Origin: Chitinophagaceae bacterium
GTDB lineage: Bacteria > Bacteroidota > Bacteroidia > Chitinophagales > Chitinophagaceae
Reading direction: 5' to 3'
NCBI GenBank assembly: GCA_028288595.1
Contig: JAQBNK010000188.1
Location: forward strand, 1-64,000
Length of the DNA: 64,000 bases
In this document: positions 1-64,000 of the stretch, one piece after another
Layout: every line of letters starts with the position of its first letter
Position numbering within the stretch: position 1 is the first letter of the stretch
Notes under the pieces: generated by a model
Seen by the model: only the letters and a program-made list of their open reading frames with translations
Database searches by the model: none
What the model was told of the DNA's origin: nothing
Position numbers and translations under genes: made by a program

Positions 1-45
1 TACTGAGTTCATCAAACACAGTCAATATACTTTTTTAAAAAAATA

Positions 46-81
46 AGGAATGCGGCAAGCTTCGCAACTTACTTCATTCCT
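46..81 (-). terminator. Rho-independent terminator of the CHRD lipoprotein gene
   Basis: Imperfect hairpin: AGGAATG at 46-52 pairs with CATTCCT at 75-81, with inner TGCG/CGCA pairing. Read on the minus strand it is followed by a T-run (complement of 38-45). It lies 27 bp past the stop of the minus-strand gene. Confidence 0.5.
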
Positions 82-107
82 CATTCAATTTTTTTTCTAT
101 GCTCTTT

Positions 108-917
108 CTAACGAATCTGGCCACGTACCAAACCACTTGCATGTGCAGTTGAATGCGCATTTACGTATACGGCATCATTCAGCACGTTGTTGTAAAGTAT
201 ATTATCAAGTATATTAATTTTTAGTGTGCCGAATTCTGCAGCAGAACCATAGAACCCGATTATCACAGGACCATTTGTTCCGGCAGCGCCGGTGTGAATA
301 TGTGCGGCAGTTAATACATCAGTCGCTTCAAGATTACTTACAGTTATTTTACTGTATAGCTTTTTATCTTCTGTAAGTCTCAGTAATGCAAGCCCGGTAG
401 CAGTCGTATTCACTGCAGGATTTTCATTCGCTCCAACCATCACAACATCCTGTGCAAACACTACTTTACTATCTATTTGTCCCCGTGCGAGCCCGCCCGG
501 TACTTGTGTGCTATGTACATTAACATACGCAGGATAATTTTTCAGCGAATCTGCCTGGGCAGATGTTAATACCACAGATCCTTTAACTGTTGAGCCCGAG
601 ATACCGGTGAAAGGGATGTATACGCCGCCATTCGTACCGGCATCGCCACGATGAATATGCGCAGCCGTTAATGCATCCGAAGAAGAAAGGCCGCTCACCA
701 CAATATTATAAGTGAGTGTGTTATCACTTAATATCTGCAGATCCGCTGTTGCAGTTTCAGATCTGCCGGCAGGAGCGGGAAGTTCAAATTTAGCGCTCAT
801 GGTAACCGTCTTTGACCAGACAACAGTTGCGGCAGGCGTAGTGTCCTTGTTTTTGGTACAACTACTTAATTGCCAGGTGCTGGCAATAAGTAAAAATAAA
901 AAAAGCGATTTTTTCAT
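108..917 (-). CDS. CHRD-domain lipoprotein (two CHRD repeats)
   Basis: Predicted secreted lipoprotein of 269 aa. The N-terminus is a hydrophobic signal peptide ending in a lipobox-like LSSC at about residues 17-20, so it is probably anchored in the outer or inner membrane. Two CHRD domains follow in tandem (about 35-150 and 155-269). Each carries the hallmark LTAAHIH block, then a GxxGTNG turn and an AYVNVHS or AVYVNAHS block, and ends with a GQI strand. CHRD was named from chordin and is common in secreted bacterial proteins; its bacterial role is unknown. The gene stands alone, with a terminator just downstream. The family call is firm but no specific function can be given. Confidence 0.88.
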   Translation of the reverse strand: MKKSLFLFLLIASTWQLSSCTKNKDTTPAATVVWSKTVTMSAKFELPAPAGRSETATADLQILSDNTLTYNIVVSGLSSSDALTAAHIHRGDAGTNGGVYIPFTGISGSTVKGSVVLTSAQADSLKNYPAYVNVHSTQVPGGLARGQIDSKVVFAQDVVMVGANENPAVNTTATGLALLRLTEDKKLYSKITVSNLEATDVLTAAHIHTGAAGTNGPVIIGFYGSAAEFGTLKINILDNILYNNVLNDAVYVNAHSTAHASGLVRGQIR

Positions 918-1115
918 ATGAATATTTTAGAATTAGTACGCTGATATCTTAAAAAAGTAAGCGGCTGTAAGAATTTTAAAATTTATTCAGTGGGCAAGTG
1001 CTTTCGCACCCGGCATCAGGTTGCATAAAAATGAAAAAGTATCCTTGTATGGCCTGGTGATAATTCTAAAATGAGGATCATAATATTTGATTGACTGAAG
1101 TAATATCTTGCATCT

Positions 1116-1604
1116 ATGCCGGTTAAGAATTCAGTTAAGGTTGCTTCAGTAAAAGAAATTAAGGATGAACTTTCTAATGCGCCTGTAAAAGATCTCTTAG
1201 CGCTTTGTCTTCGGCTGGTAAAATTTAAAAAAGAAAATAAGGAGCTGATATCTTACCTGCTTTTTGAAGCACATGACCTGCAAGGATATATTCAAAGCGT
1301 GAAGAATGAAATGGACCAGCAGTTTGCGGAGATCAATAAATCGAACCTGTATTTATCAAAAAAAAGCCTCAGAAAAATCCTCAGAATTACGAACAAATAT
1401 ATACGGCACACAGGATCATGCGAAGTGGAAGCAGAACTCCTGATTTATTATTGCAGCAACATTAAAAAATCGGGGATCGCCATCTCTAAAAGTACTGCGC
1501 TTAAAAATCTCTATGCCGCACAGTTGAAAAAAATACAAGCAGCACTGTCTAACCTACACGAAGATCTGCAGTACGAGTATAATAAAGTTTTAGACAAACT
1601 TTGA
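1116..1604 (+). CDS. Conserved hypothetical protein, lysine-rich, cytoplasmic
   Basis: Not recognised. The 162-aa product has no signal peptide or membrane segment. It is rich in Lys, Leu and Glu, and most of it looks helical, including a charged stretch near residues 60-90 that could form a coiled coil. The ATG at 1116 is preceded by TATCTTGC at 1104-1111, a one-base-short match to the Bacteroidota −7 box, which supports this start. It is followed by a separate holin-like gene on the same strand about 100 bp later. Coding status rests on its length and composition. No function is proposed. Confidence 0.65.
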   Translation: MPVKNSVKVASVKEIKDELSNAPVKDLLALCLRLVKFKKENKELISYLLFEAHDLQGYIQSVKNEMDQQFAEINKSNLYLSKKSLRKILRITNKYIRHTGSCEVEAELLIYYCSNIKKSGIAISKSTALKNLYAAQLKKIQAALSNLHEDLQYEYNKVLDKL

Positions 1605-1703
1605 ATTACAAACTACTGCTTTAAATTATGCCGCCGCTAGCATGGAAAAAGATTAAAAACCCAGGTTCCTGCGCTTTAATTACTAGCTTTAATAAAATAT
1701 TTT

Positions 1704-2048
1704 ATGAGATTTATAATAAATATTCTTATCACTGCGGTTGTTGTTTATGTGCTTTCAAAATTATTAGCACCATATGTTGTGATTAATTCTTTTTCTACGG
1801 CGATCGTTTTTTCTATAGTTCTGGCAGTACTTAATTTTATTGTCAAGCCTTTGCTTGTTTTATTAACGCTTCCACTTACTATTATTACGTTAGGACTTTT
1901 TCTTTTGGTAATTAATGTGATCATCATATTGCTTGCTGACAAATTTGTCTCCGGCATCAGGATAGATGGATTTTTATGGGCATTTATTTTTGGATTGATA
2001 TTATCTGTTGTCACATCTGTTCTTCACCAGCGCAGATCAAGACGCTGA
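1704..2048 (+). CDS. Phage-holin-like family IV membrane protein (YvlD type)
   Basis: Small integral membrane protein of 114 aa with about four hydrophobic segments (roughly residues 3-25, 28-50, 54-78 and 88-108). The pattern NFIVKPLLVLLTLPLTIITLG is typical of the family IV holin-like/YvlD proteins. These are chromosomal housekeeping membrane proteins in many bacteria despite the phage-derived name. No phage genes lie nearby, so a lysis role is unlikely. The C-terminus ends in a short arginine-rich tail (HQRRSRR). A perfect bidirectional hairpin terminator begins 30 bp after the stop. Family call is good; role unknown. Confidence 0.85.
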   Translation: MRFIINILITAVVVYVLSKLLAPYVVINSFSTAIVFSIVLAVLNFIVKPLLVLLTLPLTIITLGLFLLVINVIIILLADKFVSGIRIDGFLWAFIFGLILSVVTSVLHQRRSRR

Positions 2049-2078
2049 TATTTTATGAATGAATCGAAATCTAACATT

Positions 2079-2108
2079 AAAAAAGAGGCAACTGGTTGCC
2101 TCTTTTTT
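2079..2108. terminator. Bidirectional rho-independent terminator
   Basis: Perfect inverted repeat with 14-bp arms (AAAAAAGAGGCAAC at 2079-2092 against 2095-2108) and a 2-base loop. A and T runs on both sides let it work in both directions. It sits between the converging holin-like gene and the DHS-like gene. Confidence 0.9.
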
Positions 2109-2133
2109 AATTATTACATTATTGCAAATTTTT

Positions 2134-3108
2134 CTACCAGCCCAGTATATAAGCAAATATCAGCGGCACTACAATCGTAGCATCGCTCTCCACAATATAT
2201 TTTGGTGTATGTATATCGAGTTTCCCCCAGGTAATCTTTTCATTGGGAACAGCACCTGAATAAGAACCGTAAGAAGTGGTTGAATCACTGATCTGGCAAA
2301 AATAACTCCAGAAAGGAACCTCATGCATTTCAAGATCCTGGTACATCATGGGAACTACGCAGATCGGGAAATCTCCTGCAATTCCCCCACCCACCTGGAA
2401 AAATCCAATACCTTTTCCGCTGCAATTTTTCCCATACCAGTCAGAAAGCCAAACCATATATTCTATCCCGCTCTTCATGGTGCTTACCTTAATTTCATTT
2501 TTGATCACGTAAGAGGCGAAGATATTTCCCATTGTGCTGTCTTCCCATCCGCCCACAACAATAGGAATGTTGCGCTCGGCAGCGGCGATCATCCAGCTAT
2601 CTTTTACATCAATTTCATAATCCGGCTTCATCACTTCACTCAACAATAATTTGTACATGAATTCATGTGGGAAATAGCGTTCGCCTTTGGCGTCCGCCTC
2701 TTTCCAGATATTTACAATGTGGCGCTGTATACGGCGAAATGCTTCTTCTTCCGGGATACAGGTATCTGTTACACGGTTTAAACCTTGTTCAAGTAATTCC
2801 CACTCTTCCTGCGGAGTAAGATCCCGGTAATTAGGTACTCTTTTATAATGTGAATGCGCAACCAGGTTCATAATATCTTCTTCCAGGTTGGCCCCCGTAC
2901 AGCTAATAATATCAACTTTCCCCTGGCGGATCATCTCAGCAAGCGATATACCCAGCTCTGCCGTACTCATGGCCCCGGCAAGCGTTACCATCATCTTACC
3001 GCCTTCCATTAAATGTTTTTCATATCCTTTAGCAGCATCTACTAAAGCAGCTGCATTAAAATGCCGGTAATGATGTTGTATATATTGTGAAACGGGTCCT
3101 TTACTCAT
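2134..3108 (-). CDS. Deoxyhypusine synthase-like protein lacking the catalytic lysine
   Basis: Member of the deoxyhypusine synthase (DHS) fold family, 324 aa. NAD-binding landmarks are recognisable: TGANLEED near residues 71-78 matches the eukaryotic TAGGVEED, and SYSGAVPNEKITWGK near 282-296 matches SDSGARPDEAVSWGK. Authentic DHS carries the imine-forming lysine in a GGGxxKHH block. Here that block reads GGGIAGDF (residues 240-247), so glycine or aspartate replaces Lys-His. Classical DHS chemistry on eIF5A is therefore unlikely, and bacteria have EF-P rather than eIF5A. A polyamine-related NAD-dependent reaction is possible but unproven. The gene is monocistronic, bounded downstream by a strong terminator. 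Confidence 0.85.
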   Translation of the reverse strand: MSKGPVSQYIQHHYRHFNAAALVDAAKGYEKHLMEGGKMMVTLAGAMSTAELGISLAEMIRQGKVDIISCTGANLEEDIMNLVAHSHYKRVPNYRDLTPQEEWELLEQGLNRVTDTCIPEEEAFRRIQRHIVNIWKEADAKGERYFPHEFMYKLLLSEVMKPDYEIDVKDSWMIAAAERNIPIVVGGWEDSTMGNIFASYVIKNEIKVSTMKSGIEYMVWLSDWYGKNCSGKGIGFFQVGGGIAGDFPICVVPMMYQDLEMHEVPFWSYFCQISDSTTSYGSYSGAVPNEKITWGKLDIHTPKYIVESDATIVVPLIFAYILGW

Positions 3109-3222
3109 GTCTTTATTTTTGCGTTGGCAAAACTAGGCAAATAGTTTAAAATATTTTTTAAGATATGTTTTCAACTTGCTAAAAAAAAGCAGGGTTCGGG
3201 CAGCTGATCATCCCCATAAAAA

Positions 3223-3245
3223 ATAGCCTCTTAAAAAGAGGCTAT
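3223..3245 (-). terminator. Rho-independent terminator of the small secreted protein gene
   Basis: Perfect 10-bp stem (ATAGCCTCTT at 3223-3232 against 3236-3245) with an AAA loop. An A-run at 3218-3223 gives the T-tract on the minus strand. It lies 28 bp beyond the stop of the minus-strand gene. Confidence 0.8.
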
Positions 3246-3272
3246 CATCAATTGCTGAAACTTTATATCAAC

Positions 3273-3707
3273 CTAGTTTTTCTCACTCTTAAAAAAACTT
3301 ACCGAGCCCAATTGACCGATCTGTAAAATAATATTTTTAGACCCATTGCTTAATGAAGCATAATAAGTAATTCCATCTTCAGCAGAATCAACGCCGATAC
3401 ACTCTTTTAATTGGTATCCTGCAAAACTCTTCTGAATTTTCTTTTGAGCACGAAGCGGAAGTTTTTCTATTGCCACTGCTTTACATGTTGCGATAAGGGT
3501 TGCACTATTATCATAATAAGCTTCCATTCTTTCGCCATTGCTAATAAATGATGCTTTTGAATACTCAGTTGAGATTGTCCATTTAACATCAGATACATTA
3601 CCGAACTGAGATTTAAATTTACTGTCAACGTGTACATTAACGTCTGCGGCAAATGCGCTGGTTCCAAGAGCAATAACTGCTACTACTGCGATAAATAATT
3701 TTTTCAT
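3273..3707 (-). CDS. Small periplasmic protein, function unknown
   Basis: Secreted protein of 144 aa. The N-terminus (MKKLFIAVVAVIALGTSAFA) is a clear Sec signal peptide with cleavage after AFA. The mature part begins with DVNVHVDSKFKSQFG and contains VKWTISTEYSKASFISNG, a pattern reminiscent of the small periplasmic PepSY-like/BT-type proteins of Bacteroidota; that resemblance is tentative. There is one cysteine pair region (ATCK and KECIG) but no obvious catalytic motif. A terminator follows immediately, so it appears to be a single-gene unit. Confidence 0.7.
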   Translation of the reverse strand: MKKLFIAVVAVIALGTSAFAADVNVHVDSKFKSQFGNVSDVKWTISTEYSKASFISNGERMEAYYDNSATLIATCKAVAIEKLPLRAQKKIQKSFAGYQLKECIGVDSAEDGITYYASLSNGSKNIILQIGQLGSVSFFKSEKN

Positions 3708-4044
3708 ACGTGGGTGTTTTTAAAATTTAAATGTTGATTGTTTAATTTTTTGAGCCAGCTTTTTTTCAACTGACAAGTCAAAAGTATAATCACCCATCAG
3801 GCGGGTCAATCGAATTGTGATAACAGCATGCGCCTATCGCCGTTACCGGTATAAACGGTATAAAACATCCCGTTAAAAAGAGTTAAAAAAATGCGGAAAG
3901 GCAGTCCAGTCGTGGAATGGAAAATATTCCTTAAAAAAATCACAAAAGTTGTGAAGCTGCCGTTAAAAGTGAAAAGTGGCTTTAACAAAAACGATTTTCT
4001 ATAATCTCAGGTATGTTGTAAAGAGATAAATTTAAATTACAGGA
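3708..4044. other. Divergent intergenic region with short direct repeats
   Basis: No gene seen in this spacer between divergently transcribed genes. It must hold both promoters, but no strong −7 box stands out. The visible structure is a short set of related words: CCGTTACCGGTA near 3839, CGGTATAA repeated near 3847 and 3856, and CCGTTAAAA at about 3871 and 3960. These could be a regulator site or chance in AT-rich DNA. Confidence 0.4.
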
Positions 4045-4635
4045 ATGAATTACCTGGCGCATGCATTTCTTTCTTTCGAAAAAAAAGACCTGGTTATCGG
4101 TAACCTGATCAGTGACTTTGTGAAGGGCCGGAAAAAATATGATTACCGCGAAGGCATACAGCAAGGAATTGCGTTACACAGGGCCATTGACGAGTTTACA
4201 GACAATCACATAATCACACGACAGGCAAAACTGATCTTTAAGCCTGCTGCGGGCGCCTATGCAGGTGCATTTCTCGATATAGCCTACGATCATTTCCTCG
4301 CTAATGATAAAAGATATTTTACTCCTGAAAGCTTATCCCTTTTTTCACAAGGCGTTTATGATATACTAATAACCGAGGAAAAATATCCTGAAAAATTTTC
4401 GCGGGTTCTGCCTTTTATGATAGAACATAACTGGTTATACAATTACCGCCTGGAATATGGTATTGAAAAAAGCTTTGAGGGGCTGGTAAAACGTGCGGCC
4501 TACCTGGAAAAAAGTGAGCCTGTGTTTGACTTATTTAAGAAAAATTATGCATTATTAGCCGGGTCGTATCATCATTTCTTTGATGAACTCTATACATTTG
4601 CGCAACAGTTTGCAGACAGACTACATAAAATTTAA
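4045..4635 (+). CDS. acpH: Acyl carrier protein phosphodiesterase (AcpH/DUF479 family)
   Basis: Predicted to release the 4'-phosphopantetheine arm from holo-ACP, giving apo-ACP. The 196-aa length matches the family. The N-terminal NYLAHAFLSF and the block GNLISDFVKGR are diagnostic, followed by GIALHRAIDEFTDNH with metal-binding His and Asp of the HD-like fold. A later DIAYDHFLA block carries the remaining acidic and histidine ligands. It is followed by the DUF2911 gene with 1 bp between its stop and the next ATG, so the two are probably cotranscribed, although no functional link is evident. Confidence 0.9.
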   Translation: MNYLAHAFLSFEKKDLVIGNLISDFVKGRKKYDYREGIQQGIALHRAIDEFTDNHIITRQAKLIFKPAAGAYAGAFLDIAYDHFLANDKRYFTPESLSLFSQGVYDILITEEKYPEKFSRVLPFMIEHNWLYNYRLEYGIEKSFEGLVKRAAYLEKSEPVFDLFKKNYALLAGSYHHFFDELYTFAQQFADRLHKI

Positions 4636-4636
4636 T

Positions 4637-5194
4637 ATGAAACGATTATTCATTTGCCTTTTATTACTAAGTGGCTGCTTTTATGCCGGCGCCCAGCAAA
4701 AGCCCACCGATCTCGACAAGTCACCTATGGATATGAGTTATTTCCCTCAAAATTATCCTATTCTTAAAATGAACGGAAAAGTGATCGAGGCCCCTGTTGC
4801 AAGAATCATTTACAGCCGCCCGCAAAAAAATGCGAGGCAGATATTCGGGGGCATTGTAAAATATGGTGAAGTATGGCGCATGGGCGCTAATGAGGCTACT
4901 GAAATAGAATTTTTTCGCAATGTTAAACTCAACAACAAAACCATTCCGAAAGGCCGTTATACATTATATGCCATTTGCAATAATGACTCATGGACCATCA
5001 TCCTTAACCAGGAAAAAGATATCTGGGGACTTTACTATAATGATAAAAAAGACATTGCCCGGTATACTGTACCGGTCCAAAAAATCGGGGAGAGCGTAGA
5101 AGTACTAACCATGTATTTTGACCAATCACGTAACGGGGCAAATCTTAATATTCTTTGGGATGATGTAAAGGTTGCAGTTCCGTTTAGTTTCTAA
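4637..5194 (+). CDS. DUF2911 secreted protein
   Basis: Secreted protein of 185 aa. I chose the ATG at 4637 because it starts directly on a signal peptide (MKRLFICLLLLSGCFYAGA); an upstream in-frame start would bury it. The signal ends in GCF and could be a lipobox or an ordinary Sec cleavage after AGA. The mature region contains YSRPQKNAR and GEVWRMGANEATEI, the signature of DUF2911, then IPKGRYTLYAI and WTIILNQ. The domain is common in Bacteroidota and its role is unknown. It lies 1 bp after the acpH stop. Confidence 0.87.
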   Translation: MKRLFICLLLLSGCFYAGAQQKPTDLDKSPMDMSYFPQNYPILKMNGKVIEAPVARIIYSRPQKNARQIFGGIVKYGEVWRMGANEATEIEFFRNVKLNNKTIPKGRYTLYAICNNDSWTIILNQEKDIWGLYYNDKKDIARYTVPVQKIGESVEVLTMYFDQSRNGANLNILWDDVKVAVPFSF

Positions 5195-5269
5195 AAAGTA
5201 TACTGGCGTACATCATACTATCTTACTCGTTCTTCCTTATTCTTTATCTTGCGGCTTCAACTTTTTACT

Positions 5270-6412
5270 ATGAAGCAGGCGACTAAATTTATCCATGCAG
5301 GTGTAGAACCAGATCCTTCAACCGGCGCAATCATGACGCCCATCTATCAAACATCAACTTTTGTACAGGAAGGCCCGGCACAACATAAAGGCTACGAATA
5401 TGCACGCAGCCAAAATCCAACCCGTACAGCGCTGGAGAAAGCTTACGCCGCCATTGAAAATGGAAAATTCGGTCTTGCATTTAGCAGTGGTGTAGCAGCT
5501 ACTGATGCAGTAATCAAATTATTGCAGCCCGGTGATGAAATAATTGCTGCCAGCGATATGTATGGTGGCACTTATCGTCTCTTTACGAAGATCTTTGAAA
5601 AGTTTGGATTGAAATTTCATTATGTGGACATGCAGGATGCAAAAAATATTGAACCACTGATCAATTCAAACACTAAACTGATCTGGGCCGAAACACCCAC
5701 CAATCCTTTAATGAACATTGTTGATATTGCAGCAGTCAGCGCCATAGCGAAAAAACATAGCCAGATCCTCGTTTGTGTTGATAACACATTTGCCACACCT
5801 TATTTGCAAAATCCACTTGATCTGGGTGCAGATATAGTAATGCATTCAGCTACAAAATACCTTGGCGGCCATAGTGACATAATACAGGGTTGTTTGATGA
5901 TGAATGATGCCGGCCTCCGTGAAAAATTATACTTTATTCAAAAAAGTACCGGCGCCGTTCCCGGTCCGATGGATTGTTTTCTTGCATTGCGTGGAATTAA
6001 AACACTTCATGTACGGATGCAGCGGCATTGTGAGAATGGTGAAAAAATAGCCAACTACCTGAAGAGTAATACAAAGGTCGGCCGGGTATACTGGTGCGGC
6101 TTTTCAGATCATCCGGGATATGAAACTGCGAAAAAACAAATGCGTGGTTTTGGCGGGATGATGAGTTTTACATTGAAAGATGATAATGTTGAAACAGCTA
6201 AGAAATTTTTATCATCAACAAAATTATTTGCATTGGCAGAAAGCCTGGGTGGTGTAGAATCTTTGGTTAATCACCCGGCTTCTATGACGCATGCCTCAAT
6301 CCCAAGAGAAGAGCGGATAAAAAATGGTCTTACAGATTCTTTGATCCGGTTAAGCGTTGGCATTGAAGATGCGGACGACCTGATCGAAGACCTTCAGCAA
6401 GCTATCGGATAA
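5270..6412 (+). CDS. PLP-dependent transsulfuration enzyme (cystathionine gamma-synthase/lyase family)
   Basis: Cys/Met metabolism PLP enzyme of 380 aa, the normal family length. ATKFIHAG and PIYQTSTF open the protein, and the YEYARSQNPTR motif binds phosphate and substrate. The PLP lysine is K196 in MHSATKYLGGHSD, and the C-terminus carries SLGGVESL with the substrate-carboxylate site. It makes or breaks cystathionine (gamma-synthase or gamma-lyase); these cannot be separated by eye. The ATG at 5270 is preferred over a start 21 bp upstream because it matches family N-termini. TATCTTG at 5245-5251 is a plausible −7 box. Cytosolic methionine/cysteine metabolism. Confidence 0.9.
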   Translation: MKQATKFIHAGVEPDPSTGAIMTPIYQTSTFVQEGPAQHKGYEYARSQNPTRTALEKAYAAIENGKFGLAFSSGVAATDAVIKLLQPGDEIIAASDMYGGTYRLFTKIFEKFGLKFHYVDMQDAKNIEPLINSNTKLIWAETPTNPLMNIVDIAAVSAIAKKHSQILVCVDNTFATPYLQNPLDLGADIVMHSATKYLGGHSDIIQGCLMMNDAGLREKLYFIQKSTGAVPGPMDCFLALRGIKTLHVRMQRHCENGEKIANYLKSNTKVGRVYWCGFSDHPGYETAKKQMRGFGGMMSFTLKDDNVETAKKFLSSTKLFALAESLGGVESLVNHPASMTHASIPREERIKNGLTDSLIRLSVGIEDADDLIEDLQQAIG

Positions 6413-6421
6413 ATTTTTCTC

Positions 6422-7183
6422 TTGGATAAACAACTCATTCAATTTCTTGATAAAAAAGTAAAGGAATACAACCGGCCATCTTTTATTAAGGCTGACCCGG
6501 TTTGCATTCCTCATTTATTTTCTAAGAAACAGGATATTGAAATAGCAGGTTTTTTTGCTGCCATGTTTGCCTGGGGCAACAGAACAACGATCATTAATAA
6601 ATCCCGTGAGTTAATGAATTTAATGGATAATGCGCCGCATGATTTCATCCTTAATCATTCAACCAAAGATTTAAAAAACATCCTTCATTTTAAGCACCGC
6701 ACTTTTAATACCACTGATCTTCTTTATTTCATCCAGTTTTTCAAATATCATTTTTCAAACCATGCAACGTTTGAAACAGCATTTACAAAATGGAGCCATA
6801 CAAGTATTGAAACTGCACTAACAGGTTTCCATCACTATTTTTTCTCCCTTGAAGATGCACCCTTAAGAACGAAAAAGCATGTATCAAGTCCGGAAAAAAA
6901 ATCCACTTGCAAAAGACTGAATATGTACCTGAGGTGGATGGTTAGAAAAGATAAAAATGGAGTTGACTTCGGTATCTGGAAAAAAATAAATCCATCAGAC
7001 CTTATCATTCCCATTGATGTACATGTAGCAAGAGTAGCACGGCATTTTAAATTACTGCAAAGAAAACAAACCGATTGGCAGGCCGCACTTGAACTAACAG
7101 AAACCTTAAAACAATTAGATCCTGCTGATCCGGTAAAATATGATTTTGCATTATTTGCACTGGGAGTAATTGAAAGGTTTTAA
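6422..7183 (+). CDS. TIGR02757/DUF2400 family protein
   Basis: Conserved protein of 253 aa starting at TTG 6422; the usual family N-terminus (an FLDKKV-like segment, then the EYNRPSFIKADP and PHLFSKKQDIEIAGFF blocks) is only complete with this start. FAAMFAWGNRTTIINKS and IPIDVHVARVARHF are further family landmarks. The second block resembles the helix-hairpin-helix region of DNA glycosylase-like folds, so a nucleic-acid role is possible, but the family has no proven function. It begins 9 bp after the transsulfuration gene and is likely cotranscribed. Confidence 0.85.
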   Translation: MDKQLIQFLDKKVKEYNRPSFIKADPVCIPHLFSKKQDIEIAGFFAAMFAWGNRTTIINKSRELMNLMDNAPHDFILNHSTKDLKNILHFKHRTFNTTDLLYFIQFFKYHFSNHATFETAFTKWSHTSIETALTGFHHYFFSLEDAPLRTKKHVSSPEKKSTCKRLNMYLRWMVRKDKNGVDFGIWKKINPSDLIIPIDVHVARVARHFKLLQRKQTDWQAALELTETLKQLDPADPVKYDFALFALGVIERF

Positions 7184-7194
7184 TAGTTCTCGCC

Positions 7195-7263
7195 GAAAGG
7201 CGCTGAATACGCAGAACGAATGCGTGACTATTTCTATTTTATTCCGCGTATTCTGCGCCTTTC
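7195..7263. repeat. Intergenic inverted repeat, family C
   Basis: Two 22-nt arms (7195-7216 and 7242-7263) match at 20 of 22 positions with a 25-nt loop. The right arm, TTCCGCGTATTCTGCGCCTT, recurs with two mismatches over 20 nt at 54169-54188. It belongs to a group of related spacer words with CTCTGCGG/CTCTGTGG ends. Confidence 0.75.
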
Positions 7264-7280
7264 CCTGAATCAAAAAATAA

Positions 7281-7300
7281 AGGCTCCTGGAAAGGAGCCT
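7281..7300 (-). terminator. Hairpin with terminator geometry on the minus strand
   Basis: Perfect 8-bp stem (AGGCTCCT at 7281-7288 with 7293-7300), GGAA loop. The A-run at 7272-7280 gives a T-tract only on the minus strand, where no gene precedes it. On the plus strand no T-tract follows. Confidence 0.45.
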
Positions 7301-7417
7301 AGGTTGAGAAAAATTCTGGCTGTTTACTGGAAAAAATGTTACCACGCTATATAGAACACGCTACAGGCTGCAATGGTGTTGAATTTTATACCTTCAGGCA
7401 ATACTACTTTCGTTTGA

Positions 7418-7729
7418 ATGATCAATGAATTAAACAACATAGAAAAGCTGCTAAATGAAAATGTTGCGACTGCCGATCATTCAAATCTGCAAATTCAACT
7501 TGAATACCTGGTTCAGCAGTTAATTGACCGGGACTTTGTTTTGCTCCTCGAGTGCCTTTATAGAATTGATGTGGATGAGAAAAAATTAAAAGCAGCATTA
7601 CAGGAAAATAAAGATGAACCGGCAAAAATTATTATGGAAATGATCCTGGAACGATGGAAACAAAAAGCAGATTCCCGGGCTAAATTCAAACAAGACGATC
7701 AGGAGATACCGCCAGCAGAAAAATGGTAA
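7418..7729 (+). CDS. Small hypothetical cytoplasmic protein
   Basis: Not recognised. The 103-aa acidic protein is mostly helical, with no signal or membrane segment. Visible pieces are VQQLIDRDFVLLLECLYRIDVDE near residues 32-54, then an AKIIMEMILERWKQK helix, then a charged tail. The ATG at 7418 follows the inverted repeats in the spacer. It precedes a small membrane protein gene by about 60 bp. Probably real because of consistent coding composition, but no function can be assigned. Confidence 0.6.
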   Translation: MINELNNIEKLLNENVATADHSNLQIQLEYLVQQLIDRDFVLLLECLYRIDVDEKKLKAALQENKDEPAKIIMEMILERWKQKADSRAKFKQDDQEIPPAEKW

Positions 7730-7792
7730 TTTATTTATAGAAAAAATGCTCATCAACAGGTAATCGATCCCATATCTTAATTCTTTAATGTT

Positions 7793-8059
7793 ATGAGATC
7801 AAAATATAAATATGAAATGCGTATGAAACTACCCTGGTTTAAAATGACAGGACTTTTTATGAAGCCAATTTCGGTTGCCGGATGGCTGATCTTTATTGCA
7901 GCCATACTTTATCTCGCATGGACATTCTATGACATAGACAGCCGGTCGCATTCCGTAAGCGATACTTTGATCAACTGGGTATTTAACGGGTTGATAATTG
8001 GTGTAGCCTACACAATTGTCGCTGGTCTTACTCTTCTTTTTAATAAACGGAATGTTTGA
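7793..8059 (+). CDS. Small two-helix membrane protein, unknown
   Basis: Not recognised. The 88-aa protein has a basic N-terminus and two strong hydrophobic segments, about residues 27-45 (VAGWLIFIAAILYLAWTFY) and 63-82 (NGLIIGVAYTIVAGLTLLF), joined by a polar loop with DIDSRSHSVSDT. It is therefore an inner-membrane protein with a short loop. It could start at the internal Met at residue 9. The E1 dehydrogenase gene begins 41 bp downstream on the same strand; a functional link is not evident. Confidence 0.6.
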   Translation: MRSKYKYEMRMKLPWFKMTGLFMKPISVAGWLIFIAAILYLAWTFYDIDSRSHSVSDTLINWVFNGLIIGVAYTIVAGLTLLFNKRNV

Positions 8060-8100
8060 TTGAATGCTTTTAAATAAAGCACAGTAATTACCTTCGTTAC

Positions 8101-10098
8101 ATGATGCTTTATGAACGGGCTGGTTTATCAGACGATGAATTAATTACAATATATCGTGGTCTTTTACTGCCCAGGATGATAGAAGAAAAAATGTTACTGC
8201 TGTTGCGCCAGGGAAAGATCAGCAAATGGTTTAGCGGAATAGGGCAGGAAGCAATAGCCGTTGGTTGCACCTATGCATTGCAAGATGATGAGTGGATTAT
8301 GCCACTGCACCGCAACCTTGGCGTTTTTACAACGAGAAAAATGCCGCTGCATAAACTTTTTATGCAATGGCAGGGAAATAAAGAAGGATATAGTAAGGGT
8401 CGCGAAAGAAGTTTTCATTTCGGCACTAAAGAACATCACATCTGCGGCATGATCTCTCACCTGGGTCCGCAGCTTGCCATTGCAGATGGTGTTGCACTGG
8501 CTTATAAATTAAAAAAGCAAAATAAGGTTTCACTCTCATTTAGTGGTGACGGCGGAACGAGTGAAGGCGATTTTCATGAAGCATTAAATGTGGCAGCGGT
8601 TTGGGATCTGCCGGTAATTTTTGTGATCGAAAATAATGGCTACGGTTTAAGTACGCCTGTGAATGAACAGTATCGTTGCGAAAATTTAGTTGATAAGGCA
8701 AAGGGTTATGGGATTGAAGGTGTACAAATTGATGGCAATAATATTTTATCTGTGATCGATACAATTAAAGGTGTACGCCAATATTGTATCGAAAATAAAA
8801 AACCTTATCTCGTAGAGTGCATGACGTTTCGTATGCGTGGTCATGAAGAAGCAAGCGGGGTAAAATATGTTCCTAAAGAACTGTTTACGAAATGGGAGGA
8901 AAAAGATCCTGTAAAAAATTACGAAAATTTTTTAGCCGCTAGTGGTATTCTGCAAATCAAAGACATTGAGGAAATAAAATCAGCATATAAAAATCATATT
9001 GAAAGTGAACTCGCAGTGGCCGCTCAGGCTAGTGAAATAAAACCTGATACGGATGAAGAACTAAAAGATGTGTATGCTCCGCTAATCGTGAATCGTGAAT
9101 TATCAAAGCAGTCACGTTTCCCCGCTCGTGGCTCACGTGAACTAAGATTCATAGATGCTATCAAAGAAGGCCTGCACCAGTCCATGCAAAAACATTCAAA
9201 CCTTATTTTGATGGGCCAGGACATTGCTGAATATGGCGGCGCCTTTAAAATAACAGAGGGCTTTGTGACTGAATTTGGAAAAGAGCGGGTAAGAAATACA
9301 CCACTGTGTGAAAGTGCAATCGTTGGCAGTGCATTAGGATTAAGTCTCGAAGGATTCAAAAGCATGATGGAAATGCAGTTCGCCGATTTTGTTACGGTAG
9401 GATTTAACCAGGTCATTAATAACCTTGCTAAAATTTATTACCGCTGGGGGCAAAATGCAGATGTTGTTATCCGTATGCCTACAGGTGCGGGTGTGGGTGC
9501 CGGACCCTTTCATTCGCAAAGTAATGAGGCATGGTTTGTACATACGCCGGGTCTTAAGGTCATATATCCTTCAACCCCGGAAGATGCTAAAGGATTACTG
9601 ATCGCTGCTATCAATGATCCAAATCCTGTAATGTTTTTTGAACATAAAGCTTTATACAGAAGTGTATCTGGTAATGTGCCCGAAGAATATTATGAAACTG
9701 AAATTGGCAAAGCTAAAAAACTGCAGGACGGCGAAGATATTTCAATAATTACTTATGGTGCAGGTGTACACTGGTCGCTTAGTTATGCAAAAAATAATCC
9801 GCACATTTCTTTGAATATTCTTGATCTTAGAACACTCTTGCCGCTTGATTATACCGCTATAAAAGAAACCGTTTCCAGAACAGGCAAAGTGATCGTTCTT
9901 CACGAAGACACCTTAACCGGCGGCATCGGAGGCGAGATCAGCGCATGGATAGCAGAACATTGTTTCCAGCTTTTAGATGCGCCGGTTATCAGATGCGCAT
10001 CGCTTGATACGCCAATTCCTTTTAATTTAAAACTTGAAGAAAACTTTCTTGCAAAAGGGAAACTGGATAATGCAGTTAAGAGATTGATGAGTTTTTAA
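8101..10098 (+). CDS. Fused alpha/beta E1 component of a 2-oxoacid dehydrogenase
   Basis: Thiamine-diphosphate-dependent decarboxylase, 665 aa, with the alpha subunit (about 1-327) and beta subunit (about 348-665) in one chain. The ThDP motif runs from GDGGTSEGDF (149-158) to ENN at 177-179. The beta half starts at RELRFIDAIKEG and contains GQDIAEYGGAFKIT and PTGAGVGAGPFHSQS. Sequence resembles branched-chain 2-oxoacid E1 more than pyruvate E1, but that is not certain. It feeds an E2 dihydrolipoyl acyltransferase, absent from this window. The alpha-beta linker (residues about 328-347) shares words with an intergenic repeat; see findings. Confidence 0.92.
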   Translation: MMLYERAGLSDDELITIYRGLLLPRMIEEKMLLLLRQGKISKWFSGIGQEAIAVGCTYALQDDEWIMPLHRNLGVFTTRKMPLHKLFMQWQGNKEGYSKGRERSFHFGTKEHHICGMISHLGPQLAIADGVALAYKLKKQNKVSLSFSGDGGTSEGDFHEALNVAAVWDLPVIFVIENNGYGLSTPVNEQYRCENLVDKAKGYGIEGVQIDGNNILSVIDTIKGVRQYCIENKKPYLVECMTFRMRGHEEASGVKYVPKELFTKWEEKDPVKNYENFLAASGILQIKDIEEIKSAYKNHIESELAVAAQASEIKPDTDEELKDVYAPLIVNRELSKQSRFPARGSRELRFIDAIKEGLHQSMQKHSNLILMGQDIAEYGGAFKITEGFVTEFGKERVRNTPLCESAIVGSALGLSLEGFKSMMEMQFADFVTVGFNQVINNLAKIYYRWGQNADVVIRMPTGAGVGAGPFHSQSNEAWFVHTPGLKVIYPSTPEDAKGLLIAAINDPNPVMFFEHKALYRSVSGNVPEEYYETEIGKAKKLQDGEDISIITYGAGVHWSLSYAKNNPHISLNILDLRTLLPLDYTAIKETVSRTGKVIVLHEDTLTGGIGGEISAWIAEHCFQLLDAPVIRCASLDTPIPFNLKLEENFLAKGKLDNAVKRLMSF

Positions 10099-10172
10099 TT
10101 AAAATTCAAAACTAAAAAGTAAAAAACCTGGTGAGTGGTATGCCTTTTTTTTGATTTTGACTTTTGATTTCT
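10099..10172. repeat. AT-rich quasi-palindrome, family B (TTTTGACTTTTGA)
   Basis: Between the converging E1 and JmjC-like genes. An A-rich left half (10107-10127) pairs approximately with TTTTTGATTTTGACTTTTGA at about 10148-10167. The same word set recurs near 38490-38550 and 47287-47340. It may act as a terminator for the E1 gene through the T-run at about 10144-10152. Confidence 0.5.
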
Positions 10173-10178
10173 TCCTGG

Positions 10179-11066
10179 CTATACTTCATGAACCAATTCT
10201 TTATCCGCCGCGTCGAAAACTTTTTTCTTCTTCCATTCATACCATTGTATCGGTAGTGTTTTTTTTAGGAGTGTATCAATGCCACGCATCCCCACAATGT
10301 TCCAGGCACCTTTTATTTTCCAGCCAACGGAATTATTGAAAGCCCGTAAACTCATCGCGAAACCACTTTCAATATATTCCATGTGATGCCAGAACCCACC
10401 CGGCATAAATAATGTATCGCCATGTTCCAGTATAACATCATAACCTTTTGCACCATTCGTGGCTGGAAAAGCCTGCGTATCGAGCTTGCTTTTTTCCTGG
10501 TCATAGTAATTGGTAAAGTCAGCCATGCTTAGAACTTCGAATGGCCTGCGATAAAGTTTGTGCTGTTCTCCATATGGAAATAGTAAAACCCTTTTCTTTC
10601 CGGCGAATTGTGTATGAAGTATATGACTCAGGTCAATATCGAAATGCATATGTGTGATGGAACCCTGGCCGCCAACAAACAGCATGGGAACTCTCTTTAT
10701 AAAACCTTTCATGTATTCTTCAGGCCAGGTAAAATCTTCAGTTAATTGCGGGGCATGAGAAAAAATATTAAAGAGGAAAATTCGCCAGGCTGCCGGGCCT
10801 TTACGAACCATGTCTATATACTCACCAAAGGTTGTGTAATCATCGGCCTTATTAATGGGCGTATAAGCATCGCTTTTGATATTATTATAGATACCAATCT
10901 GTTTATCACCAACCACTTCTTTAAAATAATCCCAGTTCCATTTTGAGTAAGCAGGCCATTTTTTTGCAAAATCCCTGATCACAACTGGTGTATGTGTATC
11001 GTAATATTTTGTTTTAAATTCTTTGGGGGTCAGAGATTGAAGAACTTCAACTTTTTGTAGCAACAT
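10179..11066 (-). CDS. Cupin-like/JmjC-domain protein
   Basis: Predicted 2-oxoglutarate/Fe(II) dioxygenase-type cupin of 295 aa. The metal-binding motif is visible: HMHFDID (His-x-His-x-Asp, near residues 165-171), with a distal GGFWHHMEYIE histidine. The surrounding FAGKKRVLLFPYGEQ and GDTLFMPGGFWH blocks match cupin_8/JmjC proteins that hydroxylate proteins. I start it at the Met at 11066 (MLLQKVEVL), since a 26-residue extension to 11144 has no family resemblance. It faces the E1 gene tail to tail and diverges from the Sua5 gene. Substrate unknown. Confidence 0.85.
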   Translation of the reverse strand: MLLQKVEVLQSLTPKEFKTKYYDTHTPVVIRDFAKKWPAYSKWNWDYFKEVVGDKQIGIYNNIKSDAYTPINKADDYTTFGEYIDMVRKGPAAWRIFLFNIFSHAPQLTEDFTWPEEYMKGFIKRVPMLFVGGQGSITHMHFDIDLSHILHTQFAGKKRVLLFPYGEQHKLYRRPFEVLSMADFTNYYDQEKSKLDTQAFPATNGAKGYDVILEHGDTLFMPGGFWHHMEYIESGFAMSLRAFNNSVGWKIKGAWNIVGMRGIDTLLKKTLPIQWYEWKKKKVFDAADKELVHEV

Positions 11067-11165
11067 GAGTCCGGGTTTGTACAAAACTACTCTTTGTGTT
11101 TTTAAAAGAAAGTGTAAATAAGATATGGCTAAAGATTTGTGCAATTTTTAATCTAATTTGAATGT

Positions 11166-11780
11166 ATGCTCCTCATAGTCCACCCGGAGAATCCCCAGCC
11201 GAGAAACATTAAAATAATTACTGAGTGCCTGAATGATGGGGGAGTTATTATTTATCCAACTGATACCATTTATGGACTTGGTTGCAATATTTTCCGGCAT
11301 AAAGCCATAGAACGCATTGCCCGTATTAAAAATATTTCTCCCGAAAAAGCCCAGTTAAGTTTTGTGTGCTATGATCTGAGCGACCTGAGCAAGTATACCA
11401 AGAGTATTTCTACTCCCCTTTACCGGTTACTTAAATTCTATTTACCGGGCCCGTTTACATTTATTTTACCTGCGAGTAAAGAAGTACCTAAAATTTTGCA
11501 GAGCCGTAAAAACACTATCGGCTTAAGAATTCCCGATAATAATATAGCAAGAACTATTGTTCATGAACTTGCCCATCCTTTGTTGTCGGCAAGTTTACCG
11601 GGAGAGATGGTAGAAGAATATACTGATCCGCAACTGATACATGAAAAATTCGAAAGTCTCGTTGACATTGTCGTTGATGGCGGAATTGGAGGGTTCGTTC
11701 CATCTACAGTCGTTGATTGCACAAAAGATGAATACGAGGTGATAAGACAGGGGGCGGGGACGTTCGAAGAAGTTGATTAA
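11166..11780 (+). CDS. Threonylcarbamoyl-AMP synthase (Sua5/YrdC/YciO family)
   Basis: Makes L-threonylcarbamoyl-AMP from threonine, bicarbonate and ATP for the t6A modification of tRNA, or is the paralogous YciO. The 204-aa product is a single YrdC domain with GGVIIYPTDTIYGLGCN at about 25-41 and SFVCYDLSDLSKY, then LPGPFTFILPASKEVP. The late block PSTVVDCT is the characteristic C-terminal signature. It has no Sua5 C-terminal extension. Because t6A genes are usually single-copy, YciO versus TsaC needs a genome-wide check. Cytosolic, monocistronic here. Confidence 0.88.
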   Translation: MLLIVHPENPQPRNIKIITECLNDGGVIIYPTDTIYGLGCNIFRHKAIERIARIKNISPEKAQLSFVCYDLSDLSKYTKSISTPLYRLLKFYLPGPFTFILPASKEVPKILQSRKNTIGLRIPDNNIARTIVHELAHPLLSASLPGEMVEEYTDPQLIHEKFESLVDIVVDGGIGGFVPSTVVDCTKDEYEVIRQGAGTFEEVD

Positions 11781-11842
11781 CAACTATACACATTGAAACA
11801 TAAATTAATTTATTCCAAGGATTTTTATAAATCACTGGTAAA

Positions 11843-12499
11843 TCATTCCTCAAATAACTCCATCGGACTGCTCATAATATTAAAGCTCTTACGATGGTAT
11901 TTGCATAGGCCATGAGAATCTATGGCATTGCGATGCTCTTCGGTTCCATAACCCTTATTGTTTTTCCAGTTATAATGCGGAAACTCTTCATGCAGTTTTT
12001 GCATGTATTCATCACGATAAGTTTTGGCAAGAATACTTGCGGCCGCTATGCTCGAATAAATTCCATCACCTTTTATTATGCACCGGTGTTTCAGGTCTTT
12101 ATAAGGAGTAAAACGATTACCGTCTATGAGCAGAAGTTTTGGTTTTTTCTTTTTGAGACCGTCCAATGCTAAATGCATCGCTTTAAATGAGGCTCTTAAA
12201 ATATTGATCTGGTCTATTTCATCATTATCCACCATTGCCACTGCGTAAGCGAGTGCATTTTGTTCTACAACTATTCTTAGCTCTGAACGCTGTTCTGCGG
12301 TTAATTGTTTGCTGTCGTTCAAGACAGGATGTGCGAAATCCCTTGGCAAAATTACAGCGGCCGCAAACACTGGTCCTGCATAGCATCCGCGGCCAGCTTC
12401 ATCGCAGCCGGCTTCAGTAGCACGCAGTTGGTAAAAGGGTTTCAGCACGGTGTAAAAATCGGCGTTCGCAATGCACTCTGCCAAATTTATCTTCAACAA
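11843..12499 (-). CDS. rnhB: Ribonuclease HII
   Basis: Removes RNA from RNA-DNA hybrids and single ribonucleotides from DNA. The 218-aa protein is full length. GCDEAGRGCYAGPVFAAAV (about 32-50) carries the first two active-site acids (the DEAGRG motif); DSKQLT and a later DGNR block complete the family pattern, with the final acid in SILAKTYRDEYM. It is transcribed away from the heme A synthase gene, with a shared 72-bp spacer. Cytosolic. I see nothing unusual. Confidence 0.94.
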   Translation of the reverse strand: MLKINLAECIANADFYTVLKPFYQLRATEAGCDEAGRGCYAGPVFAAAVILPRDFAHPVLNDSKQLTAEQRSELRIVVEQNALAYAVAMVDNDEIDQINILRASFKAMHLALDGLKKKKPKLLLIDGNRFTPYKDLKHRCIIKGDGIYSSIAAASILAKTYRDEYMQKLHEEFPHYNWKNNKGYGTEEHRNAIDSHGLCKYHRKSFNIMSSPMELFEE

Positions 12500-12524
12500 A
12501 AATTATCAACAATAATTTGCACAC

Positions 12525-12532
12525 TACCTTTG
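12525..12532 (+). promoter_or_regulatory. Bacteroidota-type −7 box upstream of heme A synthase
   Basis: TACCTTTG matches the TAnnTTTG consensus for the primary sigma factor of Bacteroidota. It is 39 bp upstream of the ATG at 12572. No convincing −33 TTG at the usual spacing. Confidence 0.5.
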
Positions 12533-12571
12533 CTCATTCATCGCTGGTAATGTATTTCAAAAATCTTTAGT

Positions 12572-13645
12572 ATGTCTGTTAGCCGGTCCTCCCGCCCTGT
12601 AGCTATGTGGTTACTGACAGGTGTTTTTATGCTGGTGGTGCAAATTCTATTGGGTGGTATTACCAGATTAACAGGCAGCGGATTATCCATTACCGAATGG
12701 GATGTAATAACCGGTTCTTTACCTCCCCTGAACGAGCATCAGTGGCTGAATGAGTTTCATAAATACCAGCAGACGCCCCAGTTCAGGTTACTGAATACAG
12801 GTTTTACATTGAATGATTTTAAATCTATTTTTTTCTGGGAATGGTTTCATCGTTTCTGGGCAAGGCTGATGGGAATTGTTTTTCTGATGGGCTTCGTGAT
12901 CTTTTGGTTTCAGAAAAGATTTACAAAAGAAATGGTTCGCCCCTTCCTTATTTTGTTTCTGCTGGGTGCATTGCAGGGTGCGGTGGGATGGATCATGGTC
13001 GCCAGTGGTTTAACGGGCGACGCGGTTTACGTAAGGCCCACTAAACTTGCACTGCATTTTATTTTTGCGATGGTGTTGATCTGCTATACTTTTTGGTTCG
13101 CTTTAAAATTATTAGTGCAGGACAATGACCGCATCTATTCATCCAAAATAAAAAAATACAATTTATTTCTTTTAATACTTCTTACTATTCAATTAATTTA
13201 TGGCGCTTTAATGGCCGGGCACAAAGCAGCCAGTGCAGCACCCACCTGGCCGGATATTAACGGTTACTATGTTCTGCCAAACTTATTTAACCATCAGCCA
13301 GTTATTGTAAATTTTGTTGAAAATACAGCGCTTATTCATTTTATTCACCGCAACCTTGCGTATATAATTTTCGTTTTTATTGCTATACTGACGGCACTTA
13401 CCAAAAAAATAGCAAAGGCCGGCCTTGTAAAAAAGATTTACCTGCTTCCATTTTTATTTGTTTGTATCCAGGTGATACTGGGCGTATTAACTGTCCTGAA
13501 CAGTATTCATATTATCCCGAACCGGTGGGGCATTTTCGAATGGATGGCACAACTGCACCAGTTATTCGGAATGTTACTTTTATTATCGCTGGTGCTGTTG
13601 TTATATGCGGTGAATAACAAAAAGAAATCGATGCCATACATTTAA
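12572..13645 (+). CDS. ctaA: Heme A synthase (COX15/CtaA family)
   Basis: Oxidises the methyl group at C8 of heme O to give heme A for aa3-type cytochrome oxidase. The 357-aa membrane protein has about eight helices. QILLGGITRLTGSGLSITEW near residues 25-44 is the characteristic first block, and GALQGAVGWIMVASG with the following histidines forms a second heme-ligand region. The C-terminal half repeats it with QVILGVLTVL and AQLHQLFGMLL. The length suits the COX15 type rather than the shorter CtaA. Inner membrane. The oxidase genes are outside the window. Confidence 0.93.
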   Translation: MSVSRSSRPVAMWLLTGVFMLVVQILLGGITRLTGSGLSITEWDVITGSLPPLNEHQWLNEFHKYQQTPQFRLLNTGFTLNDFKSIFFWEWFHRFWARLMGIVFLMGFVIFWFQKRFTKEMVRPFLILFLLGALQGAVGWIMVASGLTGDAVYVRPTKLALHFIFAMVLICYTFWFALKLLVQDNDRIYSSKIKKYNLFLLILLTIQLIYGALMAGHKAASAAPTWPDINGYYVLPNLFNHQPVIVNFVENTALIHFIHRNLAYIIFVFIAILTALTKKIAKAGLVKKIYLLPFLFVCIQVILGVLTVLNSIHIIPNRWGIFEWMAQLHQLFGMLLLLSLVLLLYAVNNKKKSMPYI

Positions 13646-13731
13646 TAATGTAAATTGAATAGTGTCTTTAGAACTATGATGTATAATCCTGTAATTCGAT
13701 TCAATCAAAAAAAACACTGATCGATCTGCAC

Positions 13732-15978
13732 ATGAAAAAATATTTGGAGGGCCTTTATTATTCCATGCCTGTGCAATTATTCTTCCTGCATTTCAGGCGA
13801 TACCAGGGCCTCCTTGTTTTTTGGTACATTTTATTTGCTACTGTTGGCGGTCATTTTATGTTTTCATTCGGGGCTAATTCACTTTATCTCGCCCCGGAAT
13901 ACATGGGAAAAGTAAATGCACTAAGTGCCGGTATTGTTGGTAGCTCAATCGCTCTTTTTGTTATGAGCTGGAACATTACAACTTTCATTCTTAATACCCG
14001 GCACATCAGGTTCCTTGCCACAACTGCCCAGCCCTTTCTAAAATATTATATCAATAATTTTATTTTCCCTGCTATTTTCCTGGTGTACTATTTTATTCGT
14101 GCGGCCAATTATCACCAGCTTCACCAGCTAACATCCACTTCAGATATTTTGTTTGCGGGTTTTGGTTTCATTGTGGGCTTTATTTTATTTACCACCATTT
14201 CATTTTTTTATTTTTATTCTGCTGATAAAACAATTTACAGAAGCCTCGCTGGCATTATGCGTATTGCTAACCGCAGGTACGAGCGTGCGATAAAAAAAAG
14301 ACGCCTCCCTCTTGAGCGGCACGAGATAAGGATCGATTGGTTCTTAAGCGCAAAACTTCAGCTGAGAAAGCCAAGAGATGTAAGACATTATAGCCCGGAG
14401 TTTTTAGAATCCATTTTCAGGCGGCACCATTTTGCGGCTGTGATCGCCATTGTTCTCGCTTATATTTTCCTCATTGGCATTGGGTATTTTCTTGATTCAC
14501 CTGTTTTTCTTTTACCTGCCGCTGCAAGCAGTACTTTATTTTTTTCCGTATTGATCGGCGTATCCGGAGCTTTCTCGCTTTTCCTTAGAAACTGGAGCCT
14601 GCTGGTCCTTTGCATCACCTTCATCGCTTTAAGCTTCGCTCTCGACAATCACATCATTGAATTCAGAAATAAAGTTTACGGGCTCAATTACCATGATAGT
14701 TCTACCTGGCCGGAATATTCACAGGAAAATATTAATTCCTTAGCCAATACCGATAGTATTGCCAAAGACAAACAATTATACCTGCCCCGTTTGGAGGCAT
14801 GGAAAAAAAGACAGGGATCTGATAAGCCGGTAATGTTCATTATTAATGTAAGTGGCGGCGGTCTTAGAAGTGCAGGATTCTGTTTAAATGTTTTACAATA
14901 CCTGGATAGCATTTCAAAAGGGAAGATGCTTGGCCAAACGGCATTGATCACTGGTTCTTCCGGCGGCATGCTGGGCGCTGCATACTTCAGGGAACTTTAT
15001 CTGGAGCGCCTGCGAGGGAAGAAAATAAATCTTTCAAGTGGAGTGTATGCTGAAAATATTGCGAAGGATATTCTGAACGCAGTTTTTTCTTCTATGGTAA
15101 CACGGGATATTCTTAGTCCGAAAAAATTATTTGATTATAGCGGTAATTTTTATAACAAAGACCGCGGCTATGCATTTGAACAGCAACTGAATGAAAATAC
15201 CGGGCATGCACTTGACAAGCAATTGAAAGATTACCTGGTCCCGGAATCGCAGGGTTTAATTCCAGGCATGGTTTTCAGTTCTGTTATTACCAGAGATGGT
15301 AGAAAAATGCTGATATCTACACAGCCTTCACGCTTCCTGATGAAAATGCCGGATAGTACAAGGCCGAAAGAATTTGATCCCGATGCCATAGATTATTATT
15401 CTCTCTTTAAAAATCAGCATCCGGAAAACACACGCATTCTTACTGCTTTAAGAATGAATGCCACTTTTCCTTATGTTCTCCCGAATGTATGGTTGCCTAC
15501 CACTCCTGTTATTGACGTAATGGATGCCGGGCTAAGAGATAATTTCGGAATAGAAACTGCGCTTCGGTTTCTGAATGTTTTTCACGAATGGATAAAGAAT
15601 AATGTTTCTAAGGTTGTCGTTATTCAGATCAGGGATACAAAAATCAATGACTGGGAAAAAGAAGGACCCACTTCTGATCTTATAGGATCATTTACTAAAC
15701 CGTTCTTTTTATTGCAGAATAATCTTTATCGTTTACAAGATTATTACCAGCATGATCAGCTGGATTATTTTGCGAAAACATTAGGCGATCGTTTCGAACA
15801 TATACTTTTTCAATACATTCCTTTAAAACAGGATGCACCTGCCTCGATGAGTTTTCATTTAACCGCCGGAGAAAAAAGGGATATTCATGGGGCTTTACAA
15901 GATTCATTAAACCGGGCAAGTTTCGACCAGGTAATGCGGTTGATCAGGCCGGTTGTATTAACCGGAAACAATTTTTGA
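13732..15978 (+). CDS. Membrane-anchored patatin-like phospholipase
   Basis: Large 748-aa protein. The N-terminal ~310 residues contain about eight hydrophobic segments, so it is embedded in the inner membrane, and the C-terminal half is a patatin domain. The domain has an oxyanion-hole motif SGGGLRSAG (near 375), the nucleophile Ser in GSSGG (near 407) and the DG/A dyad residue as DAGLRDN (near 598). It should hydrolyse acyl esters of membrane lipids. Its last 35 bp overlap the convergent diacylglycerol-kinase-like gene. The membrane-plus-patatin arrangement is uncommon among simple patatins. Substrate unknown. Confidence 0.85.
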   Translation: MKKYLEGLYYSMPVQLFFLHFRRYQGLLVFWYILFATVGGHFMFSFGANSLYLAPEYMGKVNALSAGIVGSSIALFVMSWNITTFILNTRHIRFLATTAQPFLKYYINNFIFPAIFLVYYFIRAANYHQLHQLTSTSDILFAGFGFIVGFILFTTISFFYFYSADKTIYRSLAGIMRIANRRYERAIKKRRLPLERHEIRIDWFLSAKLQLRKPRDVRHYSPEFLESIFRRHHFAAVIAIVLAYIFLIGIGYFLDSPVFLLPAAASSTLFFSVLIGVSGAFSLFLRNWSLLVLCITFIALSFALDNHIIEFRNKVYGLNYHDSSTWPEYSQENINSLANTDSIAKDKQLYLPRLEAWKKRQGSDKPVMFIINVSGGGLRSAGFCLNVLQYLDSISKGKMLGQTALITGSSGGMLGAAYFRELYLERLRGKKINLSSGVYAENIAKDILNAVFSSMVTRDILSPKKLFDYSGNFYNKDRGYAFEQQLNENTGHALDKQLKDYLVPESQGLIPGMVFSSVITRDGRKMLISTQPSRFLMKMPDSTRPKEFDPDAIDYYSLFKNQHPENTRILTALRMNATFPYVLPNVWLPTTPVIDVMDAGLRDNFGIETALRFLNVFHEWIKNNVSKVVVIQIRDTKINDWEKEGPTSDLIGSFTKPFFLLQNNLYRLQDYYQHDQLDYFAKTLGDRFEHILFQYIPLKQDAPASMSFHLTAGEKRDIHGALQDSLNRASFDQVMRLIRPVVLTGNNF

Positions 15979-16846
15979 TAACCGTTACAGAAAATTCTTT
16001 TTCTGTTTCCTGGGGTTCCCCATCTACATGTAGAGGCGCAAGTTTCAGGTTTCTTATTTTCAGATGTGGTGTTTGAAAATACACCACATTATTATTGGAC
16101 ATCTCTTCAACGATCTTTTGTAATTTATTATTCCCTCTAATCTGCTTTAGCAGTGCGAAAGGAAGCCTGGCTTTATTCATTTTCTGCACAATTACAATAT
16201 CCAGCAAGCCATCATTCAAACTTGCAGATGGGGCAATTTTAAAATTGTTTCCAAACTGGTTGCTATTGGCAATGCTAATGAAAAATGCTTCCGTATAAAA
16301 AGAAAAATCTTCGAGCAAAATTTCAAACTGGTAAGGATGCGCCTTAAAATAATGTAGCAGGCTCTGTTGTGTGTAGTTGATTAACCCCCTCCCTGCTTTA
16401 TTGGCAAAGTTGTGAGCAACATAAGCGTCGAAACCTAGCCCGCTTAACATGCACGAAAAACTTTTATTAATATAAAATGCGTCTGTGAGCCTGGCAGCAC
16501 CGGTGAAAAGAGTATCGACAGCCTTGTTAAATTTTTTCGGAATTCCTGCCGCATAGGCGAGGCCGTTTCCGCTACCCATAGGAATAATTCCAAAATTTAC
16601 AGGCGCATCTCTTAGTTCGCTGATCACCTGGTTAGCGGTTCCGTCACCGCCAACGATAACTATATCAGTAATTTTTTCATTGTCAATCCTGGGACGAAGA
16701 AACTGGTAATCTCCTTTTGCGTTCGTTGGAATTATTTCATAAGATGCCTGTTGTGCAAGCGTCTTTTTTTTCAGGTCATCTAAAAAAGCATCCTTTTTTA
16801 TATTTCCTGAGATTGGGTTAATAAGATAGAAGATTTTCCTGCTCAT
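15944..16846 (-). CDS. Diacylglycerol-kinase-like lipid kinase (YegS/DagK family)
   Basis: Phosphorylates diacylglycerol or another lipid alcohol using ATP. The 300-aa protein has the DAGK catalytic fold: FYLINPISGN near the start, then the nucleotide-binding GGDGTANQVISEL (about 85-97) and GIIPMGSGNGLA. The C-terminal GEPQE block matches the domain signature. It may recycle diacylglycerol made by the neighbouring patatin, but no direct evidence supports this. A small secreted-protein gene ends 2 bp upstream of its start, so the two form an operon. Its 3' end overlaps the patatin gene by 35 bp. Confidence 0.9.
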   Translation of the reverse strand: MSRKIFYLINPISGNIKKDAFLDDLKKKTLAQQASYEIIPTNAKGDYQFLRPRIDNEKITDIVIVGGDGTANQVISELRDAPVNFGIIPMGSGNGLAYAAGIPKKFNKAVDTLFTGAARLTDAFYINKSFSCMLSGLGFDAYVAHNFANKAGRGLINYTQQSLLHYFKAHPYQFEILLEDFSFYTEAFFISIANSNQFGNNFKIAPSASLNDGLLDIVIVQKMNKARLPFALLKQIRGNNKLQKIVEEMSNNNVVYFQTPHLKIRNLKLAPLHVDGEPQETEKEFSVTVIKNCFRLIQPA

Positions 16847-16848
16847 TC

Positions 16849-17256
16849 TTATTGCCAGTCAATTTTACAAAGTAGCTCACGCTTTACTTTAACGCTCGCA
16901 GCTAGTGCAGGATCTTTAGGAGTACTAAGACTATATACCGATATCGCTTTGCGGCCATAATCTTCTTTTAGAGAGTGAATGCTGAAAATAATTTTATTGA
17001 TTCCGGGGCTAAATACTTTTTTTGAAATCACATTATCCTGCTCATCATATAAAGTAATATTCCTGTTCCATTTACCATCATCCGTTCCTTTATATTCAAT
17101 TTTTATTAACCCCCGACCCTCATCGTATTTAACCGATACCATTTTATTTGCACTTTCTTCCAGGGCCTTATTGTTAAAATATACTGTGTAGTCCTGGGCC
17201 CATAATGCAGCGCAAGACATCAAACAAAAAATAAAAAATATCCCAAACTTTTTCAT
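16849..17256 (-). CDS. Small secreted protein of unknown function
   Basis: Not recognised. The 135-aa product starts with a signal peptide (MKKFGIFFIFCLMSCAALWA); LMSC could be a lipobox, though cleavage after LWA is also plausible. The mature region has alternating strand-like segments (DYTVYFNNKALEES, LIKIEYKGTD, NRNITLYDEQDN) suggesting a beta sandwich. It ends 2 bp before the lipid kinase start, so the two are cotranscribed. No catalytic motif is visible. Confidence 0.65.
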   Translation of the reverse strand: MKKFGIFFIFCLMSCAALWAQDYTVYFNNKALEESANKMVSVKYDEGRGLIKIEYKGTDDGKWNRNITLYDEQDNVISKKVFSPGINKIIFSIHSLKEDYGRKAISVYSLSTPKDPALAASVKVKRELLCKIDWQ

Positions 17257-17394
17257 ACAAGATTTTTACTACGTTATCAATAACCTTTCCAAAACTTATT
17301 ACAGGAATTAAAACGAATCAGCGAAATTATAGAAAACATGTTTCGATAATCGCATCGATAATACACTGCAAATTCGTGTAATTCACTTTAATAC

Positions 17395-18444
17395 CTACCA
17401 CTTTAACAAAGCGCTGGCCCAGGTAAAACCACTTCCAAAGGCTGCCAGGCAAACCAGGTCTCCATCTTTAACTTTTCCTTCCTGCCATGCCTCACATAAC
17501 GCGATTGGAACTGAGGCCGCAGTAGTATTTCCATACCGCTGAATATTATTATATACCTGGTCGTCAGAGAGTCCCAGTTTTTGCTGAACAAATTGACTGA
17601 TCCGCAAGTTTGCCTGGTGTGGTATCATCATTTTAAGATCGGAAGGTTTATATCCATTTTGATTTAATGCCTCCATGATTACTTCAGGAAATTTTACAAC
17701 CGCTTTTTTGAAGACTGAAGGCCCATCCATAAAAGGAAATATCTGCGCACCATCCAGCATTTTATGACTCATAAACATTTCGCCAATTTCGGCATCATCA
17801 AAATCTGCAAGAGATTGTTCCATCCAATGATTCGCATGGGTTCCGGGATTATACATTGCGAGTATTTCTGCGCTTGCGCCATCACTATGTAAATGTGTGC
17901 TAAGAATGCCCTGATCATTTGATTCAGTCGGCTGTAAAACAACTGCGCCTGCGCCATCACCAAAAATCACTGAAACATTTCTTCCTCTCGTACTAAAATC
18001 AATTCCGAAAGAATGTTTTTCACTTCCTGCCACCAGTATATTTTTGTAAGTCCCCGTTCTGATAAACTGGTCAGCTACACTTAAAGCATAAATAAAACCG
18101 CTGCACTGATTTCTTACATCGAGCGCGCCAATTTCTTTCATCTTCATAGCCCGTTGTAACAAAACACCGCATCCGGGAAAATAATAATCAGGTGAAAGCG
18201 TAGCAAATACAATAAAATCAACATCTGTGGCGGTTATTCCGGCTCTTTCGATGGCCACTTTAGCAGCCTCAACGGCCATCGTTGTGGTAGTTTCTTCTGT
18301 GCGATGGGCATATCGCCGTTCCTTAATACCCGTTCGCTCCTGGATCCATTCATCAGTCGTGTCCATGTATTTTTTCAGATCATTATTCGTAACAACATTT
18401 CCAGGTACGTACATGCCAATACCGGCGATCCTTGATCTGAGCAT
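17395..18444 (-). CDS. fabH: Beta-ketoacyl-ACP synthase III
   Basis: Condensing enzyme that starts fatty-acid synthesis by joining an acyl-CoA to malonyl-ACP. The 349-aa protein has the catalytic triad: Cys114 in RNQCSGF, His in MIPHQANLR and Asn in YGNTTAASVP. The N-terminal TDEWIQERTGIKERR block is diagnostic. Several FabH paralogues are common in Bacteroidota and some belong to specialised lipid or pigment pathways, so the exact role is open. It is close to the patatin and lipid-kinase genes, though separated by about 140 bp. Cytosolic. Confidence 0.9.
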   Translation of the reverse strand: MLRSRIAGIGMYVPGNVVTNNDLKKYMDTTDEWIQERTGIKERRYAHRTEETTTTMAVEAAKVAIERAGITATDVDFIVFATLSPDYYFPGCGVLLQRAMKMKEIGALDVRNQCSGFIYALSVADQFIRTGTYKNILVAGSEKHSFGIDFSTRGRNVSVIFGDGAGAVVLQPTESNDQGILSTHLHSDGASAEILAMYNPGTHANHWMEQSLADFDDAEIGEMFMSHKMLDGAQIFPFMDGPSVFKKAVVKFPEVIMEALNQNGYKPSDLKMMIPHQANLRISQFVQQKLGLSDDQVYNNIQRYGNTTAASVPIALCEAWQEGKVKDGDLVCLAAFGSGFTWASALLKW

Positions 18445-18494
18445 AATACAATCGTTTAGAGAGGGGAAATTAACAATAAACGGGGAAAGGAAGA

Positions 18495-18580
18495 GGGAAA
18501 CGTGACTCGTGAATCATCAAACGTGAATGTCTTGGCGTTTCGTTCCGCTTCTCCCATTGACGATGACGATTTACGAGTCA
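18495..18580. repeat. Family D inverted repeat shared with E1 linker
   Basis: TGACTCGTGAATCATCA (18503-18519) and TGACGATTTACGAGTCA (18564-18580) form an imperfect inverted repeat. The word GGGAAACGTGACT at 18495-18507 recurs inverted at 9110-9122, and TCGTGAATCATCAAA recurs with one mismatch at 9093-9107. Confidence 0.6.
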
Positions 18581-18661
18581 GTTCTTACCCCCGCCCGGAT
18601 ACTTTTTTATTATAAAATCGTGAATATTCTCTTTATCCTTCCTCACGCGGGCTGATTTCAG

Positions 18662-18669
18662 TACCTTCG
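18662..18669 (+). promoter_or_regulatory. Possible −7 box for typA
   Basis: TACCTTCG resembles TAnnTTTG, with one mismatch in the TTTG part. It is 78 bp upstream of the ATG at 18748. No clear −33 element. Confidence 0.3.
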
Positions 18670-18747
18670 CCGACCATTTTAGGCTGAGTAATTAACGTTT
18701 ACATACATTGTTTACAGGCTTTATTCGCTTATCATACAAAATTTATT

Positions 18748-20562
18748 ATGGAAATCAGGAATATAGCCATCATCGCTCACGTAGACCATGGCAAAACAAC
18801 ACTAGTAGACAGAATATTACAGATGACCAAAGTATTCAGGGATAACCAGGATACAGGTGACCTGATCATGGACAGTAACGACCTTGAAAGGGAACGCGGT
18901 ATTACTATTTTTTCAAAAAATGCCGCTGTAGTATATAAGGGGGTAAAAATTAATGTGATAGATACCCCGGGTCACTCTGACTTTGGCGGTGAAGTGGAGA
19001 GGGTTTTGAAAATGGCCGATGGCGTTCTCTTATTAGTGGATGCTTTTGAAGGACCTATGCCTCAAACACGTTTTGTACTTCAGAAAGCTTTACATCTTCA
19101 TTTACGGCCGATTGTGGTGATTAATAAGGTTGATAAACCAAACTGTCGTCCTGATGAAGTTCATGACGCTGTTTTTGAATTGTTCTTTAATCTGGATGCA
19201 ACTGAGGAACAGTTGAATTTCCCTACATTTTATGGAAGCGGAAAAAATGGCTGGTTCAATGATTCATTAACCCAGTCGGAAGATATTACCCCGTTAATGG
19301 ATGGTATCATTAAATATGTACCACCTCCAAAAACAAACCAGGGCCCGCTGCAAATGCAGATCACTTCCCTGGATTATTCTTCTTTTCTTGGCCGTATTGG
19401 TATTGGTAAAGTTGCCCGCGGAACCATAAAAGAAAACCAGCAGATCGCTTTAATGCAGGCTGATGGTACCATTAAAAAATTACGTGTAAAAGAATTATAC
19501 GTGTTTGAAGGAATGGGCAAAAAGAAAGTGACCGAAGTAATTGCGGGAGATCTTTGTGCCGTGGTTGGATTGGAAGATTTTAATATTGGTGATACGATCG
19601 CCGATATTGAAAATCCTGAAGCCTTACCGGTTATCAGCGTAGATGAACCTACGATGAGCATGCTCTTCAGCATTAACAACTCTCCCTTCTTTGGAAGAGA
19701 TGGAAAGTTTGTAACGAGCCGTCACCTTCGCGACAGGCTGATGAAAGAAACAGAAAAAAACCTGGCCCTTCGTGTAGAAGATACAGACAGCGCCGATAGC
19801 TTTTTAGTTTTTGGTCGTGGTATTCTGCATTTAGGAATTTTGGTTGAAACGATGCGCCGGGAAGGTTATGAACTTACTGTTGGTCAGCCCCAGGTTTTAG
19901 TAAAACATATTGACGGAAAAAAATGTGAGCCTTACGAAAATCTCGTGGTTGATGTTCCAAGTGAATTCAGCGGTAAAGTAATTGATCTTGTTACACAACG
20001 TAAAGGTGAAATGCATGTAATGGAAACCAAAGGAGAAATGCAGCATCTTGAATTCGAAATTCCTTCTCGTGGATTGATAGGACTTCGCTCCAACATGCTT
20101 ACGAACACTGCAGGCGAAGCGGTAATGGCACATAACTTTTTAGCTTACAAACCATGGAAGGGACCAATCCCCGGAAGAAATAATGGTGTGTTGATGTCTA
20201 AGAACCAGGCTACCACAACCGCATATTCTATAGATAAATTACAGGACAGGGGTTCGTTCTTTGTTGATCCGGGTGAAGAAGTTTACGCAGGACAAATTAT
20301 CGCCGAGCATATTAAGCCAGGTGACCTGATCGTAAATGCTACTGAAGGAAAAAAATTAACCAATCACCGTGCAAGCGGAAGTGATGATTCAGTTCGTATC
20401 ACGCCGAAGATCCAGATGAACCTTGAAGAGTGTATGGAATATATTCAGCAGGATGAGTGTATTGAAGTAACTCCTAAAAATATTCGTTTACGTAAAGTCG
20501 TATTAGACGAAGAAGAAAGAAAGAAACAGTCGAGGTCTATGAAGACTGAAGCTGCAGGATAG
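18748..20562 (+). CDS. typA: Ribosome-associated translational GTPase TypA/BipA
   Basis: GTPase of the EF-G/LepA superfamily that binds the ribosome and helps 50S assembly, especially in the cold or under stress. The 604-aa length is typical. G1 is AHVDHGKTT near residues 10-18, the switch region has ERERGITIFSKN, G3 is DTPGHSDFGG and G4 is NKVDK. The C-terminus includes SRGLIGLRSNMLTNT, a BipA block. Cytosolic. A strong hairpin terminator follows, so it is transcribed alone. Confidence 0.96.
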   Translation: MEIRNIAIIAHVDHGKTTLVDRILQMTKVFRDNQDTGDLIMDSNDLERERGITIFSKNAAVVYKGVKINVIDTPGHSDFGGEVERVLKMADGVLLLVDAFEGPMPQTRFVLQKALHLHLRPIVVINKVDKPNCRPDEVHDAVFELFFNLDATEEQLNFPTFYGSGKNGWFNDSLTQSEDITPLMDGIIKYVPPPKTNQGPLQMQITSLDYSSFLGRIGIGKVARGTIKENQQIALMQADGTIKKLRVKELYVFEGMGKKKVTEVIAGDLCAVVGLEDFNIGDTIADIENPEALPVISVDEPTMSMLFSINNSPFFGRDGKFVTSRHLRDRLMKETEKNLALRVEDTDSADSFLVFGRGILHLGILVETMRREGYELTVGQPQVLVKHIDGKKCEPYENLVVDVPSEFSGKVIDLVTQRKGEMHVMETKGEMQHLEFEIPSRGLIGLRSNMLTNTAGEAVMAHNFLAYKPWKGPIPGRNNGVLMSKNQATTTAYSIDKLQDRGSFFVDPGEEVYAGQIIAEHIKPGDLIVNATEGKKLTNHRASGSDDSVRITPKIQMNLEECMEYIQQDECIEVTPKNIRLRKVVLDEEERKKQSRSMKTEAAG

Positions 20563-20565
20563 GAA

Positions 20566-20632
20566 TTCTTTTACCGCCGGGGCGCTAGCCGCAGAGTTTA
20601 TTCTTTCTGCCTTGGCGCCTCTGCGGTTATTT
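20566..20632 (+). terminator. Terminator of typA, family C repeat type
   Basis: CCGCAGAG (20589-20596) pairs with CTCTGCGG (20619-20626), followed by a T-rich tail. The outer stretch from about 20573 pairs more loosely. The CTCTGCGG word links it to the spacer repeats near 7195, 50195 and 54169. Confidence 0.6.
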
Positions 20633-20638
20633 TTTGTT

Positions 20639-21358
20639 CTATCGATTAATAATTTTCCCTTTCAATAACTTCTCTACAACATCTTCTTTTAAATTCCTGC
20701 TCACAGGAATGCGATGAGCGCCGGCAATTATTTCATTCCCCTCAATGCTGGTTATTTTATTGATTGAAACCATATAAGATTTATGAACCTTTATAAACAG
20801 ATCAGAGGGGAGGCGTTCTTCTATATTTTTAAAAGTGAGATAAGCAATGTGTTTTTTTTCTGTAGTATGAATGCAGACATAGTTTTGCAACGCTTCAATA
20901 AATAGGATATCCTTGAAAAATATCTTTACAAACTTTCCGTCTGTTTTAATAAAAACATGATCATTGGCTACCTGTTGTAATTCTTTTTGATTCATATCAG
21001 ACCCCATCCTTTCTTTCGCCTTCATCACTGCTTTGAAGAAACGATCAAAAGAAATAGGTTTTACTAAATAATCCAGCACATCGAGTTCATAACTATCAAC
21101 AGCATATTGAGGATAAGCCGTGGTGAAGATTATTTTTGGAGGATGACTTAAAGTTTTTAAAAAATCAATCCCCGACATCTTTGGCATTTGTATGTCGAGA
21201 AATATAAGATCGGGCTGTTCTTTGGAAATAAAACCACTTGCTTTTAACGGGTTATCAAATTCACCGCAGAAATTCAAAAAATCAACATCAGCTATATATT
21301 CCTTAAGGCCTTTTCTCGCTAAAGGTTCATCATCAATTATAATAGAGTTGATTTTCAT
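20639..21358 (-). CDS. LytTR-family response regulator
   Basis: Two-component response regulator of 239 aa. An N-terminal receiver domain contains IIIDDEP (acidic pocket), the phosphoacceptor Asp55 in LIFLDIQMPKMSG, and a later DYLVKPISFDRF lysine. The C-terminal LytTR DNA-binding domain spans about 135-235, including HVFIKTDGKFVKI, YLTFKNIEERL and FIKVHKSYMVSI. It overlaps the sensor kinase gene by 4 bp (ATGA), so the pair is translationally coupled. Target genes are not known; the divergent neighbour is the dioxygenase fusion. Cytosolic. Confidence 0.94.
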   Translation of the reverse strand: MKINSIIIDDEPLARKGLKEYIADVDFLNFCGEFDNPLKASGFISKEQPDLIFLDIQMPKMSGIDFLKTLSHPPKIIFTTAYPQYAVDSYELDVLDYLVKPISFDRFFKAVMKAKERMGSDMNQKELQQVANDHVFIKTDGKFVKIFFKDILFIEALQNYVCIHTTEKKHIAYLTFKNIEERLPSDLFIKVHKSYMVSINKITSIEGNEIIAGAHRIPVSRNLKEDVVEKLLKGKIINR

Positions 21359-22425
21359 ACACCCGTATTTTCGTCAATTTTCAATTTGAAGTTAACATTA
21401 AACCAACCCTCTGCTTCTGTAATATTAAGTTCGTGCTTCCCGGGATATAACAACTCCAGTCTTCGTTTAACATTACGGAGACCTATACCTCCAAATGTAT
21501 CTTTGTCCAGGTTGTGATAATCAACTGTATTTGAAACACTAAAAATGAATTCGCCATTTAATTGTGCGGCATTAATCAGAATTTCATTTTTCCAGCCCTT
21601 GTAATTATTTGAAAGATGTTTGAATGAATTTTCGACAAATGGAATTAGCAGCAGTGGCTCAATGGAAAACGTTCCCATATTTTCTGCACTATTGAACCGC
21701 ACACTATAATTATCATCTTTTCTTAACTTCTGTAAATCAACATAATCCTGCAGGTACTTTAATTCTTTTTCGATTGCAATTTTTCCATCCCCGCATTCAT
21801 ACAGCTGGTAACGCAACATTTCAGAAAATTGATGTAATGCGTCCCTTGCTTCTTTATTCGATTTATCAATCAAAAAATAAACTGCATTTAATGAGTTGAA
21901 TAAAAAGTGCGGGTTCACCTGGGATTTTAAAAAGTTAAGTTCTGCGGCAAGCCGCTCTTTTGATATTTCTGCCATCCGCTGCTCTCCTCTTACATAATCT
22001 GAAACCAGTTTTATAGCAACGCCCGTGCTCACTAATAAAAAATGCGGAATAATATTATCGTACAATCTCAACTTAAAGTTAGAAAGGATAGAAAACGTTT
22101 GCATGTGCATCAGCGATCCCAGTATTGATATCTTCCATGCAGTTGAAAAAAATATTAAGGCTATATAAACGATAGAAAAGAAGAAGTACTGTTTCCGGTA
22201 TAGTAGTTTTGGTATGAGAATAAGATTGGTAAAGTATACCAGCAATGCGAGGTCCAACACTTTAACAACTGTGATCTTAAATGCCAGGGCATGCGAAGAA
22301 TAATCCTGGAAACGCAGGTAGTACCAGCCGCAAAAAAAAGCCAGCCAGAATAAAAGGTGATGAAGTTTATATTTTTTTATAGCTGCTACCGGTTGCATAC
22401 TCAAAATAAATTTAAGCATTCCCAT
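21355..22425 (-). CDS. LytS-type sensor histidine kinase
   Basis: Membrane sensor kinase, 356 aa, partner of the overlapping LytTR regulator. About four hydrophobic segments cover residues 24-145. The His_kinase domain has the phospho-histidine H173 in LKSQVNPHFLFNSLNA, and the ATPase region shows PLLLIPFVENSFKHL (N-box) and GGIGLRNVKRRLELLYPG. There is no long periplasmic sensor domain, so the signal may be sensed in the membrane. The start may be at the next Met, two residues in. Stimulus unknown. Confidence 0.93.
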   Translation of the reverse strand: MGMLKFILSMQPVAAIKKYKLHHLLFWLAFFCGWYYLRFQDYSSHALAFKITVVKVLDLALLVYFTNLILIPKLLYRKQYFFFSIVYIALIFFSTAWKISILGSLMHMQTFSILSNFKLRLYDNIIPHFLLVSTGVAIKLVSDYVRGEQRMAEISKERLAAELNFLKSQVNPHFLFNSLNAVYFLIDKSNKEARDALHQFSEMLRYQLYECGDGKIAIEKELKYLQDYVDLQKLRKDDNYSVRFNSAENMGTFSIEPLLLIPFVENSFKHLSNNYKGWKNEILINAAQLNGEFIFSVSNTVDYHNLDKDTFGGIGLRNVKRRLELLYPGKHELNITEAEGWFNVNFKLKIDENTGV

Positions 22426-22604
22426 CTGTAAATTCTCTTACACCCATCGTTCATATTCCTTGACGAAATGCAGCCATCGTGTTTGTTGCTTCAATTACAT
22501 CATTCATCAAGTGTTTTAGTCAACATATGTAATCGTTTTCTAAAAAATGCTGGTAATGTTTTCTTTTGAATGAAGAATGGATTCATTCATTAAATAATCT
22601 AAAT

Positions 22605-23732
22605 ATGAAACATTTAATTTTTGCCGTGCTTATCCAGGTAAGCATCATATTACCATCCTGTTCACAAATCACACGGACAAAAGTGGGCGGGCCATGCGAA
22701 GGCTGCGAAGCCATCTATGAAAGTGCTACCCCTTTTAATAAACTAAGCAATTTATTATGGATGCCAGACTGGAATGAAGCAGGCCCCAGGATCGCAGTTA
22801 GCGGCATAGTTTATAAGTCAGACGGAAAAACTCCGGCCGCTGATGTTGTGCTTTACATCTATCATACAGACCAAACGGGTCATTATACGGCGAAAGGAAA
22901 TGAAAAAGGATGGGGCAAAAGACACGGATATATAAGAGGATGGCTTCGTACAAATGAAAAAGGTGAATACAAATTCTTTACATTAAAACCAGCGCCGTAC
23001 CCGGGAGGAAAGAATCCTGCACACATCCATATAACAGTAAAAGAACCAGGATTAAATGAATATTATATCGATGAATTTTTATTTAGTGATGATGCAATTC
23101 TCTCTAACGATGAAAAGAAAAAACTGGAACAGCGTGGTGGAAATGGTATCATCAGTTTGCAGAAGGCCGGCGCAATGTTTAAGGGTGAACGAAATATTTA
23201 CTTAGGAAAAAAAATACCGGGTTATCCATTTGCTCCTTCAGCGAAAATTTCTTCGGGTTTGAATATTGGCAGCAATTGTCCAGCTTTTGGTCCAATGCAT
23301 GTATCAGGAGCAGACAAAGGCGATCATGCGTGTCCTATGTGTAAATACGGATCCGGGCAAGGCATTATGGTTTGGTGGAACGATGCGGACATAAACGGCA
23401 TGCTAAAATTGGCTAAGAAGCTTGATAAAAGCATTGGGCAGAAGGGCTTAAAAAAGTTAAGGGCCTTTATCGTTTTTATGAACCCTTTACACAGGCCATT
23501 AAATGAAATAAGAAACGAATTAACTGCATGGGCAAATCATATGAGGATATCCGATGCGGCCATTGTATTTGTGCCTTCACCTGATGACGCTGAAACCGCG
23601 GTTAATTACAAAATTAACCCCCTGGCAAAAAACACTGTATTTGTATATAAACAACGAAAAGTGGTTAGCAAGTTCATTAATTACAGGGATAATGATAAAA
23701 ATTACAGTGATTTACTGGGTGAACTCAACTGA
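22605..23732 (+). CDS. Intradiol dioxygenase-like domain fused to thioredoxin-like domain, lipoprotein
   Basis: Fusion of 375 aa; I chose ATG 22605 because it starts the signal peptide, which ends in the lipobox-like ILPSC. Residues about 60-210 are an intradiol ring-cleavage dioxygenase domain. The four non-heme iron ligands of the family are all present: Tyr94 (GHY), Tyr132 (PYPGG), His140 and His142 (AHIHI). The second half (about 220-375) is a thioredoxin-fold domain with CPMC at 243-246 and a VFVYKQRKVVSKFINY C-terminal strand. Extracytoplasmic aromatic oxidation or redox chemistry is plausible, but the fused arrangement is unusual and the substrate unknown. Confidence 0.8.
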   Translation: MKHLIFAVLIQVSIILPSCSQITRTKVGGPCEGCEAIYESATPFNKLSNLLWMPDWNEAGPRIAVSGIVYKSDGKTPAADVVLYIYHTDQTGHYTAKGNEKGWGKRHGYIRGWLRTNEKGEYKFFTLKPAPYPGGKNPAHIHITVKEPGLNEYYIDEFLFSDDAILSNDEKKKLEQRGGNGIISLQKAGAMFKGERNIYLGKKIPGYPFAPSAKISSGLNIGSNCPAFGPMHVSGADKGDHACPMCKYGSGQGIMVWWNDADINGMLKLAKKLDKSIGQKGLKKLRAFIVFMNPLHRPLNEIRNELTAWANHMRISDAAIVFVPSPDDAETAVNYKINPLAKNTVFVYKQRKVVSKFINYRDNDKNYSDLLGELN

Positions 23733-23839
23733 AAATCGTAAGAAAGTTTGCACATTTTTATCGTAGCTATTGCAAAAAGGCCAGTTGAAGACTATTTTGT
23801 TATGGTTTGCCATATTATTCATTTAAAACTTATGCTTTT

Positions 23840-24283
23840 ATGAGTACAAAAAAATTCCTCACCGGCGCACTTGTCGGCGGTATTGTTTTCTTCTTTTTAG
23901 GCTACCTCTTTTATGGTGTTATGCTGCAGGATTTCATGAAGCAAAACGCTGGTACTGCAACCAATGTTGACCGCGATATGAGTGGTTTTGTTTGGTGGGC
24001 ACTCGCCGCCGGTAACCTTGCAATGGGATGTCTCCTTTCTTACGTGATCAATAAATCAAATGCAGCTTCTATGCAAGGCGGCCTGAAAAGAGGATTTATT
24101 GTATTCCTCTTAACGGGACTTTCTTTTGATCTGATGTTGTATGCTACAACTAATATTGCCACACTGAAGGGTTTGTCAGTAGATGTTGCAACAATGGCGG
24201 TAATAGGTGCTATTGCAGGCGCTGTTACGGGCTGGGTATGCGCAATGGTTGGTAAGACTGCAACAGATGTAGCTACTGCGTAA
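23840..24283 (+). CDS. Four-helix membrane protein, unknown
   Basis: Integral membrane protein of 147 aa with about four hydrophobic segments (roughly 5-25, 46-66, 78-99 and 110-132). The ATG at 23840 starts directly on MSTKKFLTGALVGGIVFFF and is preferred over an upstream start at 23807. The sequence is rich in Gly and Ala in the helices (GAIAGAVTGWVCAMVG), as in small transport-like proteins. I recognise no specific family with confidence. A bidirectional terminator follows 27 bp later. Confidence 0.65.
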   Translation: MSTKKFLTGALVGGIVFFFLGYLFYGVMLQDFMKQNAGTATNVDRDMSGFVWWALAAGNLAMGCLLSYVINKSNAASMQGGLKRGFIVFLLTGLSFDLMLYATTNIATLKGLSVDVATMAVIGAIAGAVTGWVCAMVGKTATDVATA

Positions 24284-24309
24284 AGAAACTTTAACCCCCA
24301 ATTCGATTA

Positions 24310-24339
24310 AAAAAAGCGGAAGAATTATTCCGCTTTTTT
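24310..24339. terminator. Bidirectional rho-independent terminator
   Basis: Perfect 12-bp inverted repeat (AAAAAAGCGGAA at 24310-24321 with 24328-24339) around a 6-nt loop. A and T runs on both sides. It ends the four-helix gene and also the minus-strand lipoprotein gene. Confidence 0.9.
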
Positions 24340-24349
24340 ATTGAGATTT

Positions 24350-24628
24350 TTACTTAGAAAAATAAAATCTTATAGTATCCTTTTCCAATTGCGTACTTAC
24401 GGCAGTATACAGAACAGTTCCGTTTAAATCGAATTGCCAGTAGGCTCCGGGTTGAACGTCACCTTTAATAATATTAATACTTCCACTCTTGTCGGTAGTT
24501 GTTAAAGCACTGTCCCAGTTCCATTTTCCCGGGAGCAGATCTTTTAAGGTTTTTGAAGTAGGGCCTGCACTTTTTTTACAGGCTGAAACTGCCAGGAAAA
24601 TGAACAAAATAAATAACAGGTTTTTCAT
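24350..24628 (-). CDS. Small lipoprotein, unknown
   Basis: Lipoprotein of 92 aa starting at ATG 24628, which places the signal peptide and lipobox (FLAVSACKK) at the N-terminus. A longer start at 24673 would put 15 residues before it. The mature part reads LLPGKWNWDSALTTTDKSG and YWQFDLNGTVLYTA, and resembles lipocalin-like or DUF4923-type small lipoproteins, though the match is weak. It lies directly downstream of the class V aminotransferase gene on the same strand with a 67-bp gap. Confidence 0.65.
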   Translation of the reverse strand: MKNLLFILFIFLAVSACKKSAGPTSKTLKDLLPGKWNWDSALTTTDKSGSINIIKGDVQPGAYWQFDLNGTVLYTAVSTQLEKDTIRFYFSK

Positions 24629-24695
24629 GATTTTGGTTTTGCCAAAAGTCATGACAAAGCTTTGGATCAACACGTCGAACGTTAGTAGTAAAAAA

Positions 24696-25994
24696 TCAGG
24701 ATTTTCTTCCTGCTATTTCTATAAGTCCTGCTACCAGCTTATCAAGATCCTGCAATCTTGTGTATACGTGAGGCGTTACCCGCACACAACTGATGTTTTC
24801 CCAAACGATGCTGGTTGTATGCACTTTATATTTATTGAATAATTCTTCGCCTAAAATTCCGGGTGTCATTCCGTCTACACTTACTCCGCAGATAGCACAG
24901 GAATACTCTTTCTTCAAAGAAGTGTGAAGTTTGATCTTAGGAATGTCTTTTACTTTTTCTGCCCAGTAATTTTTCAGGTACCTGATTCTTTCTTCTTTTC
25001 GCTTTCTTCCTATTGCATTATGAAAATTAATTGCTTCTCCAATGCCTTGTTCTATCGGGAAACTTCTTGTTCCGAGCGTTTCAAACTTTCTAATATCGTC
25101 GCTATGCGGTTTGTCGTTACAGAGCAAGGGCCATAGTTTTTCTATTTTATCTTTTTTTATCCAAAGCATTCCGCTGCCTATAGGGGCACTTAAAAATTTA
25201 TGCAGCGATGTTCCGAAATAATCACAATGCAGATCGGGAATATTAAAGTCCAGTAATCCAAAACTGTGAGTGCCATCAACCAAAACTTCTATTCCTTTTG
25301 CATGTGCCATATCGCTGATCTTGCGTACTGGAAGAATTTGACCGAGCCAGTTAACAACATGTGTAATGTGCAGAATTTTTGTAGCGGGTGTAATAGCATT
25401 TTCAAATGCAGAAACAATTGCACGATCATCTTCAACCGGAAAATCAAAACTGATCTGTTTATAAACGATGCCATCTCTTAAGGCCCGCTGTTTCCATGCC
25501 TGTATCATATTTGGATAATCCTGCTTTGTACCAATCACTTCGTCTCCTTTTTGCAAAGGCAGGCCATAAATAACCGTATTTAATGCTTCAGTTGAATTGC
25601 GGTTGATCGCAATCTCTTCTTTATCGCAACCAGCGAGCTCAGCTAATTTTTCCCGCAGCGGTTCGCGGCCCTGGTCAAGAATCCGCCACATATAATAAGA
25701 AGGCGCCTGGTTAGACAGTTTATTAAAAGTGTCCACCGCCTCCTGCACCACTTTAGGAGAAGGACTTACACCACCATTATTTAAATTGATGATAGCAGGG
25801 TTAACAGTATATGCCTGTTGAATATAAAACCAGAAATCCTCGTCTGCTGCAATCTCTTCTGCAGATCTTCCGGAATTAGACTGGTTTAACCTGCGAAAAC
25901 TTTCCGCGTGTGCTTTTGCAAAGAGGCTGTTTATGCCAAAAGCAAAACTTAATGCTCCGACCTGCCGGATAAAATTGCGCCTGTTGGCTGACAT
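24696..25994 (-). CDS. Tat-exported class V aminotransferase-like PLP enzyme
   Basis: PLP-dependent aminotransferase class V protein of 432 aa. It begins with a twin-arginine signal, NRRNFIRQVGALSFAFG, so a folded enzyme is predicted to be exported. The catalytic domain shows NLNNGGVSPSP, the PLP lysine in TSLHKFLSAP (about residue 265) and GTRSFPIEQGIGEAI. It resembles isopenicillin N epimerase/cysteine desulfurase-like members that act on amino compounds, but the substrate is not known. The TatC gene occurs at 35565 in this window. The exported location is the unusual feature. Confidence 0.85.
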   Translation of the reverse strand: MSANRRNFIRQVGALSFAFGINSLFAKAHAESFRRLNQSNSGRSAEEIAADEDFWFYIQQAYTVNPAIINLNNGGVSPSPKVVQEAVDTFNKLSNQAPSYYMWRILDQGREPLREKLAELAGCDKEEIAINRNSTEALNTVIYGLPLQKGDEVIGTKQDYPNMIQAWKQRALRDGIVYKQISFDFPVEDDRAIVSAFENAITPATKILHITHVVNWLGQILPVRKISDMAHAKGIEVLVDGTHSFGLLDFNIPDLHCDYFGTSLHKFLSAPIGSGMLWIKKDKIEKLWPLLCNDKPHSDDIRKFETLGTRSFPIEQGIGEAINFHNAIGRKRKEERIRYLKNYWAEKVKDIPKIKLHTSLKKEYSCAICGVSVDGMTPGILGEELFNKYKVHTTSIVWENISCVRVTPHVYTRLQDLDKLVAGLIEIAGRKS

Positions 25995-26152
25995 AAATGA
26001 AAATTTAAGATATTAAGATAAACAATCGTTTTTACAAAGATTGGGAAAGACCATCGCTTCCTTAAATATTGTTTTGATTACCAGCTTCTTGAATTAATTG
26101 ATATGAAAAAGAATGCAAAAGATTTTTCACATTCCGGATATCTTAAACTGAC

Positions 26153-26160
26153 TAATTTTG
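26153..26160 (+). promoter_or_regulatory. −7 box abutting the small CxxC membrane protein start
   Basis: TAATTTTG fits TAnnTTTG and ends 4 bp before the ATG at 26165, so transcription would begin near the start codon. No clear −33 element. Confidence 0.45.
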
Positions 26161-26164
26161 TTCG

Positions 26165-26383
26165 ATGAAAAAGCTGGCGCTTTTATTTGCGGTCTTTTTG
26201 TTTTTTGGAAACAGTTTTTGTTACAGCCAATGTTCAATCTGTACTAAAACCGCTCAGCAGCTGGGTGAAGGCCCCGCAAAAGGATTGAACGCTGGTATCC
26301 TCTACTTAATGTTTACGCCACTTGCCATTGGCGGCTTTATCGGGTACAGATGGTGGAAAAATGAAAAAAGAAATATGGAATAG
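26165..26383 (+). CDS. Small CxxC membrane protein
   Basis: Short protein of 72 aa. A signal-like segment (MKKLALLFAVFLFFGNSFC) precedes QCSICTKTAQQLGEGPAKG, which carries a CSIC pair. One more hydrophobic helix follows (LNAGILYLMFTPLAIGGFIGY) before a charged C-terminus. It looks like a Bacteroidota-type small membrane protein with an extracytoplasmic cysteine pair, possibly a redox or metal-binding site, but the function is unknown. It converges with the glycosyltransferase gene, 17 bp away. Confidence 0.65.
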   Translation: MKKLALLFAVFLFFGNSFCYSQCSICTKTAQQLGEGPAKGLNAGILYLMFTPLAIGGFIGYRWWKNEKRNME

Positions 26384-26400
26384 TTTTTACTTTTTACCAG

Positions 26401-27270
26401 TTATTCCAGGTACCTGATTTCCTTTGGAGGAAAGAATGATGAAACAATCCTATCAAGCCTTGCCTTTGTATTTTTTTGTTTTTTAATGATGGGAATGGCG
26501 TGCGTATTAAAATACCTGAATGCTTCTGCAAGTTCTTCAACTGTAAGATTCTTTAAAAAGCCCGTGAGCAAAAATTCTTCGATCGCTTTATTCCATTCTT
26601 CTTTATTTCCCCAGTAGTGAGCGATGTAATTATCAGCGGACTTTAAGCCATAAGTCTGATGAAGCGACACAGATAATGCAAACTGTTCAATCAATCTCCT
26701 GCGCATATTTGTCTCGCACAACTCATCACATAATTTCAACGCCAGTAAAAACTCTTCTCCATTCTTCGTGTTGGGGGAAGCCACCAAACCTGCATTCCAC
26801 ATATGAAAAGGTTTAGTAAAATTAATACCGGCGAAATTTTTATCAGCCAGCCCGCGCCACATATTTTTTTCTGTTTTGGCCTTTCCTTTTGCGATATCTC
26901 CTTCATCCAGGTGCATCATGGCTTTACCCTGATTTAATTCCGTTGATAAAACTTGTATGCTCCCGTATAAAAATGTGTCGGTGTCCAGGTACATTACCGG
27001 TTTTCCCGCAAACTCTTTAGCGAATTGCTGAATAGCCTTGATTTTTATCCGCCAGAAAAAATGGTGCGGTCCTTTCCAGTCTTCCAGTTGTTCAGGATTA
27101 ATATACACCAGGTTAACCCGGTCTTTTACGTGATTATAGAAAGACGGCACATCAGTGAAGACAGTAATGGTTTCAATATGTTCTTTCTGACGGAGAAATG
27201 AGCAAATAGAAAATATCGCTTGTGTATGCACATCAACCCTGTCACCAAATGTTATGTATAATATATTCAT
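26401..27270 (-). CDS. Glycosyltransferase-like protein (GT-A fold, DxD)
   Basis: Predicted nucleotide-sugar-dependent transferase, 289 aa. It has an N-terminal MNILYITFGDRVDVH strand-turn and the metal-binding YLDTDTFLYG (DxD) near residue 94-103. A GLVASPNTKNGEEFL region and a HYWGNKEEW block follow, typical of GT8-like or mannosyl-type A-fold enzymes. No signal peptide, so cytosolic. It follows the DUF4422 gene on the same strand with about 45 bp between, likely cotranscribed, and both probably modify a surface glycan. Confidence 0.75.
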   Translation of the reverse strand: MNILYITFGDRVDVHTQAIFSICSFLRQKEHIETITVFTDVPSFYNHVKDRVNLVYINPEQLEDWKGPHHFFWRIKIKAIQQFAKEFAGKPVMYLDTDTFLYGSIQVLSTELNQGKAMMHLDEGDIAKGKAKTEKNMWRGLADKNFAGINFTKPFHMWNAGLVASPNTKNGEEFLLALKLCDELCETNMRRRLIEQFALSVSLHQTYGLKSADNYIAHYWGNKEEWNKAIEEFLLTGFLKNLTVEELAEAFRYFNTHAIPIIKKQKNTKARLDRIVSSFFPPKEIRYLE

Positions 27271-27314
27271 TTGCCTTCTTCATTTATTAGCCGGCCATAA
27301 AACAAATTACTATT

Positions 27315-28103
27315 TCATAGCTGATCTTCAAAAAGCCCAAGCGTTAAATAAGCCGCGTTGAGTTTGTTATGTAAAACATAAAGATTGTGTAATCGTTCAG
27401 CAAGAAAACCAAATACTCTTGTTTGATAACCCTGTTTTGGTAATTCTATTCTTTTCTGCACTTCGAACAAAATATCAAACAACCATGATAAATAACCATC
27501 CCAAACCTGCCACCTGGCTATCATTACATTGTTATAAAACATTTTAACCTGCTGATCAAGTTGTTCAATTGAAGAAATGTACTCGGGATATTTTTCGCTG
27601 ACGACCTGCATGGTAATATCATAATCCTCTTTTATGTGGTCTGCAGTATAGGCATCCCTGATGTTATTAATTATTCCTTTTTCTTTTCGTGCCCATGTGG
27701 GCCTCTGCACAATTACGTCATGCGTACTTAACAGTTGCTGGTATGCCTTATATAATGCTGGCGTTAACAATTTATCCAGTTGTTCCTGTTTTGTTCTGAA
27801 GGGAAACTTACTGCGTTTTTTAAATAATAATTTATGACGTGTTTGAATTAAATACCTCCGGTAATGACAGAGCCCGAATGCATCTGTATTTCTTGCTGCG
27901 TTTTTAATGATCCAGTAAGCTGCAGTTAACTCGCTGTATAAATCATTCATCGAAGAAATATTATCACCAGTATCATCACCGGGTATATCCATTTTAATTT
28001 TTGCTGTCCCTTTTCCCGCTTGTATGCATGTTACATAAGCAGCCTTTGGATATATTGGAAATGGCTTGTAATAAACGCTATATAATTGTACAGAAGGATT
28101 CAT
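27315..28103 (-). CDS. DUF4422 glycosyltransferase-like protein
   Basis: Member of the DUF4422 family, 262 aa. The FGLCHYRRYL motif (about residues 78-87) and NDLYSELTAAYWIIKN upstream are the family hallmarks. DUF4422 proteins often sit in polysaccharide or capsule gene clusters and are thought to transfer sugars. Here the cluster is only two such genes plus MeaB. The MeaB gene ends about 22 bp upstream of this start on the same strand, so all three may be one operon. Cytosolic. Confidence 0.82.
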   Translation of the reverse strand: MNPSVQLYSVYYKPFPIYPKAAYVTCIQAGKGTAKIKMDIPGDDTGDNISSMNDLYSELTAAYWIIKNAARNTDAFGLCHYRRYLIQTRHKLLFKKRSKFPFRTKQEQLDKLLTPALYKAYQQLLSTHDVIVQRPTWARKEKGIINNIRDAYTADHIKEDYDITMQVVSEKYPEYISSIEQLDQQVKMFYNNVMIARWQVWDGYLSWLFDILFEVQKRIELPKQGYQTRVFGFLAERLHNLYVLHNKLNAAYLTLGLFEDQL

Positions 28104-28125
28104 GAACTTGTTGAAGCGATTTTTT

Positions 28126-29025
28126 TTACTGCTGAATATATTTCGAAATAAAAGTGTACAGGTTATCAGAACCAGCAGATTTTAATTCATCGAATAATTG
28201 CTGCCGTTCAATGTGTTTCATTCTGTACTGGCTGATAAGATGATATGCTTTGTCTGCCATCAGCCAATACTTCCTTTCTTTAATTTTATCTTCTGCTGCA
28301 ATATTATTTATTGCCTGCAGTAATTCTTTACTCCCTTCTTTTTCTGTGGCAACCGCTTTTATAATAACCAGTTCCTGTTGATGGTGTTGATTAAAAGCAG
28401 GCGCAAGCATTGTCTTTAAATTCTTAACAAAAAGATCAGCGCCGGGCCTGTCAGCTTTATTCACTACAAAAATATCAGCTACTTCCATTAGGCCCGCTTT
28501 CATTGTTTGAATATCATCTCCTGATTCCGGCACCAGTACAACAACAGTAACATCCGCAAGACCTGCGACTTCCACCTCGCTCTGGCCAACACCTACAGTT
28601 TCAATGATAAGATAATCAAAAGCAGCAGCCTTTATTACATCGGTTATTTCTAAAATATGGGGATGAAGCCCGCCAAGACTTCCGCGGGTTGCGAGTGAAC
28701 GAATATAAACATCCGGGTGCTGGTACCAATTACTCATGCGGATGCGGTCGCCAAGTAACGCCCCAAAATTAAATGGCGAAGAAGGATCCACGCAGACAAC
28801 TGCAACGGTTTTTTCTCCGGCCACCATTTCAGTGATCAGTGCATCCGTCAGCGTACTTTTTCCCGCACCGGGAGGCCCGGTAATGCCAATGACTTTTGTA
28901 TGTGACGAAGGAAGTTGTTGCAACAATTCATAATAACCAGCCGCTTTATTTTCTACCAGGCTAATGGTCCTCGCCAGTGCCTTATGATCCTTTTTATTGA
29001 TGCTGCTTACGTGCTTTCCCTGCAT
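28126..29025 (-). CDS. meaB: Methylmalonyl-CoA mutase-associated GTPase MeaB (ArgK family)
   Basis: G3E-family GTPase that loads and protects B12 in methylmalonyl-CoA mutase. The 299-aa protein has the Walker A GITGPPGAGKSTLTDA (about 46-61), a VVCVDPSSPFNFGALLGDR block with a switch acid, and IIETVGVGQSEVEVAGLAD with the NKAD base-recognition motif later. The mutase itself is not in this window. It is oriented with two glycosyltransferase-like genes downstream, which suggests only cotranscription. Full length and typical. Confidence 0.93.
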   Translation of the reverse strand: MQGKHVSSINKKDHKALARTISLVENKAAGYYELLQQLPSSHTKVIGITGPPGAGKSTLTDALITEMVAGEKTVAVVCVDPSSPFNFGALLGDRIRMSNWYQHPDVYIRSLATRGSLGGLHPHILEITDVIKAAAFDYLIIETVGVGQSEVEVAGLADVTVVVLVPESGDDIQTMKAGLMEVADIFVVNKADRPGADLFVKNLKTMLAPAFNQHHQQELVIIKAVATEKEGSKELLQAINNIAAEDKIKERKYWLMADKAYHLISQYRMKHIERQQLFDELKSAGSDNLYTFISKYIQQ

Positions 29026-29085
29026 AGTACAAACCTAAACAAATAACCGGTTTATTGATTTGAAAAACTTTATTTTGCAACCCTC

Positions 29086-29856
29086 ATGAAAGCTCCTGTT
29101 TCAGTTGTGATCATTACTAATAATGCTGCACGCACTATAGAAAAAGTGCTTCAGTCGGCAAAGCAATTAACTGATGATATTATTTTGGTAGATAGCGGAA
29201 GCACCGATGCCACCTTATTGCTTTCACAGGTATACCAGCCCACGATAATTTCCACCTCATGGGAAGGATATGGCCGGAATAAAAACCTGGGTAACCGTTC
29301 AGCAAAATATGACTGGATACTTAGTCTTGATTCTGATGAAGTGCCCGACGTTCAATTGATCAATCAAATAAAAAAAATTGATTTTTCTGATTCAAAAAAA
29401 AATTATGAGATAAAAATTCTGAATTATGTCGGCAGCAAACCAGTTCGCTTTGGAGAATGGAAAAATGATAAAGTAACAAGGTTGTTCAATAAACAAATCA
29501 CCCACTGGAATGATGCACCCGTGCATGAGCAACTGGTTTCTTCCATCCCGGTAACAGCAATAAAACTGAAAGGATTCATTCATCATTATACAACACCAGA
29601 CATTGCATCATTCAGATTAAAACAAGAACGATATGCCGGGATGATGGCCGACAAATATTTTGCGGCCGGCAAAAAAGCGGGCTTTTTGAAATTGTTTTTA
29701 TCCCCCTTATTTAGTTTTATAAAAAATTATATTTTTTTAGCCGGTTGGATGGATGGAAGAACCGGTTTAAATATTGCACTTGCAAATTCTTATTACACCT
29801 ATAATAAGTACAGGCTGCTGAAAAAAAAATGGCGTGCAGCCGGGAAAAATAAATAA
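29086..29856 (+). CDS. Family 2 glycosyltransferase
   Basis: Predicted GT2 enzyme of 256 aa with the GT-A fold: VSVVIITNNAARTIEK at the start, DIILVDSGSTDAT (about 30-42), and the metal-binding DSDE in WILSLDSDEVPD. The later WEGYGRNKNLGN and PVHEQLV blocks resemble LPS-core transferases of the WaaE type. It heads a compact plus-strand cluster: the LON-domain gene starts 12 bp after its stop. Together with lptC, this suggests envelope assembly. The C-terminal hydrophobic stretch could associate with the membrane. Confidence 0.85.
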   Translation: MKAPVSVVIITNNAARTIEKVLQSAKQLTDDIILVDSGSTDATLLLSQVYQPTIISTSWEGYGRNKNLGNRSAKYDWILSLDSDEVPDVQLINQIKKIDFSDSKKNYEIKILNYVGSKPVRFGEWKNDKVTRLFNKQITHWNDAPVHEQLVSSIPVTAIKLKGFIHHYTTPDIASFRLKQERYAGMMADKYFAAGKKAGFLKLFLSPLFSFIKNYIFLAGWMDGRTGLNIALANSYYTYNKYRLLKKKWRAAGKNK

Positions 29857-29868
29857 CCATTATCCTGC

Positions 29869-30510
29869 ATGATCAACTTCATTCCCATATTTCCATTAAG
29901 TCTTGTCGCTTATCCCGGCGAGCAGGTTAACCTGCATATATTCGAACCACGATATATACAGCTGGTGAAAGAATGTTTCGCTGGCAAAAAACCTTTTGGA
30001 ATTCCCGTAGTGATTAACGGGCAGGTGCAGGATATTGGAACACTTGTGGAAATAACTACAATAGTAAAACAATATGATGATGGTAAAATGGATATCACAA
30101 CTTATGGCACAAACATATTCAGGGTGCTTGAAATAATTAAAGACGTGCCGGATAAACTTTATTACGGTGCCATTGTAGATTACCCTGCTAATGATCAGCA
30201 TAAGCACCAGCGAATGCTGAATAATCTTCTCGTAAAAATAAAAGCCCTTCACCAATTGCTGGAAGTAAACAAAGATTTTAAAAAACCATTGACTGAATTA
30301 ACCAGTTATGATCTTGCACACCATGTAGGTTTTTCTCTTGAACAGGAATATGAATTGCTTGGCCTTTTGAGAGAAGACCATCGCCTGGAATACATTAAGC
30401 GTCACGTTAATAAAGTAATCCCTTTAATGACAGGAATGAAAAATATGGCTGACAGAATAAAACTAAACGGCCACTTTAAAGAGCTGAAAGGCTTTAATTT
30501 TGAATTTTAA
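29869..30510 (+). CDS. LON substrate-binding domain protein
   Basis: Protein of 213 aa consisting only of a LON (Lon N-terminal) domain. NFIPIFPLSLVAYPGEQVNLHIFEPRY matches the domain start; ELLGLLREDHRLEYIKRHV is the helical end. It lacks the ATPase and protease parts of Lon, so it is one of the stand-alone LON-domain proteins often annotated as a peptidase-like substrate binder. It lies in a tight cluster, with 12 bp to the upstream GT2 gene and 13 bp to coaX. Substrate unknown. Confidence 0.85.
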   Translation: MINFIPIFPLSLVAYPGEQVNLHIFEPRYIQLVKECFAGKKPFGIPVVINGQVQDIGTLVEITTIVKQYDDGKMDITTYGTNIFRVLEIIKDVPDKLYYGAIVDYPANDQHKHQRMLNNLLVKIKALHQLLEVNKDFKKPLTELTSYDLAHHVGFSLEQEYELLGLLREDHRLEYIKRHVNKVIPLMTGMKNMADRIKLNGHFKELKGFNFEF

Positions 30511-30523
30511 CTGCTTACCTCTC

Positions 30524-31252
30524 ATGTCTAAAACACTTTGCTTCGATTTTGGAAATACCCGGCTCAAATATGCTTTGTTTGAAGATGATAATCTTTTAAC
30601 CGTCGAAGTTTTAGAACAGGGTGATGTAAATGAAATAACGGCCGCTATTCAAAAACACCAGCCTCAAAAAACGATTTTATCTTCTGTTATCGATCATGAT
30701 CCTGCAATTGAAAATATTTTAGCTACAAATTCTTCTTTTCATAAACTGGATCACAACAGCCGGTACCCGGTTACAACTCCTGTAGGAAAACCAGAGACCA
30801 TTGGTGCGGATCGTCTTGCACTGGTAGTAGCCGCAACCGTTTTGTTTCCTGATGAGCATAGTTTGGTTATTGGTCTCGGCTCTTGCGTCACTTATAACTT
30901 TTTAAACAGGTTCCATGAATTTTTAGGAGGAAGTATTTCTCCGGGGCTTGAGATGCGGCTGAAATCTATGAACCAGTTCACAGCGAAACTTCCCCTGGTT
31001 AAACCAGACTGGAACTTCCCTTTAATAGGTTATGATACACGCACCAATTTATTAAGCGGGGTAATTCTGGGAATGAGTAAAGAAATAGACGGAATAATTG
31101 ATGAATACAGGGAGAGATACAGCAAGTTTAACGTGCTTTTAACCGGGGGTGATATGGGCTTTTTTGTCCCTCATGTCAAAAACCAGATATTTGCACACCC
31201 TAATCTAATTTTCAAAGGCTTATATGCGATCAGCGAGTATAATAACAGGTAG
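30524..31252 (+). CDS. coaX: Type III pantothenate kinase
   Basis: Phosphorylates pantothenate in the first step of CoA synthesis. The 242-aa protein starts at ATG 30524; a GTG-like start at 30500 would add eight residues without family similarity. The ATP-binding DFGNTRLKYALF and the conserved PETIGADRLALVVAA block are present, then GGSISPGLEMRLKSM (phosphate and acidic residues). Its end overlaps the next gene by 29 bp. Cytosolic. Confidence 0.9.
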   Translation: MSKTLCFDFGNTRLKYALFEDDNLLTVEVLEQGDVNEITAAIQKHQPQKTILSSVIDHDPAIENILATNSSFHKLDHNSRYPVTTPVGKPETIGADRLALVVAATVLFPDEHSLVIGLGSCVTYNFLNRFHEFLGGSISPGLEMRLKSMNQFTAKLPLVKPDWNFPLIGYDTRTNLLSGVILGMSKEIDGIIDEYRERYSKFNVLLTGGDMGFFVPHVKNQIFAHPNLIFKGLYAISEYNNR

Positions 31253-32585
31253 AATCGGTCTTTTATTTTTGTGCTGCATAATTTCCGCTTATGCTATGAG
31301 CCAGGAGAACTCACCATTTTCAAGGTATGGCCTGGGTGATGTGTATCCGTATCAACCTATCTCCACCCGTGCAATGGGCGGGGTTAGCACCAGTTTCCTG
31401 GATGGTCAATCCATTAATACAACAAACCCTGCATCATATAGCTATAACCGTTTCGTTACTTACGATTTTGGTCTCAGCGTTGATTCAAGAAGTTTAAAAA
31501 GTACAAAACCTGCGGGGGCTTATTCATCAACCAATTTTACACCTTCATACCTTACATTGGCTGTTCCGATCAACCAGTTAAAAGGAATTGGAATGGCGAT
31601 TGGCTTAAGGCCGGTTACCCGTATAAATTACAACGTGTCACAAAGAGGAAGATTAAATGGTATAGATAGTTTTACTACGGTTTATGAAGGAAACGGCGGA
31701 CTTAACCAGTTTTTTCTTGGATTCGGTAAGCGCTGGCACAGCTTCGCTGTCGGTGTGAATGGAGGTTTTAATTTTGGAAGGAAAGAAGCCAACACAAGAA
31801 CTATTCTTTTAAACGACACCGTTGCTTACCGTAGCGGATTACAAGGCACCACTACTTCATTCAAAGGCTTATTTCTTGAAGGCGGTTTGATGTATGAGGC
31901 CAAACTTGCAACTGCAGCCGGAAAAATAAAAGGTTCTAAAGAAATTTATTTTTTACGTCTTGGGGCAACCGGTGCTTTAAAACAAACCCTGCATGCCTCG
32001 ATGGATTCCCTGGCAGAAACTTTTGTATATGATGCAAATGGCGGAACACAAAAGCTTGATTCAGTAAAATCGGTGAATAATATTAAAGGCAACATCATTT
32101 ATCCCCGTAAATTTTCTGCCGGAGTTATGCTTCAAAAAGCTTACTCAGACGAAAGAGGCAGCTTCGACCGGTGGATGCTGGGTGCTGATATTACGATGCA
32201 GAACTGGTCTTCAGACTACCGCTTCTTTAACCGCACTGATAATGTAAACAATAGTTTTATTTTTCATATTGGTGGTTCTTACATTCCTGATGCAACTGAT
32301 ACCAGGAGATTCTGGAGCCGTGTAACCTACCGTGCAGGATTTTATTCGGGCAAAGATTATATCAATGCAGATACTAAAGGTTTAAAAACTTATGCGGGTA
32401 CTTTTGGTTTCGGTTTCCCTATAAGAAAATGGCGGGCTTACGATTACCAGTTTTCCCTTGTGAATACTTCCTTTGAAATTGGTAAAAGAGGAACAGGCGT
32501 AAACAATGTAACCGAAAGCTTCTTTAAGTTTTCGCTGGGCCTTTCTTTAAGCGATATATGGTTCAGAAAACATAAATATGATTAG
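31224..32585 (+). CDS. Outer-membrane beta-barrel protein
   Basis: Secreted 453-aa protein with a signal peptide (RIGLLFLCCIISAYA) and then ENSPFSRYGLGDVYP, a typical N-terminus of Bacteroidota outer-membrane proteins of the OmpP1/PorV-like class. NTTNPASYSYN and many alternating aromatic strands (for example FAVGVNGGFNFGRK) suggest a beta barrel. Its start overlaps coaX by 29 bp and its stop overlaps lptC by 8 bp, so it is translated from the same operon. Cargo unknown. Confidence 0.8.
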   Translation: MRSASIITGRIGLLFLCCIISAYAMSQENSPFSRYGLGDVYPYQPISTRAMGGVSTSFLDGQSINTTNPASYSYNRFVTYDFGLSVDSRSLKSTKPAGAYSSTNFTPSYLTLAVPINQLKGIGMAIGLRPVTRINYNVSQRGRLNGIDSFTTVYEGNGGLNQFFLGFGKRWHSFAVGVNGGFNFGRKEANTRTILLNDTVAYRSGLQGTTTSFKGLFLEGGLMYEAKLATAAGKIKGSKEIYFLRLGATGALKQTLHASMDSLAETFVYDANGGTQKLDSVKSVNNIKGNIIYPRKFSAGVMLQKAYSDERGSFDRWMLGADITMQNWSSDYRFFNRTDNVNNSFIFHIGGSYIPDATDTRRFWSRVTYRAGFYSGKDYINADTKGLKTYAGTFGFGFPIRKWRAYDYQFSLVNTSFEIGKRGTGVNNVTESFFKFSLGLSLSDIWFRKHKYD

Positions 32586-33144
32586 TCACCTCAACATAAA
32601 ATTTATTACAGCAGCCCTGTTTGCGGGCTGCTTTTTTATTTACGGTTGTGAAAATGATATCCGCCAGGTAAGGGACCTGGGAGTGAAAACAACAAATGTA
32701 GAAGAGGCGGTAAATATTCAAAGTATAATGAGCCAGGATGGAAAATTGAGAGCAAAATTATATTCACCCCTGATGTTGCGTTACCCAACCGATACGGTAA
32801 AAATTGAATTCCCTAAATCATTACGGGTTGAATTCTTTGATTCCAGTAATAAAATCGAAAGCAGGTTGTTTGCTAAATATGGACGTTATCTTGAAAATAG
32901 CAGCAAAGTGTTTCTTCGTGATAGTGTCCTCGTTTTTAATGTGCATGGTGATACTTTGAAAACGAACGAATTATACTGGGACCAGGCTTCACAAATGTTT
33001 TATACAGACAAGCAGGTGAAAGTTATACGACCGGATATAACAATTAATGCCATCGGGTTCAGGGCGAACCAGGACCTAAAAAATATGACATTCTTTAAAG
33101 CCTTCAACAGTACCGCCTTGATGGCCGACAGTACGGTGCCTTAG
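32578..33144 (+). CDS. lptC: LPS export periplasmic protein LptC
   Basis: Member of the LptC family, bitopic in Proteobacteria, here with a lipoprotein-like signal. The 188-aa product begins with LNIKFITAALFAGCFFIYGC, where GC is the likely lipobox cysteine. Beta-jellyroll blocks follow: VNIQSIMSQDGKLRAKLYSP, YPKSLRVEFFDS-like strands, and TDKQVKVIRPDITINA. It passes LPS from LptBFG to LptA. A terminator-like hairpin lies in its signal-peptide codons. The start overlaps the OMP gene by 8 bp. Confidence 0.87.
   Translation: MISHLNIKFITAALFAGCFFIYGCENDIRQVRDLGVKTTNVEEAVNIQSIMSQDGKLRAKLYSPLMLRYPTDTVKIEFPKSLRVEFFDSSNKIESRLFAKYGRYLENSSKVFLRDSVLVFNVHGDTLKTNELYWDQASQMFYTDKQVKVIRPDITINAIGFRANQDLKNMTFFKAFNSTALMADSTVP
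32611..32637 (+). terminator. Terminator-like hairpin inside the lptC signal-peptide codons
   Basis: GCAGCCC (32611-32617) pairs perfectly with GGGCTGC (32625-32631) around a 7-base loop, followed by TTTTTT. It sits 26 bp after the stop of the outer-membrane protein gene, within lptC codons 12-20. Confidence 0.6.
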
Positions 33145-33147
33145 CTG

Positions 33148-33190
33148 ACTAACCGAGTTTCACCTGCCAACCATCAACTGCCAACTATTT
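33148..33190. repeat. Intergenic repeat of the GCCAACTGCCAAC type, family A
   Basis: GCCAACCATCAACTGCCAAC lies at 33165-33184 in the spacer between lptC and the aldo/keto reductase gene. Related words occur at 46409-46470 (both strands, as a hairpin) and near 61080. Confidence 0.55.
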
Positions 33191-33205
33191 GTTTAATTTT
33201 ACGCT

Positions 33206-34195
33206 ATGGAATACAGAAGAATGGGTAAGACCGGTTTGCAGCTAAGTGTTTTAAGCTTCGGCAGCTGGGTCACATTTCACAAACAAATTGAAGACAACAG
33301 CGCAGACGCATTAATGGGCCTTGCGTATGATAACGGGATCAACTTTTTCGATAATGCTGAAGTGTATGCATTAGGCGAAAGCGAAAAAATGATGGGACGT
33401 GTTTTCAAAAGTAAAGGCTGGGACCGTACCTCTTACGTGGTTTCTTCAAAAGTATTTTTCGGATGGAGAGGTAAAGAAAATAAACCCAACCAGTCTGGTC
33501 TTAGCCGTAAACATTTGGTTGAAGCTTGTAACGAAGCTTTGCTGCGTTTACAAATGGACTATATCGATCTTTTCTTTTGTCACCGTCCCGATAAAAATGT
33601 GCCCATAGAAGAAGTTGTGTGGACGATGAACCTGCTTATTCAACAAGGAAAAATTTTATACTGGGGTACAAGTGAGTGGAGTGCACAGGAGATCATGGAG
33701 GCGCACATGTACGCGGAAAAATATAAACTGATCGGTCCCGCAATGGAACAACCTGAGTACAATCTTTTCAATCGTCATAAACTTGAAAGTGAATACTTGC
33801 AAATATTTAAAAACCCGGGTCTCGGCACAACCATATGGAGCCCGCTTGCAAGTGGTTTGCTTACTGGTAAGTATAATAATGGCATTCCTGAAGGAAGCCG
33901 TTTATCACTTTCCGGTTTTGAATGGTTGAAGGATCGTACAAGAACGGATGAAAAATTAAATCGTGTACGTCTTTTGCAGGGAGTTGCTGATAAGCTCGGT
34001 GTAAGCCTCGCTAATTTATCGATCGCATGGTGCATCAAAAATCCTAATGTTACCACTGCTATTTTAGGTGCAACAAAAAAAGATCAACTCGAAGAAAATT
34101 TAAAATCCCTGGAGGTGCTTCCTTTACTTACCAATGAAATATTGAGTGAGATAGATGAAGTAATGCAGACGAAACCTATATTACCTGAATATTAA
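33206..34195 (+). CDS. Aldo/keto reductase
   Basis: NADPH-dependent oxidoreductase of the aldo/keto reductase superfamily, 329 aa, related to the Kv-beta/YajO group. Catalytic residues are visible: Asp in NFFDNAEVYALGESE (with Tyr), Lys in VVSSKVFFGWRG and His in DLFFCHRPD. The C-terminus has the NADP-binding TTAILGATKKDQLEENLK block. The substrate is not predictable. The gene begins after a GCCAAC-type repeat, and the next gene follows 35 bp downstream. Cytosolic. Confidence 0.93.
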   Translation: MEYRRMGKTGLQLSVLSFGSWVTFHKQIEDNSADALMGLAYDNGINFFDNAEVYALGESEKMMGRVFKSKGWDRTSYVVSSKVFFGWRGKENKPNQSGLSRKHLVEACNEALLRLQMDYIDLFFCHRPDKNVPIEEVVWTMNLLIQQGKILYWGTSEWSAQEIMEAHMYAEKYKLIGPAMEQPEYNLFNRHKLESEYLQIFKNPGLGTTIWSPLASGLLTGKYNNGIPEGSRLSLSGFEWLKDRTRTDEKLNRVRLLQGVADKLGVSLANLSIAWCIKNPNVTTAILGATKKDQLEENLKSLEVLPLLTNEILSEIDEVMQTKPILPEY

Positions 34196-34230
34196 AATGC
34201 TTCTTTACACAATTTGGTAATTATATCCCT

Positions 34231-35490
34231 ATGAGCAATTTGTATACATTGATATGGATTGGTGTAACCCTGATCTTAATCGGATTCTTTGCGGGGATTG
34301 AAATTGCTTTCGTAAGCGCCAACCGGCTTAATATCGAACTAAAAAAACAACAAGGCAGGTTCAGTGGAATTATTCTCTCCAAATTTGTTGGAGAGCCTGC
34401 AAAATTTTTGGGCACCAGTTTGATCGGGTTGAACATTTGCCTTGTTATCTATGGCTTGCTTTTAAGCGAATTAATGAAGCAATCTCTCTGGAACCCTTTT
34501 AGTATTCAGAATCAATATATCAAACTCGTATTCGACACATTGGTCTCTACTTTTATTGTTTTAATCCTCGGTGAATTTCTGCCAAAAGCTATTTTCCGGG
34601 CGAGGAACGATTCATTATTGAGTGGGCTTGCTCCATTGATGAATGTGTTTTACAAACTGCTTTACCCGATTGCATCTGTTTTTGTTAACCTGTCGCAGGG
34701 AATACTGGAGTTTCTTTTTAATGTGCGCATCAAAAATAAAAATGAAGCTTATACAACCGTTGATCTCGAGTATTTCTTTCAGCAAACCAAAGAGCAGGAA
34801 GAAGGAAACCAGGAATTGAATGCAGAATTATTTGAGAATGCTTTATCACTTCCGAACGTTAAGGTTCGCCAGTTTCTCGTTCCACGAACAGAAATTGAAG
34901 GAGCAGATATCCAGACACCGATAGAAGAAATTAAAAAACAATTTATTGAAACCAAGTTGAGTAAGCTGGTCGTGTACGATGATAGTATTGATAATGTACT
35001 GGGCTATGTGCATCAACTCGATCTTTTTAAAAAACCTGCTGATATCCGCTCTATACTTTTACCGATACCCCCCGTACCCGAAAGTATGAGTGCGATGGAC
35101 CTCATCAGTAAATTTTCGAAGGAAAGAAAAAGCATCGCCTGGGTAGTGGATGAATTTGGCGGAACATCCGGCATCGTAACCATGGAGGATGTGCTGGAAG
35201 AGATCTTTGGCGAGATCAGGGATGAGTATGATACTGAAGAGTTTGTAGAAAAACAGATAGCGGAAGATGAATTTATTTTCTCTGGCAGGCTCGAACTTGA
35301 TTACCTGAATGAAAAGTTTGATTTCGATTTTCCTGAAAATGAATCAGAAACACTTTCGGGTTATATTATTAACCAGCACGAGGCCATCCCAAAGTCTAAA
35401 GAAAGGATCATCATTGACCGGTTCGAATTCAACATTTTAAACGTGAGCGACACCCGTATTGATATGGTAAAAATGAAGGTGCTGCATTAA
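34231..35490 (+). CDS. CNNM/HlyC-type membrane protein with CBS domains
   Basis: Hemolysin-family (CorC/HlyC or gliding-motility GldE-like) protein of 419 aa. The N-terminal DUF21 membrane domain has about four helices up to residue 150. A CBS pair (approximately 210-330, with the VKVRQFLVPRTEIEGAD and GGTSGIVTMEDVLEEIFGEI blocks) follows, and the C-terminus is a CorC/HlyC transporter-associated domain. It is thought to act in divalent cation transport or envelope functions. In Bacteroidota a relative (GldE) helps gliding; whether this is GldE cannot be told here. Confidence 0.88.
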   Translation: MSNLYTLIWIGVTLILIGFFAGIEIAFVSANRLNIELKKQQGRFSGIILSKFVGEPAKFLGTSLIGLNICLVIYGLLLSELMKQSLWNPFSIQNQYIKLVFDTLVSTFIVLILGEFLPKAIFRARNDSLLSGLAPLMNVFYKLLYPIASVFVNLSQGILEFLFNVRIKNKNEAYTTVDLEYFFQQTKEQEEGNQELNAELFENALSLPNVKVRQFLVPRTEIEGADIQTPIEEIKKQFIETKLSKLVVYDDSIDNVLGYVHQLDLFKKPADIRSILLPIPPVPESMSAMDLISKFSKERKSIAWVVDEFGGTSGIVTMEDVLEEIFGEIRDEYDTEEFVEKQIAEDEFIFSGRLELDYLNEKFDFDFPENESETLSGYIINQHEAIPKSKERIIIDRFEFNILNVSDTRIDMVKMKVLH

Positions 35491-35536
35491 AAAAAATTCC
35501 TTTCATACATTTCACCTGAAATGTCGCGGCAGCCTG

Positions 35537-35544
35537 TAACTTCG
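35537..35544 (+). promoter_or_regulatory. Possible −7 box for tatC
   Basis: TAACTTCG has one mismatch to TAnnTTTG and lies 20 bp upstream of the ATG at 35565. No clear −33 element. Confidence 0.3.
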
Positions 35545-35564
35545 CCGCAGTTTACAAAAAATCA

Positions 35565-36422
35565 ATGGCGCTAAATATCTTCAACAGGTCCGGCACTGGA
35601 AAAGCAGAAATGAGTTTTATTGATCATCTTGAATCATTAAGATGGCACCTCATCCGTTCCGTCCTGGCCATCCTGGTAATGGCGGTGGTGATTTTTATAT
35701 ACAGGGATTGGGTGTTTGATTATATCATCGCGGGGCCGGTAAATCCCAAATTCATTAGCTATAGTGCCTTATGTAATTTTAGTCATTGGGCACATTTAGG
35801 AGAAGCGCTTTGCATGAAGCCGGTGAATATATCCATGCAAACAACCACATTTGGCGGGCAGTTTTTGAGCGCCTTCACCATTGCCTTTATAGGCGGTTTT
35901 ATTATCGCCTTTCCTTATATCTTCTGGGAGTTCTGGAGATTTGTAAAACCGGCATTAAAACCTAAAGAGCTCAGAAACACGAGATTTATTATTTTCTGGG
36001 TTTCTTTTTTCTTCTTTCTTGGTGCTGCATTTGGATATTTTATTCTCGGGCCATTTACTTTCAATTTTCTAGGGGGCTTTACTATCGGCTCCCAGCAAAT
36101 CCTGGTTACCCGCCCTACTTTAAATGATTATCTCGATAACCTGACCAATATCATTTTAGGTTGCGGTCTGGCTTTTGAATTACCTGTACTGGCTTTTGCG
36201 CTAACTAAAATTGGGCTCATTACACCCGGTTTTTTGAAACGCACACGCAAATATGCCATCGTAATAATTCTTATAGCAGCGGCTTTTATTACTCCCAGCC
36301 CCGACTGGATCAGCCAGATGATCGTTTTTACGCCACTTTTTCTTCTTTACCAGCTAAGTATCATAGTCTCTAAAAGGGCTTACAAAGAAATGGAGAAGCG
36401 GGAACAGGAAGAATGGAGTTAA
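35565..36422 (+). CDS. tatC: Twin-arginine translocase subunit TatC
   Basis: Core receptor of the Tat pathway, exporting folded proteins. The 285-aa membrane protein has six helices. MSFIDHLESLRWHLIRS (about 16-32) is the N-terminal landmark, FWRFVKPALKPKE and FELPVLAFALTKIG are further signatures. Relative to E. coli TatC it has a longer loop at about 56-90. It may export the two Tat-signal proteins in this window (24696 and 62843). TatA/B genes are not seen here. Confidence 0.95.
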   Translation: MALNIFNRSGTGKAEMSFIDHLESLRWHLIRSVLAILVMAVVIFIYRDWVFDYIIAGPVNPKFISYSALCNFSHWAHLGEALCMKPVNISMQTTTFGGQFLSAFTIAFIGGFIIAFPYIFWEFWRFVKPALKPKELRNTRFIIFWVSFFFFLGAAFGYFILGPFTFNFLGGFTIGSQQILVTRPTLNDYLDNLTNIILGCGLAFELPVLAFALTKIGLITPGFLKRTRKYAIVIILIAAAFITPSPDWISQMIVFTPLFLLYQLSIIVSKRAYKEMEKREQEEWS

Positions 36423-36456
36423 ACAGTAAATTGCATTACACTTTTATTCCCCTCAC

Positions 36457-36912
36457 ATGAGTCTTCATTTCGATTTTTCCAAACCTATAGCGCTTGGTTG
36501 CGACCACGCCGGTTTCGAATATAAACAGGCCATTTTTACATGGTTGCAACAAAAAGGATATACAGTTAAAGATTTCGGTACAACGTCGCCGGATTCTGTT
36601 GACTACCCCGACTTTGCACATGCGGTAGCTTCTGCTGTAGAAAATAAAGAATATTCTTGCGGCGTTCTTCTTTGCGGATCGGCTAACGGCGTTGCCATCA
36701 CAGCGAATAAACATCAAACCATAAGAGCTGCAATTTGCTGGCAAAACGATATCGCAACCCTGGCAAGAAAGCACACTGATGCTAATATCATCTGTATTCC
36801 TGCAAGATTTGTTTCACTGCATCTTTCACAGGAAATGATAGAAATTTTTCTTTCAACTGAATTTGAAGGAGGGCGCCATGCCAACCGCGTTAATAAAATT
36901 GCTTGTTCTTAA
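36457..36912 (+). CDS. rpiB: Ribose-5-phosphate isomerase B
   Basis: Interconverts ribose-5-phosphate and ribulose-5-phosphate in the pentose phosphate pathway. The 151-aa length is normal for the RpiB/LacAB family. IALGCDHAGFEYK near the start holds the phosphate site, VKDFGT and DYPDFAHAVA follow, and the catalytic Cys lies in GVLLCGSANGVAI. A typical C-terminal GGRHANRVNKI block is present. Cytosolic. Next gene begins 16 bp downstream. Confidence 0.94.
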   Translation: MSLHFDFSKPIALGCDHAGFEYKQAIFTWLQQKGYTVKDFGTTSPDSVDYPDFAHAVASAVENKEYSCGVLLCGSANGVAITANKHQTIRAAICWQNDIATLARKHTDANIICIPARFVSLHLSQEMIEIFLSTEFEGGRHANRVNKIACS

Positions 36913-36928
36913 ATATTAAAACACACTA

Positions 36929-38467
36929 ATGAAACGATTATTTCTAGGCAGCCTGATGCTGTTATCAGTCAGTGCTTTTGCACAAACAAAAACTGACTTC
37001 GCGGCCAGGTATGCCAGCGAAATTAAACCCGCAGACCTCAGGGAAAAACTCACCATCATTGCAGGAGCAGAAATGCAGGGCAGGGAAACCGCTACCCCCG
37101 GTCAGAAAAGAGCCGCGGCATTTATTGAAGATTTTTTTAAAAGGATCGGATTGCAGCCCGGCACACCCACTGGTTACCAGTTGCCTTATCCTGTTTTCCA
37201 GGATACTTTATTAGGAAGTTCCTTATCAGTAAATGGCCAGGCTTTTAAAAGTGATGAAGCTTATGCTTTCAGCCCGGCTGGAATAACAGCAGGCGAATGG
37301 AAGATCAATAACATTGTTTTTGCAGGATACGGTATCGTTGATTCAATGCATAACGATTATGATGGTCTTGATGTAAAAGATAAATGGGTGATGATTCTCG
37401 ACGGAACTGCAACTGATGCACCTGCACCCACAAGTGGCGGAGGCGGTGGATTTCGCAGAGGTCCCGGTTCTGCATTTGCAAAAGCTGCATCAGCAAGAGC
37501 AAAAGGCGCTATTGGAATGATTGTAATTACAAAAGACTTTCCGAGAAGACAGCCAATGGCACTGAAAGGCAATATGTATGTCAACAGAACGGCAGCAACA
37601 TCATTCCCGTCAGTATCTGTTTCTCCGGCAGTGGCAGCGGCAATTTTAAATAATACTTCATTAAATAGTTTTGATGCATTAAAGGCCGCTGCTAAACAAA
37701 CAGCTACTTCAACTGTTCAGTTTAATGTGGCTAAACAAACACAAACTTTAGAAAGCACAGATGTGATCGGTGTATTACCGGGCACTGATAAAAAAGATGA
37801 GTATGTATTTGTGACTGGGCATTATGATCATCTTGGTATTCGCAATGGCCAGATCTATTATGGCGCTGATGATGACGGCTCCGGCACAACTGCTGTACTG
37901 GAACTTGCACAGACATTTGCCAAAGCTGCAAAAGAAGGTCACCGCCCAAGAAGAACAATGGTTTTTATGACTGTATCCGGTGAAGAAGAAGGATTATGGG
38001 GCTCTGAATTTTATTCCAACCATCCCGTATTTCCCCTGGAAAAAACGTCGGTTGATCTGAACATTGATATGATTGGAAGAATTGACCCCAGCTATAAAGG
38101 CGATTCTACGAATTATGTTTATTCTATTGGGGAAGATAAATTAAGCAGCGATCTTCAGCCGATTACTGATGATGTCAATTCCCGTTATATGCATATGGAA
38201 CTGGACAGGAGATATAATGATATCACGGATCCTAACCGTTTTTACTATCGTTCAGATCATTACAACTTCGCAAGGAAAGGCGTTCCGATTATTTTTTATT
38301 TTAACGGGGTACATCCTGACTATCATCGTCCGACTGATACGGTTGATAAAATTAATTTTGATGTAATGTCAAAAAGAGCGCAGCTTGTTTTTCATACCGC
38401 ATGGGTAATGGCTAACCGGGATGAAATGCTGAAACGTGATATACCATTGAATATTCCTCCGAGATAG
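36929..38467 (+). CDS. Secreted M28 family peptidase with PA domain
   Basis: Zinc aminopeptidase-like protein of 512 aa with a signal peptide (MKRLFLGSLMLLSVSAFA). A protease-associated domain (about 130-235) precedes the M28 catalytic domain. Zinc ligands are recognisable in TGHYDHLG, GADDDGSGT, SGEEEGLWGSEFY and the distal YYRSDHYNFARKG. It should degrade extracellular or periplasmic peptides. It converges with a second, unrelated-architecture M28 gene, with a perfect inverted repeat between them. Confidence 0.92.
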   Translation: MKRLFLGSLMLLSVSAFAQTKTDFAARYASEIKPADLREKLTIIAGAEMQGRETATPGQKRAAAFIEDFFKRIGLQPGTPTGYQLPYPVFQDTLLGSSLSVNGQAFKSDEAYAFSPAGITAGEWKINNIVFAGYGIVDSMHNDYDGLDVKDKWVMILDGTATDAPAPTSGGGGGFRRGPGSAFAKAASARAKGAIGMIVITKDFPRRQPMALKGNMYVNRTAATSFPSVSVSPAVAAAILNNTSLNSFDALKAAAKQTATSTVQFNVAKQTQTLESTDVIGVLPGTDKKDEYVFVTGHYDHLGIRNGQIYYGADDDGSGTTAVLELAQTFAKAAKEGHRPRRTMVFMTVSGEEEGLWGSEFYSNHPVFPLEKTSVDLNIDMIGRIDPSYKGDSTNYVYSIGEDKLSSDLQPITDDVNSRYMHMELDRRYNDITDPNRFYYRSDHYNFARKGVPIIFYFNGVHPDYHRPTDTVDKINFDVMSKRAQLVFHTAWVMANRDEMLKRDIPLNIPPR

Positions 38468-38489
38468 TTTTTGAGACATCAGGATAAAT

Positions 38490-38550
38490 AATTAAAAAGT
38501 CAAAATTCAAAATAAGCAATCCCGGCCTTCTGAATTTTGACTTTTTAATT
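38490..38550. terminator. Perfect 20-bp inverted repeat, bidirectional terminator, family B
   Basis: AATTAAAAAGTCAAAATTCA at 38490-38509 is exactly repeated in inverted form at 38531-38550 around a 21-base loop. It sits between convergent M28 peptidase genes. The TTTTGACTTTTTA core links it to the spacers near 10148 and 47320. Confidence 0.75.
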
Positions 38551-38556
38551 TTGATT

Positions 38557-40770
38557 TTACTTCCCGGCAGCATTCAAATAGTTCGCCAGCCGCTCTATAG
38601 ATTGCGCAACTACAAAAACCTGTTGCTGTGCTTCAGTCCAGTTTCTTTGTTCGATGGCTTCACGAATACCCGGTAATGTTTTCACTCCATACCCTGTATA
38701 AAACCCGGGCGCATAGATCGTGTGTTTATACCATCCTCTTCTTGGTAAACCTGCTTCAGAAAGTAATTGCTGTTCTGCTTTATATAATACCTGATCCATG
38801 TTACTTCTTGCTGAAGAACTCATATCATTTTTAGCAAGCTTCTCGCGGAGTCTTTTACTCGCAGTATCCAAACCATGCAGCGCATTTTGCAATGGAGTAA
38901 AATTTAGATAAGGCACATCGCTTTTCGCAACCGGAATTTTGCGTGGCTCTTTCGGATCGGCTGCGAGCTGGTAAGCATTTTGCCTGATCACTAAATTTTC
39001 TGCCTCCGTCGTTTCACGCATCTGGTCGGTAAGTGATGATAGTTCACTTGCATAACCATTAATGGTTTTATAAAGACTTGTAAAATCAAAAGGCAACACA
39101 TCGGCATTTGCCATTCTTAAAACAGCACGCCCTGCAGTTTTCGCAAGTGCCACACCATACCTGAATGTTCCATCATTAAAGCGAACATAATGATCATAAG
39201 AATCGTAAATGGAATGATAATCACCGCCGCCATCTTCTCCTCCAAAACCAAGATCAAGAGAAGGAATGCCAAGGTGTTGTAAGAAAGAAGAATAATCAGA
39301 CCCGGAACCTAATGCACCCAGCTTCAGTTCATCCATATTGGCTGCTTCCTTTTTTGCTTTGGCAGTTCCGGCATTTATCATACTCTCTGCTTTGGTCCTG
39401 TCGAATACAGTTGCCCCGGTTTCAGGATCAGTAACATCTTTTGCAATATCCGTCATGAAAGATTCAAATGCATGAGAGCCCGAAGCGCCCAAAAATCCAC
39501 GGCCATTGCTATCAGAATTAATATAGATCACTCCTTTTTGCTGAAGTTCTTTTGCATGGTCTTCTGCCCATTCTGTTGAGCCGATCAACCCGGGTTCTTC
39601 ACCATCCCACGCACAATAAATAATGGTGCGTTTTGGTTTCCATCCTGTTTTAATTAATTCACCAATAGCTTTTACTTCTTCCAATTCAGCAGCGAGCCCG
39701 CTTATCGGATCAGATGCGCCATTCACCCACGCATCATGGTGGTTACCGCGAATGATCCACTCATCAGGATATTCACTTCCGCGAAGCATACCCACTACAT
39801 CATATGCAGGAACGATATCCCAGTTAAATTCTGTCTTCAAATGAACTACAGTTTTACCGGGGCCAAAATGGTAAGTGATAGGAAGTCCGCCCCGCCAGTC
39901 TGCAGGCACTACTTCTCCTTCCAGTGCCTCGAGTAAAGGTTGTGCATCATGGTAACTGATTGGTAGAACAGGAATTTTTAAAATAGTAGTGGCTTCACTT
40001 CTTTGTAATCGTTTTGCATTTTCAGTTGCCCCCACTCCTGGCGTTAGCGGATCGCCGGGATAGATAACCATATCCATAACCGAACCACGCTGCACACCGT
40101 ACTCACTTTTATAAGCGCCCTTCGGGTAAACATCGCCGGCGGTATACCCGTCATCTTTTGGATCAGAATAAATAAGACAGCCGATAGCGCCATGTTCCTG
40201 CGCCACTTTTGGTTTGATACCCCGCCATGAACGGCCGTATTTAGCTATTACAATTTTCCCGTTTACATCAATACCCATGCTGGCGAGTTTTTCATAATCA
40301 TCGGGCAAACCATAATTTACAAACACGAGTTGAGCCGTCACATCTCCATCTGCGCTCCATGCATTATATGTAGGCAATTGATTTTCCTGGCCCGATGTTG
40401 CATCTTCTTTTAAGGCCGGTTCTTTAAGCAGTGCTTTAAAGACGGTGGGTGACGTCATTTCCAAAACTCTTGTTTTAGGTGTTGGAAATAAAACGTGGTA
40501 GGTCTCTATTTTGGCATCAAGGCCCGCCGCTTTATATTGGCTCAGCACATATTCAGCGACGTTCTTGCTTCCCTGCGAACTTATATTGTGCGGAACAGCA
40601 GACATCGTTTTGATATTGTTGCCAATTCGTTGTGCATTTAGTTGCTGATCGAATTTCTCTTCCAGTTGCTTTTGTTGCTGTGTGCCGGCTGCAGTAAAAC
40701 CGGGAATGATCTTTTGCGCATTCACTGTGATAAAGGTGAAAGCCGCAAACACAAATAATATTTTTCTCAT
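38557..40770 (-). CDS. Secreted M28 peptidase, glutamate carboxypeptidase II-like
   Basis: Large 737-aa exopeptidase of the GCPII/transferrin-receptor-like branch. Domain order: signal peptide (to about residue 18), PA domain (near 120-290), M28 catalytic domain (330-560) and a C-terminal dimerisation-like helical domain. Zinc/catalytic residues include GNHHDAWVNGASDPISG, CAWDGEEPGLIGSTEWAE and the C-terminal GLGSGSDYSSFLQHLGIPSLDLGFGGE-like block. It likely removes C-terminal residues from extracytoplasmic peptides. It faces another M28 gene. Confidence 0.92.
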   Translation of the reverse strand: MRKILFVFAAFTFITVNAQKIIPGFTAAGTQQQKQLEEKFDQQLNAQRIGNNIKTMSAVPHNISSQGSKNVAEYVLSQYKAAGLDAKIETYHVLFPTPKTRVLEMTSPTVFKALLKEPALKEDATSGQENQLPTYNAWSADGDVTAQLVFVNYGLPDDYEKLASMGIDVNGKIVIAKYGRSWRGIKPKVAQEHGAIGCLIYSDPKDDGYTAGDVYPKGAYKSEYGVQRGSVMDMVIYPGDPLTPGVGATENAKRLQRSEATTILKIPVLPISYHDAQPLLEALEGEVVPADWRGGLPITYHFGPGKTVVHLKTEFNWDIVPAYDVVGMLRGSEYPDEWIIRGNHHDAWVNGASDPISGLAAELEEVKAIGELIKTGWKPKRTIIYCAWDGEEPGLIGSTEWAEDHAKELQQKGVIYINSDSNGRGFLGASGSHAFESFMTDIAKDVTDPETGATVFDRTKAESMINAGTAKAKKEAANMDELKLGALGSGSDYSSFLQHLGIPSLDLGFGGEDGGGDYHSIYDSYDHYVRFNDGTFRYGVALAKTAGRAVLRMANADVLPFDFTSLYKTINGYASELSSLTDQMRETTEAENLVIRQNAYQLAADPKEPRKIPVAKSDVPYLNFTPLQNALHGLDTASKRLREKLAKNDMSSSARSNMDQVLYKAEQQLLSEAGLPRRGWYKHTIYAPGFYTGYGVKTLPGIREAIEQRNWTEAQQQVFVVAQSIERLANYLNAAGK

Positions 40771-40916
40771 AATCGATAGTTAGGGAAAAGCAAATTAGGG
40801 AATTTACGGAAGAATTAACCGTAAGTCACTTCAGGACATTGTGTTGATTATCTTATTAACATCAGCTGTTCTCTTTTTCAACTTTTGGTCTCCCATTTTC
40901 GATTTACTTTTATCCT

Positions 40917-43900
40917 ATGGCAACCCGTGGGCAGCAGCAACAGAAATTTTTGGAAGATTATAATCGCCTCAACCCTGAACAAAAAAAGGCCGTAGATACA
41001 ATTGATGGGCCGGTGATGGTGATAGCTGGTCCCGGTACCGGTAAAACGCAGATCCTCAGTGCGAGGATCGGCAAAATATTATTGGAAACCGATACGCGGC
41101 CAGAAAATATTTTATGCCTCACCTATACGGATGCGGGTGTGGTGGCTATGCGAAAAAGATTGCTGCAGTTTATCGGCCCAGATGCTTATAAGGTTCATCT
41201 GTATACTTTCCATGCTTTTTGTAATGATGTGATCCAGGATAATTTATCGCTCTTCGAAAAAACTTCCCTGGATGCAATCTCTGACCTGGAAAAGATGGAC
41301 CTGTTCCGCCAATTAATTGATGGGTTTCCTAAAAATCATCCGTTAAAAAGATACCGTGGCGATGTTTATTATGAAGTAAGAAATCTCGACAGCCTCTTCA
41401 GTACAATGAAAAGGGAAGGATGGGCGCCGCAGTTTATTACGCAGAAAGTAGATGAGTACCTGGCTGATATGCCTAACCGTGAAAAGTTTATTTACAAAAG
41501 AGCGTATAAACAATTTAAGTCCGGAGATCTTAAAGAAGATAAGATCAACGAGGAAAAAGAACGCATGGAAAAACTGAAGGCCGCCGTGAATGAGTTTCCG
41601 GCGTTTCAGCAAATGATGCGTGCAGCGAATCGTTATGATTTTGATGATATGATCAATTGGGTGATAGATGCTTTCGAAAAAAATCCGGCATTGCTATCTC
41701 GTTACCAGGAACAGTTTCTTTATATTTTGGTTGATGAATACCAGGATACCAGCGGTACGCAAAACCGTTTGGTTGAACTTCTAATAAACTACTGGGAGCA
41801 ACCTAACATTTTTGTTGTGGGTGATGATGACCAGAGTATTTATCGTTTCCAGGGAGCGAACATCGAGAACATGTGGAAGTTCGCAGATAATTATAAAAAA
41901 GATCTGCTTACAGTTGTGCTGACAAATAATTATCGCAGCATTCAATCCATATTAAATGTTTCCAAAAGCCTGATCGATCGTAATAAAGAACGAATGATCA
42001 GCAGGATAGAAAATCTTACAAAAGATCTTTTGAGCGCTAATCTAAAATATCGCGATATAAATCGCGTGCCTGCAATTACAGAGTACGAAACGCAGCGGCA
42101 GGAAATGATCGATATTACTTTACAGATTGAAAAACTACTGGAACAAAATATTCCTGCAGGTAAAATTGCCGTGATCTTTAAAGAGAATAAATATGGCGAG
42201 GAATTGCAGCAATACTTAAAGCTGCGGAATGTTCCTTACTACAGCAAACGCAGTTTAAACATGCTGCAAATTCCGTTGGTTCAAAAATTAGTAACACTCC
42301 TTGAATATTTATCATGCGAGCATGAAATTTCATTCAGTGGTGACCCGCTGCTATTTGAACTACTGCACTTCGATTGGTTTGGAATTGCACCGATAGAAAT
42401 AGCTAAACTATCAATAGAATCTTCATCCTCAGGATTTGGTGATAATAAAAAATCTTTCCGTCGTTTGCTTTACGAAAAAGCACATGCACCGGCGAAAGAT
42501 CTTTTTAGTCAAACATTAAACCCTTCTTTGCAAAAAGCTTCCCGTGCAATCGAAGACCTGGTAGAAGCTGTTCCTAATATGACCTTGCAAATGCTGGTTG
42601 AAAAGATCATTCGTAAAGCGAATGTTTTATCTACCATTATGCGTAGTCCGGATAAACACTGGGAATTAAAAGTGCTCACAGATTTTTTCGACTTCATAAA
42701 AACAGAAACGGCACGAAAGCCGGAAATGGAACTGAAAGACCTTATCGTGATCTTTCAGCTTATGCAAAAAGAAAATCTTTCTCTTCCGGTTGTGCAGGTA
42801 AGCGGTACAGATAAAGGCGTGAATTTACTAACCGCACATGGCTCTAAAGGACTGGAATATGAGCATGTGTTTTTTGCAAGTTGTAATGCATGCTTCTGGG
42901 AGAAGAAAAGAAAGTTTAATAGCGGGTACACTTTACCGGATACATTATTTACTTCAGCGCCATCCGAAGATGATAATGAAGAAGAGCTCCGGCGTTTATT
43001 TTATGTTGCACTTACAAGAGCAGAACAGCATTTGCATATTTCTTATCACCGTTTTAAAAATGACGGGAAAGAGGAAGAGCCCAGCCGTTTCATTGCAGAG
43101 ATATTAGAAGAACATGAAATTGAAGTTGAAAAAATAGTAGTCGATACCGAAGTGCAATCCGAATTTGCGGCACTGCAGTTTGAGGAAGGCATGGCGCCGG
43201 AAATTGAAAAACTGGAAAGCGATTACATTACACGCATATTAGAAAAGTTTACCTTAAACGTAACCGCCCTCAACAATTACCTCAATTGTCCGTTGCAGTT
43301 TTATTTCCAAAACCTGGTTCGCATTCCTTCTCCAAAAAATGAGGCCACAGAATTTGGATCTGCTGTTCACCACGCATTGGAACATTTGTTCAGGAAGATG
43401 CAATTGAACAATGAAACATTTCCACCGGTTGAAGAATTTCTTTCGGATTTCGACTGGTACATGAAAAGACACCGCGAAAATTTTACAGCGGAACAGTACA
43501 ACCGGCGAATTGAATACGGGTATGAAGTGTTGAAGAATTATTATGCTAACTATATTGATTCCTGGAAAAAGATCGTAGCTATTGAGCGAAACATCCGGAA
43601 CGTAACCATAAATGATGTTCCTGTAAAAGGCAAACTGGACAAACTGGAGTTTGATGGTAAAATGGTTAATGTAGTTGATTATAAATCCGGCGATCCCGAC
43701 AAGGCTGTCGCTAAACTGCGGGGACCGAATGAGAAAGATCCAAATGGTGGCGATTACTGGAGGCAGGCCGTATTCTATAAATTACTTGTCGATAATTATG
43801 AACAGCGCGGATGGAAAGTATTAAGCAGCGAATTTGATTTTATCGAGCCCGATAAAAAGAAAAATTACCGTAAAATAAAAGTTGTTATCACGCCTGAGGA

Positions 43901-44066
43901 CGTAACAACAGTTATTCAGCAGATCACAGATACCTGGAAGAAAATTCAGGACCGTGATTTTTATACCGGCTGCGGAAAAGAAGATTGTCACTGGTGCAAT
44001 TTTGTGAAGACAAATAATATGGCGGTTGAACTTCACGAGGTGAACATGGAGGAAGAAGAAAGTTAA
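40917..44066 (+). CDS. UvrD-type helicase fused to PD-(D/E)XK nuclease
   Basis: Helicase-nuclease of 1049 aa. SF1 helicase motifs run from Walker A GPGTGKT (38-44) through VDEYQDTSGTQ (motif II), GDDDQSIYRFQGA and TNNYRS to LTAHGSKGLEYEH and FYVALTRAEQ. The C-terminal third is a PD-(D/E)XK nuclease with VVDYKSG near residue 918-924. Cys791 (LNCPLQFY) with Cys1019, Cys1024 and Cys1027 (CX4CX2C) matches the 4Fe-4S layout of AddB/Cas4-type nucleases. Role in double-strand-break repair is likely. No partner helicase-nuclease gene is next to it. Confidence 0.9.
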   Translation: MATRGQQQQKFLEDYNRLNPEQKKAVDTIDGPVMVIAGPGTGKTQILSARIGKILLETDTRPENILCLTYTDAGVVAMRKRLLQFIGPDAYKVHLYTFHAFCNDVIQDNLSLFEKTSLDAISDLEKMDLFRQLIDGFPKNHPLKRYRGDVYYEVRNLDSLFSTMKREGWAPQFITQKVDEYLADMPNREKFIYKRAYKQFKSGDLKEDKINEEKERMEKLKAAVNEFPAFQQMMRAANRYDFDDMINWVIDAFEKNPALLSRYQEQFLYILVDEYQDTSGTQNRLVELLINYWEQPNIFVVGDDDQSIYRFQGANIENMWKFADNYKKDLLTVVLTNNYRSIQSILNVSKSLIDRNKERMISRIENLTKDLLSANLKYRDINRVPAITEYETQRQEMIDITLQIEKLLEQNIPAGKIAVIFKENKYGEELQQYLKLRNVPYYSKRSLNMLQIPLVQKLVTLLEYLSCEHEISFSGDPLLFELLHFDWFGIAPIEIAKLSIESSSSGFGDNKKSFRRLLYEKAHAPAKDLFSQTLNPSLQKASRAIEDLVEAVPNMTLQMLVEKIIRKANVLSTIMRSPDKHWELKVLTDFFDFIKTETARKPEMELKDLIVIFQLMQKENLSLPVVQVSGTDKGVNLLTAHGSKGLEYEHVFFASCNACFWEKKRKFNSGYTLPDTLFTSAPSEDDNEEELRRLFYVALTRAEQHLHISYHRFKNDGKEEEPSRFIAEILEEHEIEVEKIVVDTEVQSEFAALQFEEGMAPEIEKLESDYITRILEKFTLNVTALNNYLNCPLQFYFQNLVRIPSPKNEATEFGSAVHHALEHLFRKMQLNNETFPPVEEFLSDFDWYMKRHRENFTAEQYNRRIEYGYEVLKNYYANYIDSWKKIVAIERNIRNVTINDVPVKGKLDKLEFDGKMVNVVDYKSGDPDKAVAKLRGPNEKDPNGGDYWRQAVFYKLLVDNYEQRGWKVLSSEFDFIEPDKKKNYRKIKVVITPEDVTTVIQQITDTWKKIQDRDFYTGCGKEDCHWCNFVKTNNMAVELHEVNMEEEES

Positions 44067-44210
44067 GAGGTGTACTTTAAACCATAACCTGCTATAAATT
44101 CTTAAAACCTCCTATGTTTCTATGTGCCTATGTGGTAAATATGTGGTAAACCAAAATCCTAATAATCTTATAAATCCTCCAAAATGAAGGATCAGACACC
44201 CAAAACAGTT

Positions 44211-44218
44211 TAAGTTTG
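44211..44218 (+). promoter_or_regulatory. −7 box for the Ig-like lipoprotein gene
   Basis: TAAGTTTG is an exact match to TAnnTTTG and ends 11 bp before the ATG at 44230. No clear −33 TTG at usual spacing. Confidence 0.45.
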
Positions 44219-44229
44219 CGCCATTCATT

Positions 44230-45648
44230 ATGATGTACAGGCCGTTAAACCTTCTTACCGGTATTTCACTTTTCTTTCTCGCTATTATTATGCTGGGGCA
44301 AAGCAGTTGCGCCAATATTATTCCACCGGGAGGTGGCCCAAGGGATTCTATTCCCCCGGTACTTATCGCATCAACACCAAAAGATTCATCACTGAATGTA
44401 AAAAGCAACAGGATCGTTTTAAATTTTGACGAGTATGTTGATCTAGATCCTTCGGGGCAGCAAAATATTATCGTATCGCCTAACCCCGTAAACCAACCCA
44501 TTATAGATCACCGCTTAAAAACAATAACCATTCGCCTTAGAGATTCTCTTCAGCCCAATACTACCTACTCTATCAATTTCGGAAATGCAATTAAAGATGT
44601 GAATGAAGGAAATGTGTTTAAAGATTTTACCTATGTTTTTTCTACCGGCAATAAAATAGATGAGGGCATTTTATCGGGTAAAGTAATGCTTGCCGAAACA
44701 GGAAAGATTGACTCTGCACTTATTGTAGTGCTGCATCGCAACCTGCATGATACCGCGATCATAAAGCTGCCGCCAGTTTATTATGCATCATTGGATGGAC
44801 AAGGAAATTTTCATTTTCGAAATCTTGCTCCCGGCCGCTATGCAGTCTATGCCGTGCCCAATGGTTTCACAAGGAGATATGATGACAGTACTAAGCTATT
44901 CGCATTTCTTGATACTGCTGTTACCATTACCGAACAAAAATCTTTTGTAAACTTGTTTGCTTACCAGGAAGTAAAAAAAGGCTCTGCGGTTTCTTCTTTA
45001 TTGGGTACCAGCGCCAGTAAATCGGGAGCCATTGATAAACGACTGGTATATACTTCTAATGGCGGTGCCGGCCATGATATTTTGCAGCCCGTGCTTCTTA
45101 ATTTCAACAAACGATTGAATATTATAGATACCAATGCAATTCGGATCACCGATACTTCTTACCAGGTTTTACAAAAACCAGTGTTTGCAGTTGATACTTC
45201 AAAACGCATCATAACAATATCTTATCCCTGGCAGGAAAATACTAACTACAGGATCATCATTCCAAAAACCGCCTTTGCAGATTCGGCAGGAAATGCTTTA
45301 GCGAAAACAGACACGCTTCGCCTTCATACAAAAAAAGAAACCGAGTATGGAAGCATTCGTTTCAGGTTTAGCAATGTTAAGTTTAACCGCAATCCTGTAA
45401 TACAATTATGGACTAGCGATAAACTGGTTGAATCGTTCCCTTTAACCTCGGCTGAATTATACAGGAAGCTTTATGTTCCGGGTACTTATGAAATAAAAAT
45501 TTTGTATGATGCGAATAAGAATGGTGTTTGGGATCCGGGCCATTTTCCATCGCCCAAAAAACAACCCGAGATCGTGGAAGTGGTGCAAAAAGAGCTGACA
45601 ATCAGGGCCAACTGGGATAATGAATATGACATTAAATTAAAAGATTAA
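44230..45648 (+). CDS. Ig-like (Big_5) domain lipoprotein
   Basis: Secreted lipoprotein of 472 aa. The signal peptide ends in a lipobox-like SSC followed by ANIIPPGGGPRDSIPPVLIA, the recurrent N-terminus of a Bacteroidota lipoprotein family. The first Ig-like domain includes IASTPKDSSLNVKSNRIVLN and TIRLRDSLQPNTTYSINFG. A carboxypeptidase-regulatory-like middle region (GNFHFRNLAPGRYAVYAVPNG) and a second Ig-like segment (IITISYPWQENTNYRIIIPKT) follow. Structural or binding role at the cell surface; no enzyme motif. recR follows 62 bp later. Confidence 0.8.
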   Translation: MMYRPLNLLTGISLFFLAIIMLGQSSCANIIPPGGGPRDSIPPVLIASTPKDSSLNVKSNRIVLNFDEYVDLDPSGQQNIIVSPNPVNQPIIDHRLKTITIRLRDSLQPNTTYSINFGNAIKDVNEGNVFKDFTYVFSTGNKIDEGILSGKVMLAETGKIDSALIVVLHRNLHDTAIIKLPPVYYASLDGQGNFHFRNLAPGRYAVYAVPNGFTRRYDDSTKLFAFLDTAVTITEQKSFVNLFAYQEVKKGSAVSSLLGTSASKSGAIDKRLVYTSNGGAGHDILQPVLLNFNKRLNIIDTNAIRITDTSYQVLQKPVFAVDTSKRIITISYPWQENTNYRIIIPKTAFADSAGNALAKTDTLRLHTKKETEYGSIRFRFSNVKFNRNPVIQLWTSDKLVESFPLTSAELYRKLYVPGTYEIKILYDANKNGVWDPGHFPSPKKQPEIVEVVQKELTIRANWDNEYDIKLKD

Positions 45649-45697
45649 TCACCTTACAATTAAGAAAACATTTCGCCCGTTCGTTCTATTAACAAAC

Positions 45698-45705
45698 TAC
45701 TTTTG
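45698..45705 (+). promoter_or_regulatory. −7 box abutting recR
   Basis: TACTTTTG matches TAnnTTTG exactly and ends 5 bp before the ATG at 45711. It overlaps a GTG at 45705, so that GTG would probably lie upstream of the RNA start; this favours the ATG. TTTCG at 45671-45675 is a weak −33 candidate. Confidence 0.5.
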
Positions 45706-45710
45706 TGCTC

Positions 45711-46328
45711 ATGCAACTGCCTTCTGTTTTACTTGAAAATGCGGTGAACGAGTTTGCCAAACTTCCCGGCATCGGGAAAAAAACAGCACTTCGTTTGGTA
45801 TTGCATTTACTTAAACAAGATACCGGCAATGTGCAGCTCTTCAGCGAAACCATCGCTAAAATGCGACAGGAAATAAAGTTCTGCCAGCGTTGCTGTAATA
45901 TAAGCGATGGAGATATCTGCGCCATTTGCGCCAATTCTTTCAGGCACCAGAAAACAATTTGTGTTGTTGAAAATATCAGGGACGTGATAGCAATTGAAAG
46001 CACCCAGCAGTTCAATGGAACTTACCATGTGCTTGGCGGATTAATTTCGCCGCTTGATGGCATTGGTCCAGACCAGTTAAATATCGAATCCCTGGTTAAC
46101 CGCATTCAGAAAGAAGAAACTGAAGAAATCATTTTTGCGCTCAATCCAAATATACAAGGCGATACAACCATATATTATATCCAGAAAAAATTGCAACCCT
46201 TAAACTGCACAGCTACTACAATCGCCCGGGGAATTTCCTTTGGTGGCGAGCTGGAATACGCAGATGAAATGACCCTTGCACGCAGTCTCGCCAACCGCCT
46301 ACCCGTACAGCAATATGTTAAAGGTTAA
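45711..46328 (+). CDS. recR: Recombination mediator RecR
   Basis: RecF-pathway repair protein that helps load RecA. The 205-aa length is normal. Helix-hairpin-helix LPGIGKKTALRLVLHLL (about 18-34), a C4 zinc finger (CQRCCNISDGDICAICA) and the Toprim region (TICVVENIRDVIAIEST, then GGLISPLDGIGPDQLNIESL) are all present. Start at ATG 45711; a GTG six bases upstream falls on the −7 box. Cytosolic. Confidence 0.95.
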   Translation: MQLPSVLLENAVNEFAKLPGIGKKTALRLVLHLLKQDTGNVQLFSETIAKMRQEIKFCQRCCNISDGDICAICANSFRHQKTICVVENIRDVIAIESTQQFNGTYHVLGGLISPLDGIGPDQLNIESLVNRIQKEETEEIIFALNPNIQGDTTIYYIQKKLQPLNCTATTIARGISFGGELEYADEMTLARSLANRLPVQQYVKG

Positions 46329-46408
46329 AATTTTTTGTGACCACGGGTAAACCTCTTCTCCTATTTTTCGTTCTTACAGTTTGATAGTAACTATTTTAGC
46401 CGGTGTAA

Positions 46409-46470
46409 AGTTGGCAATTGGTAGTTGGCAGTTTGACTGTAAGCCAACAAGCAACTGCCAACCGTCAACT
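46409..46470. repeat. Inverted repeat of the GCCAACTGCCAAC type, family A
   Basis: Left arm 46409-46427 (AGTTGGCAATTGGTAGTTG) pairs with 46452-46470 at 15 of 19 positions, loop 24 nt. It ends 10 bp before the OB-fold protein start. Related to the spacer words at 33165 and 61080. Confidence 0.65.
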
Positions 46471-46479
46471 AAATTTAGA

Positions 46480-46884
46480 ATGAAAAGGAACCATTTTCTT
46501 TTATTACTGCTGGTTATCGTAGTTGCAGGAGGCGCATATACCTGGTATATATTTAATAAACCGCAAAGGGATGTAAAAGATGAAAAAGGCATTGCAGTAA
46601 CGGCCGAACAGATCTTTACAGAATATAATACCAATGAGCAGGCGGCTAATGCAAAATATTTGAATAAAGCCATCCAGGTTTCAGGACAGGTACAGAATGT
46701 TAAGAAGAACCAGGAAGGCAAAACCGTTGTTTATTTAAAAACCAGCGACCCGGTTTTTGGAGTGAACTGCACTTTTAAAGAGGACCCGGGCAACATCGAA
46801 AAAAACAGCCAGGTCTCTTTTAAAGGAATATGTACAGGCTTCACCAGTGATGTGGTGATCAACCAGGGCATATTAATAAAATGA
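46480..46884 (+). CDS. tRNA_anti-like OB-fold protein, membrane anchored
   Basis: Protein of 134 aa. An N-terminal hydrophobic segment (FLLLLLVIVVAGGAYTWYIF) anchors it in the membrane. The rest is an OB-fold of the tRNA_anti-like type: VTAEQIFTEYNTNEQAANAKYLNKAIQVSGQV, then KTVVYLKTSD and FKGICTGFTSDVVI. I place the start at 46480 so that the membrane helix is at the N-terminus. It heads a set with a c-type cytochrome (11 bp away), YceI and a DUF5777 barrel. Ligand unknown. Confidence 0.83.
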   Translation: MKRNHFLLLLLVIVVAGGAYTWYIFNKPQRDVKDEKGIAVTAEQIFTEYNTNEQAANAKYLNKAIQVSGQVQNVKKNQEGKTVVYLKTSDPVFGVNCTFKEDPGNIEKNSQVSFKGICTGFTSDVVINQGILIK

Positions 46885-46894
46885 TTAACTGATT

Positions 46895-47278
46895 ATGAGA
46901 AAGAATAAAATATATCCCATTTGTTTAGTAAGCATTTCAGCGGCACTGATCCTTTATTCGTGCTCAAATAAAAAAGCTGATCTCACTGCTCCCTCTTCTG
47001 CCAATTGTGATACTACAACTGTAAGACTAAGTGTTGAGATAAAAGCAATCATGACAGCACAATGTTTTTCCTGTCATGGTGGAAACGCAACACTTGCCAA
47101 TGGAATACAATTAGAAAATTATAGCGTCCTGAAAGCATACGTAAATAACGGGCAGTTGTTACAGGCGATCACACATACAGGAAATGTAACACCGATGCCA
47201 AATAATGGCACTTTGTTATCAGCCTGCGATATCAATAAATTCAGAGCGTGGATTAATAGGGGAGCGCAGAATAATTAG
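46895..47278 (+). CDS. Small c-type cytochrome lipoprotein
   Basis: Monoheme c-type cytochrome of 127 aa. A signal peptide with a lipobox-like LYSC (about residues 20-23) places it outside the inner membrane. CFSCH gives the heme-binding CxxCH, and a downstream methionine (TPMPN) is the likely axial ligand. The block KFRAWINRGAQNN ends the domain as in Planctomycete-type cytochromes of Bacteroidota. It is 11 bp after the OB-fold gene, so they are cotranscribed. Electron partner unknown. Confidence 0.85.
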   Translation: MRKNKIYPICLVSISAALILYSCSNKKADLTAPSSANCDTTTVRLSVEIKAIMTAQCFSCHGGNATLANGIQLENYSVLKAYVNNGQLLQAITHTGNVTPMPNNGTLLSACDINKFRAWINRGAQNN

Positions 47279-47282
47279 GTAT

Positions 47283-47344
47283 ACAGTTCAAAAGTAAAAA
47301 GAGTTGCACGCTTTTGATTTTTGACTTTTGATTTTTGAATTGAT
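47283..47344. repeat. Family B AT-rich repeat (TTTTGACTTTTGA)
   Basis: TTCAAAAGTAAAAAG (47287-47301) pairs imperfectly with TTTTTGACTTTTGA near 47319-47333. It separates the cytochrome and YceI genes. The same words occur near 10148 and 38531. Confidence 0.5.
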
Positions 47345-47360
47345 TTAAAAAAAATATCAA

Positions 47361-47903
47361 ATGAAAAAGATTTTTATAGTTGTACTGACTTTGATCATGG
47401 CCCAATTGGCGCATGCACAGAATTACCTTGCAAGAAATGGTAAGATCACTTTCTTTTCTTCAACACCAGTTGAAAATATCCAGGCTGTAAACAACGAAGT
47501 TGTAAGTACAATTAACGCAGCAAGCGGCGAGCTGGAATTCCGCCTCACGGTAAAAAGTTTTCATTTTGCAAAGACCACGATGGAAGAGCATTTTAATAAT
47601 GAAAGCTATATGAGCTCTACAAAGTTTCCGAAAGCTTCGTTTAAAGGAAAATTTGCAAAGCCTGTAAATTTTAAAGCCAATGGAACATATAATGTAAACG
47701 TCGAAGGAACGCTCACCATTAAAGACGTTACAAAAAATATTACTGTCCCCGCTGTGATAACAGTATCTGGAGATAAAATAACCGCTATCGCAAAATTTAA
47801 AGTAAAGCGTAAAGAATATCACGTCTACGGAGAAGCATTCACTCAAAGTAAACTTGCAGATGAAATTGAAGTGACCGTGAATTGCGATTACGACAAAATG
47901 TAA
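47361..47903 (+). CDS. YceI family secreted protein
   Basis: Periplasmic polyisoprenoid-binding-type protein of 180 aa. The N-terminal signal peptide is MKKIFIVVLTLIMAQLAHAQ. The lipocalin-like barrel shows the family landmarks FHFAKTTMEEHFNNESYM and TKFPKASFKG, then GTLTIKDVTKNITVPA. YceI proteins bind isoprenoid quinones or similar lipids. It lies downstream of a small cytochrome and upstream of a DUF5777 barrel, suggesting a shared extracytoplasmic redox or lipid role. Full length. Confidence 0.9.
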   Translation: MKKIFIVVLTLIMAQLAHAQNYLARNGKITFFSSTPVENIQAVNNEVVSTINAASGELEFRLTVKSFHFAKTTMEEHFNNESYMSSTKFPKASFKGKFAKPVNFKANGTYNVNVEGTLTIKDVTKNITVPAVITVSGDKITAIAKFKVKRKEYHVYGEAFTQSKLADEIEVTVNCDYDKM

Positions 47904-47939
47904 TTTCCCAATTGATTAATAAAAAGGGCAACATCATAA

Positions 47940-47947
47940 TATCTTTG
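47940..47947 (+). promoter_or_regulatory. −7 box for the DUF5777 gene
   Basis: TATCTTTG is an exact match to TAnnTTTG and ends 20 bp before the ATG at 47968. A TTG at 47912-47914 is spaced farther than usual. Confidence 0.5.
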
Positions 47948-47967
47948 CTCTAAAAACCAAACTACTG

Positions 47968-48852
47968 ATGAAACAACTGCTTTTAATTTTATGTGTTGTC
48001 GTGTCTGTAATAACAGTAAATGCACAGAATATAAATCTTGATAGTCTAACCGATGCGAAGGCAAAGCCTGCAGTAGACACAAGGGTTACGCATACTTTTT
48101 TATCCTCGCGACTTGTAAATGGTCACTCGGTTGAGAGCCCCCGGAATGGTGTACTCGACTTTCGTATTTCACATCGTTTTGGCAGAGTGAATGAAGGATT
48201 GTATAATTTCTTCGGACTTGATGAAGCGTCTATGCGTATCGGCCTCGACTACGGAATCACTGATCGTTTCTCGGTGGGTATCGGCCGTTCTACTTTTCAA
48301 AAACAAATTGATGGCTTCTTAAAATACAGGCTGTTGTGGCAGACAACAGATAACAGCATTCCGGTTTCCTTAACCCTGCTTACCAGCGCAATGGTTCAAA
48401 CTTTAAAATCAAATGATCCAAATATTAAAATAACTCCCAGCGACCGCTGGTATTTTGCGCACCAGTTATTACTTGCCAGGAAATTTGGTGAGGGATTCTC
48501 ATTGCAGCTCATGCCAACGCTTATCCATTATAACCGGGTACCCGCCGCTATGAGCAGCAATAACTTTATCGCCCTCGGTGCCGCTGCACGTGTAAGGTTA
48601 ACCCACAGTCTCAGTTTCAACGCCGAATATTATTATAATGCAAGTGATAAATTACCCGGCACGCACAATTCATTTTCTGTAGGTTTTGATATAGAAACAG
48701 CGGGTCACGTTTTCCAGCTGCATATGACCAACTCTACCGGGATGACGGAAAGAACCTTCATCACCGAAACCGATGGCCAGTGGGATAAGGGAGATATAAG
48801 ATTTGGTTTCAATATCAGCCGCCTGTTCAATCTTAAGAAACACCGTTACTAG
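47968..48852 (+). CDS. DUF5777 outer-membrane beta-barrel protein
   Basis: Predicted outer-membrane barrel of 294 aa. Signal peptide ends in VNAQ. ESPRNGVLDFRISHRFGRVN and FGLDEASMRIGLDYGITDRF are DUF5777 hallmarks; alternating strands continue to the C-terminus, which ends INISRLFNLKKHRY-like with an aromatic near the end. It follows the YceI gene and its own −7 box, and a terminator follows. Function unknown, though linkage to cytochrome and YceI genes suggests a respiratory context. Confidence 0.82.
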   Translation: MKQLLLILCVVVSVITVNAQNINLDSLTDAKAKPAVDTRVTHTFLSSRLVNGHSVESPRNGVLDFRISHRFGRVNEGLYNFFGLDEASMRIGLDYGITDRFSVGIGRSTFQKQIDGFLKYRLLWQTTDNSIPVSLTLLTSAMVQTLKSNDPNIKITPSDRWYFAHQLLLARKFGEGFSLQLMPTLIHYNRVPAAMSSNNFIALGAAARVRLTHSLSFNAEYYYNASDKLPGTHNSFSVGFDIETAGHVFQLHMTNSTGMTERTFITETDGQWDKGDIRFGFNISRLFNLKKHRY

Positions 48853-48882
48853 CTTTAACCCCCGATAAATTTCAATATCCTG

Positions 48883-48908
48883 AGCCGCATCCCTGATGCG
48901 GCTTTTTT
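48883..48908 (+). terminator. Rho-independent terminator of the DUF5777 gene
   Basis: AGCCGCATC (48883-48891) pairs perfectly with GATGCGGCT (48895-48903) around a CCT loop, followed by TTTTTT. A −7 box for the next gene begins three bases later, so the two signals abut. Confidence 0.85.
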
Positions 48909-48910
48909 AT

Positions 48911-48918
48911 TATCTTTG
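48911..48918 (+). promoter_or_regulatory. −7 box for the methionine synthase unit
   Basis: TATCTTTG matches TAnnTTTG exactly. It lies 217 bp upstream of the ATG at 49136, which would give a leader of about 210 nt. Confidence 0.5.
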
Positions 48919-49135
48919 CGCCATCAGGCGGATTTGTTTATTGTTCGGCCTGTCCAAAAAATTGAACTAATAAACGCTAAGAAGTTTCTTATACTTCCAC
49001 ACGTTTATAATTACAATCAATTTTATTGGACTGAGCAGCAGAACAAAGCCCGGCCTTGGTTGTGTCACTCACTTATACTGCAGTACATAACTCAGCAGGC
49101 ACCCTGTGTTTTCTTCAAACCTAAAAATGGGTTAT
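48919..49135 (+). other. Long 5' leader of the methionine synthase gene
   Basis: No gene that I can support; an apparent 99-codon reading frame through it runs into the real gene out of frame. Visible structure: a CGCC-ATCA-GGCG hairpin near 48919-48930 and a CTGAG/CTCAG pairing between 49032 and 49092. I do not recognise SAM or cobalamin riboswitch cores. Confidence 0.35.
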
Positions 49136-50152
49136 ATGAACGTAATAGAAAAAGAGCTGCAAAAAAGAATCCTCATAATCGATGGCGCCATGGGCACCAT
49201 GATACAGCAGCATAAACTAGAGGAAGCTGACTACCGGGGAGATCGCTTTAAAGACTGGCCATCAGATATAAAAGGTAATAATGATCTGCTGTCCCTTACG
49301 CAGCCGCAAATTATCGAAGGCATCCATAAAAAATATTTAGAAGCCGGCGCTGATATTATCGAGACCAACACTTTTAATGCACAGCGTGTTTCACTCGCAG
49401 ACTATGGAATGGAATCTCTGGCTTACGAGATCAATATTGCTGCTGCAAAAATTGCCAGGAAAGCAGCAGACGAGATCACTGCGAAAGGTCCATCAAAACC
49501 AAGATTTGTTGCCGGTGCAATCGGGCCGATGAATAAAACTTTGTCGTTATCGCCTGATGTAAATAACCCGGGCTTTCGTGGATTAAATTTCGATGAAGCA
49601 GTCGATGCTTATTACGAACAAATAAAAGGACTGGTTGATGGTGGCGTAGATGTTTTATTAATTGAAACCATCTTCGATACTTTAAATGCAAAGGCCGCCA
49701 TCTTCGCGGTGAAAAAATATTTCCGCGATGTAAATAAAAAATCATTGCCGGTAATGATCAGCGGAACGATTACAGATGCTTCAGGCAGAACATTAAGCGG
49801 GCAAACCCTCGAAGCATTTTATATTTCAGTGATGCATGCCAAACCATTAAGCATTGGTTTGAATTGCGCATTAGGTGCTGCACAAATGCGCCAGCACATA
49901 GAAGAACTGAGCCAGTTGGCGGCGTGTTATACATCTGCTTATCCGAATGCTGGTTTACCAAATACAATGGGTGAATATGATGAGACTCCTGAAGAGACCG
50001 CTCACTTCCTCGAAGACTGGGCAAAAGAAGGTTTTGTAAATATCGTGGGCGGCTGTTGCGGAACCACACCCGATCATATTAAACATATTGCAGAACATGT
50101 AAAAAATATTCAGCCGCGGCAGTTGCCTGTGGTTGAAGCAGAATTAGTATAA
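49136..50152 (+). CDS. metH: Homocysteine S-methyltransferase domain of split MetH
   Basis: First half of B12-dependent methionine synthase, 338 aa, holding the homocysteine-binding barrel. [21 protein letters not shown] is the domain start, [20 protein letters not shown] is the first zinc-ligand Cys block, and [11 protein letters not shown] near the end supplies the other two zinc cysteines. I start it at ATG 49136, which matches E. coli MetH; ATG 49127 is possible. The second half is a separate gene 68 bp downstream, whereas in E. coli both are one polypeptide. Cytosolic. Confidence 0.9.
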
Positions 50153-50179
50153 ATGATAACCCTAACGATTAGTGTTATA

Positions 50180-50215
50180 AACTTCGTGATCCTCTGTGCC
50201 TCTGTGGTTCAAAAA
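50180..50215. repeat. Family C repeat word between the MetH halves
   Basis: CTTCGTGATCCTCTGTGCCT at about 50182-50201, then CTGTGGTTC, resembles the repeat words near 7195, 20619, 44120, 53535 and 54169. It sits at the boundary between the two MetH genes. Confidence 0.4.
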
Positions 50216-50220
50216 ATATT

Positions 50221-52917
50221 ATGGCTGAAATGAATACGATCAAACCCTTTCTCAGATTATCCGGGCTCGAACCGCTTGTCGTTCGACCTGAAAGCAATTT
50301 TGTAAACGTTGGCGAACGAACCAATGTAACCGGTTCAAAAAAATTCGCACGCCTGGTACGCGAAGACCGCTACGAAGAAGCATTAAGTGTCGCACGCCAG
50401 CAGGTAGAGAGTGGCGCCCAGATATTAGACATCAACATGGATGATGCGCTGCTCGATGGTGTTAAAGCCATGACCACTTATGTGAACCTGTTACAAAGCG
50501 AACCCGATATCGCTAAGATCCCTATCATGCTCGACAGTTCTAAATTCGAGATCATCGAAGCCGGACTCAAATGCGTGCAGGGGAAATGCATTGTCAATTC
50601 TATCTCATTAAAAGAGGGCGAAGATAAATTTGTTCAGCAGGCTGTTCTCTGCCAGGCTTACGGCGCCTCTGTTATTGTAATGGCTTTCGACGAACAGGGC
50701 CAGGCCGATACTTTAGAAAAAAGAATCACCATCTGCCAAAGAGCTTATAAAATATTAACGGAGAAAGTAGGCTTTGCTCCGCAGGATATTATTTTCGACC
50801 CAAACATTTTCGCCATTGCAACCGGTATAGAAGAGCATAATAATTATGGTGTAGATTTTATTGAGGCGTGTAAGATCATCAAACAAAAAATGCCGCTGAC
50901 AAAGATCAGTGGTGGTGTAAGTAATATTTCTTTTTCATTCCGCGGTAATGATACGGTTAGGGATGCAATGCACAGCGTGTTTCTTTTTCATGCTATTAAA
51001 GCAGGAATGGATATGGGCATTGTGAATGCCGGTCAACTGCAGATCTATGATGAAATAGAACCGAGGCTGAGAGAACTTTGCGAAGATGTAATCCTCAACC
51101 GCAATCCTGATGCGACCGACAGGCTCGTAACATTTGCAGATACCGTAAAAGCAAAAGGTAAGGTTGAAAAGAAAGATGATGCCTGGAGAAGTACTGCTGT
51201 TGAAGAAAGATTAAAGCATGCGCTGGTAAATGGCATCACTGATTATATAGATATCGATACGGAAGAAGCAAGACTAAAATTACCAAAGCCACTGGATGTA
51301 ATCGAAGGTCCGTTAATGGATGGGATGAATGTAGTGGGTGATCTCTTCGGCGCAGGAAAAATGTTTTTGCCGCAGGTTGTAAAGAGTGCAAGAGTAATGA
51401 AGAAAGCGGTTGCTTATTTATTCCCCTTCATCGAACAGGAGAAACTGGATAATCCATCATTACATTCCGGGGGAAGTAAAGCGCCTAAAGTTTTACTGGC
51501 AACAGTTAAAGGAGACGTACATGACATCGGTAAAAATATTGTGGGTGTTGTTTTAGGTTGTAATGGGTATGATGTGGTTGATCTCGGCGTAATGGTTCCA
51601 TCAGATAAAATTTTAGATACAGCAGAAAAAGAAAACGCGGATATAATAGGACTCAGCGGATTGATAACACCCTCGCTTGATGAAATGGTGCATGTCGCCC
51701 GTGAAATGAAAAGAAGAAAAATGCATCAGCCGTTATTAATCGGTGGTGCAACTACGAGCCGTATGCATACCGCCGTGCGTATTGCGCAGGAATATGATAA
51801 TGGCGTTGTGCATGTACTGGATGCATCACGCTGCGTTACTGTTGCGGGATCATTGCTGAATGAAAAACAAAAACCGGCGTTCCTTCAATCCATAGAAAAA
51901 GAATACAAAGAGCTGAAGGAAAACTTTGCAAAAAAGAATTCTGGTAAACAATATGTTCCATATAGCGAGGCGGTAGTTACGCGGTCTTACATCGACTGGA
52001 AAAATTACCAGCCGGTTAAACCAGCAGTTGATGGCGTTAAAGTGATTGAGGATTTGGACCTGGGCGTTATCGCTGAATATATTGACTGGGGACCATTCTT
52101 CATTGCCTGGGAAATGCCGGGACGTTTCCCTCAGGTGTTAACTGATGAAACATTTGGTGAAGAAGCTACACGCTTGTTCAACGATGCGAAGAAATTATTA
52201 CAAACCGTTATCGATGAAAAATGGTTTGCTCCAAAAGCGACGATTGGTTTCTGGCCAGCTGCAAGTAATAATGCAGATACGATTATCCTTCAAACAAAAG
52301 ATGGAGAAGTAAGATTAGAGAGTTTGAGACAGCAGCTAAAAAAAGCGATTGGTCAGCCGAATTTTTCCTTATCGGATTTTATCAAACCCGGAACATCAGA
52401 AAATAAAGCGACTGATTACATGGGTGCTTTCGCCGTATCGATCCAAAATGTTCAGCCGCATGTAGACAAATTTGCAGCAGAGCATGATGAGTATAATAAA
52501 ATTTTAGTGCAGGTTCTCGGGGATCGTTTGGTAGAAGCGCTGGCAGAATATCTTCACCAGAAAGTGCGTAAAGAATATTGGGGTTATGAGAAAAACGAAA
52601 CACTGTCTAACGATCAGCTCATAAGAGAAGAGTATGTTGGTATTCGCCCGGCACCGGGATATCCTGCCTGCCCGGATCATACAGAAAAAATAAAACTGTT
52701 CGAACTGCTTGATGCTACAAACAATGCAGGCATTGAACTAACAGAAAGTTTAGCGATGAACCCGCCGGCATCTGTTTGCGGCTGGTACTTCGCTCACCCG
52801 CAGAGCCAGTATTTTGGTTTGGGAAAAATTTTGCGTGACCAGTTAGTGGATTATGCAAAAAGAAAGAACATGCCTATTGAAGAAGCGGAAAGATGGTTAA
52901 GGCCGGTGTTAGAGTAA
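50221..52917 (+). CDS. metH: Pterin-, B12- and AdoMet-binding part of split MetH
   Basis: Second half of methionine synthase, 898 aa. It carries the methyltetrahydrofolate-binding domain ([20 protein letters not shown] near residue 27-46), the B12 cap and cobalamin-binding Rossmann domain with [11 protein letters not shown], where the His is the lower Co ligand, and a C-terminal AdoMet-reactivation domain ([15 protein letters not shown] near 805-819). With the homocysteine half it converts homocysteine to methionine. Its last 9 bp overlap the convergent HAD phosphatase gene. Confidence 0.93.
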
Positions 52918-53517
52918 ATTCATTTCCTTTAATTCTTTTGCGAGTTGCTGTGGGGATTTAAAGTGTATGCTTTTAATTCCCACAGCTTCTGCGCCCTGGA
53001 TGTTGCGTAAACTGTCATCAATAAAAATGGCTTCTCCGGGTTTTACATTAAACCTGTCGAGCAATACTTTATAAAATTCAGGGAAGGGTTTCCTCATTTT
53101 TTCTTCGCCGCTTACAACTCTTCCATCGAACCAATGAAGGAACTCGTACAGTTCTAAAGCTACCGGGAATGTTTCGGCGCTCCAGTTGGTGAGTGCATAT
53201 AATTTATATTTCCCTGACGCTTTTAACTGCCTGAATATTTCCACAGTTTCTTTAATCGGTCCGCCGAGCATTTCTTTCCATCTTCCGTAATAAGCTTCTA
53301 TTTCTTTTTTCCATCCGGGATGTTTGACGAGCAATTCATCGGTTGCTTCTTTTAATGAACGGCCGGCATCTTGCTTTTCGTTCCATTCTGAGGTGCAGAT
53401 GTTTTGAAAGAAGAAAGCTTTGCGTTCTTCATCATTAAATAATTTATCGAAAACATAGTTTGGGTTCCAGTCGATGAGAACGGCACCCAGATCGAAGATG
53501 ATGGTGTTGATGTGCAT
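52909..53517 (-). CDS. HAD family phosphatase
   Basis: HAD hydrolase of 202 aa of the YihX/HAD_sEH type. Nucleophile aspartates in [14 protein letters not shown], motif II Thr/Ser in [11 protein letters not shown], Lys in [13 protein letters not shown] and motif IV acids in [15 protein letters not shown] start at the Met at 53517, which precedes the first motif by five residues; an upstream extension adds little. Substrate unknown, perhaps a small sugar phosphate. Its 3' end overlaps metH by 9 bp. Cytosolic. Confidence 0.9.
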
Positions 53518-53845
53518 GGGGTCTAAATTAAAATTTTGCCACGAAGACACAAAGGCACGAAGAAGAAAGGGAAATTATTTTTAATTGATTTGGCTACTGG
53601 TTAGGTATTGTTGCCTTTTGCATCGTCCCAGTTGCTCATCGCATCATCATGTTGCCTTTCGCACAGCAACAGTTGCCCTTCGCATCAACGGAGTTGCTCT
53701 TTGCAGCGGAGGAGTGGCTCTTCGCGGCGGTGCAGTTGACCTTTGCAGCGATGCGGTATTAATTAAAATCCCTGTTGTAGTTAAATGTACCTTACTGCTC
53801 CCGGGTTTGTAAGAGCCTTAAAGCGGGACATTAAAAACCAAGCAT
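53518..53845. other. Divergent spacer containing the 21-bp tandem repeat
   Basis: Contains no gene I can support. The 5' part (53535-53557) holds CCACGAAGACACAAAGGCAC, a family C word. The central 146 bp are the tandem repeat. A short reading frame runs along it in one frame, but this follows from the 21-bp period. Confidence 0.5.
53610..53755. repeat. Seven-unit 21-bp tandem repeat
   Basis: Seven units start at 53610, 53631, 53651, 53672, 53693, 53714 and 53735; six are 21 bp and the second is 20 bp. Consensus GTTGCYCTTYGCATC, then a variable tail of about six bases. Units diverge, which suggests an old array. A 21-bp period is about two helical turns. Confidence 0.8.
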
Positions 53846-54166
53846 ATGAAAATTGTAAAAGTAACGTACACAACGAAACCCGAATTTTCGGCGCAGAATC
53901 AGTCAAACATAAAAGCTGTGATGACCGATCTGAAGCAAATAAATAATCCGAACATTAATTACCACGCCTGTATGGGTGCAGATGAGAAGACCTTTATTCA
54001 TACTGCTTTTTTTAAGTCTGATGAAGAACGGCAGGTGCTGAATGATCTTCCTTCTTTCAAACATTTTCAGCATGAACTAAAAAACGGCGGATTTGATACA
54101 CCGCCGCAACAGGAACTTTTATCGCTTGTGGGATCCTCGAAAGATATCTTTATCACTGAATCATAG
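53846..54166 (+). CDS. Small hypothetical cytoplasmic protein
   Basis: Not recognised with certainty. The 106-aa protein has an alternating strand-helix arrangement (MKIVKVTYTTKPEF, then a helix AVMTDLKQINNP, then NYHACMGADEKTFIHTAFFKSD) resembling the ferredoxin-like antibiotic-monooxygenase fold, but no catalytic residue supports that. It starts downstream of the tandem repeat array and ends about 130 bp before the SusD-side terminator. No function is given. Confidence 0.6.
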   Translation: MKIVKVTYTTKPEFSAQNQSNIKAVMTDLKQINNPNINYHACMGADEKTFIHTAFFKSDEERQVLNDLPSFKHFQHELKNGGFDTPPQQELLSLVGSSKDIFITES

Positions 54167-54168
54167 AG

Positions 54169-54200
54169 TTCCGTGTATTCTGCGCTTTCTGCGAGAAACT
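54169..54200. repeat. Family C repeat word
   Basis: TTCCGTGTATTCTGCGCTTT at 54169-54188 matches 18 of 20 bases of the right arm of the inverted repeat at 7242. It is 3 bp after the stop of the preceding gene. Confidence 0.6.
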
Positions 54201-54293
54201 TTTAAAACTTCATTTATTTCGGTGAAATTAGTGTTGCCTCCAATGAGCAATGATCAGTAAACAATTTTCAATGCATTGCAAGTAACAACAAAT

Positions 54294-54325
54294 AAAAAGA
54301 GGCTGCCAAATGGTAGCCTCTTTTT
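54294..54325. terminator. Bidirectional terminator at the SusCD end
   Basis: About 15 bp of stem (AAAAAGAGGCT at 54294-54304 with AGCCTCTTTTT at 54315-54325, plus inner GCCA/TGGT) around an AA loop. A and T runs flank it. It terminates the minus-strand SusC-SusD operon and the plus-strand small gene. Confidence 0.85.
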
Positions 54326-54343
54326 ATTATACAACAGTAAAGT

Positions 54344-55834
54344 TTAAAGCGGGTTTTGAACTATTGCCGGGTTGGCATTTAATTCATCCTGCGGGAATAA
54401 CCACTCCCATAATTTATCTCCTGCCGGTATGTTGGTTACATTAATAAGCGCAGGTAAATGGTTAGGAATACCTGATCTGTTTAATGGAGAATTTGTTCTC
54501 TTCAGATCCGTAAACCTGAAACCTTCACCCCACAGTTCTATCCTGCGGTTAAACATGATCTCGTCTATCAGGTTTTGCCCTGTATTAGTTGACAATGTAT
54601 ACAAAGGATTCCTGTTTTTAACCAGTGTAAATAAAGCTGCCTGCGCTAATCCGTTTAGTCCCAGGCGTGCATTGGCTTCTGCTTCTATCAGGTACATTTC
54701 TGCTGCACGTATATAAGGCACATCACCCACACTGATCGCATCACTTTTAGCCAGGAACTTTTTATTCTGGTATGGAACTTTTGCACCACCGGGAGGAACC
54801 GGAACGGTAGCGCCTGTTTTGTCCCACATTGATTTGCGTATATCTGTCGGAGGAATTTGCTCCCACAGCGTAGCATTGACTGCTCTTGGCTGAGTTCTGA
54901 TAACAGTTGAATTAAAATTCGCTGAGATATAAGCGAAATAAGAATAGAAGAAAGTATTATGATCATCTATCTGCCTGCTTCCCCAGATCCATTCAGGGTT
55001 AGCGATGTTATTAAAACCACTTTGATATTCTGCATTCGACATTAAAGTATATCCCTGCCTGGCAGCCGCAGCATTTGTTGCCGCGGTATTCCAGTCCTGC
55101 ATGGTTAATGCTACACGTGCCTTGATTCCTTTCACCACATTTACATCAAAGTTTGATTTAGCGGCAGAACCAGAACGTACATAACCTGCAAGCAGGGTTA
55201 ATGCGGCATCGAGGTCTTTATTCACCTGGGTGTAAACATCTTCTACAGTTGCTCTTGGCTGTCCTTCCAGTGTGTTGGTTAAAAGTATCGGAACACCAAG
55301 TTGTACATTAGGTTTTGCAGCAGCATCATATCTTTTGCCCCATAACTGCACCAGTTGAAAATGCGCCCAGCCTCTGTAAGCGAGAGCCTGTCCTTTAATG
55401 ATCTTTTTATCCGCGTCTGGTCCTACTGCATTATCCACACCATTGATCAATACATTGGCGTTCGCGATAAGGCGGTAGTAAAAACGATAAACATACCTGA
55501 GGTCGGTGGCGCTCACATTGCGGTGATTGATCCACTGCATCCAGCCTATTAAGCCGGTACTACCACTGGCGAGCGGATATACGATATCTTCTCCCATCAG
55601 GTCGCGGAATATATTGTTAGAACCCTCACCTGCTTCACCTTGCTGGTCGTACTGGGTGTACATCACCCTGTGTATACCATTAAGGGCGGCATATGCATTC
55701 TGCGTAGTAGCCAATGCATCAGCAGCGGATACGGATGTTGTAGGAAATGTATCCAGGAATTCCTTCTTACACGAAGAAGAAAACAACATTCCGGCAACCG
55801 CGAATGATAATATTTTGTATCTGAAAATTTTCAT
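54344..55834 (-). CDS. SusD/RagB family nutrient-binding lipoprotein
   Basis: Surface glycan- or peptide-binding lipoprotein of 496 aa, partner of SusC. Signal peptide with lipobox SSCKKEFLDTFPTTSVS near residues 20-35. TPR-like helices include LAYRGWAHFQLVQLWGKRY and a VEDVYTQVNKDLDAAL block, and PYIRAAEMYLIEAEANARLG plus IMFNRRIELWGEGFRFTDLKR are the C-terminal family hallmarks. It follows susC with 17 bp between, in the usual order. No glycoside hydrolase lies nearby, so the ligand is unclear. Confidence 0.93.
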   Translation of the reverse strand: MKIFRYKILSFAVAGMLFSSSCKKEFLDTFPTTSVSAADALATTQNAYAALNGIHRVMYTQYDQQGEAGEGSNNIFRDLMGEDIVYPLASGSTGLIGWMQWINHRNVSATDLRYVYRFYYRLIANANVLINGVDNAVGPDADKKIIKGQALAYRGWAHFQLVQLWGKRYDAAAKPNVQLGVPILLTNTLEGQPRATVEDVYTQVNKDLDAALTLLAGYVRSGSAAKSNFDVNVVKGIKARVALTMQDWNTAATNAAAARQGYTLMSNAEYQSGFNNIANPEWIWGSRQIDDHNTFFYSYFAYISANFNSTVIRTQPRAVNATLWEQIPPTDIRKSMWDKTGATVPVPPGGAKVPYQNKKFLAKSDAISVGDVPYIRAAEMYLIEAEANARLGLNGLAQAALFTLVKNRNPLYTLSTNTGQNLIDEIMFNRRIELWGEGFRFTDLKRTNSPLNRSGIPNHLPALINVTNIPAGDKLWEWLFPQDELNANPAIVQNPL

Positions 55835-55851
55835 GTTAAGTTGATTTAAGC

Positions 55852-58800
55852 TTATAGATTAAATGTTAAGCCTGCTGTTATAATTCTTGCAGGAGGATAG
55901 GCATTCGAAGTAACGCCGGAGAACGCCTGCTGATTGTTCAGACCCTTTCTTTTAGAAAAGAAAGCAAGGTTCTCAGCGCCTATCAATACCTGGCCGCTGC
56001 TCATTTTTAATCGCGATACCACAGACTTCGGTAAGTTATAACTGAGGCTCACATTGCGAATGTTAAAATAAGACGCATCTACCAGCCATCTCGAAGAAGT
56101 CGCATTAAAGTCTGTGGTTCTTCCGTTATCCATACGCGGTACATCTGTTATATCTCCCGGGTTCTGCCATCTTCTAAGGATATCTGTATGAAGAGCGCCT
56201 CCAAAAGTTCCTGAAGACATTAAACCCTGGTAATTCGCATCAAATGTTTCACCACCTTTCTGGAAGGTAAACAATGCAGTTAATGTGAAATCCTTATAAG
56301 AGAATGTTTGTGTTAAGCTTCCATAATAGTCAGGAATTGCTGAACCATGGAATTCAAACTTACCATTGCTTGCCAGTGTTGTAACTGTATCAACAATGCC
56401 GCTCTTATTCGTGATCAGCCTGCGTGATGCTGAGGCCGCGGTATTTTGCGCTACATACAATGCTGCTCCGTCTGCAGGATCAACACCGTAATAACTACGC
56501 AGCCAGTAATCATAAATAGACGTACCTACTGCATACTTCTTTGTTCCGGTAATAAATTCCGTAACTCCATCAGGCATTTTGGTAATGCGGTTTTTTACAG
56601 TTGAAAGATTAATGCCCGTGTTCCAGGTAAAGTTTTTTGTTCGGATGATATCGCCATTCACCTGCAATTCAATTCCTTTATTGTACATGGTGGCCGTATT
56701 TTTATTTACTGATAATGCACCACTTGATAATGGTTGCGGTACAGCAAATAAAAGATTGCTCGATATCCTGTTATAATATTCGATTGAACCGTTTACCCTG
56801 CTTTTAAAAAGAGAGAAGTCTACACCTGCATCAAACTGCGTATTGGTTTCCCAGGTAAGATCAAGATTTAAAAAAGAAGTCTGGCTCTGTACGATACCAG
56901 GTTCGTTTGCATTATTAGCAAATCCATAAAGACCCTGGTAAGCATAACGGGAAATACCACCGGCATTACCAAGACCACCATAAGAACTTCTTAGTTTTAA
57001 AAGATCAACCCATGGGACTGACTGCATAAAGCTTTCTTTCTCTATTCTCCAGCTTGCACCCACTGACCAGAAAGTACCCCATCTTGACTGTTTAGCAAAC
57101 TTAGAGTTACCATCGCGGCGAATACTTCCCTGCAGGTAATATTTGTTTTTGTAGTCGTAGTTAACCCTTGAAAAATAACTTTCAACCCTGTAATTATCTA
57201 CAGAAGATCCTGTTGAATTAATAGTGGTAAAATTACCAAGCTCCGTATTGCCGGATAATGACTGGCCCTGTTTAAATCCATTAACATCGTAGTCCGTTTG
57301 TGAAAGGCTTTCATGGCCCAGTAAAGCGTCTACATGATGACGACCAAAATTCTGTGAGTAGTTTAATAACTGGTTAAGTACAAGGTTGGTTGTTGAGAAG
57401 ACATCCTTCTGACTTCTTCCGCCTGGTGCACCGTCGCCTACCTGCGTATTTTCATACGTGTTATCCTGCTCGTTCTCGAAATCGATGGCTACGTTATTGG
57501 TGAACTTGAAATATTTCAGGAAGCTGATATCTGTTCCCCATCTTCCGCTCACTGCAGTTCTTCTAAAAATAACATCATTTAAAATAGCCTCTGCCAATGC
57601 ATCTCTTCCACCAAATCCACCACTTGGCCTGTTAGGTATTCCATTAGCAATACCGATCGCGGAACTACCATGGTTACCGAAATCCCAGATCCTGTTTCCG
57701 TTGGCATCGAGTACATAATCGCCTGTTGACATATTATGCATGTATACAGGGTAGATCGGTCCGATGTTTCTTGTAAAGAAAAATGGATTTACAAAACCGG
57801 TACTTGATCCATCCTGTGCGGTATTTGAAATAGTGTGATTTCCTGAAAGGTTCAGTCCTGTTTTCAACCATGTCTTCGGTTGAACATTCACATTAAGACG
57901 GGCTGAATAACGTTTGAAATCAGATTTTACAGTGAAGCCTTTTTCATTTACATAACCCATCGACATAAAATAATCAGACCTGTCGCTGCCGCCGTTAAAA
58001 CTAACGGTGTAATCCTGGCGCGGACCTCTTCTCAGAAGATCTTTGTTCCAGTCCAGGTCATCAGGATATAATAATTTTGCAGAAGGATTTAATTGACCGT
58101 CAACACCAACAATAGCATTTGCCGCCACATTAAAAGGATTATAGGTAAGCAGATCCTTTATGCTGGTACGGTTAGTTAAACCAGATGCTACACGACTGGC
58201 AGAATCTTTAGAAATTCCCGTTCCTGTAGAAGGATAAACGAGACCATTACGATACGCTTCCCACATAATAGGGTAATACTGGTTTGCATTCAGCCTCTCG
58301 TATTCCTCCAAACCGCGGGTAGCTATACCCTGTAAGGCTCTTACAGTAACATTATTATGACCACGCTGTCCTTTCTTTGTTGTGATCATCACCACACCAT
58401 TGGCGGCACTTGATCCATAGAGTGCAGTAGATCCTGCATCTTTTAAGACACTGATACTCTCCACATCCGCGGGATTGATATTTGAAAGACCATTAGGATA
58501 AGGAACCCCATCCACTACGATCAAAGGTTCAGAAGTGGCATTGATAGAACCAAAGCCTCTTACCCTGATGTTAAGTCCGTTACCGGGTTGGCCGCTGCCC
58601 GTGGTTGTAACCACACCTGCAACAGCGCCTTCAAGCGCTCTGGTAATGTTATTGATAGGACGTTTGGCGATTTTTTCAGCATTAATGGTACCTACTGCGC
58701 CGGTTAAGGCTTCTTTTTTTACTGTACCATAAGCCACAACGACAACTTCATCCAGGTTGGCGTTTGATGATTTTAAAGAAACCAGTACAGTTGAACCCGT

Positions 58801-59049
58801 GATCGCTGCCTCCTGCGAAGCATAGTTAAGCGATGTAATTACCAGTGTACGGGCCGATGGTGGTACCACAAGGGTAAAACTGCCATCATTTTTTGTAGTA
58901 GTGCCTGTGTTAGAACCTTTTACGGTAACTGAAGCACTTTGAACCGGGTTGCCCGATTCGTCAGTTACCCTTCCGGTAACTGTCCTGTTCTGGGCCGATA
59001 GCTGTATAGTAGCTACAAGAATGCCCATTAAAAGCAATAATTTTCTCAT
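55852..59049 (-). CDS. SusC/RagA family TonB-dependent outer-membrane transporter
   Basis: Large TonB-linked transporter of 1065 aa. Domain order: signal peptide (to about 19), a carboxypeptidase-regulatory-like domain (VTGRVTDESGNPVQSASVTV), a DEVVVVAYG TonB-box region, a plug (MITTKKGQRG near 225) and a 22-strand barrel ending GLTFNL. It imports a ligand captured by SusD using TonB energy. With SusD it forms a pair, and neither an ECF sigma/anti-sigma pair nor degradative enzymes adjoin, so the substrate is unknown. Confidence 0.95.
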   Translation of the reverse strand: MRKLLLLMGILVATIQLSAQNRTVTGRVTDESGNPVQSASVTVKGSNTGTTTKNDGSFTLVVPPSARTLVITSLNYASQEAAITGSTVLVSLKSSNANLDEVVVVAYGTVKKEALTGAVGTINAEKIAKRPINNITRALEGAVAGVVTTTGSGQPGNGLNIRVRGFGSINATSEPLIVVDGVPYPNGLSNINPADVESISVLKDAGSTALYGSSAANGVVMITTKKGQRGHNNVTVRALQGIATRGLEEYERLNANQYYPIMWEAYRNGLVYPSTGTGISKDSASRVASGLTNRTSIKDLLTYNPFNVAANAIVGVDGQLNPSAKLLYPDDLDWNKDLLRRGPRQDYTVSFNGGSDRSDYFMSMGYVNEKGFTVKSDFKRYSARLNVNVQPKTWLKTGLNLSGNHTISNTAQDGSSTGFVNPFFFTRNIGPIYPVYMHNMSTGDYVLDANGNRIWDFGNHGSSAIGIANGIPNRPSGGFGGRDALAEAILNDVIFRRTAVSGRWGTDISFLKYFKFTNNVAIDFENEQDNTYENTQVGDGAPGGRSQKDVFSTTNLVLNQLLNYSQNFGRHHVDALLGHESLSQTDYDVNGFKQGQSLSGNTELGNFTTINSTGSSVDNYRVESYFSRVNYDYKNKYYLQGSIRRDGNSKFAKQSRWGTFWSVGASWRIEKESFMQSVPWVDLLKLRSSYGGLGNAGGISRYAYQGLYGFANNANEPGIVQSQTSFLNLDLTWETNTQFDAGVDFSLFKSRVNGSIEYYNRISSNLLFAVPQPLSSGALSVNKNTATMYNKGIELQVNGDIIRTKNFTWNTGINLSTVKNRITKMPDGVTEFITGTKKYAVGTSIYDYWLRSYYGVDPADGAALYVAQNTAASASRRLITNKSGIVDTVTTLASNGKFEFHGSAIPDYYGSLTQTFSYKDFTLTALFTFQKGGETFDANYQGLMSSGTFGGALHTDILRRWQNPGDITDVPRMDNGRTTDFNATSSRWLVDASYFNIRNVSLSYNLPKSVVSRLKMSSGQVLIGAENLAFFSKRKGLNNQQAFSGVTSNAYPPARIITAGLTFNL

Positions 59050-59204
59050 TCAGGGGGTTGTTTAATTATGGAATATCCTCTAATGACAGGTGGAGGTGGT
59101 GTATAGCTGCGCTTCTTATCAATAATATTCTCTTTTAAGAGAAATGAACGCTTGTTATTCAGAAGTTTGTAAGGAACCACTCGTATATATCAAACAAAAA
59201 AATC

Positions 59205-59627
59205 ATGAAACTATTTCAGCAGCAGCTTGAATTAAAAGAAAGAAAAAGAGGGTTTCACCTGATAACAGCGGAGATCGTTAGCGCCCTGCCGGGAATACAT
59301 GAGATCAGTAAAGGTATTTGCCAGGTATTTATCCGGCATACATCAGCATCATTAACCATTAGTGAAAACGCGGATCCAACGGTGAGAAAAGATTTTGAGA
59401 CCTGGTTCAATAAATCTGTTCCTGAAAATGACCCGGATTATTTACATGATACAGAAGGAAGTGATGATATGCCTGCACACATAAAAGCATCTATACTTGG
59501 AAGTTCGGTTATGATACCGGTACGAAACGGAAAACTTGCTTTGGGTGTATGGCAGGGAATTTATTTATGTGAACATCGTAATGATGGCGGCCCAAGAGAT
59601 CTGATTATTACTGCATGGGGCGAATGA
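59205..59627 (+). CDS. YjbQ/UPF0047 family protein
   Basis: Small beta-barrel-like protein of 140 aa of the YjbQ family. The landmarks HTSASLTISENADP, PEDDPDYLHDTEGSDDMPAH-like block and LALGVWQGIYLCEHR are all present. Family members are conserved metal-binding proteins with thiamine-phosphate-synthase-like activity reported for some. Here the role is uncertain. It converges with pepE-like gene, 8 bp away. Cytosolic. Confidence 0.9.
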   Translation: MKLFQQQLELKERKRGFHLITAEIVSALPGIHEISKGICQVFIRHTSASLTISENADPTVRKDFETWFNKSVPENDPDYLHDTEGSDDMPAHIKASILGSSVMIPVRNGKLALGVWQGIYLCEHRNDGGPRDLIITAWGE

Positions 59628-59635
59628 GTTTGTTT

Positions 59636-60361
59636 CTAATCATGATTTAGTAAAAAACTAAGATCATCACTTGCTGTTATTTCTTGTTTTACCGGAAGTC
59701 CGTTTTCATCGCTCTGGAATAATACTCCGTTTCCCTCCCCGATAAAATGCAATATACCATCCTGTAATTGTAAAGCCGTTCCTTCTGGAAGACCAACAAC
59801 AGGAACATCGGGGTTCATGCGAATAAATTCCTTAAGTCTTTGATCTCTTGTTTCGCCGTTATGATTTTCGGGTTGCTGACTGATATAATGCGGGTTGATT
59901 TGAAAAGGTAAAAACTGCAATGCTTTAAAACTTCGAGGTTGAATGATAGGCATATCATTGGTTGTACTGATCGTTTTTCCTGTAATATTTGCGCCGGCGC
60001 TCCAGCCAATATAGGGCGTTCCGCTTTTTATTTTGTTCTGTATGATTTCTAACAGATCATTTTCATATATATCGTGAAGAAGTTTAAAAGTATTACCACC
60101 ACCAACCATAATTACATCGCTCTTTTCAACAAGTTCCCTGCAATTATTATCATCTGCCACAACAATTTTATGATTCAGTTCTTTTAATGCTTGCTGAACC
60201 ATTGCCACATATTTTTTATAATCTTTTTCTACTGATGCAAAAGGGATAAACGCAGTTTGTAAAGATGAGAGGCCAAGAAATTTTTCTAATAAGGGCAAGG
60301 CCATTTCAAGAAAGCCACTGTTACCAACACGGGAGCTGCTTAGTGCAAGAACCTTTTTCAT
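59636..60361 (-). CDS. pepE: Peptidase S51 (dipeptidase E)-like protein
   Basis: Aspartyl dipeptidase-type serine peptidase of 241 aa. The nucleophile Ser is in [12 protein letters not shown] (about residue 120), preceded by [42 protein letters not shown] carries the expected downstream His, and [14 protein letters not shown] is a typical C-terminal block. Hydrolyses Asp-X dipeptides in the family; the specificity here is assumed. Diverges from the YceH gene. Confidence 0.9.
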
Positions 60362-60423
60362 AAGCGTAATAAATATTTTCTCTTTCGATAAAACTAAAAG
60401 TTTTAAGGCGATCTTTCACGCAT

Positions 60424-60431
60424 TATCTTTA
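60424..60431 (+). promoter_or_regulatory. −7-like box abutting the YceH start
   Basis: TATCTTTA has one mismatch to TAnnTTTG and ends 3 bp before the ATG at 60435. Confidence 0.35.
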
Positions 60432-60434
60432 ATT

Positions 60435-61082
60435 ATGGAATCAACAGGAACCTTGCCATTACTGAATGCTGAAGAGATCCGTGTCCTGGGATCTCTGATA
60501 GAAAAAAGTAAAACAACACCGGATTATTACCCGATGACCATCAATAGTCTTACTGCTGCATGTAACCAGAAAACATCGCGGAAGCCAATTGTTCAGTATG
60601 ATGAGTCAACGGTTTCAACAACATTAGATTCACTCAGAAAAAAAGGGCTGGTCTCTACTGCCACAGGAGGCGCCAGCCGTTCAATAAAATACAAGCACAA
60701 TTTTGCAATTGTTTTTCCGCTTGATCCGCCACAGGTAACTATTCTTTGTTTATTAATGTTACGGGGTGCGCAAACGCCGGGCGAGTTAAATACCAACTCG
60801 GGAAGAATGTATGAGTTCGAATCTTTGGAAGAAGTACAAAAAGTATTGGAAGGACTTAGTGATATGTCGCCATCTTTCGTACTCCAGTTACCAAGAAAAG
60901 CTGGCCAAAAAGAATTACGATACACTCACCTACTCGGAGGCGTGTCTGAAATAAATGATGAAGAAGATGAATCGTCTTTTAAACCATTCAATACAGAAGC
61001 AAGACTGGAAAAACTGGAGCAGGAAGTAAAAGAGTTGAGACAAGCAGTTGATAAATTGATGAAAGAACTTGGAGTGAGTTAG
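60435..61082 (+). CDS. YceH/DUF480 family winged-helix protein
   Basis: Conserved protein of 215 aa with a double winged-helix fold (DUF480). LNAEEIRVLGSLIEKSKTTPDYYPMT and NSLTAACNQKTSRKPI are the family start; VTILCLLMLRGAQTPGELNT and YEFESLEEV form the second domain. The C-terminal tail (ARLEKLEQEVKELRQAVDKLMKELG) is a coiled coil. Expected to bind DNA or act in regulation; no specific role is known. The gene ends 37 bp before a convergent VOC gene. Confidence 0.9.
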   Translation: MESTGTLPLLNAEEIRVLGSLIEKSKTTPDYYPMTINSLTAACNQKTSRKPIVQYDESTVSTTLDSLRKKGLVSTATGGASRSIKYKHNFAIVFPLDPPQVTILCLLMLRGAQTPGELNTNSGRMYEFESLEEVQKVLEGLSDMSPSFVLQLPRKAGQKELRYTHLLGGVSEINDEEDESSFKPFNTEARLEKLEQEVKELRQAVDKLMKELGVS

Positions 61083-61100
61083 TTGGCAGTTGGCGGGGGA
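61080..61100. repeat. Family A word in the spacer
   Basis: AGTTGGCAGTTGGCGGG at about 61081-61097, directly at the end of the YceH gene, belongs to the GCCAACTGCCAAC family (see 46409 and 33165). Confidence 0.45.
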
Positions 61101-61119
61101 ACATTGGCTTGAGATTCCA

Positions 61120-61476
61120 TTACAACGGCTGCACAAAATGCCAGCACACACCTGCTATATCAATAATATTTACTTCTCTTCCATAGGGCTGATCAACAGG
61201 CTTATTCATCCTGATACCAAATTTCTCAATCAACTGTTTTTCTTTTACTTCTTTGTAAAATTCATCTGCGTTATCTATTCCTACACTCAGCATAAAATTC
61301 TCAGCAAACGCCTTCACATCATATTTCTGTAAGATGAATTTGCATCCGTCTTTTTCAAACCCGGTAAAATCTCCTGCATCCCAGTTGATATTAAAACCCA
61401 ATGCAGCAAATAATTGTTTGGAGCTTTCGAAATTACTTCCCGAAGGAACGAACGGTTCAAGAGAAAGAAATTTCAT
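61120..61476 (-). CDS. VOC superfamily (glyoxalase-like) protein
   Basis: Small VOC-fold protein of 118 aa. The block FLSLEPFVPSGSNFESSKQLFAALG and DWDAGDFTGFEKDGCKFILQ-like strands suit glyoxalase/bleomycin-resistance relatives, ending with WHFVQPL. Metal-ligand residues are not clear. I start at the Met at 61476, which begins directly on the first strand; ATG 61500 is a possible longer start. It lies downstream of the alcohol dehydrogenase on the same strand, with about 70 bp between. Substrate unknown. Confidence 0.75.
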   Translation of the reverse strand: MKFLSLEPFVPSGSNFESSKQLFAALGFNINWDAGDFTGFEKDGCKFILQKYDVKAFAENFMLSVGIDNADEFYKEVKEKQLIEKFGIRMNKPVDQPYGREVNIIDIAGVCWHFVQPL

Positions 61477-61546
61477 GTTGTTGTTTGTTTGTAATTCCAT
61501 ATCTCCCGATATGGAATTTCTAAAGAGAATCAATTATAAAATAATA

Positions 61547-62596
61547 TCACTTTTTCAAAGACTCAAGATCAATCACAAAACGATAATGAACATCACCTCT
61601 CAGCATTCTCGCATAGGCCTCGTTGATCTCCTGCATTTTTATCACTTCCACATCCGCAACAATATTATGTTCAGCGCAGTAATCCAGCATTTCCTGTGTT
61701 TCTTTCATTCCACCTATCATAGATCCTACAATACTTCTGCGGTTGGTGATCAATGCAAACGGACTTAACTGCGGATTTTCTGATGGCAATCCTACCACCA
61801 GCATTTTTCCTTCAAGGCCAAGCAGGTTTAAATATTTTTCATAAGAATGGTTGGCGGAAACACAATTCAGTATCACATCAAAATAACCTTCGTATTTTTT
61901 CATTTGCGCTTCATCGGAAGTAAGCAAAAAATGATGAGCACCTAATCTTTTTGCATCCGCTTCTTTATTAGGTGAGGTACTAAGCATCGTTACCTCTGCG
62001 CCAAATGATGCAGCGAACTTCACGCCCATATGCCCAAGTCCGCCTAATCCTGCAACACCAACTTTGGTTCCCTTGCCCACATTCGCATAACGCAAAGGAG
62101 AGTAGGTAGTGATGCCCGCACACAACAAAGGCGCAACCGCTTTGAGGTCTAGTTTATCAGAAACATGCAACACATATTTTTCATCAACCACTATCTGCGT
62201 TGAATATCCACCCTGTGCAATTGTTTTACCGTCTCTTTCCATGGAATTATAAGTGCCCGTCATTCCTTCAACACAATAGTTCTCCATATCCCGCTCACAA
62301 TGCTTGCATACCCGGCACGAGTCTACAAGTACACCCACACCGGCGATGTCTCCTGGTTTAAATTTTGTTACCTGCTCACCGGTTTTTATTACTCGCCCAA
62401 CAATTTCATGGCCGGGAACCATAGGGTATATTGAACCGCCCCATTCATCTCTTGCCTGGTGAATATCGCTGTGACAAACACCACAGAATAATATTTCAAT
62501 TTGTACATCATTAGGGCGTACATCCCGGCGATCAAAATCAAATGGCTTCAGGGGGTCTTGTGCATTATATGCAGCGTAAGCTTTAGTGTTTGGCAT
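61547..62596 (-). CDS. Zinc-dependent NAD(P) alcohol dehydrogenase (YahK/CAD type)
   Basis: Medium-chain dehydrogenase of 349 aa. Catalytic-zinc residues: Cys and His in CGVCHSDIHQARDEW and GHEIVGRVIKTG. The structural zinc site is CRVCKHCERDMENYC. The cofactor loop is GVAGLGGLGHMGVKFAASFG. It resembles the YahK/cinnamyl alcohol dehydrogenase group, reducing aldehydes with NADPH. A VOC-type gene lies downstream. Cytosolic. Substrate range unknown. Confidence 0.93.
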   Translation of the reverse strand: MPNTKAYAAYNAQDPLKPFDFDRRDVRPNDVQIEILFCGVCHSDIHQARDEWGGSIYPMVPGHEIVGRVIKTGEQVTKFKPGDIAGVGVLVDSCRVCKHCERDMENYCVEGMTGTYNSMERDGKTIAQGGYSTQIVVDEKYVLHVSDKLDLKAVAPLLCAGITTYSPLRYANVGKGTKVGVAGLGGLGHMGVKFAASFGAEVTMLSTSPNKEADAKRLGAHHFLLTSDEAQMKKYEGYFDVILNCVSANHSYEKYLNLLGLEGKMLVVGLPSENPQLSPFALITNRRSIVGSMIGGMKETQEMLDYCAEHNIVADVEVIKMQEINEAYARMLRGDVHYRFVIDLESLKK

Positions 62597-62842
62597 AGTT
62601 GAGCGAATTTATAATAAAGTTCAGGATGATGGAGGGAGTTGGCGAAGGACAGTTAAAATATCTGGCAGAAAATTTTCACACAAGTGCCAAGGGAAGTAAG
62701 AACCGCAACAAGAAGGCCGCTATTATTGATTATATTCCTGGTGCCCTTTGCGTTAAGCCTTTGGACCATTGTGGTAAAATAAACTTGCTCCCCTCGAAAT
62801 TGTTTTCCATATTTAGTTTTATTTCATTCAAAACTACCTGCT

Positions 62843-64000
62843 TTGAAAAGAAGAGACTTCCTGCATATGGCGGGCCTGGGCTTTGGAGCATACATGCTTC
62901 CACGAAATGGTTTCGCTGCAACCGATGTTCCCCTTGATGCTCCCTGGTATGCGATCGATCCTGCGCTTAAGAAAAGAATGGCAGATGTGGCGCTGAATGC
63001 TGCACGATCAAAAGGCGCTTCTTATACTGATGTGCGCATTGGCCGCTATCTCAACCAGTTTCTTATCACAAGAGAAGATAAAGTAGAGAACATCGTGAAT
63101 ACAGAATCCTATGGGATGGGTGTTCGTGTTATTGCTAATGGAAGCTGGGGTTTTGCAGCGACAGATAAACTGGATAATGACAGCATCGCAAAAGCAGCGC
63201 AGTTAGCCGTGGCTATCGCAAAAGAAAACGCGAGCCTTTTAACTGAGCCGGTTAAACTGGCGCCACAAAAAGGATATGGTGAAGTATCATGGAAAGCGCC
63301 CATCATCCGGAATGCATTTGATGTGCCTGTAAAAGAAAAAGCCGACTTACTCTTAGCAGTAAATGATGCTGCCATGAAGAATGGCGCCAACTATGTTAAC
63401 TCTTATCTTTTTTTAGTGAACGAGCAGAAATATTTTGCTTCCACCGACGGTTCATATATAGACCAGGACATTCATCGCATCTGGCCATTTTTTACGGTCA
63501 CAAAAATAGATAGTAAAACAGGTAAGTTCGAAACGAGAAATTCATTAAGCTCACCAAGAGGGATGGGTTATGAATACCTGATGCCGCTGGAATCGGAAAA
63601 AATAAAGGGCATCACTACTTTATATAAGAACCGTTATGATATGGTTGAAGATGCGAAAGCCGCCGCCATACAATCCGGCGAAAAACAATTGGCAAAATCT
63701 GTTGAGCCCGGAAAATACGATCTTGTTTTAGACCCCAGTCATTTATGGCTAACGATACATGAATCGGTGGGTCATCCTACAGAACTGGATCGTGTATTGG
63801 GATATGAAGCGAATTATGCGGGCACCAGTTTCTTGACACTCGATAAATGGGAATCTAAGAAATTCAACTTTGGCAGTAAGATAGTAAACCTGGTTGCTGA
63901 TAAAAAACAAGCCGGTTCTTTAGGCGCTGTTGGTTATGATGATGAAGGTGTCGCTACAAAAGAATGGGATCTTATAAAAGATGGTACGCTGGTGAACTAC
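62843..64000 (+). CDS. TldD/PmbA family metallopeptidase, Tat signal, truncated by window end
   Basis: At least 386 aa, no stop before the end of the window. I start it at TTG 62843 because it gives (M)KRRDFLHMAGLGFGAYML, a twin-arginine signal, so it is probably exported. The later part shows the TldD metal motif HESVGH (H306 to H311), then GYEANYAGTSFLTLDK and GYDDEGVATKEWD. TldD in E. coli is cytosolic and processes peptides with TldE; the signal here is unusual. The PmbA partner may lie beyond the window end. Confidence 0.83.
   Translation, partial: MKRRDFLHMAGLGFGAYMLPRNGFAATDVPLDAPWYAIDPALKKRMADVALNAARSKGASYTDVRIGRYLNQFLITREDKVENIVNTESYGMGVRVIANGSWGFAATDKLDNDSIAKAAQLAVAIAKENASLLTEPVKLAPQKGYGEVSWKAPIIRNAFDVPVKEKADLLLAVNDAAMKNGANYVNSYLFLVNEQKYFASTDGSYIDQDIHRIWPFFTVTKIDSKTGKFETRNSLSSPRGMGYEYLMPLESEKIKGITTLYKNRYDMVEDAKAAAIQSGEKQLAKSVEPGKYDLVLDPSHLWLTIHESVGHPTELDRVLGYEANYAGTSFLTLDKWESKKFNFGSKIVNLVADKKQAGSLGAVGYDDEGVATKEWDLIKDGTLVNY

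Follow-up and report, generated by a model that had tools for sequence, protein, structure and literature searches.

Conserved fusion of an intradiol dioxygenase domain with a thioredoxin-fold domain in Bacteroidota

A gene of a Chitinophagaceae bacterium joins an intradiol dioxygenase domain to a thioredoxin-fold domain, and this pairing is real and conserved in Bacteroidota. The gene is located within a stretch of 64,000 nucleotides (contig JAQBNK010000188.1, here referred to as the window), at the position given by the original prediction. Based on sequence and predicted structure, we infer an exported, probably lipid-anchored enzyme of the Fe(III) intradiol family, which would act on a catecholic compound with the aid of the thioredoxin-fold domain. 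We assign this reading a probability of roughly 0.4. The features of the gene and its neighbourhood are the following:

22605..23732, + strand: whole gene, 375 aa from ATG (full-length relatives with 51-54% identity)
22605..22661, + strand: putative signal peptide with lipobox-like LPSC (aa 16-19) and Cys19 (sequence; predicted helix 2-18)
22695..22706, + strand: CEGC motif (Cys31, Cys34), N-terminal to the dioxygenase domain (Cys in 32/42 relatives)
22722..23225, + strand: intradiol dioxygenase domain, aa 40-207 (PF00775; Z 15.4 to 4ilt)
22884..22886, + strand: Tyr94, iron ligand by homology (42/42 relatives)
22998..23000, + strand: Tyr132, iron ligand by homology (42/42 relatives)
23013..23015, + strand: Asn137, aligned to Arg457 of protocatechuate dioxygenase (pairwise alignment)
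23022..23030, + strand: HIH with His140 and His142, iron ligands by homology (42/42 relatives)
23073..23075, + strand: Glu157, aligned to Gln477 of protocatechuate dioxygenase (pairwise alignment)
23253..23729, + strand: C-terminal thioredoxin/peroxiredoxin-fold domain, aa 217-375 (model and structure comparison; no Pfam or NCBIfam match)
23331..23351, + strand: CPMCKYG, aa 243-249, with Cys243 and Cys246 (CPxC and YG invariant in 26/26 fused relatives)
21355..22425, - strand: LytS-type histidine kinase (PF06580), divergent, upstream, linked in relatives
20639..21358, - strand: LytTR response regulator, divergent, upstream, linked in relatives
23807..24283, + strand: small membrane protein, encoded immediately downstream of the gene (DUF1761 profile match under threshold)

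The ORF may start at TTG 22566 or at ATG 22605 and stops at 23732. Residue conservation was counted in an alignment of 42 relatives, for the C-terminal domain in the 26 fused rows therein. The lipobox that had been recognised at the start of the protein was recovered as a lipobox-like motif ending at Cys19, a column with Cys in 29 of the 42 relatives and gaps in four rows. This start supports the proposed extracytoplasmic location, and judged from the sequence the protein is probably lipid-anchored or membrane-anchored. A CEGC or CDGC motif precedes the dioxygenase domain in 32 of the 42 relatives. For the complete protein, AlphaFold gave a model with a pLDDT of 92 and a pTM of 0.65; due to the latter value the mutual packing of the two domains is not given by the model. 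Relatives such as WP_264694486.1 are currently annotated just as 'intradiol ring-cleavage dioxygenase'. An artefact or chance fusion was ruled out by the presence of 29 fused proteins in many lineages, one of them from a RefSeq plasmid record.

A Pfam search, which the original prediction had proposed as a check, placed PF00775 on aa 53-167 of the first domain (39.6 bits, cut-off 27.3) and left the second domain unmatched. The ORF is the sole PF00775 match in its own genome (4.1 Mb). Matches to the NCBIfam intradiol equivalogs were all sub-threshold, and no equivalog cut-off was reached. In the predicted model the first domain adopts a beta-sandwich fold (Z 15.4, rmsd 2.7, 142 residues to 4ilt_D), and Foldseek with the whole-protein model returned the secreted dioxygenase SACTE_2871 as best match. 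The iron ligands Tyr94, Tyr132, His140 and His142 had been correctly named and placed in the first half of the protein. Additionally, His107, Arg111 and Trp113 are invariant among the aligned relatives.

The best PDB sequence match is the beta chain of protocatechuate 3,4-dioxygenase, a cytoplasmic pathway enzyme that shares the fold and the four iron ligands. However, this enzyme has Arg457 and Gln477, which we take to be the catalytic active-site pair of the characterised protocatechuate and catechol dioxygenases, where the window has Asn137 and Glu157. Position 137 is occupied by Ile, Glu, Asn, Asp, Ala, Met, Thr or Gln in the 42 relatives and never by Arg; at position 157 Glu was found in 31, Asp in 8, Leu in 2 and Ala in 1. 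With protocatechuate dioxygenase as the reference, the Arg/Gln pair is replaced in the window and in 42 of 42 relatives, and according to the alignment the active site of the first domain is different from that of the characterised enzymes. Ring cleavage by this domain is plausible, but may not occur, since both residues are replaced in every relative.

Upstream of the gene the LytS-type kinase and the LytTR regulator are divergently orientated. A LytTR gene was found near the intradiol gene in the window and in 24 of 53 related loci, which do not represent 24 independent events because many linked loci share ancestry. Mostly a LytS-type kinase was present as well, and fused and single forms were linked alike. 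The own genome contains 14 LytTR genes in total, from which we put the probability of a chance neighbour at a few percent for each locus. Another arrangement, with a LytTR protein without receiver domain on the same strand, was present in the loci L006, L011, L020 and L048. Profile matches for PcaB and for muconate cycloisomerase all remained under the curated cut-offs in the own genome, an argument against growth on catechol by the classical route.

Loss of the Arg/Gln pair in all 42 relatives with retention of the iron ligands would also be expected if the first domain no longer cleaved rings. It might then bind iron or an iron-catecholate complex and serve the adjacent LytS kinase as a sensor or as an accessory of uptake; the second domain would be a module for protein contacts. 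The invariant His107, Arg111 and Trp113 and the kinase/regulator linkage fit this explanation. However, invariant ligands would also be expected of a catalyst whose active site has changed, and plain regulation accounts for the kinase linkage as well. We regard such a role as rather unlikely.

The thioredoxin-like character predicted for the second half was borne out by the predicted model and by structure comparison, though by no sequence profile. Modelled alone (aa 217-375; AlphaFold pLDDT 94.5, pTM 0.89), this part has a thioredoxin/peroxiredoxin fold. The best Foldseek E value was 1.9e-7, the closest folds included ResA, DsbE, Bcp and Tpx, and the model aligned to 8t4c_B with Z 15.6 (rmsd 2.4, 137 residues) and to FetE, DsbE and Bcp with a VIA Z of ~15.5. 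In Pfam and NCBIfam no family, and in Pfam no redoxin match, was found for aa 217-375, and a PDB sequence search with the domain gave no significant relative. No sequence homology to the redoxins of the own genome was detected (hhalign probability <1%), and the domain was absent from the 30 own-genome PF08534 matches.

As had been noticed from the sequence, Cys243 and Cys246 of the CPMC motif lie within this domain. None of CPxC, Tyr248, Gly249, His232 and Asp237 varies among the 26 fused rows. In the predicted model, CPMC (aa 243-246) stands ahead of the first core strand (aa 252-258), and at aa 259-265, the canonical CxxC/peroxidatic Cys site at the beginning of the helix that follows the core strand, no Cys was found; TlpA-like proteins of the own genome carry CxxC at this place. 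Judged from this order of elements, the CPxC is probably separate from the usual active-site position, and the domain would therefore be thioredoxin-like in fold only. In the sequence alignment nearly all relatives carry Asn-Thr at 343-344, the putative place of the cis-Pro that precedes the later strand in such folds. The overall fold is that of the ResA/TlpA and peroxiredoxin fold proteins, but the cysteines are off the canonical place and no sequence relation is detectable. A standard thioredoxin active site is not supported.

A CPxC before the core strand and the missing canonical Cys would also suit a structural disulfide or a site for zinc or another metal, in a domain that serves as a scaffold or binding module without redox role. 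Accessory domains on a secreted dioxygenase are already known (4ilt). However, CPxCxYG together with the invariant His and Asp resembles a functional site, and standalone exported copies of the domain exist. We regard this interpretation, too, as rather unlikely. It is very improbable that the domain works as an ordinary, active thiol-disulfide reductase or thiol peroxidase despite its nearest folds (ResA, DsbE, Bcp, Tpx), given the vacant CxxC/peroxidatic Cys position and the lack of any redoxin profile match. The original prediction had further proposed a redox partner that may reduce the iron or a substrate. Since intradiol enzymes remain Fe(III) throughout the catalytic cycle and need no external reductant, iron reduction by the second domain is unlikely; it may instead have a redox action on a substrate or quinone.

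In a sample of 395 Bacteroidota genomes the second domain was present in 14, fused in 14 of 14 and never alone. The whole-protein profile at E 1e-15 or better matched 57 of these genomes, 14 with the fused form and ~40 with the first domain only; the lowest few of the 57 matches are weak and may be other intradiol proteins. The second domain is therefore dispensable in general. Relatives without it had been named as evidence that would refute the original prediction; this was borne out in half, as many close relatives do lack the second domain. Single-domain proteins of Spirosoma, Larkinella, Dyadobacter and Mucilaginibacter have the same first domain (up to 66% identity), an exported start and frequent LytS/LytTR linkage as in the window, but lack the second domain. 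A search without positive control found no separate copy of it in four genomes with such single-domain relatives.

The two domains as separate genes, which the original prediction suggested looking for, were not found in the sampled Bacteroidota, but the second domain does stand alone outside this phylum. In the phylum to which the genome of locus L052 belongs, 1 of 199 genomes carried a close copy that stands alone (L132, 202 aa). This copy (L132:1426-1998) is an exported CPMCKYG protein; the same genome contains, on a different contig, a PF00775 domain within an open frame of 733 aa (L148). Three of the 199 genomes carry distant standalone copies with CQVCKYG, among these L133:1441-2037 and L135:1441-2040, and the wider family is apparently unnamed.

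The second-domain tree joins the standalone L132 with the second domains of the window gene, L002, L059 and L075 (98/96), with long branches between them. In the first-domain tree the window gene falls among single-domain proteins, and 10-11 architecture changes are needed, a count slightly inflated by the apparently frameshifted L051. A single clade of fused first domains was rejected (AU p 2.8e-50) in a quick tree with many weak forks. Either repeated fusion or fusion followed by repeated loss would fit the trees. No second-domain remnant was found past the stop in Foetidibacter (L004). Two relatives, L051:6004-6636 and L053:5932-6450, appear to be frameshifted or cut.

The proposal that intradiol enzymes usually consist of one domain holds in broad terms, but a fusion with a secreted dioxygenase was already known. 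SACTE_2871 of Streptomyces sp. SirexAA-E (PDB 4ilt, 4ilv) consists of a secreted dioxygenase and a carbohydrate/lignin-binding domain, as cited in PMC9167512. The protein of the window resembles it in the combination of a secreted intradiol fold, for which it is the best structural match, with an accessory domain. In contrast to this binding module, the accessory domain of the window is thioredoxin-fold and without Pfam match, and it belongs to another phylum. The portion of PMC9167512 used here also describes secreted intradiol dioxygenases of spider mites, which act on plant phenolics with a role in detoxification; these are animal enzymes acquired from fungi, and that portion reports no thioredoxin-fold domain. 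In the collection of papers searched, none on an intradiol-thioredoxin-fold fusion was found.

For the preferred reading, an exported catechol-directed enzyme, the four iron ligands in 42/42 relatives, the fold match to SACTE_2871 and the lipobox-like start were counted. The fold of the second domain, its invariant CPxCxYG with His232 and Asp237 and the fusion in 14/14 count for it as well, as do the LytTR gene near the window gene and in 24/53 loci and the lack of an over-threshold PcaB or muconate cycloisomerase. Against it stand the replaced Arg457/Gln477, the first domain alone in ~40 genomes and the whole-model pTM of 0.65. In the periplasm or on the cell surface, the first domain would act on a catecholic compound, and may thereby detoxify it or remove a signal rather than feed growth by the beta-ketoadipate pathway. 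The second domain with its relocated CPxC most likely assists it, by a means other than reducing the iron. The CPxC could be a site for thiol redox chemistry or for a metal, at which the oxidised catechol (o-quinone) is handled, or the domain could shape substrate access. Expression would probably be set by the adjacent LytS/LytTR-type regulators.

A wider claim appears to us only a tentative one and rather less likely: the second domain would represent an undescribed thioredoxin-fold family with a moved CPxC site, which together with the altered intradiol domain makes up an exported module for catechol processing, controlled by LytS/LytTR. The analysis points to a conserved, probably exported domain without a family name. 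An intradiol branch with altered active site is present in many Bacteroidota, and its linkage to regulators suggests a direct route for seeking the inducing compound.
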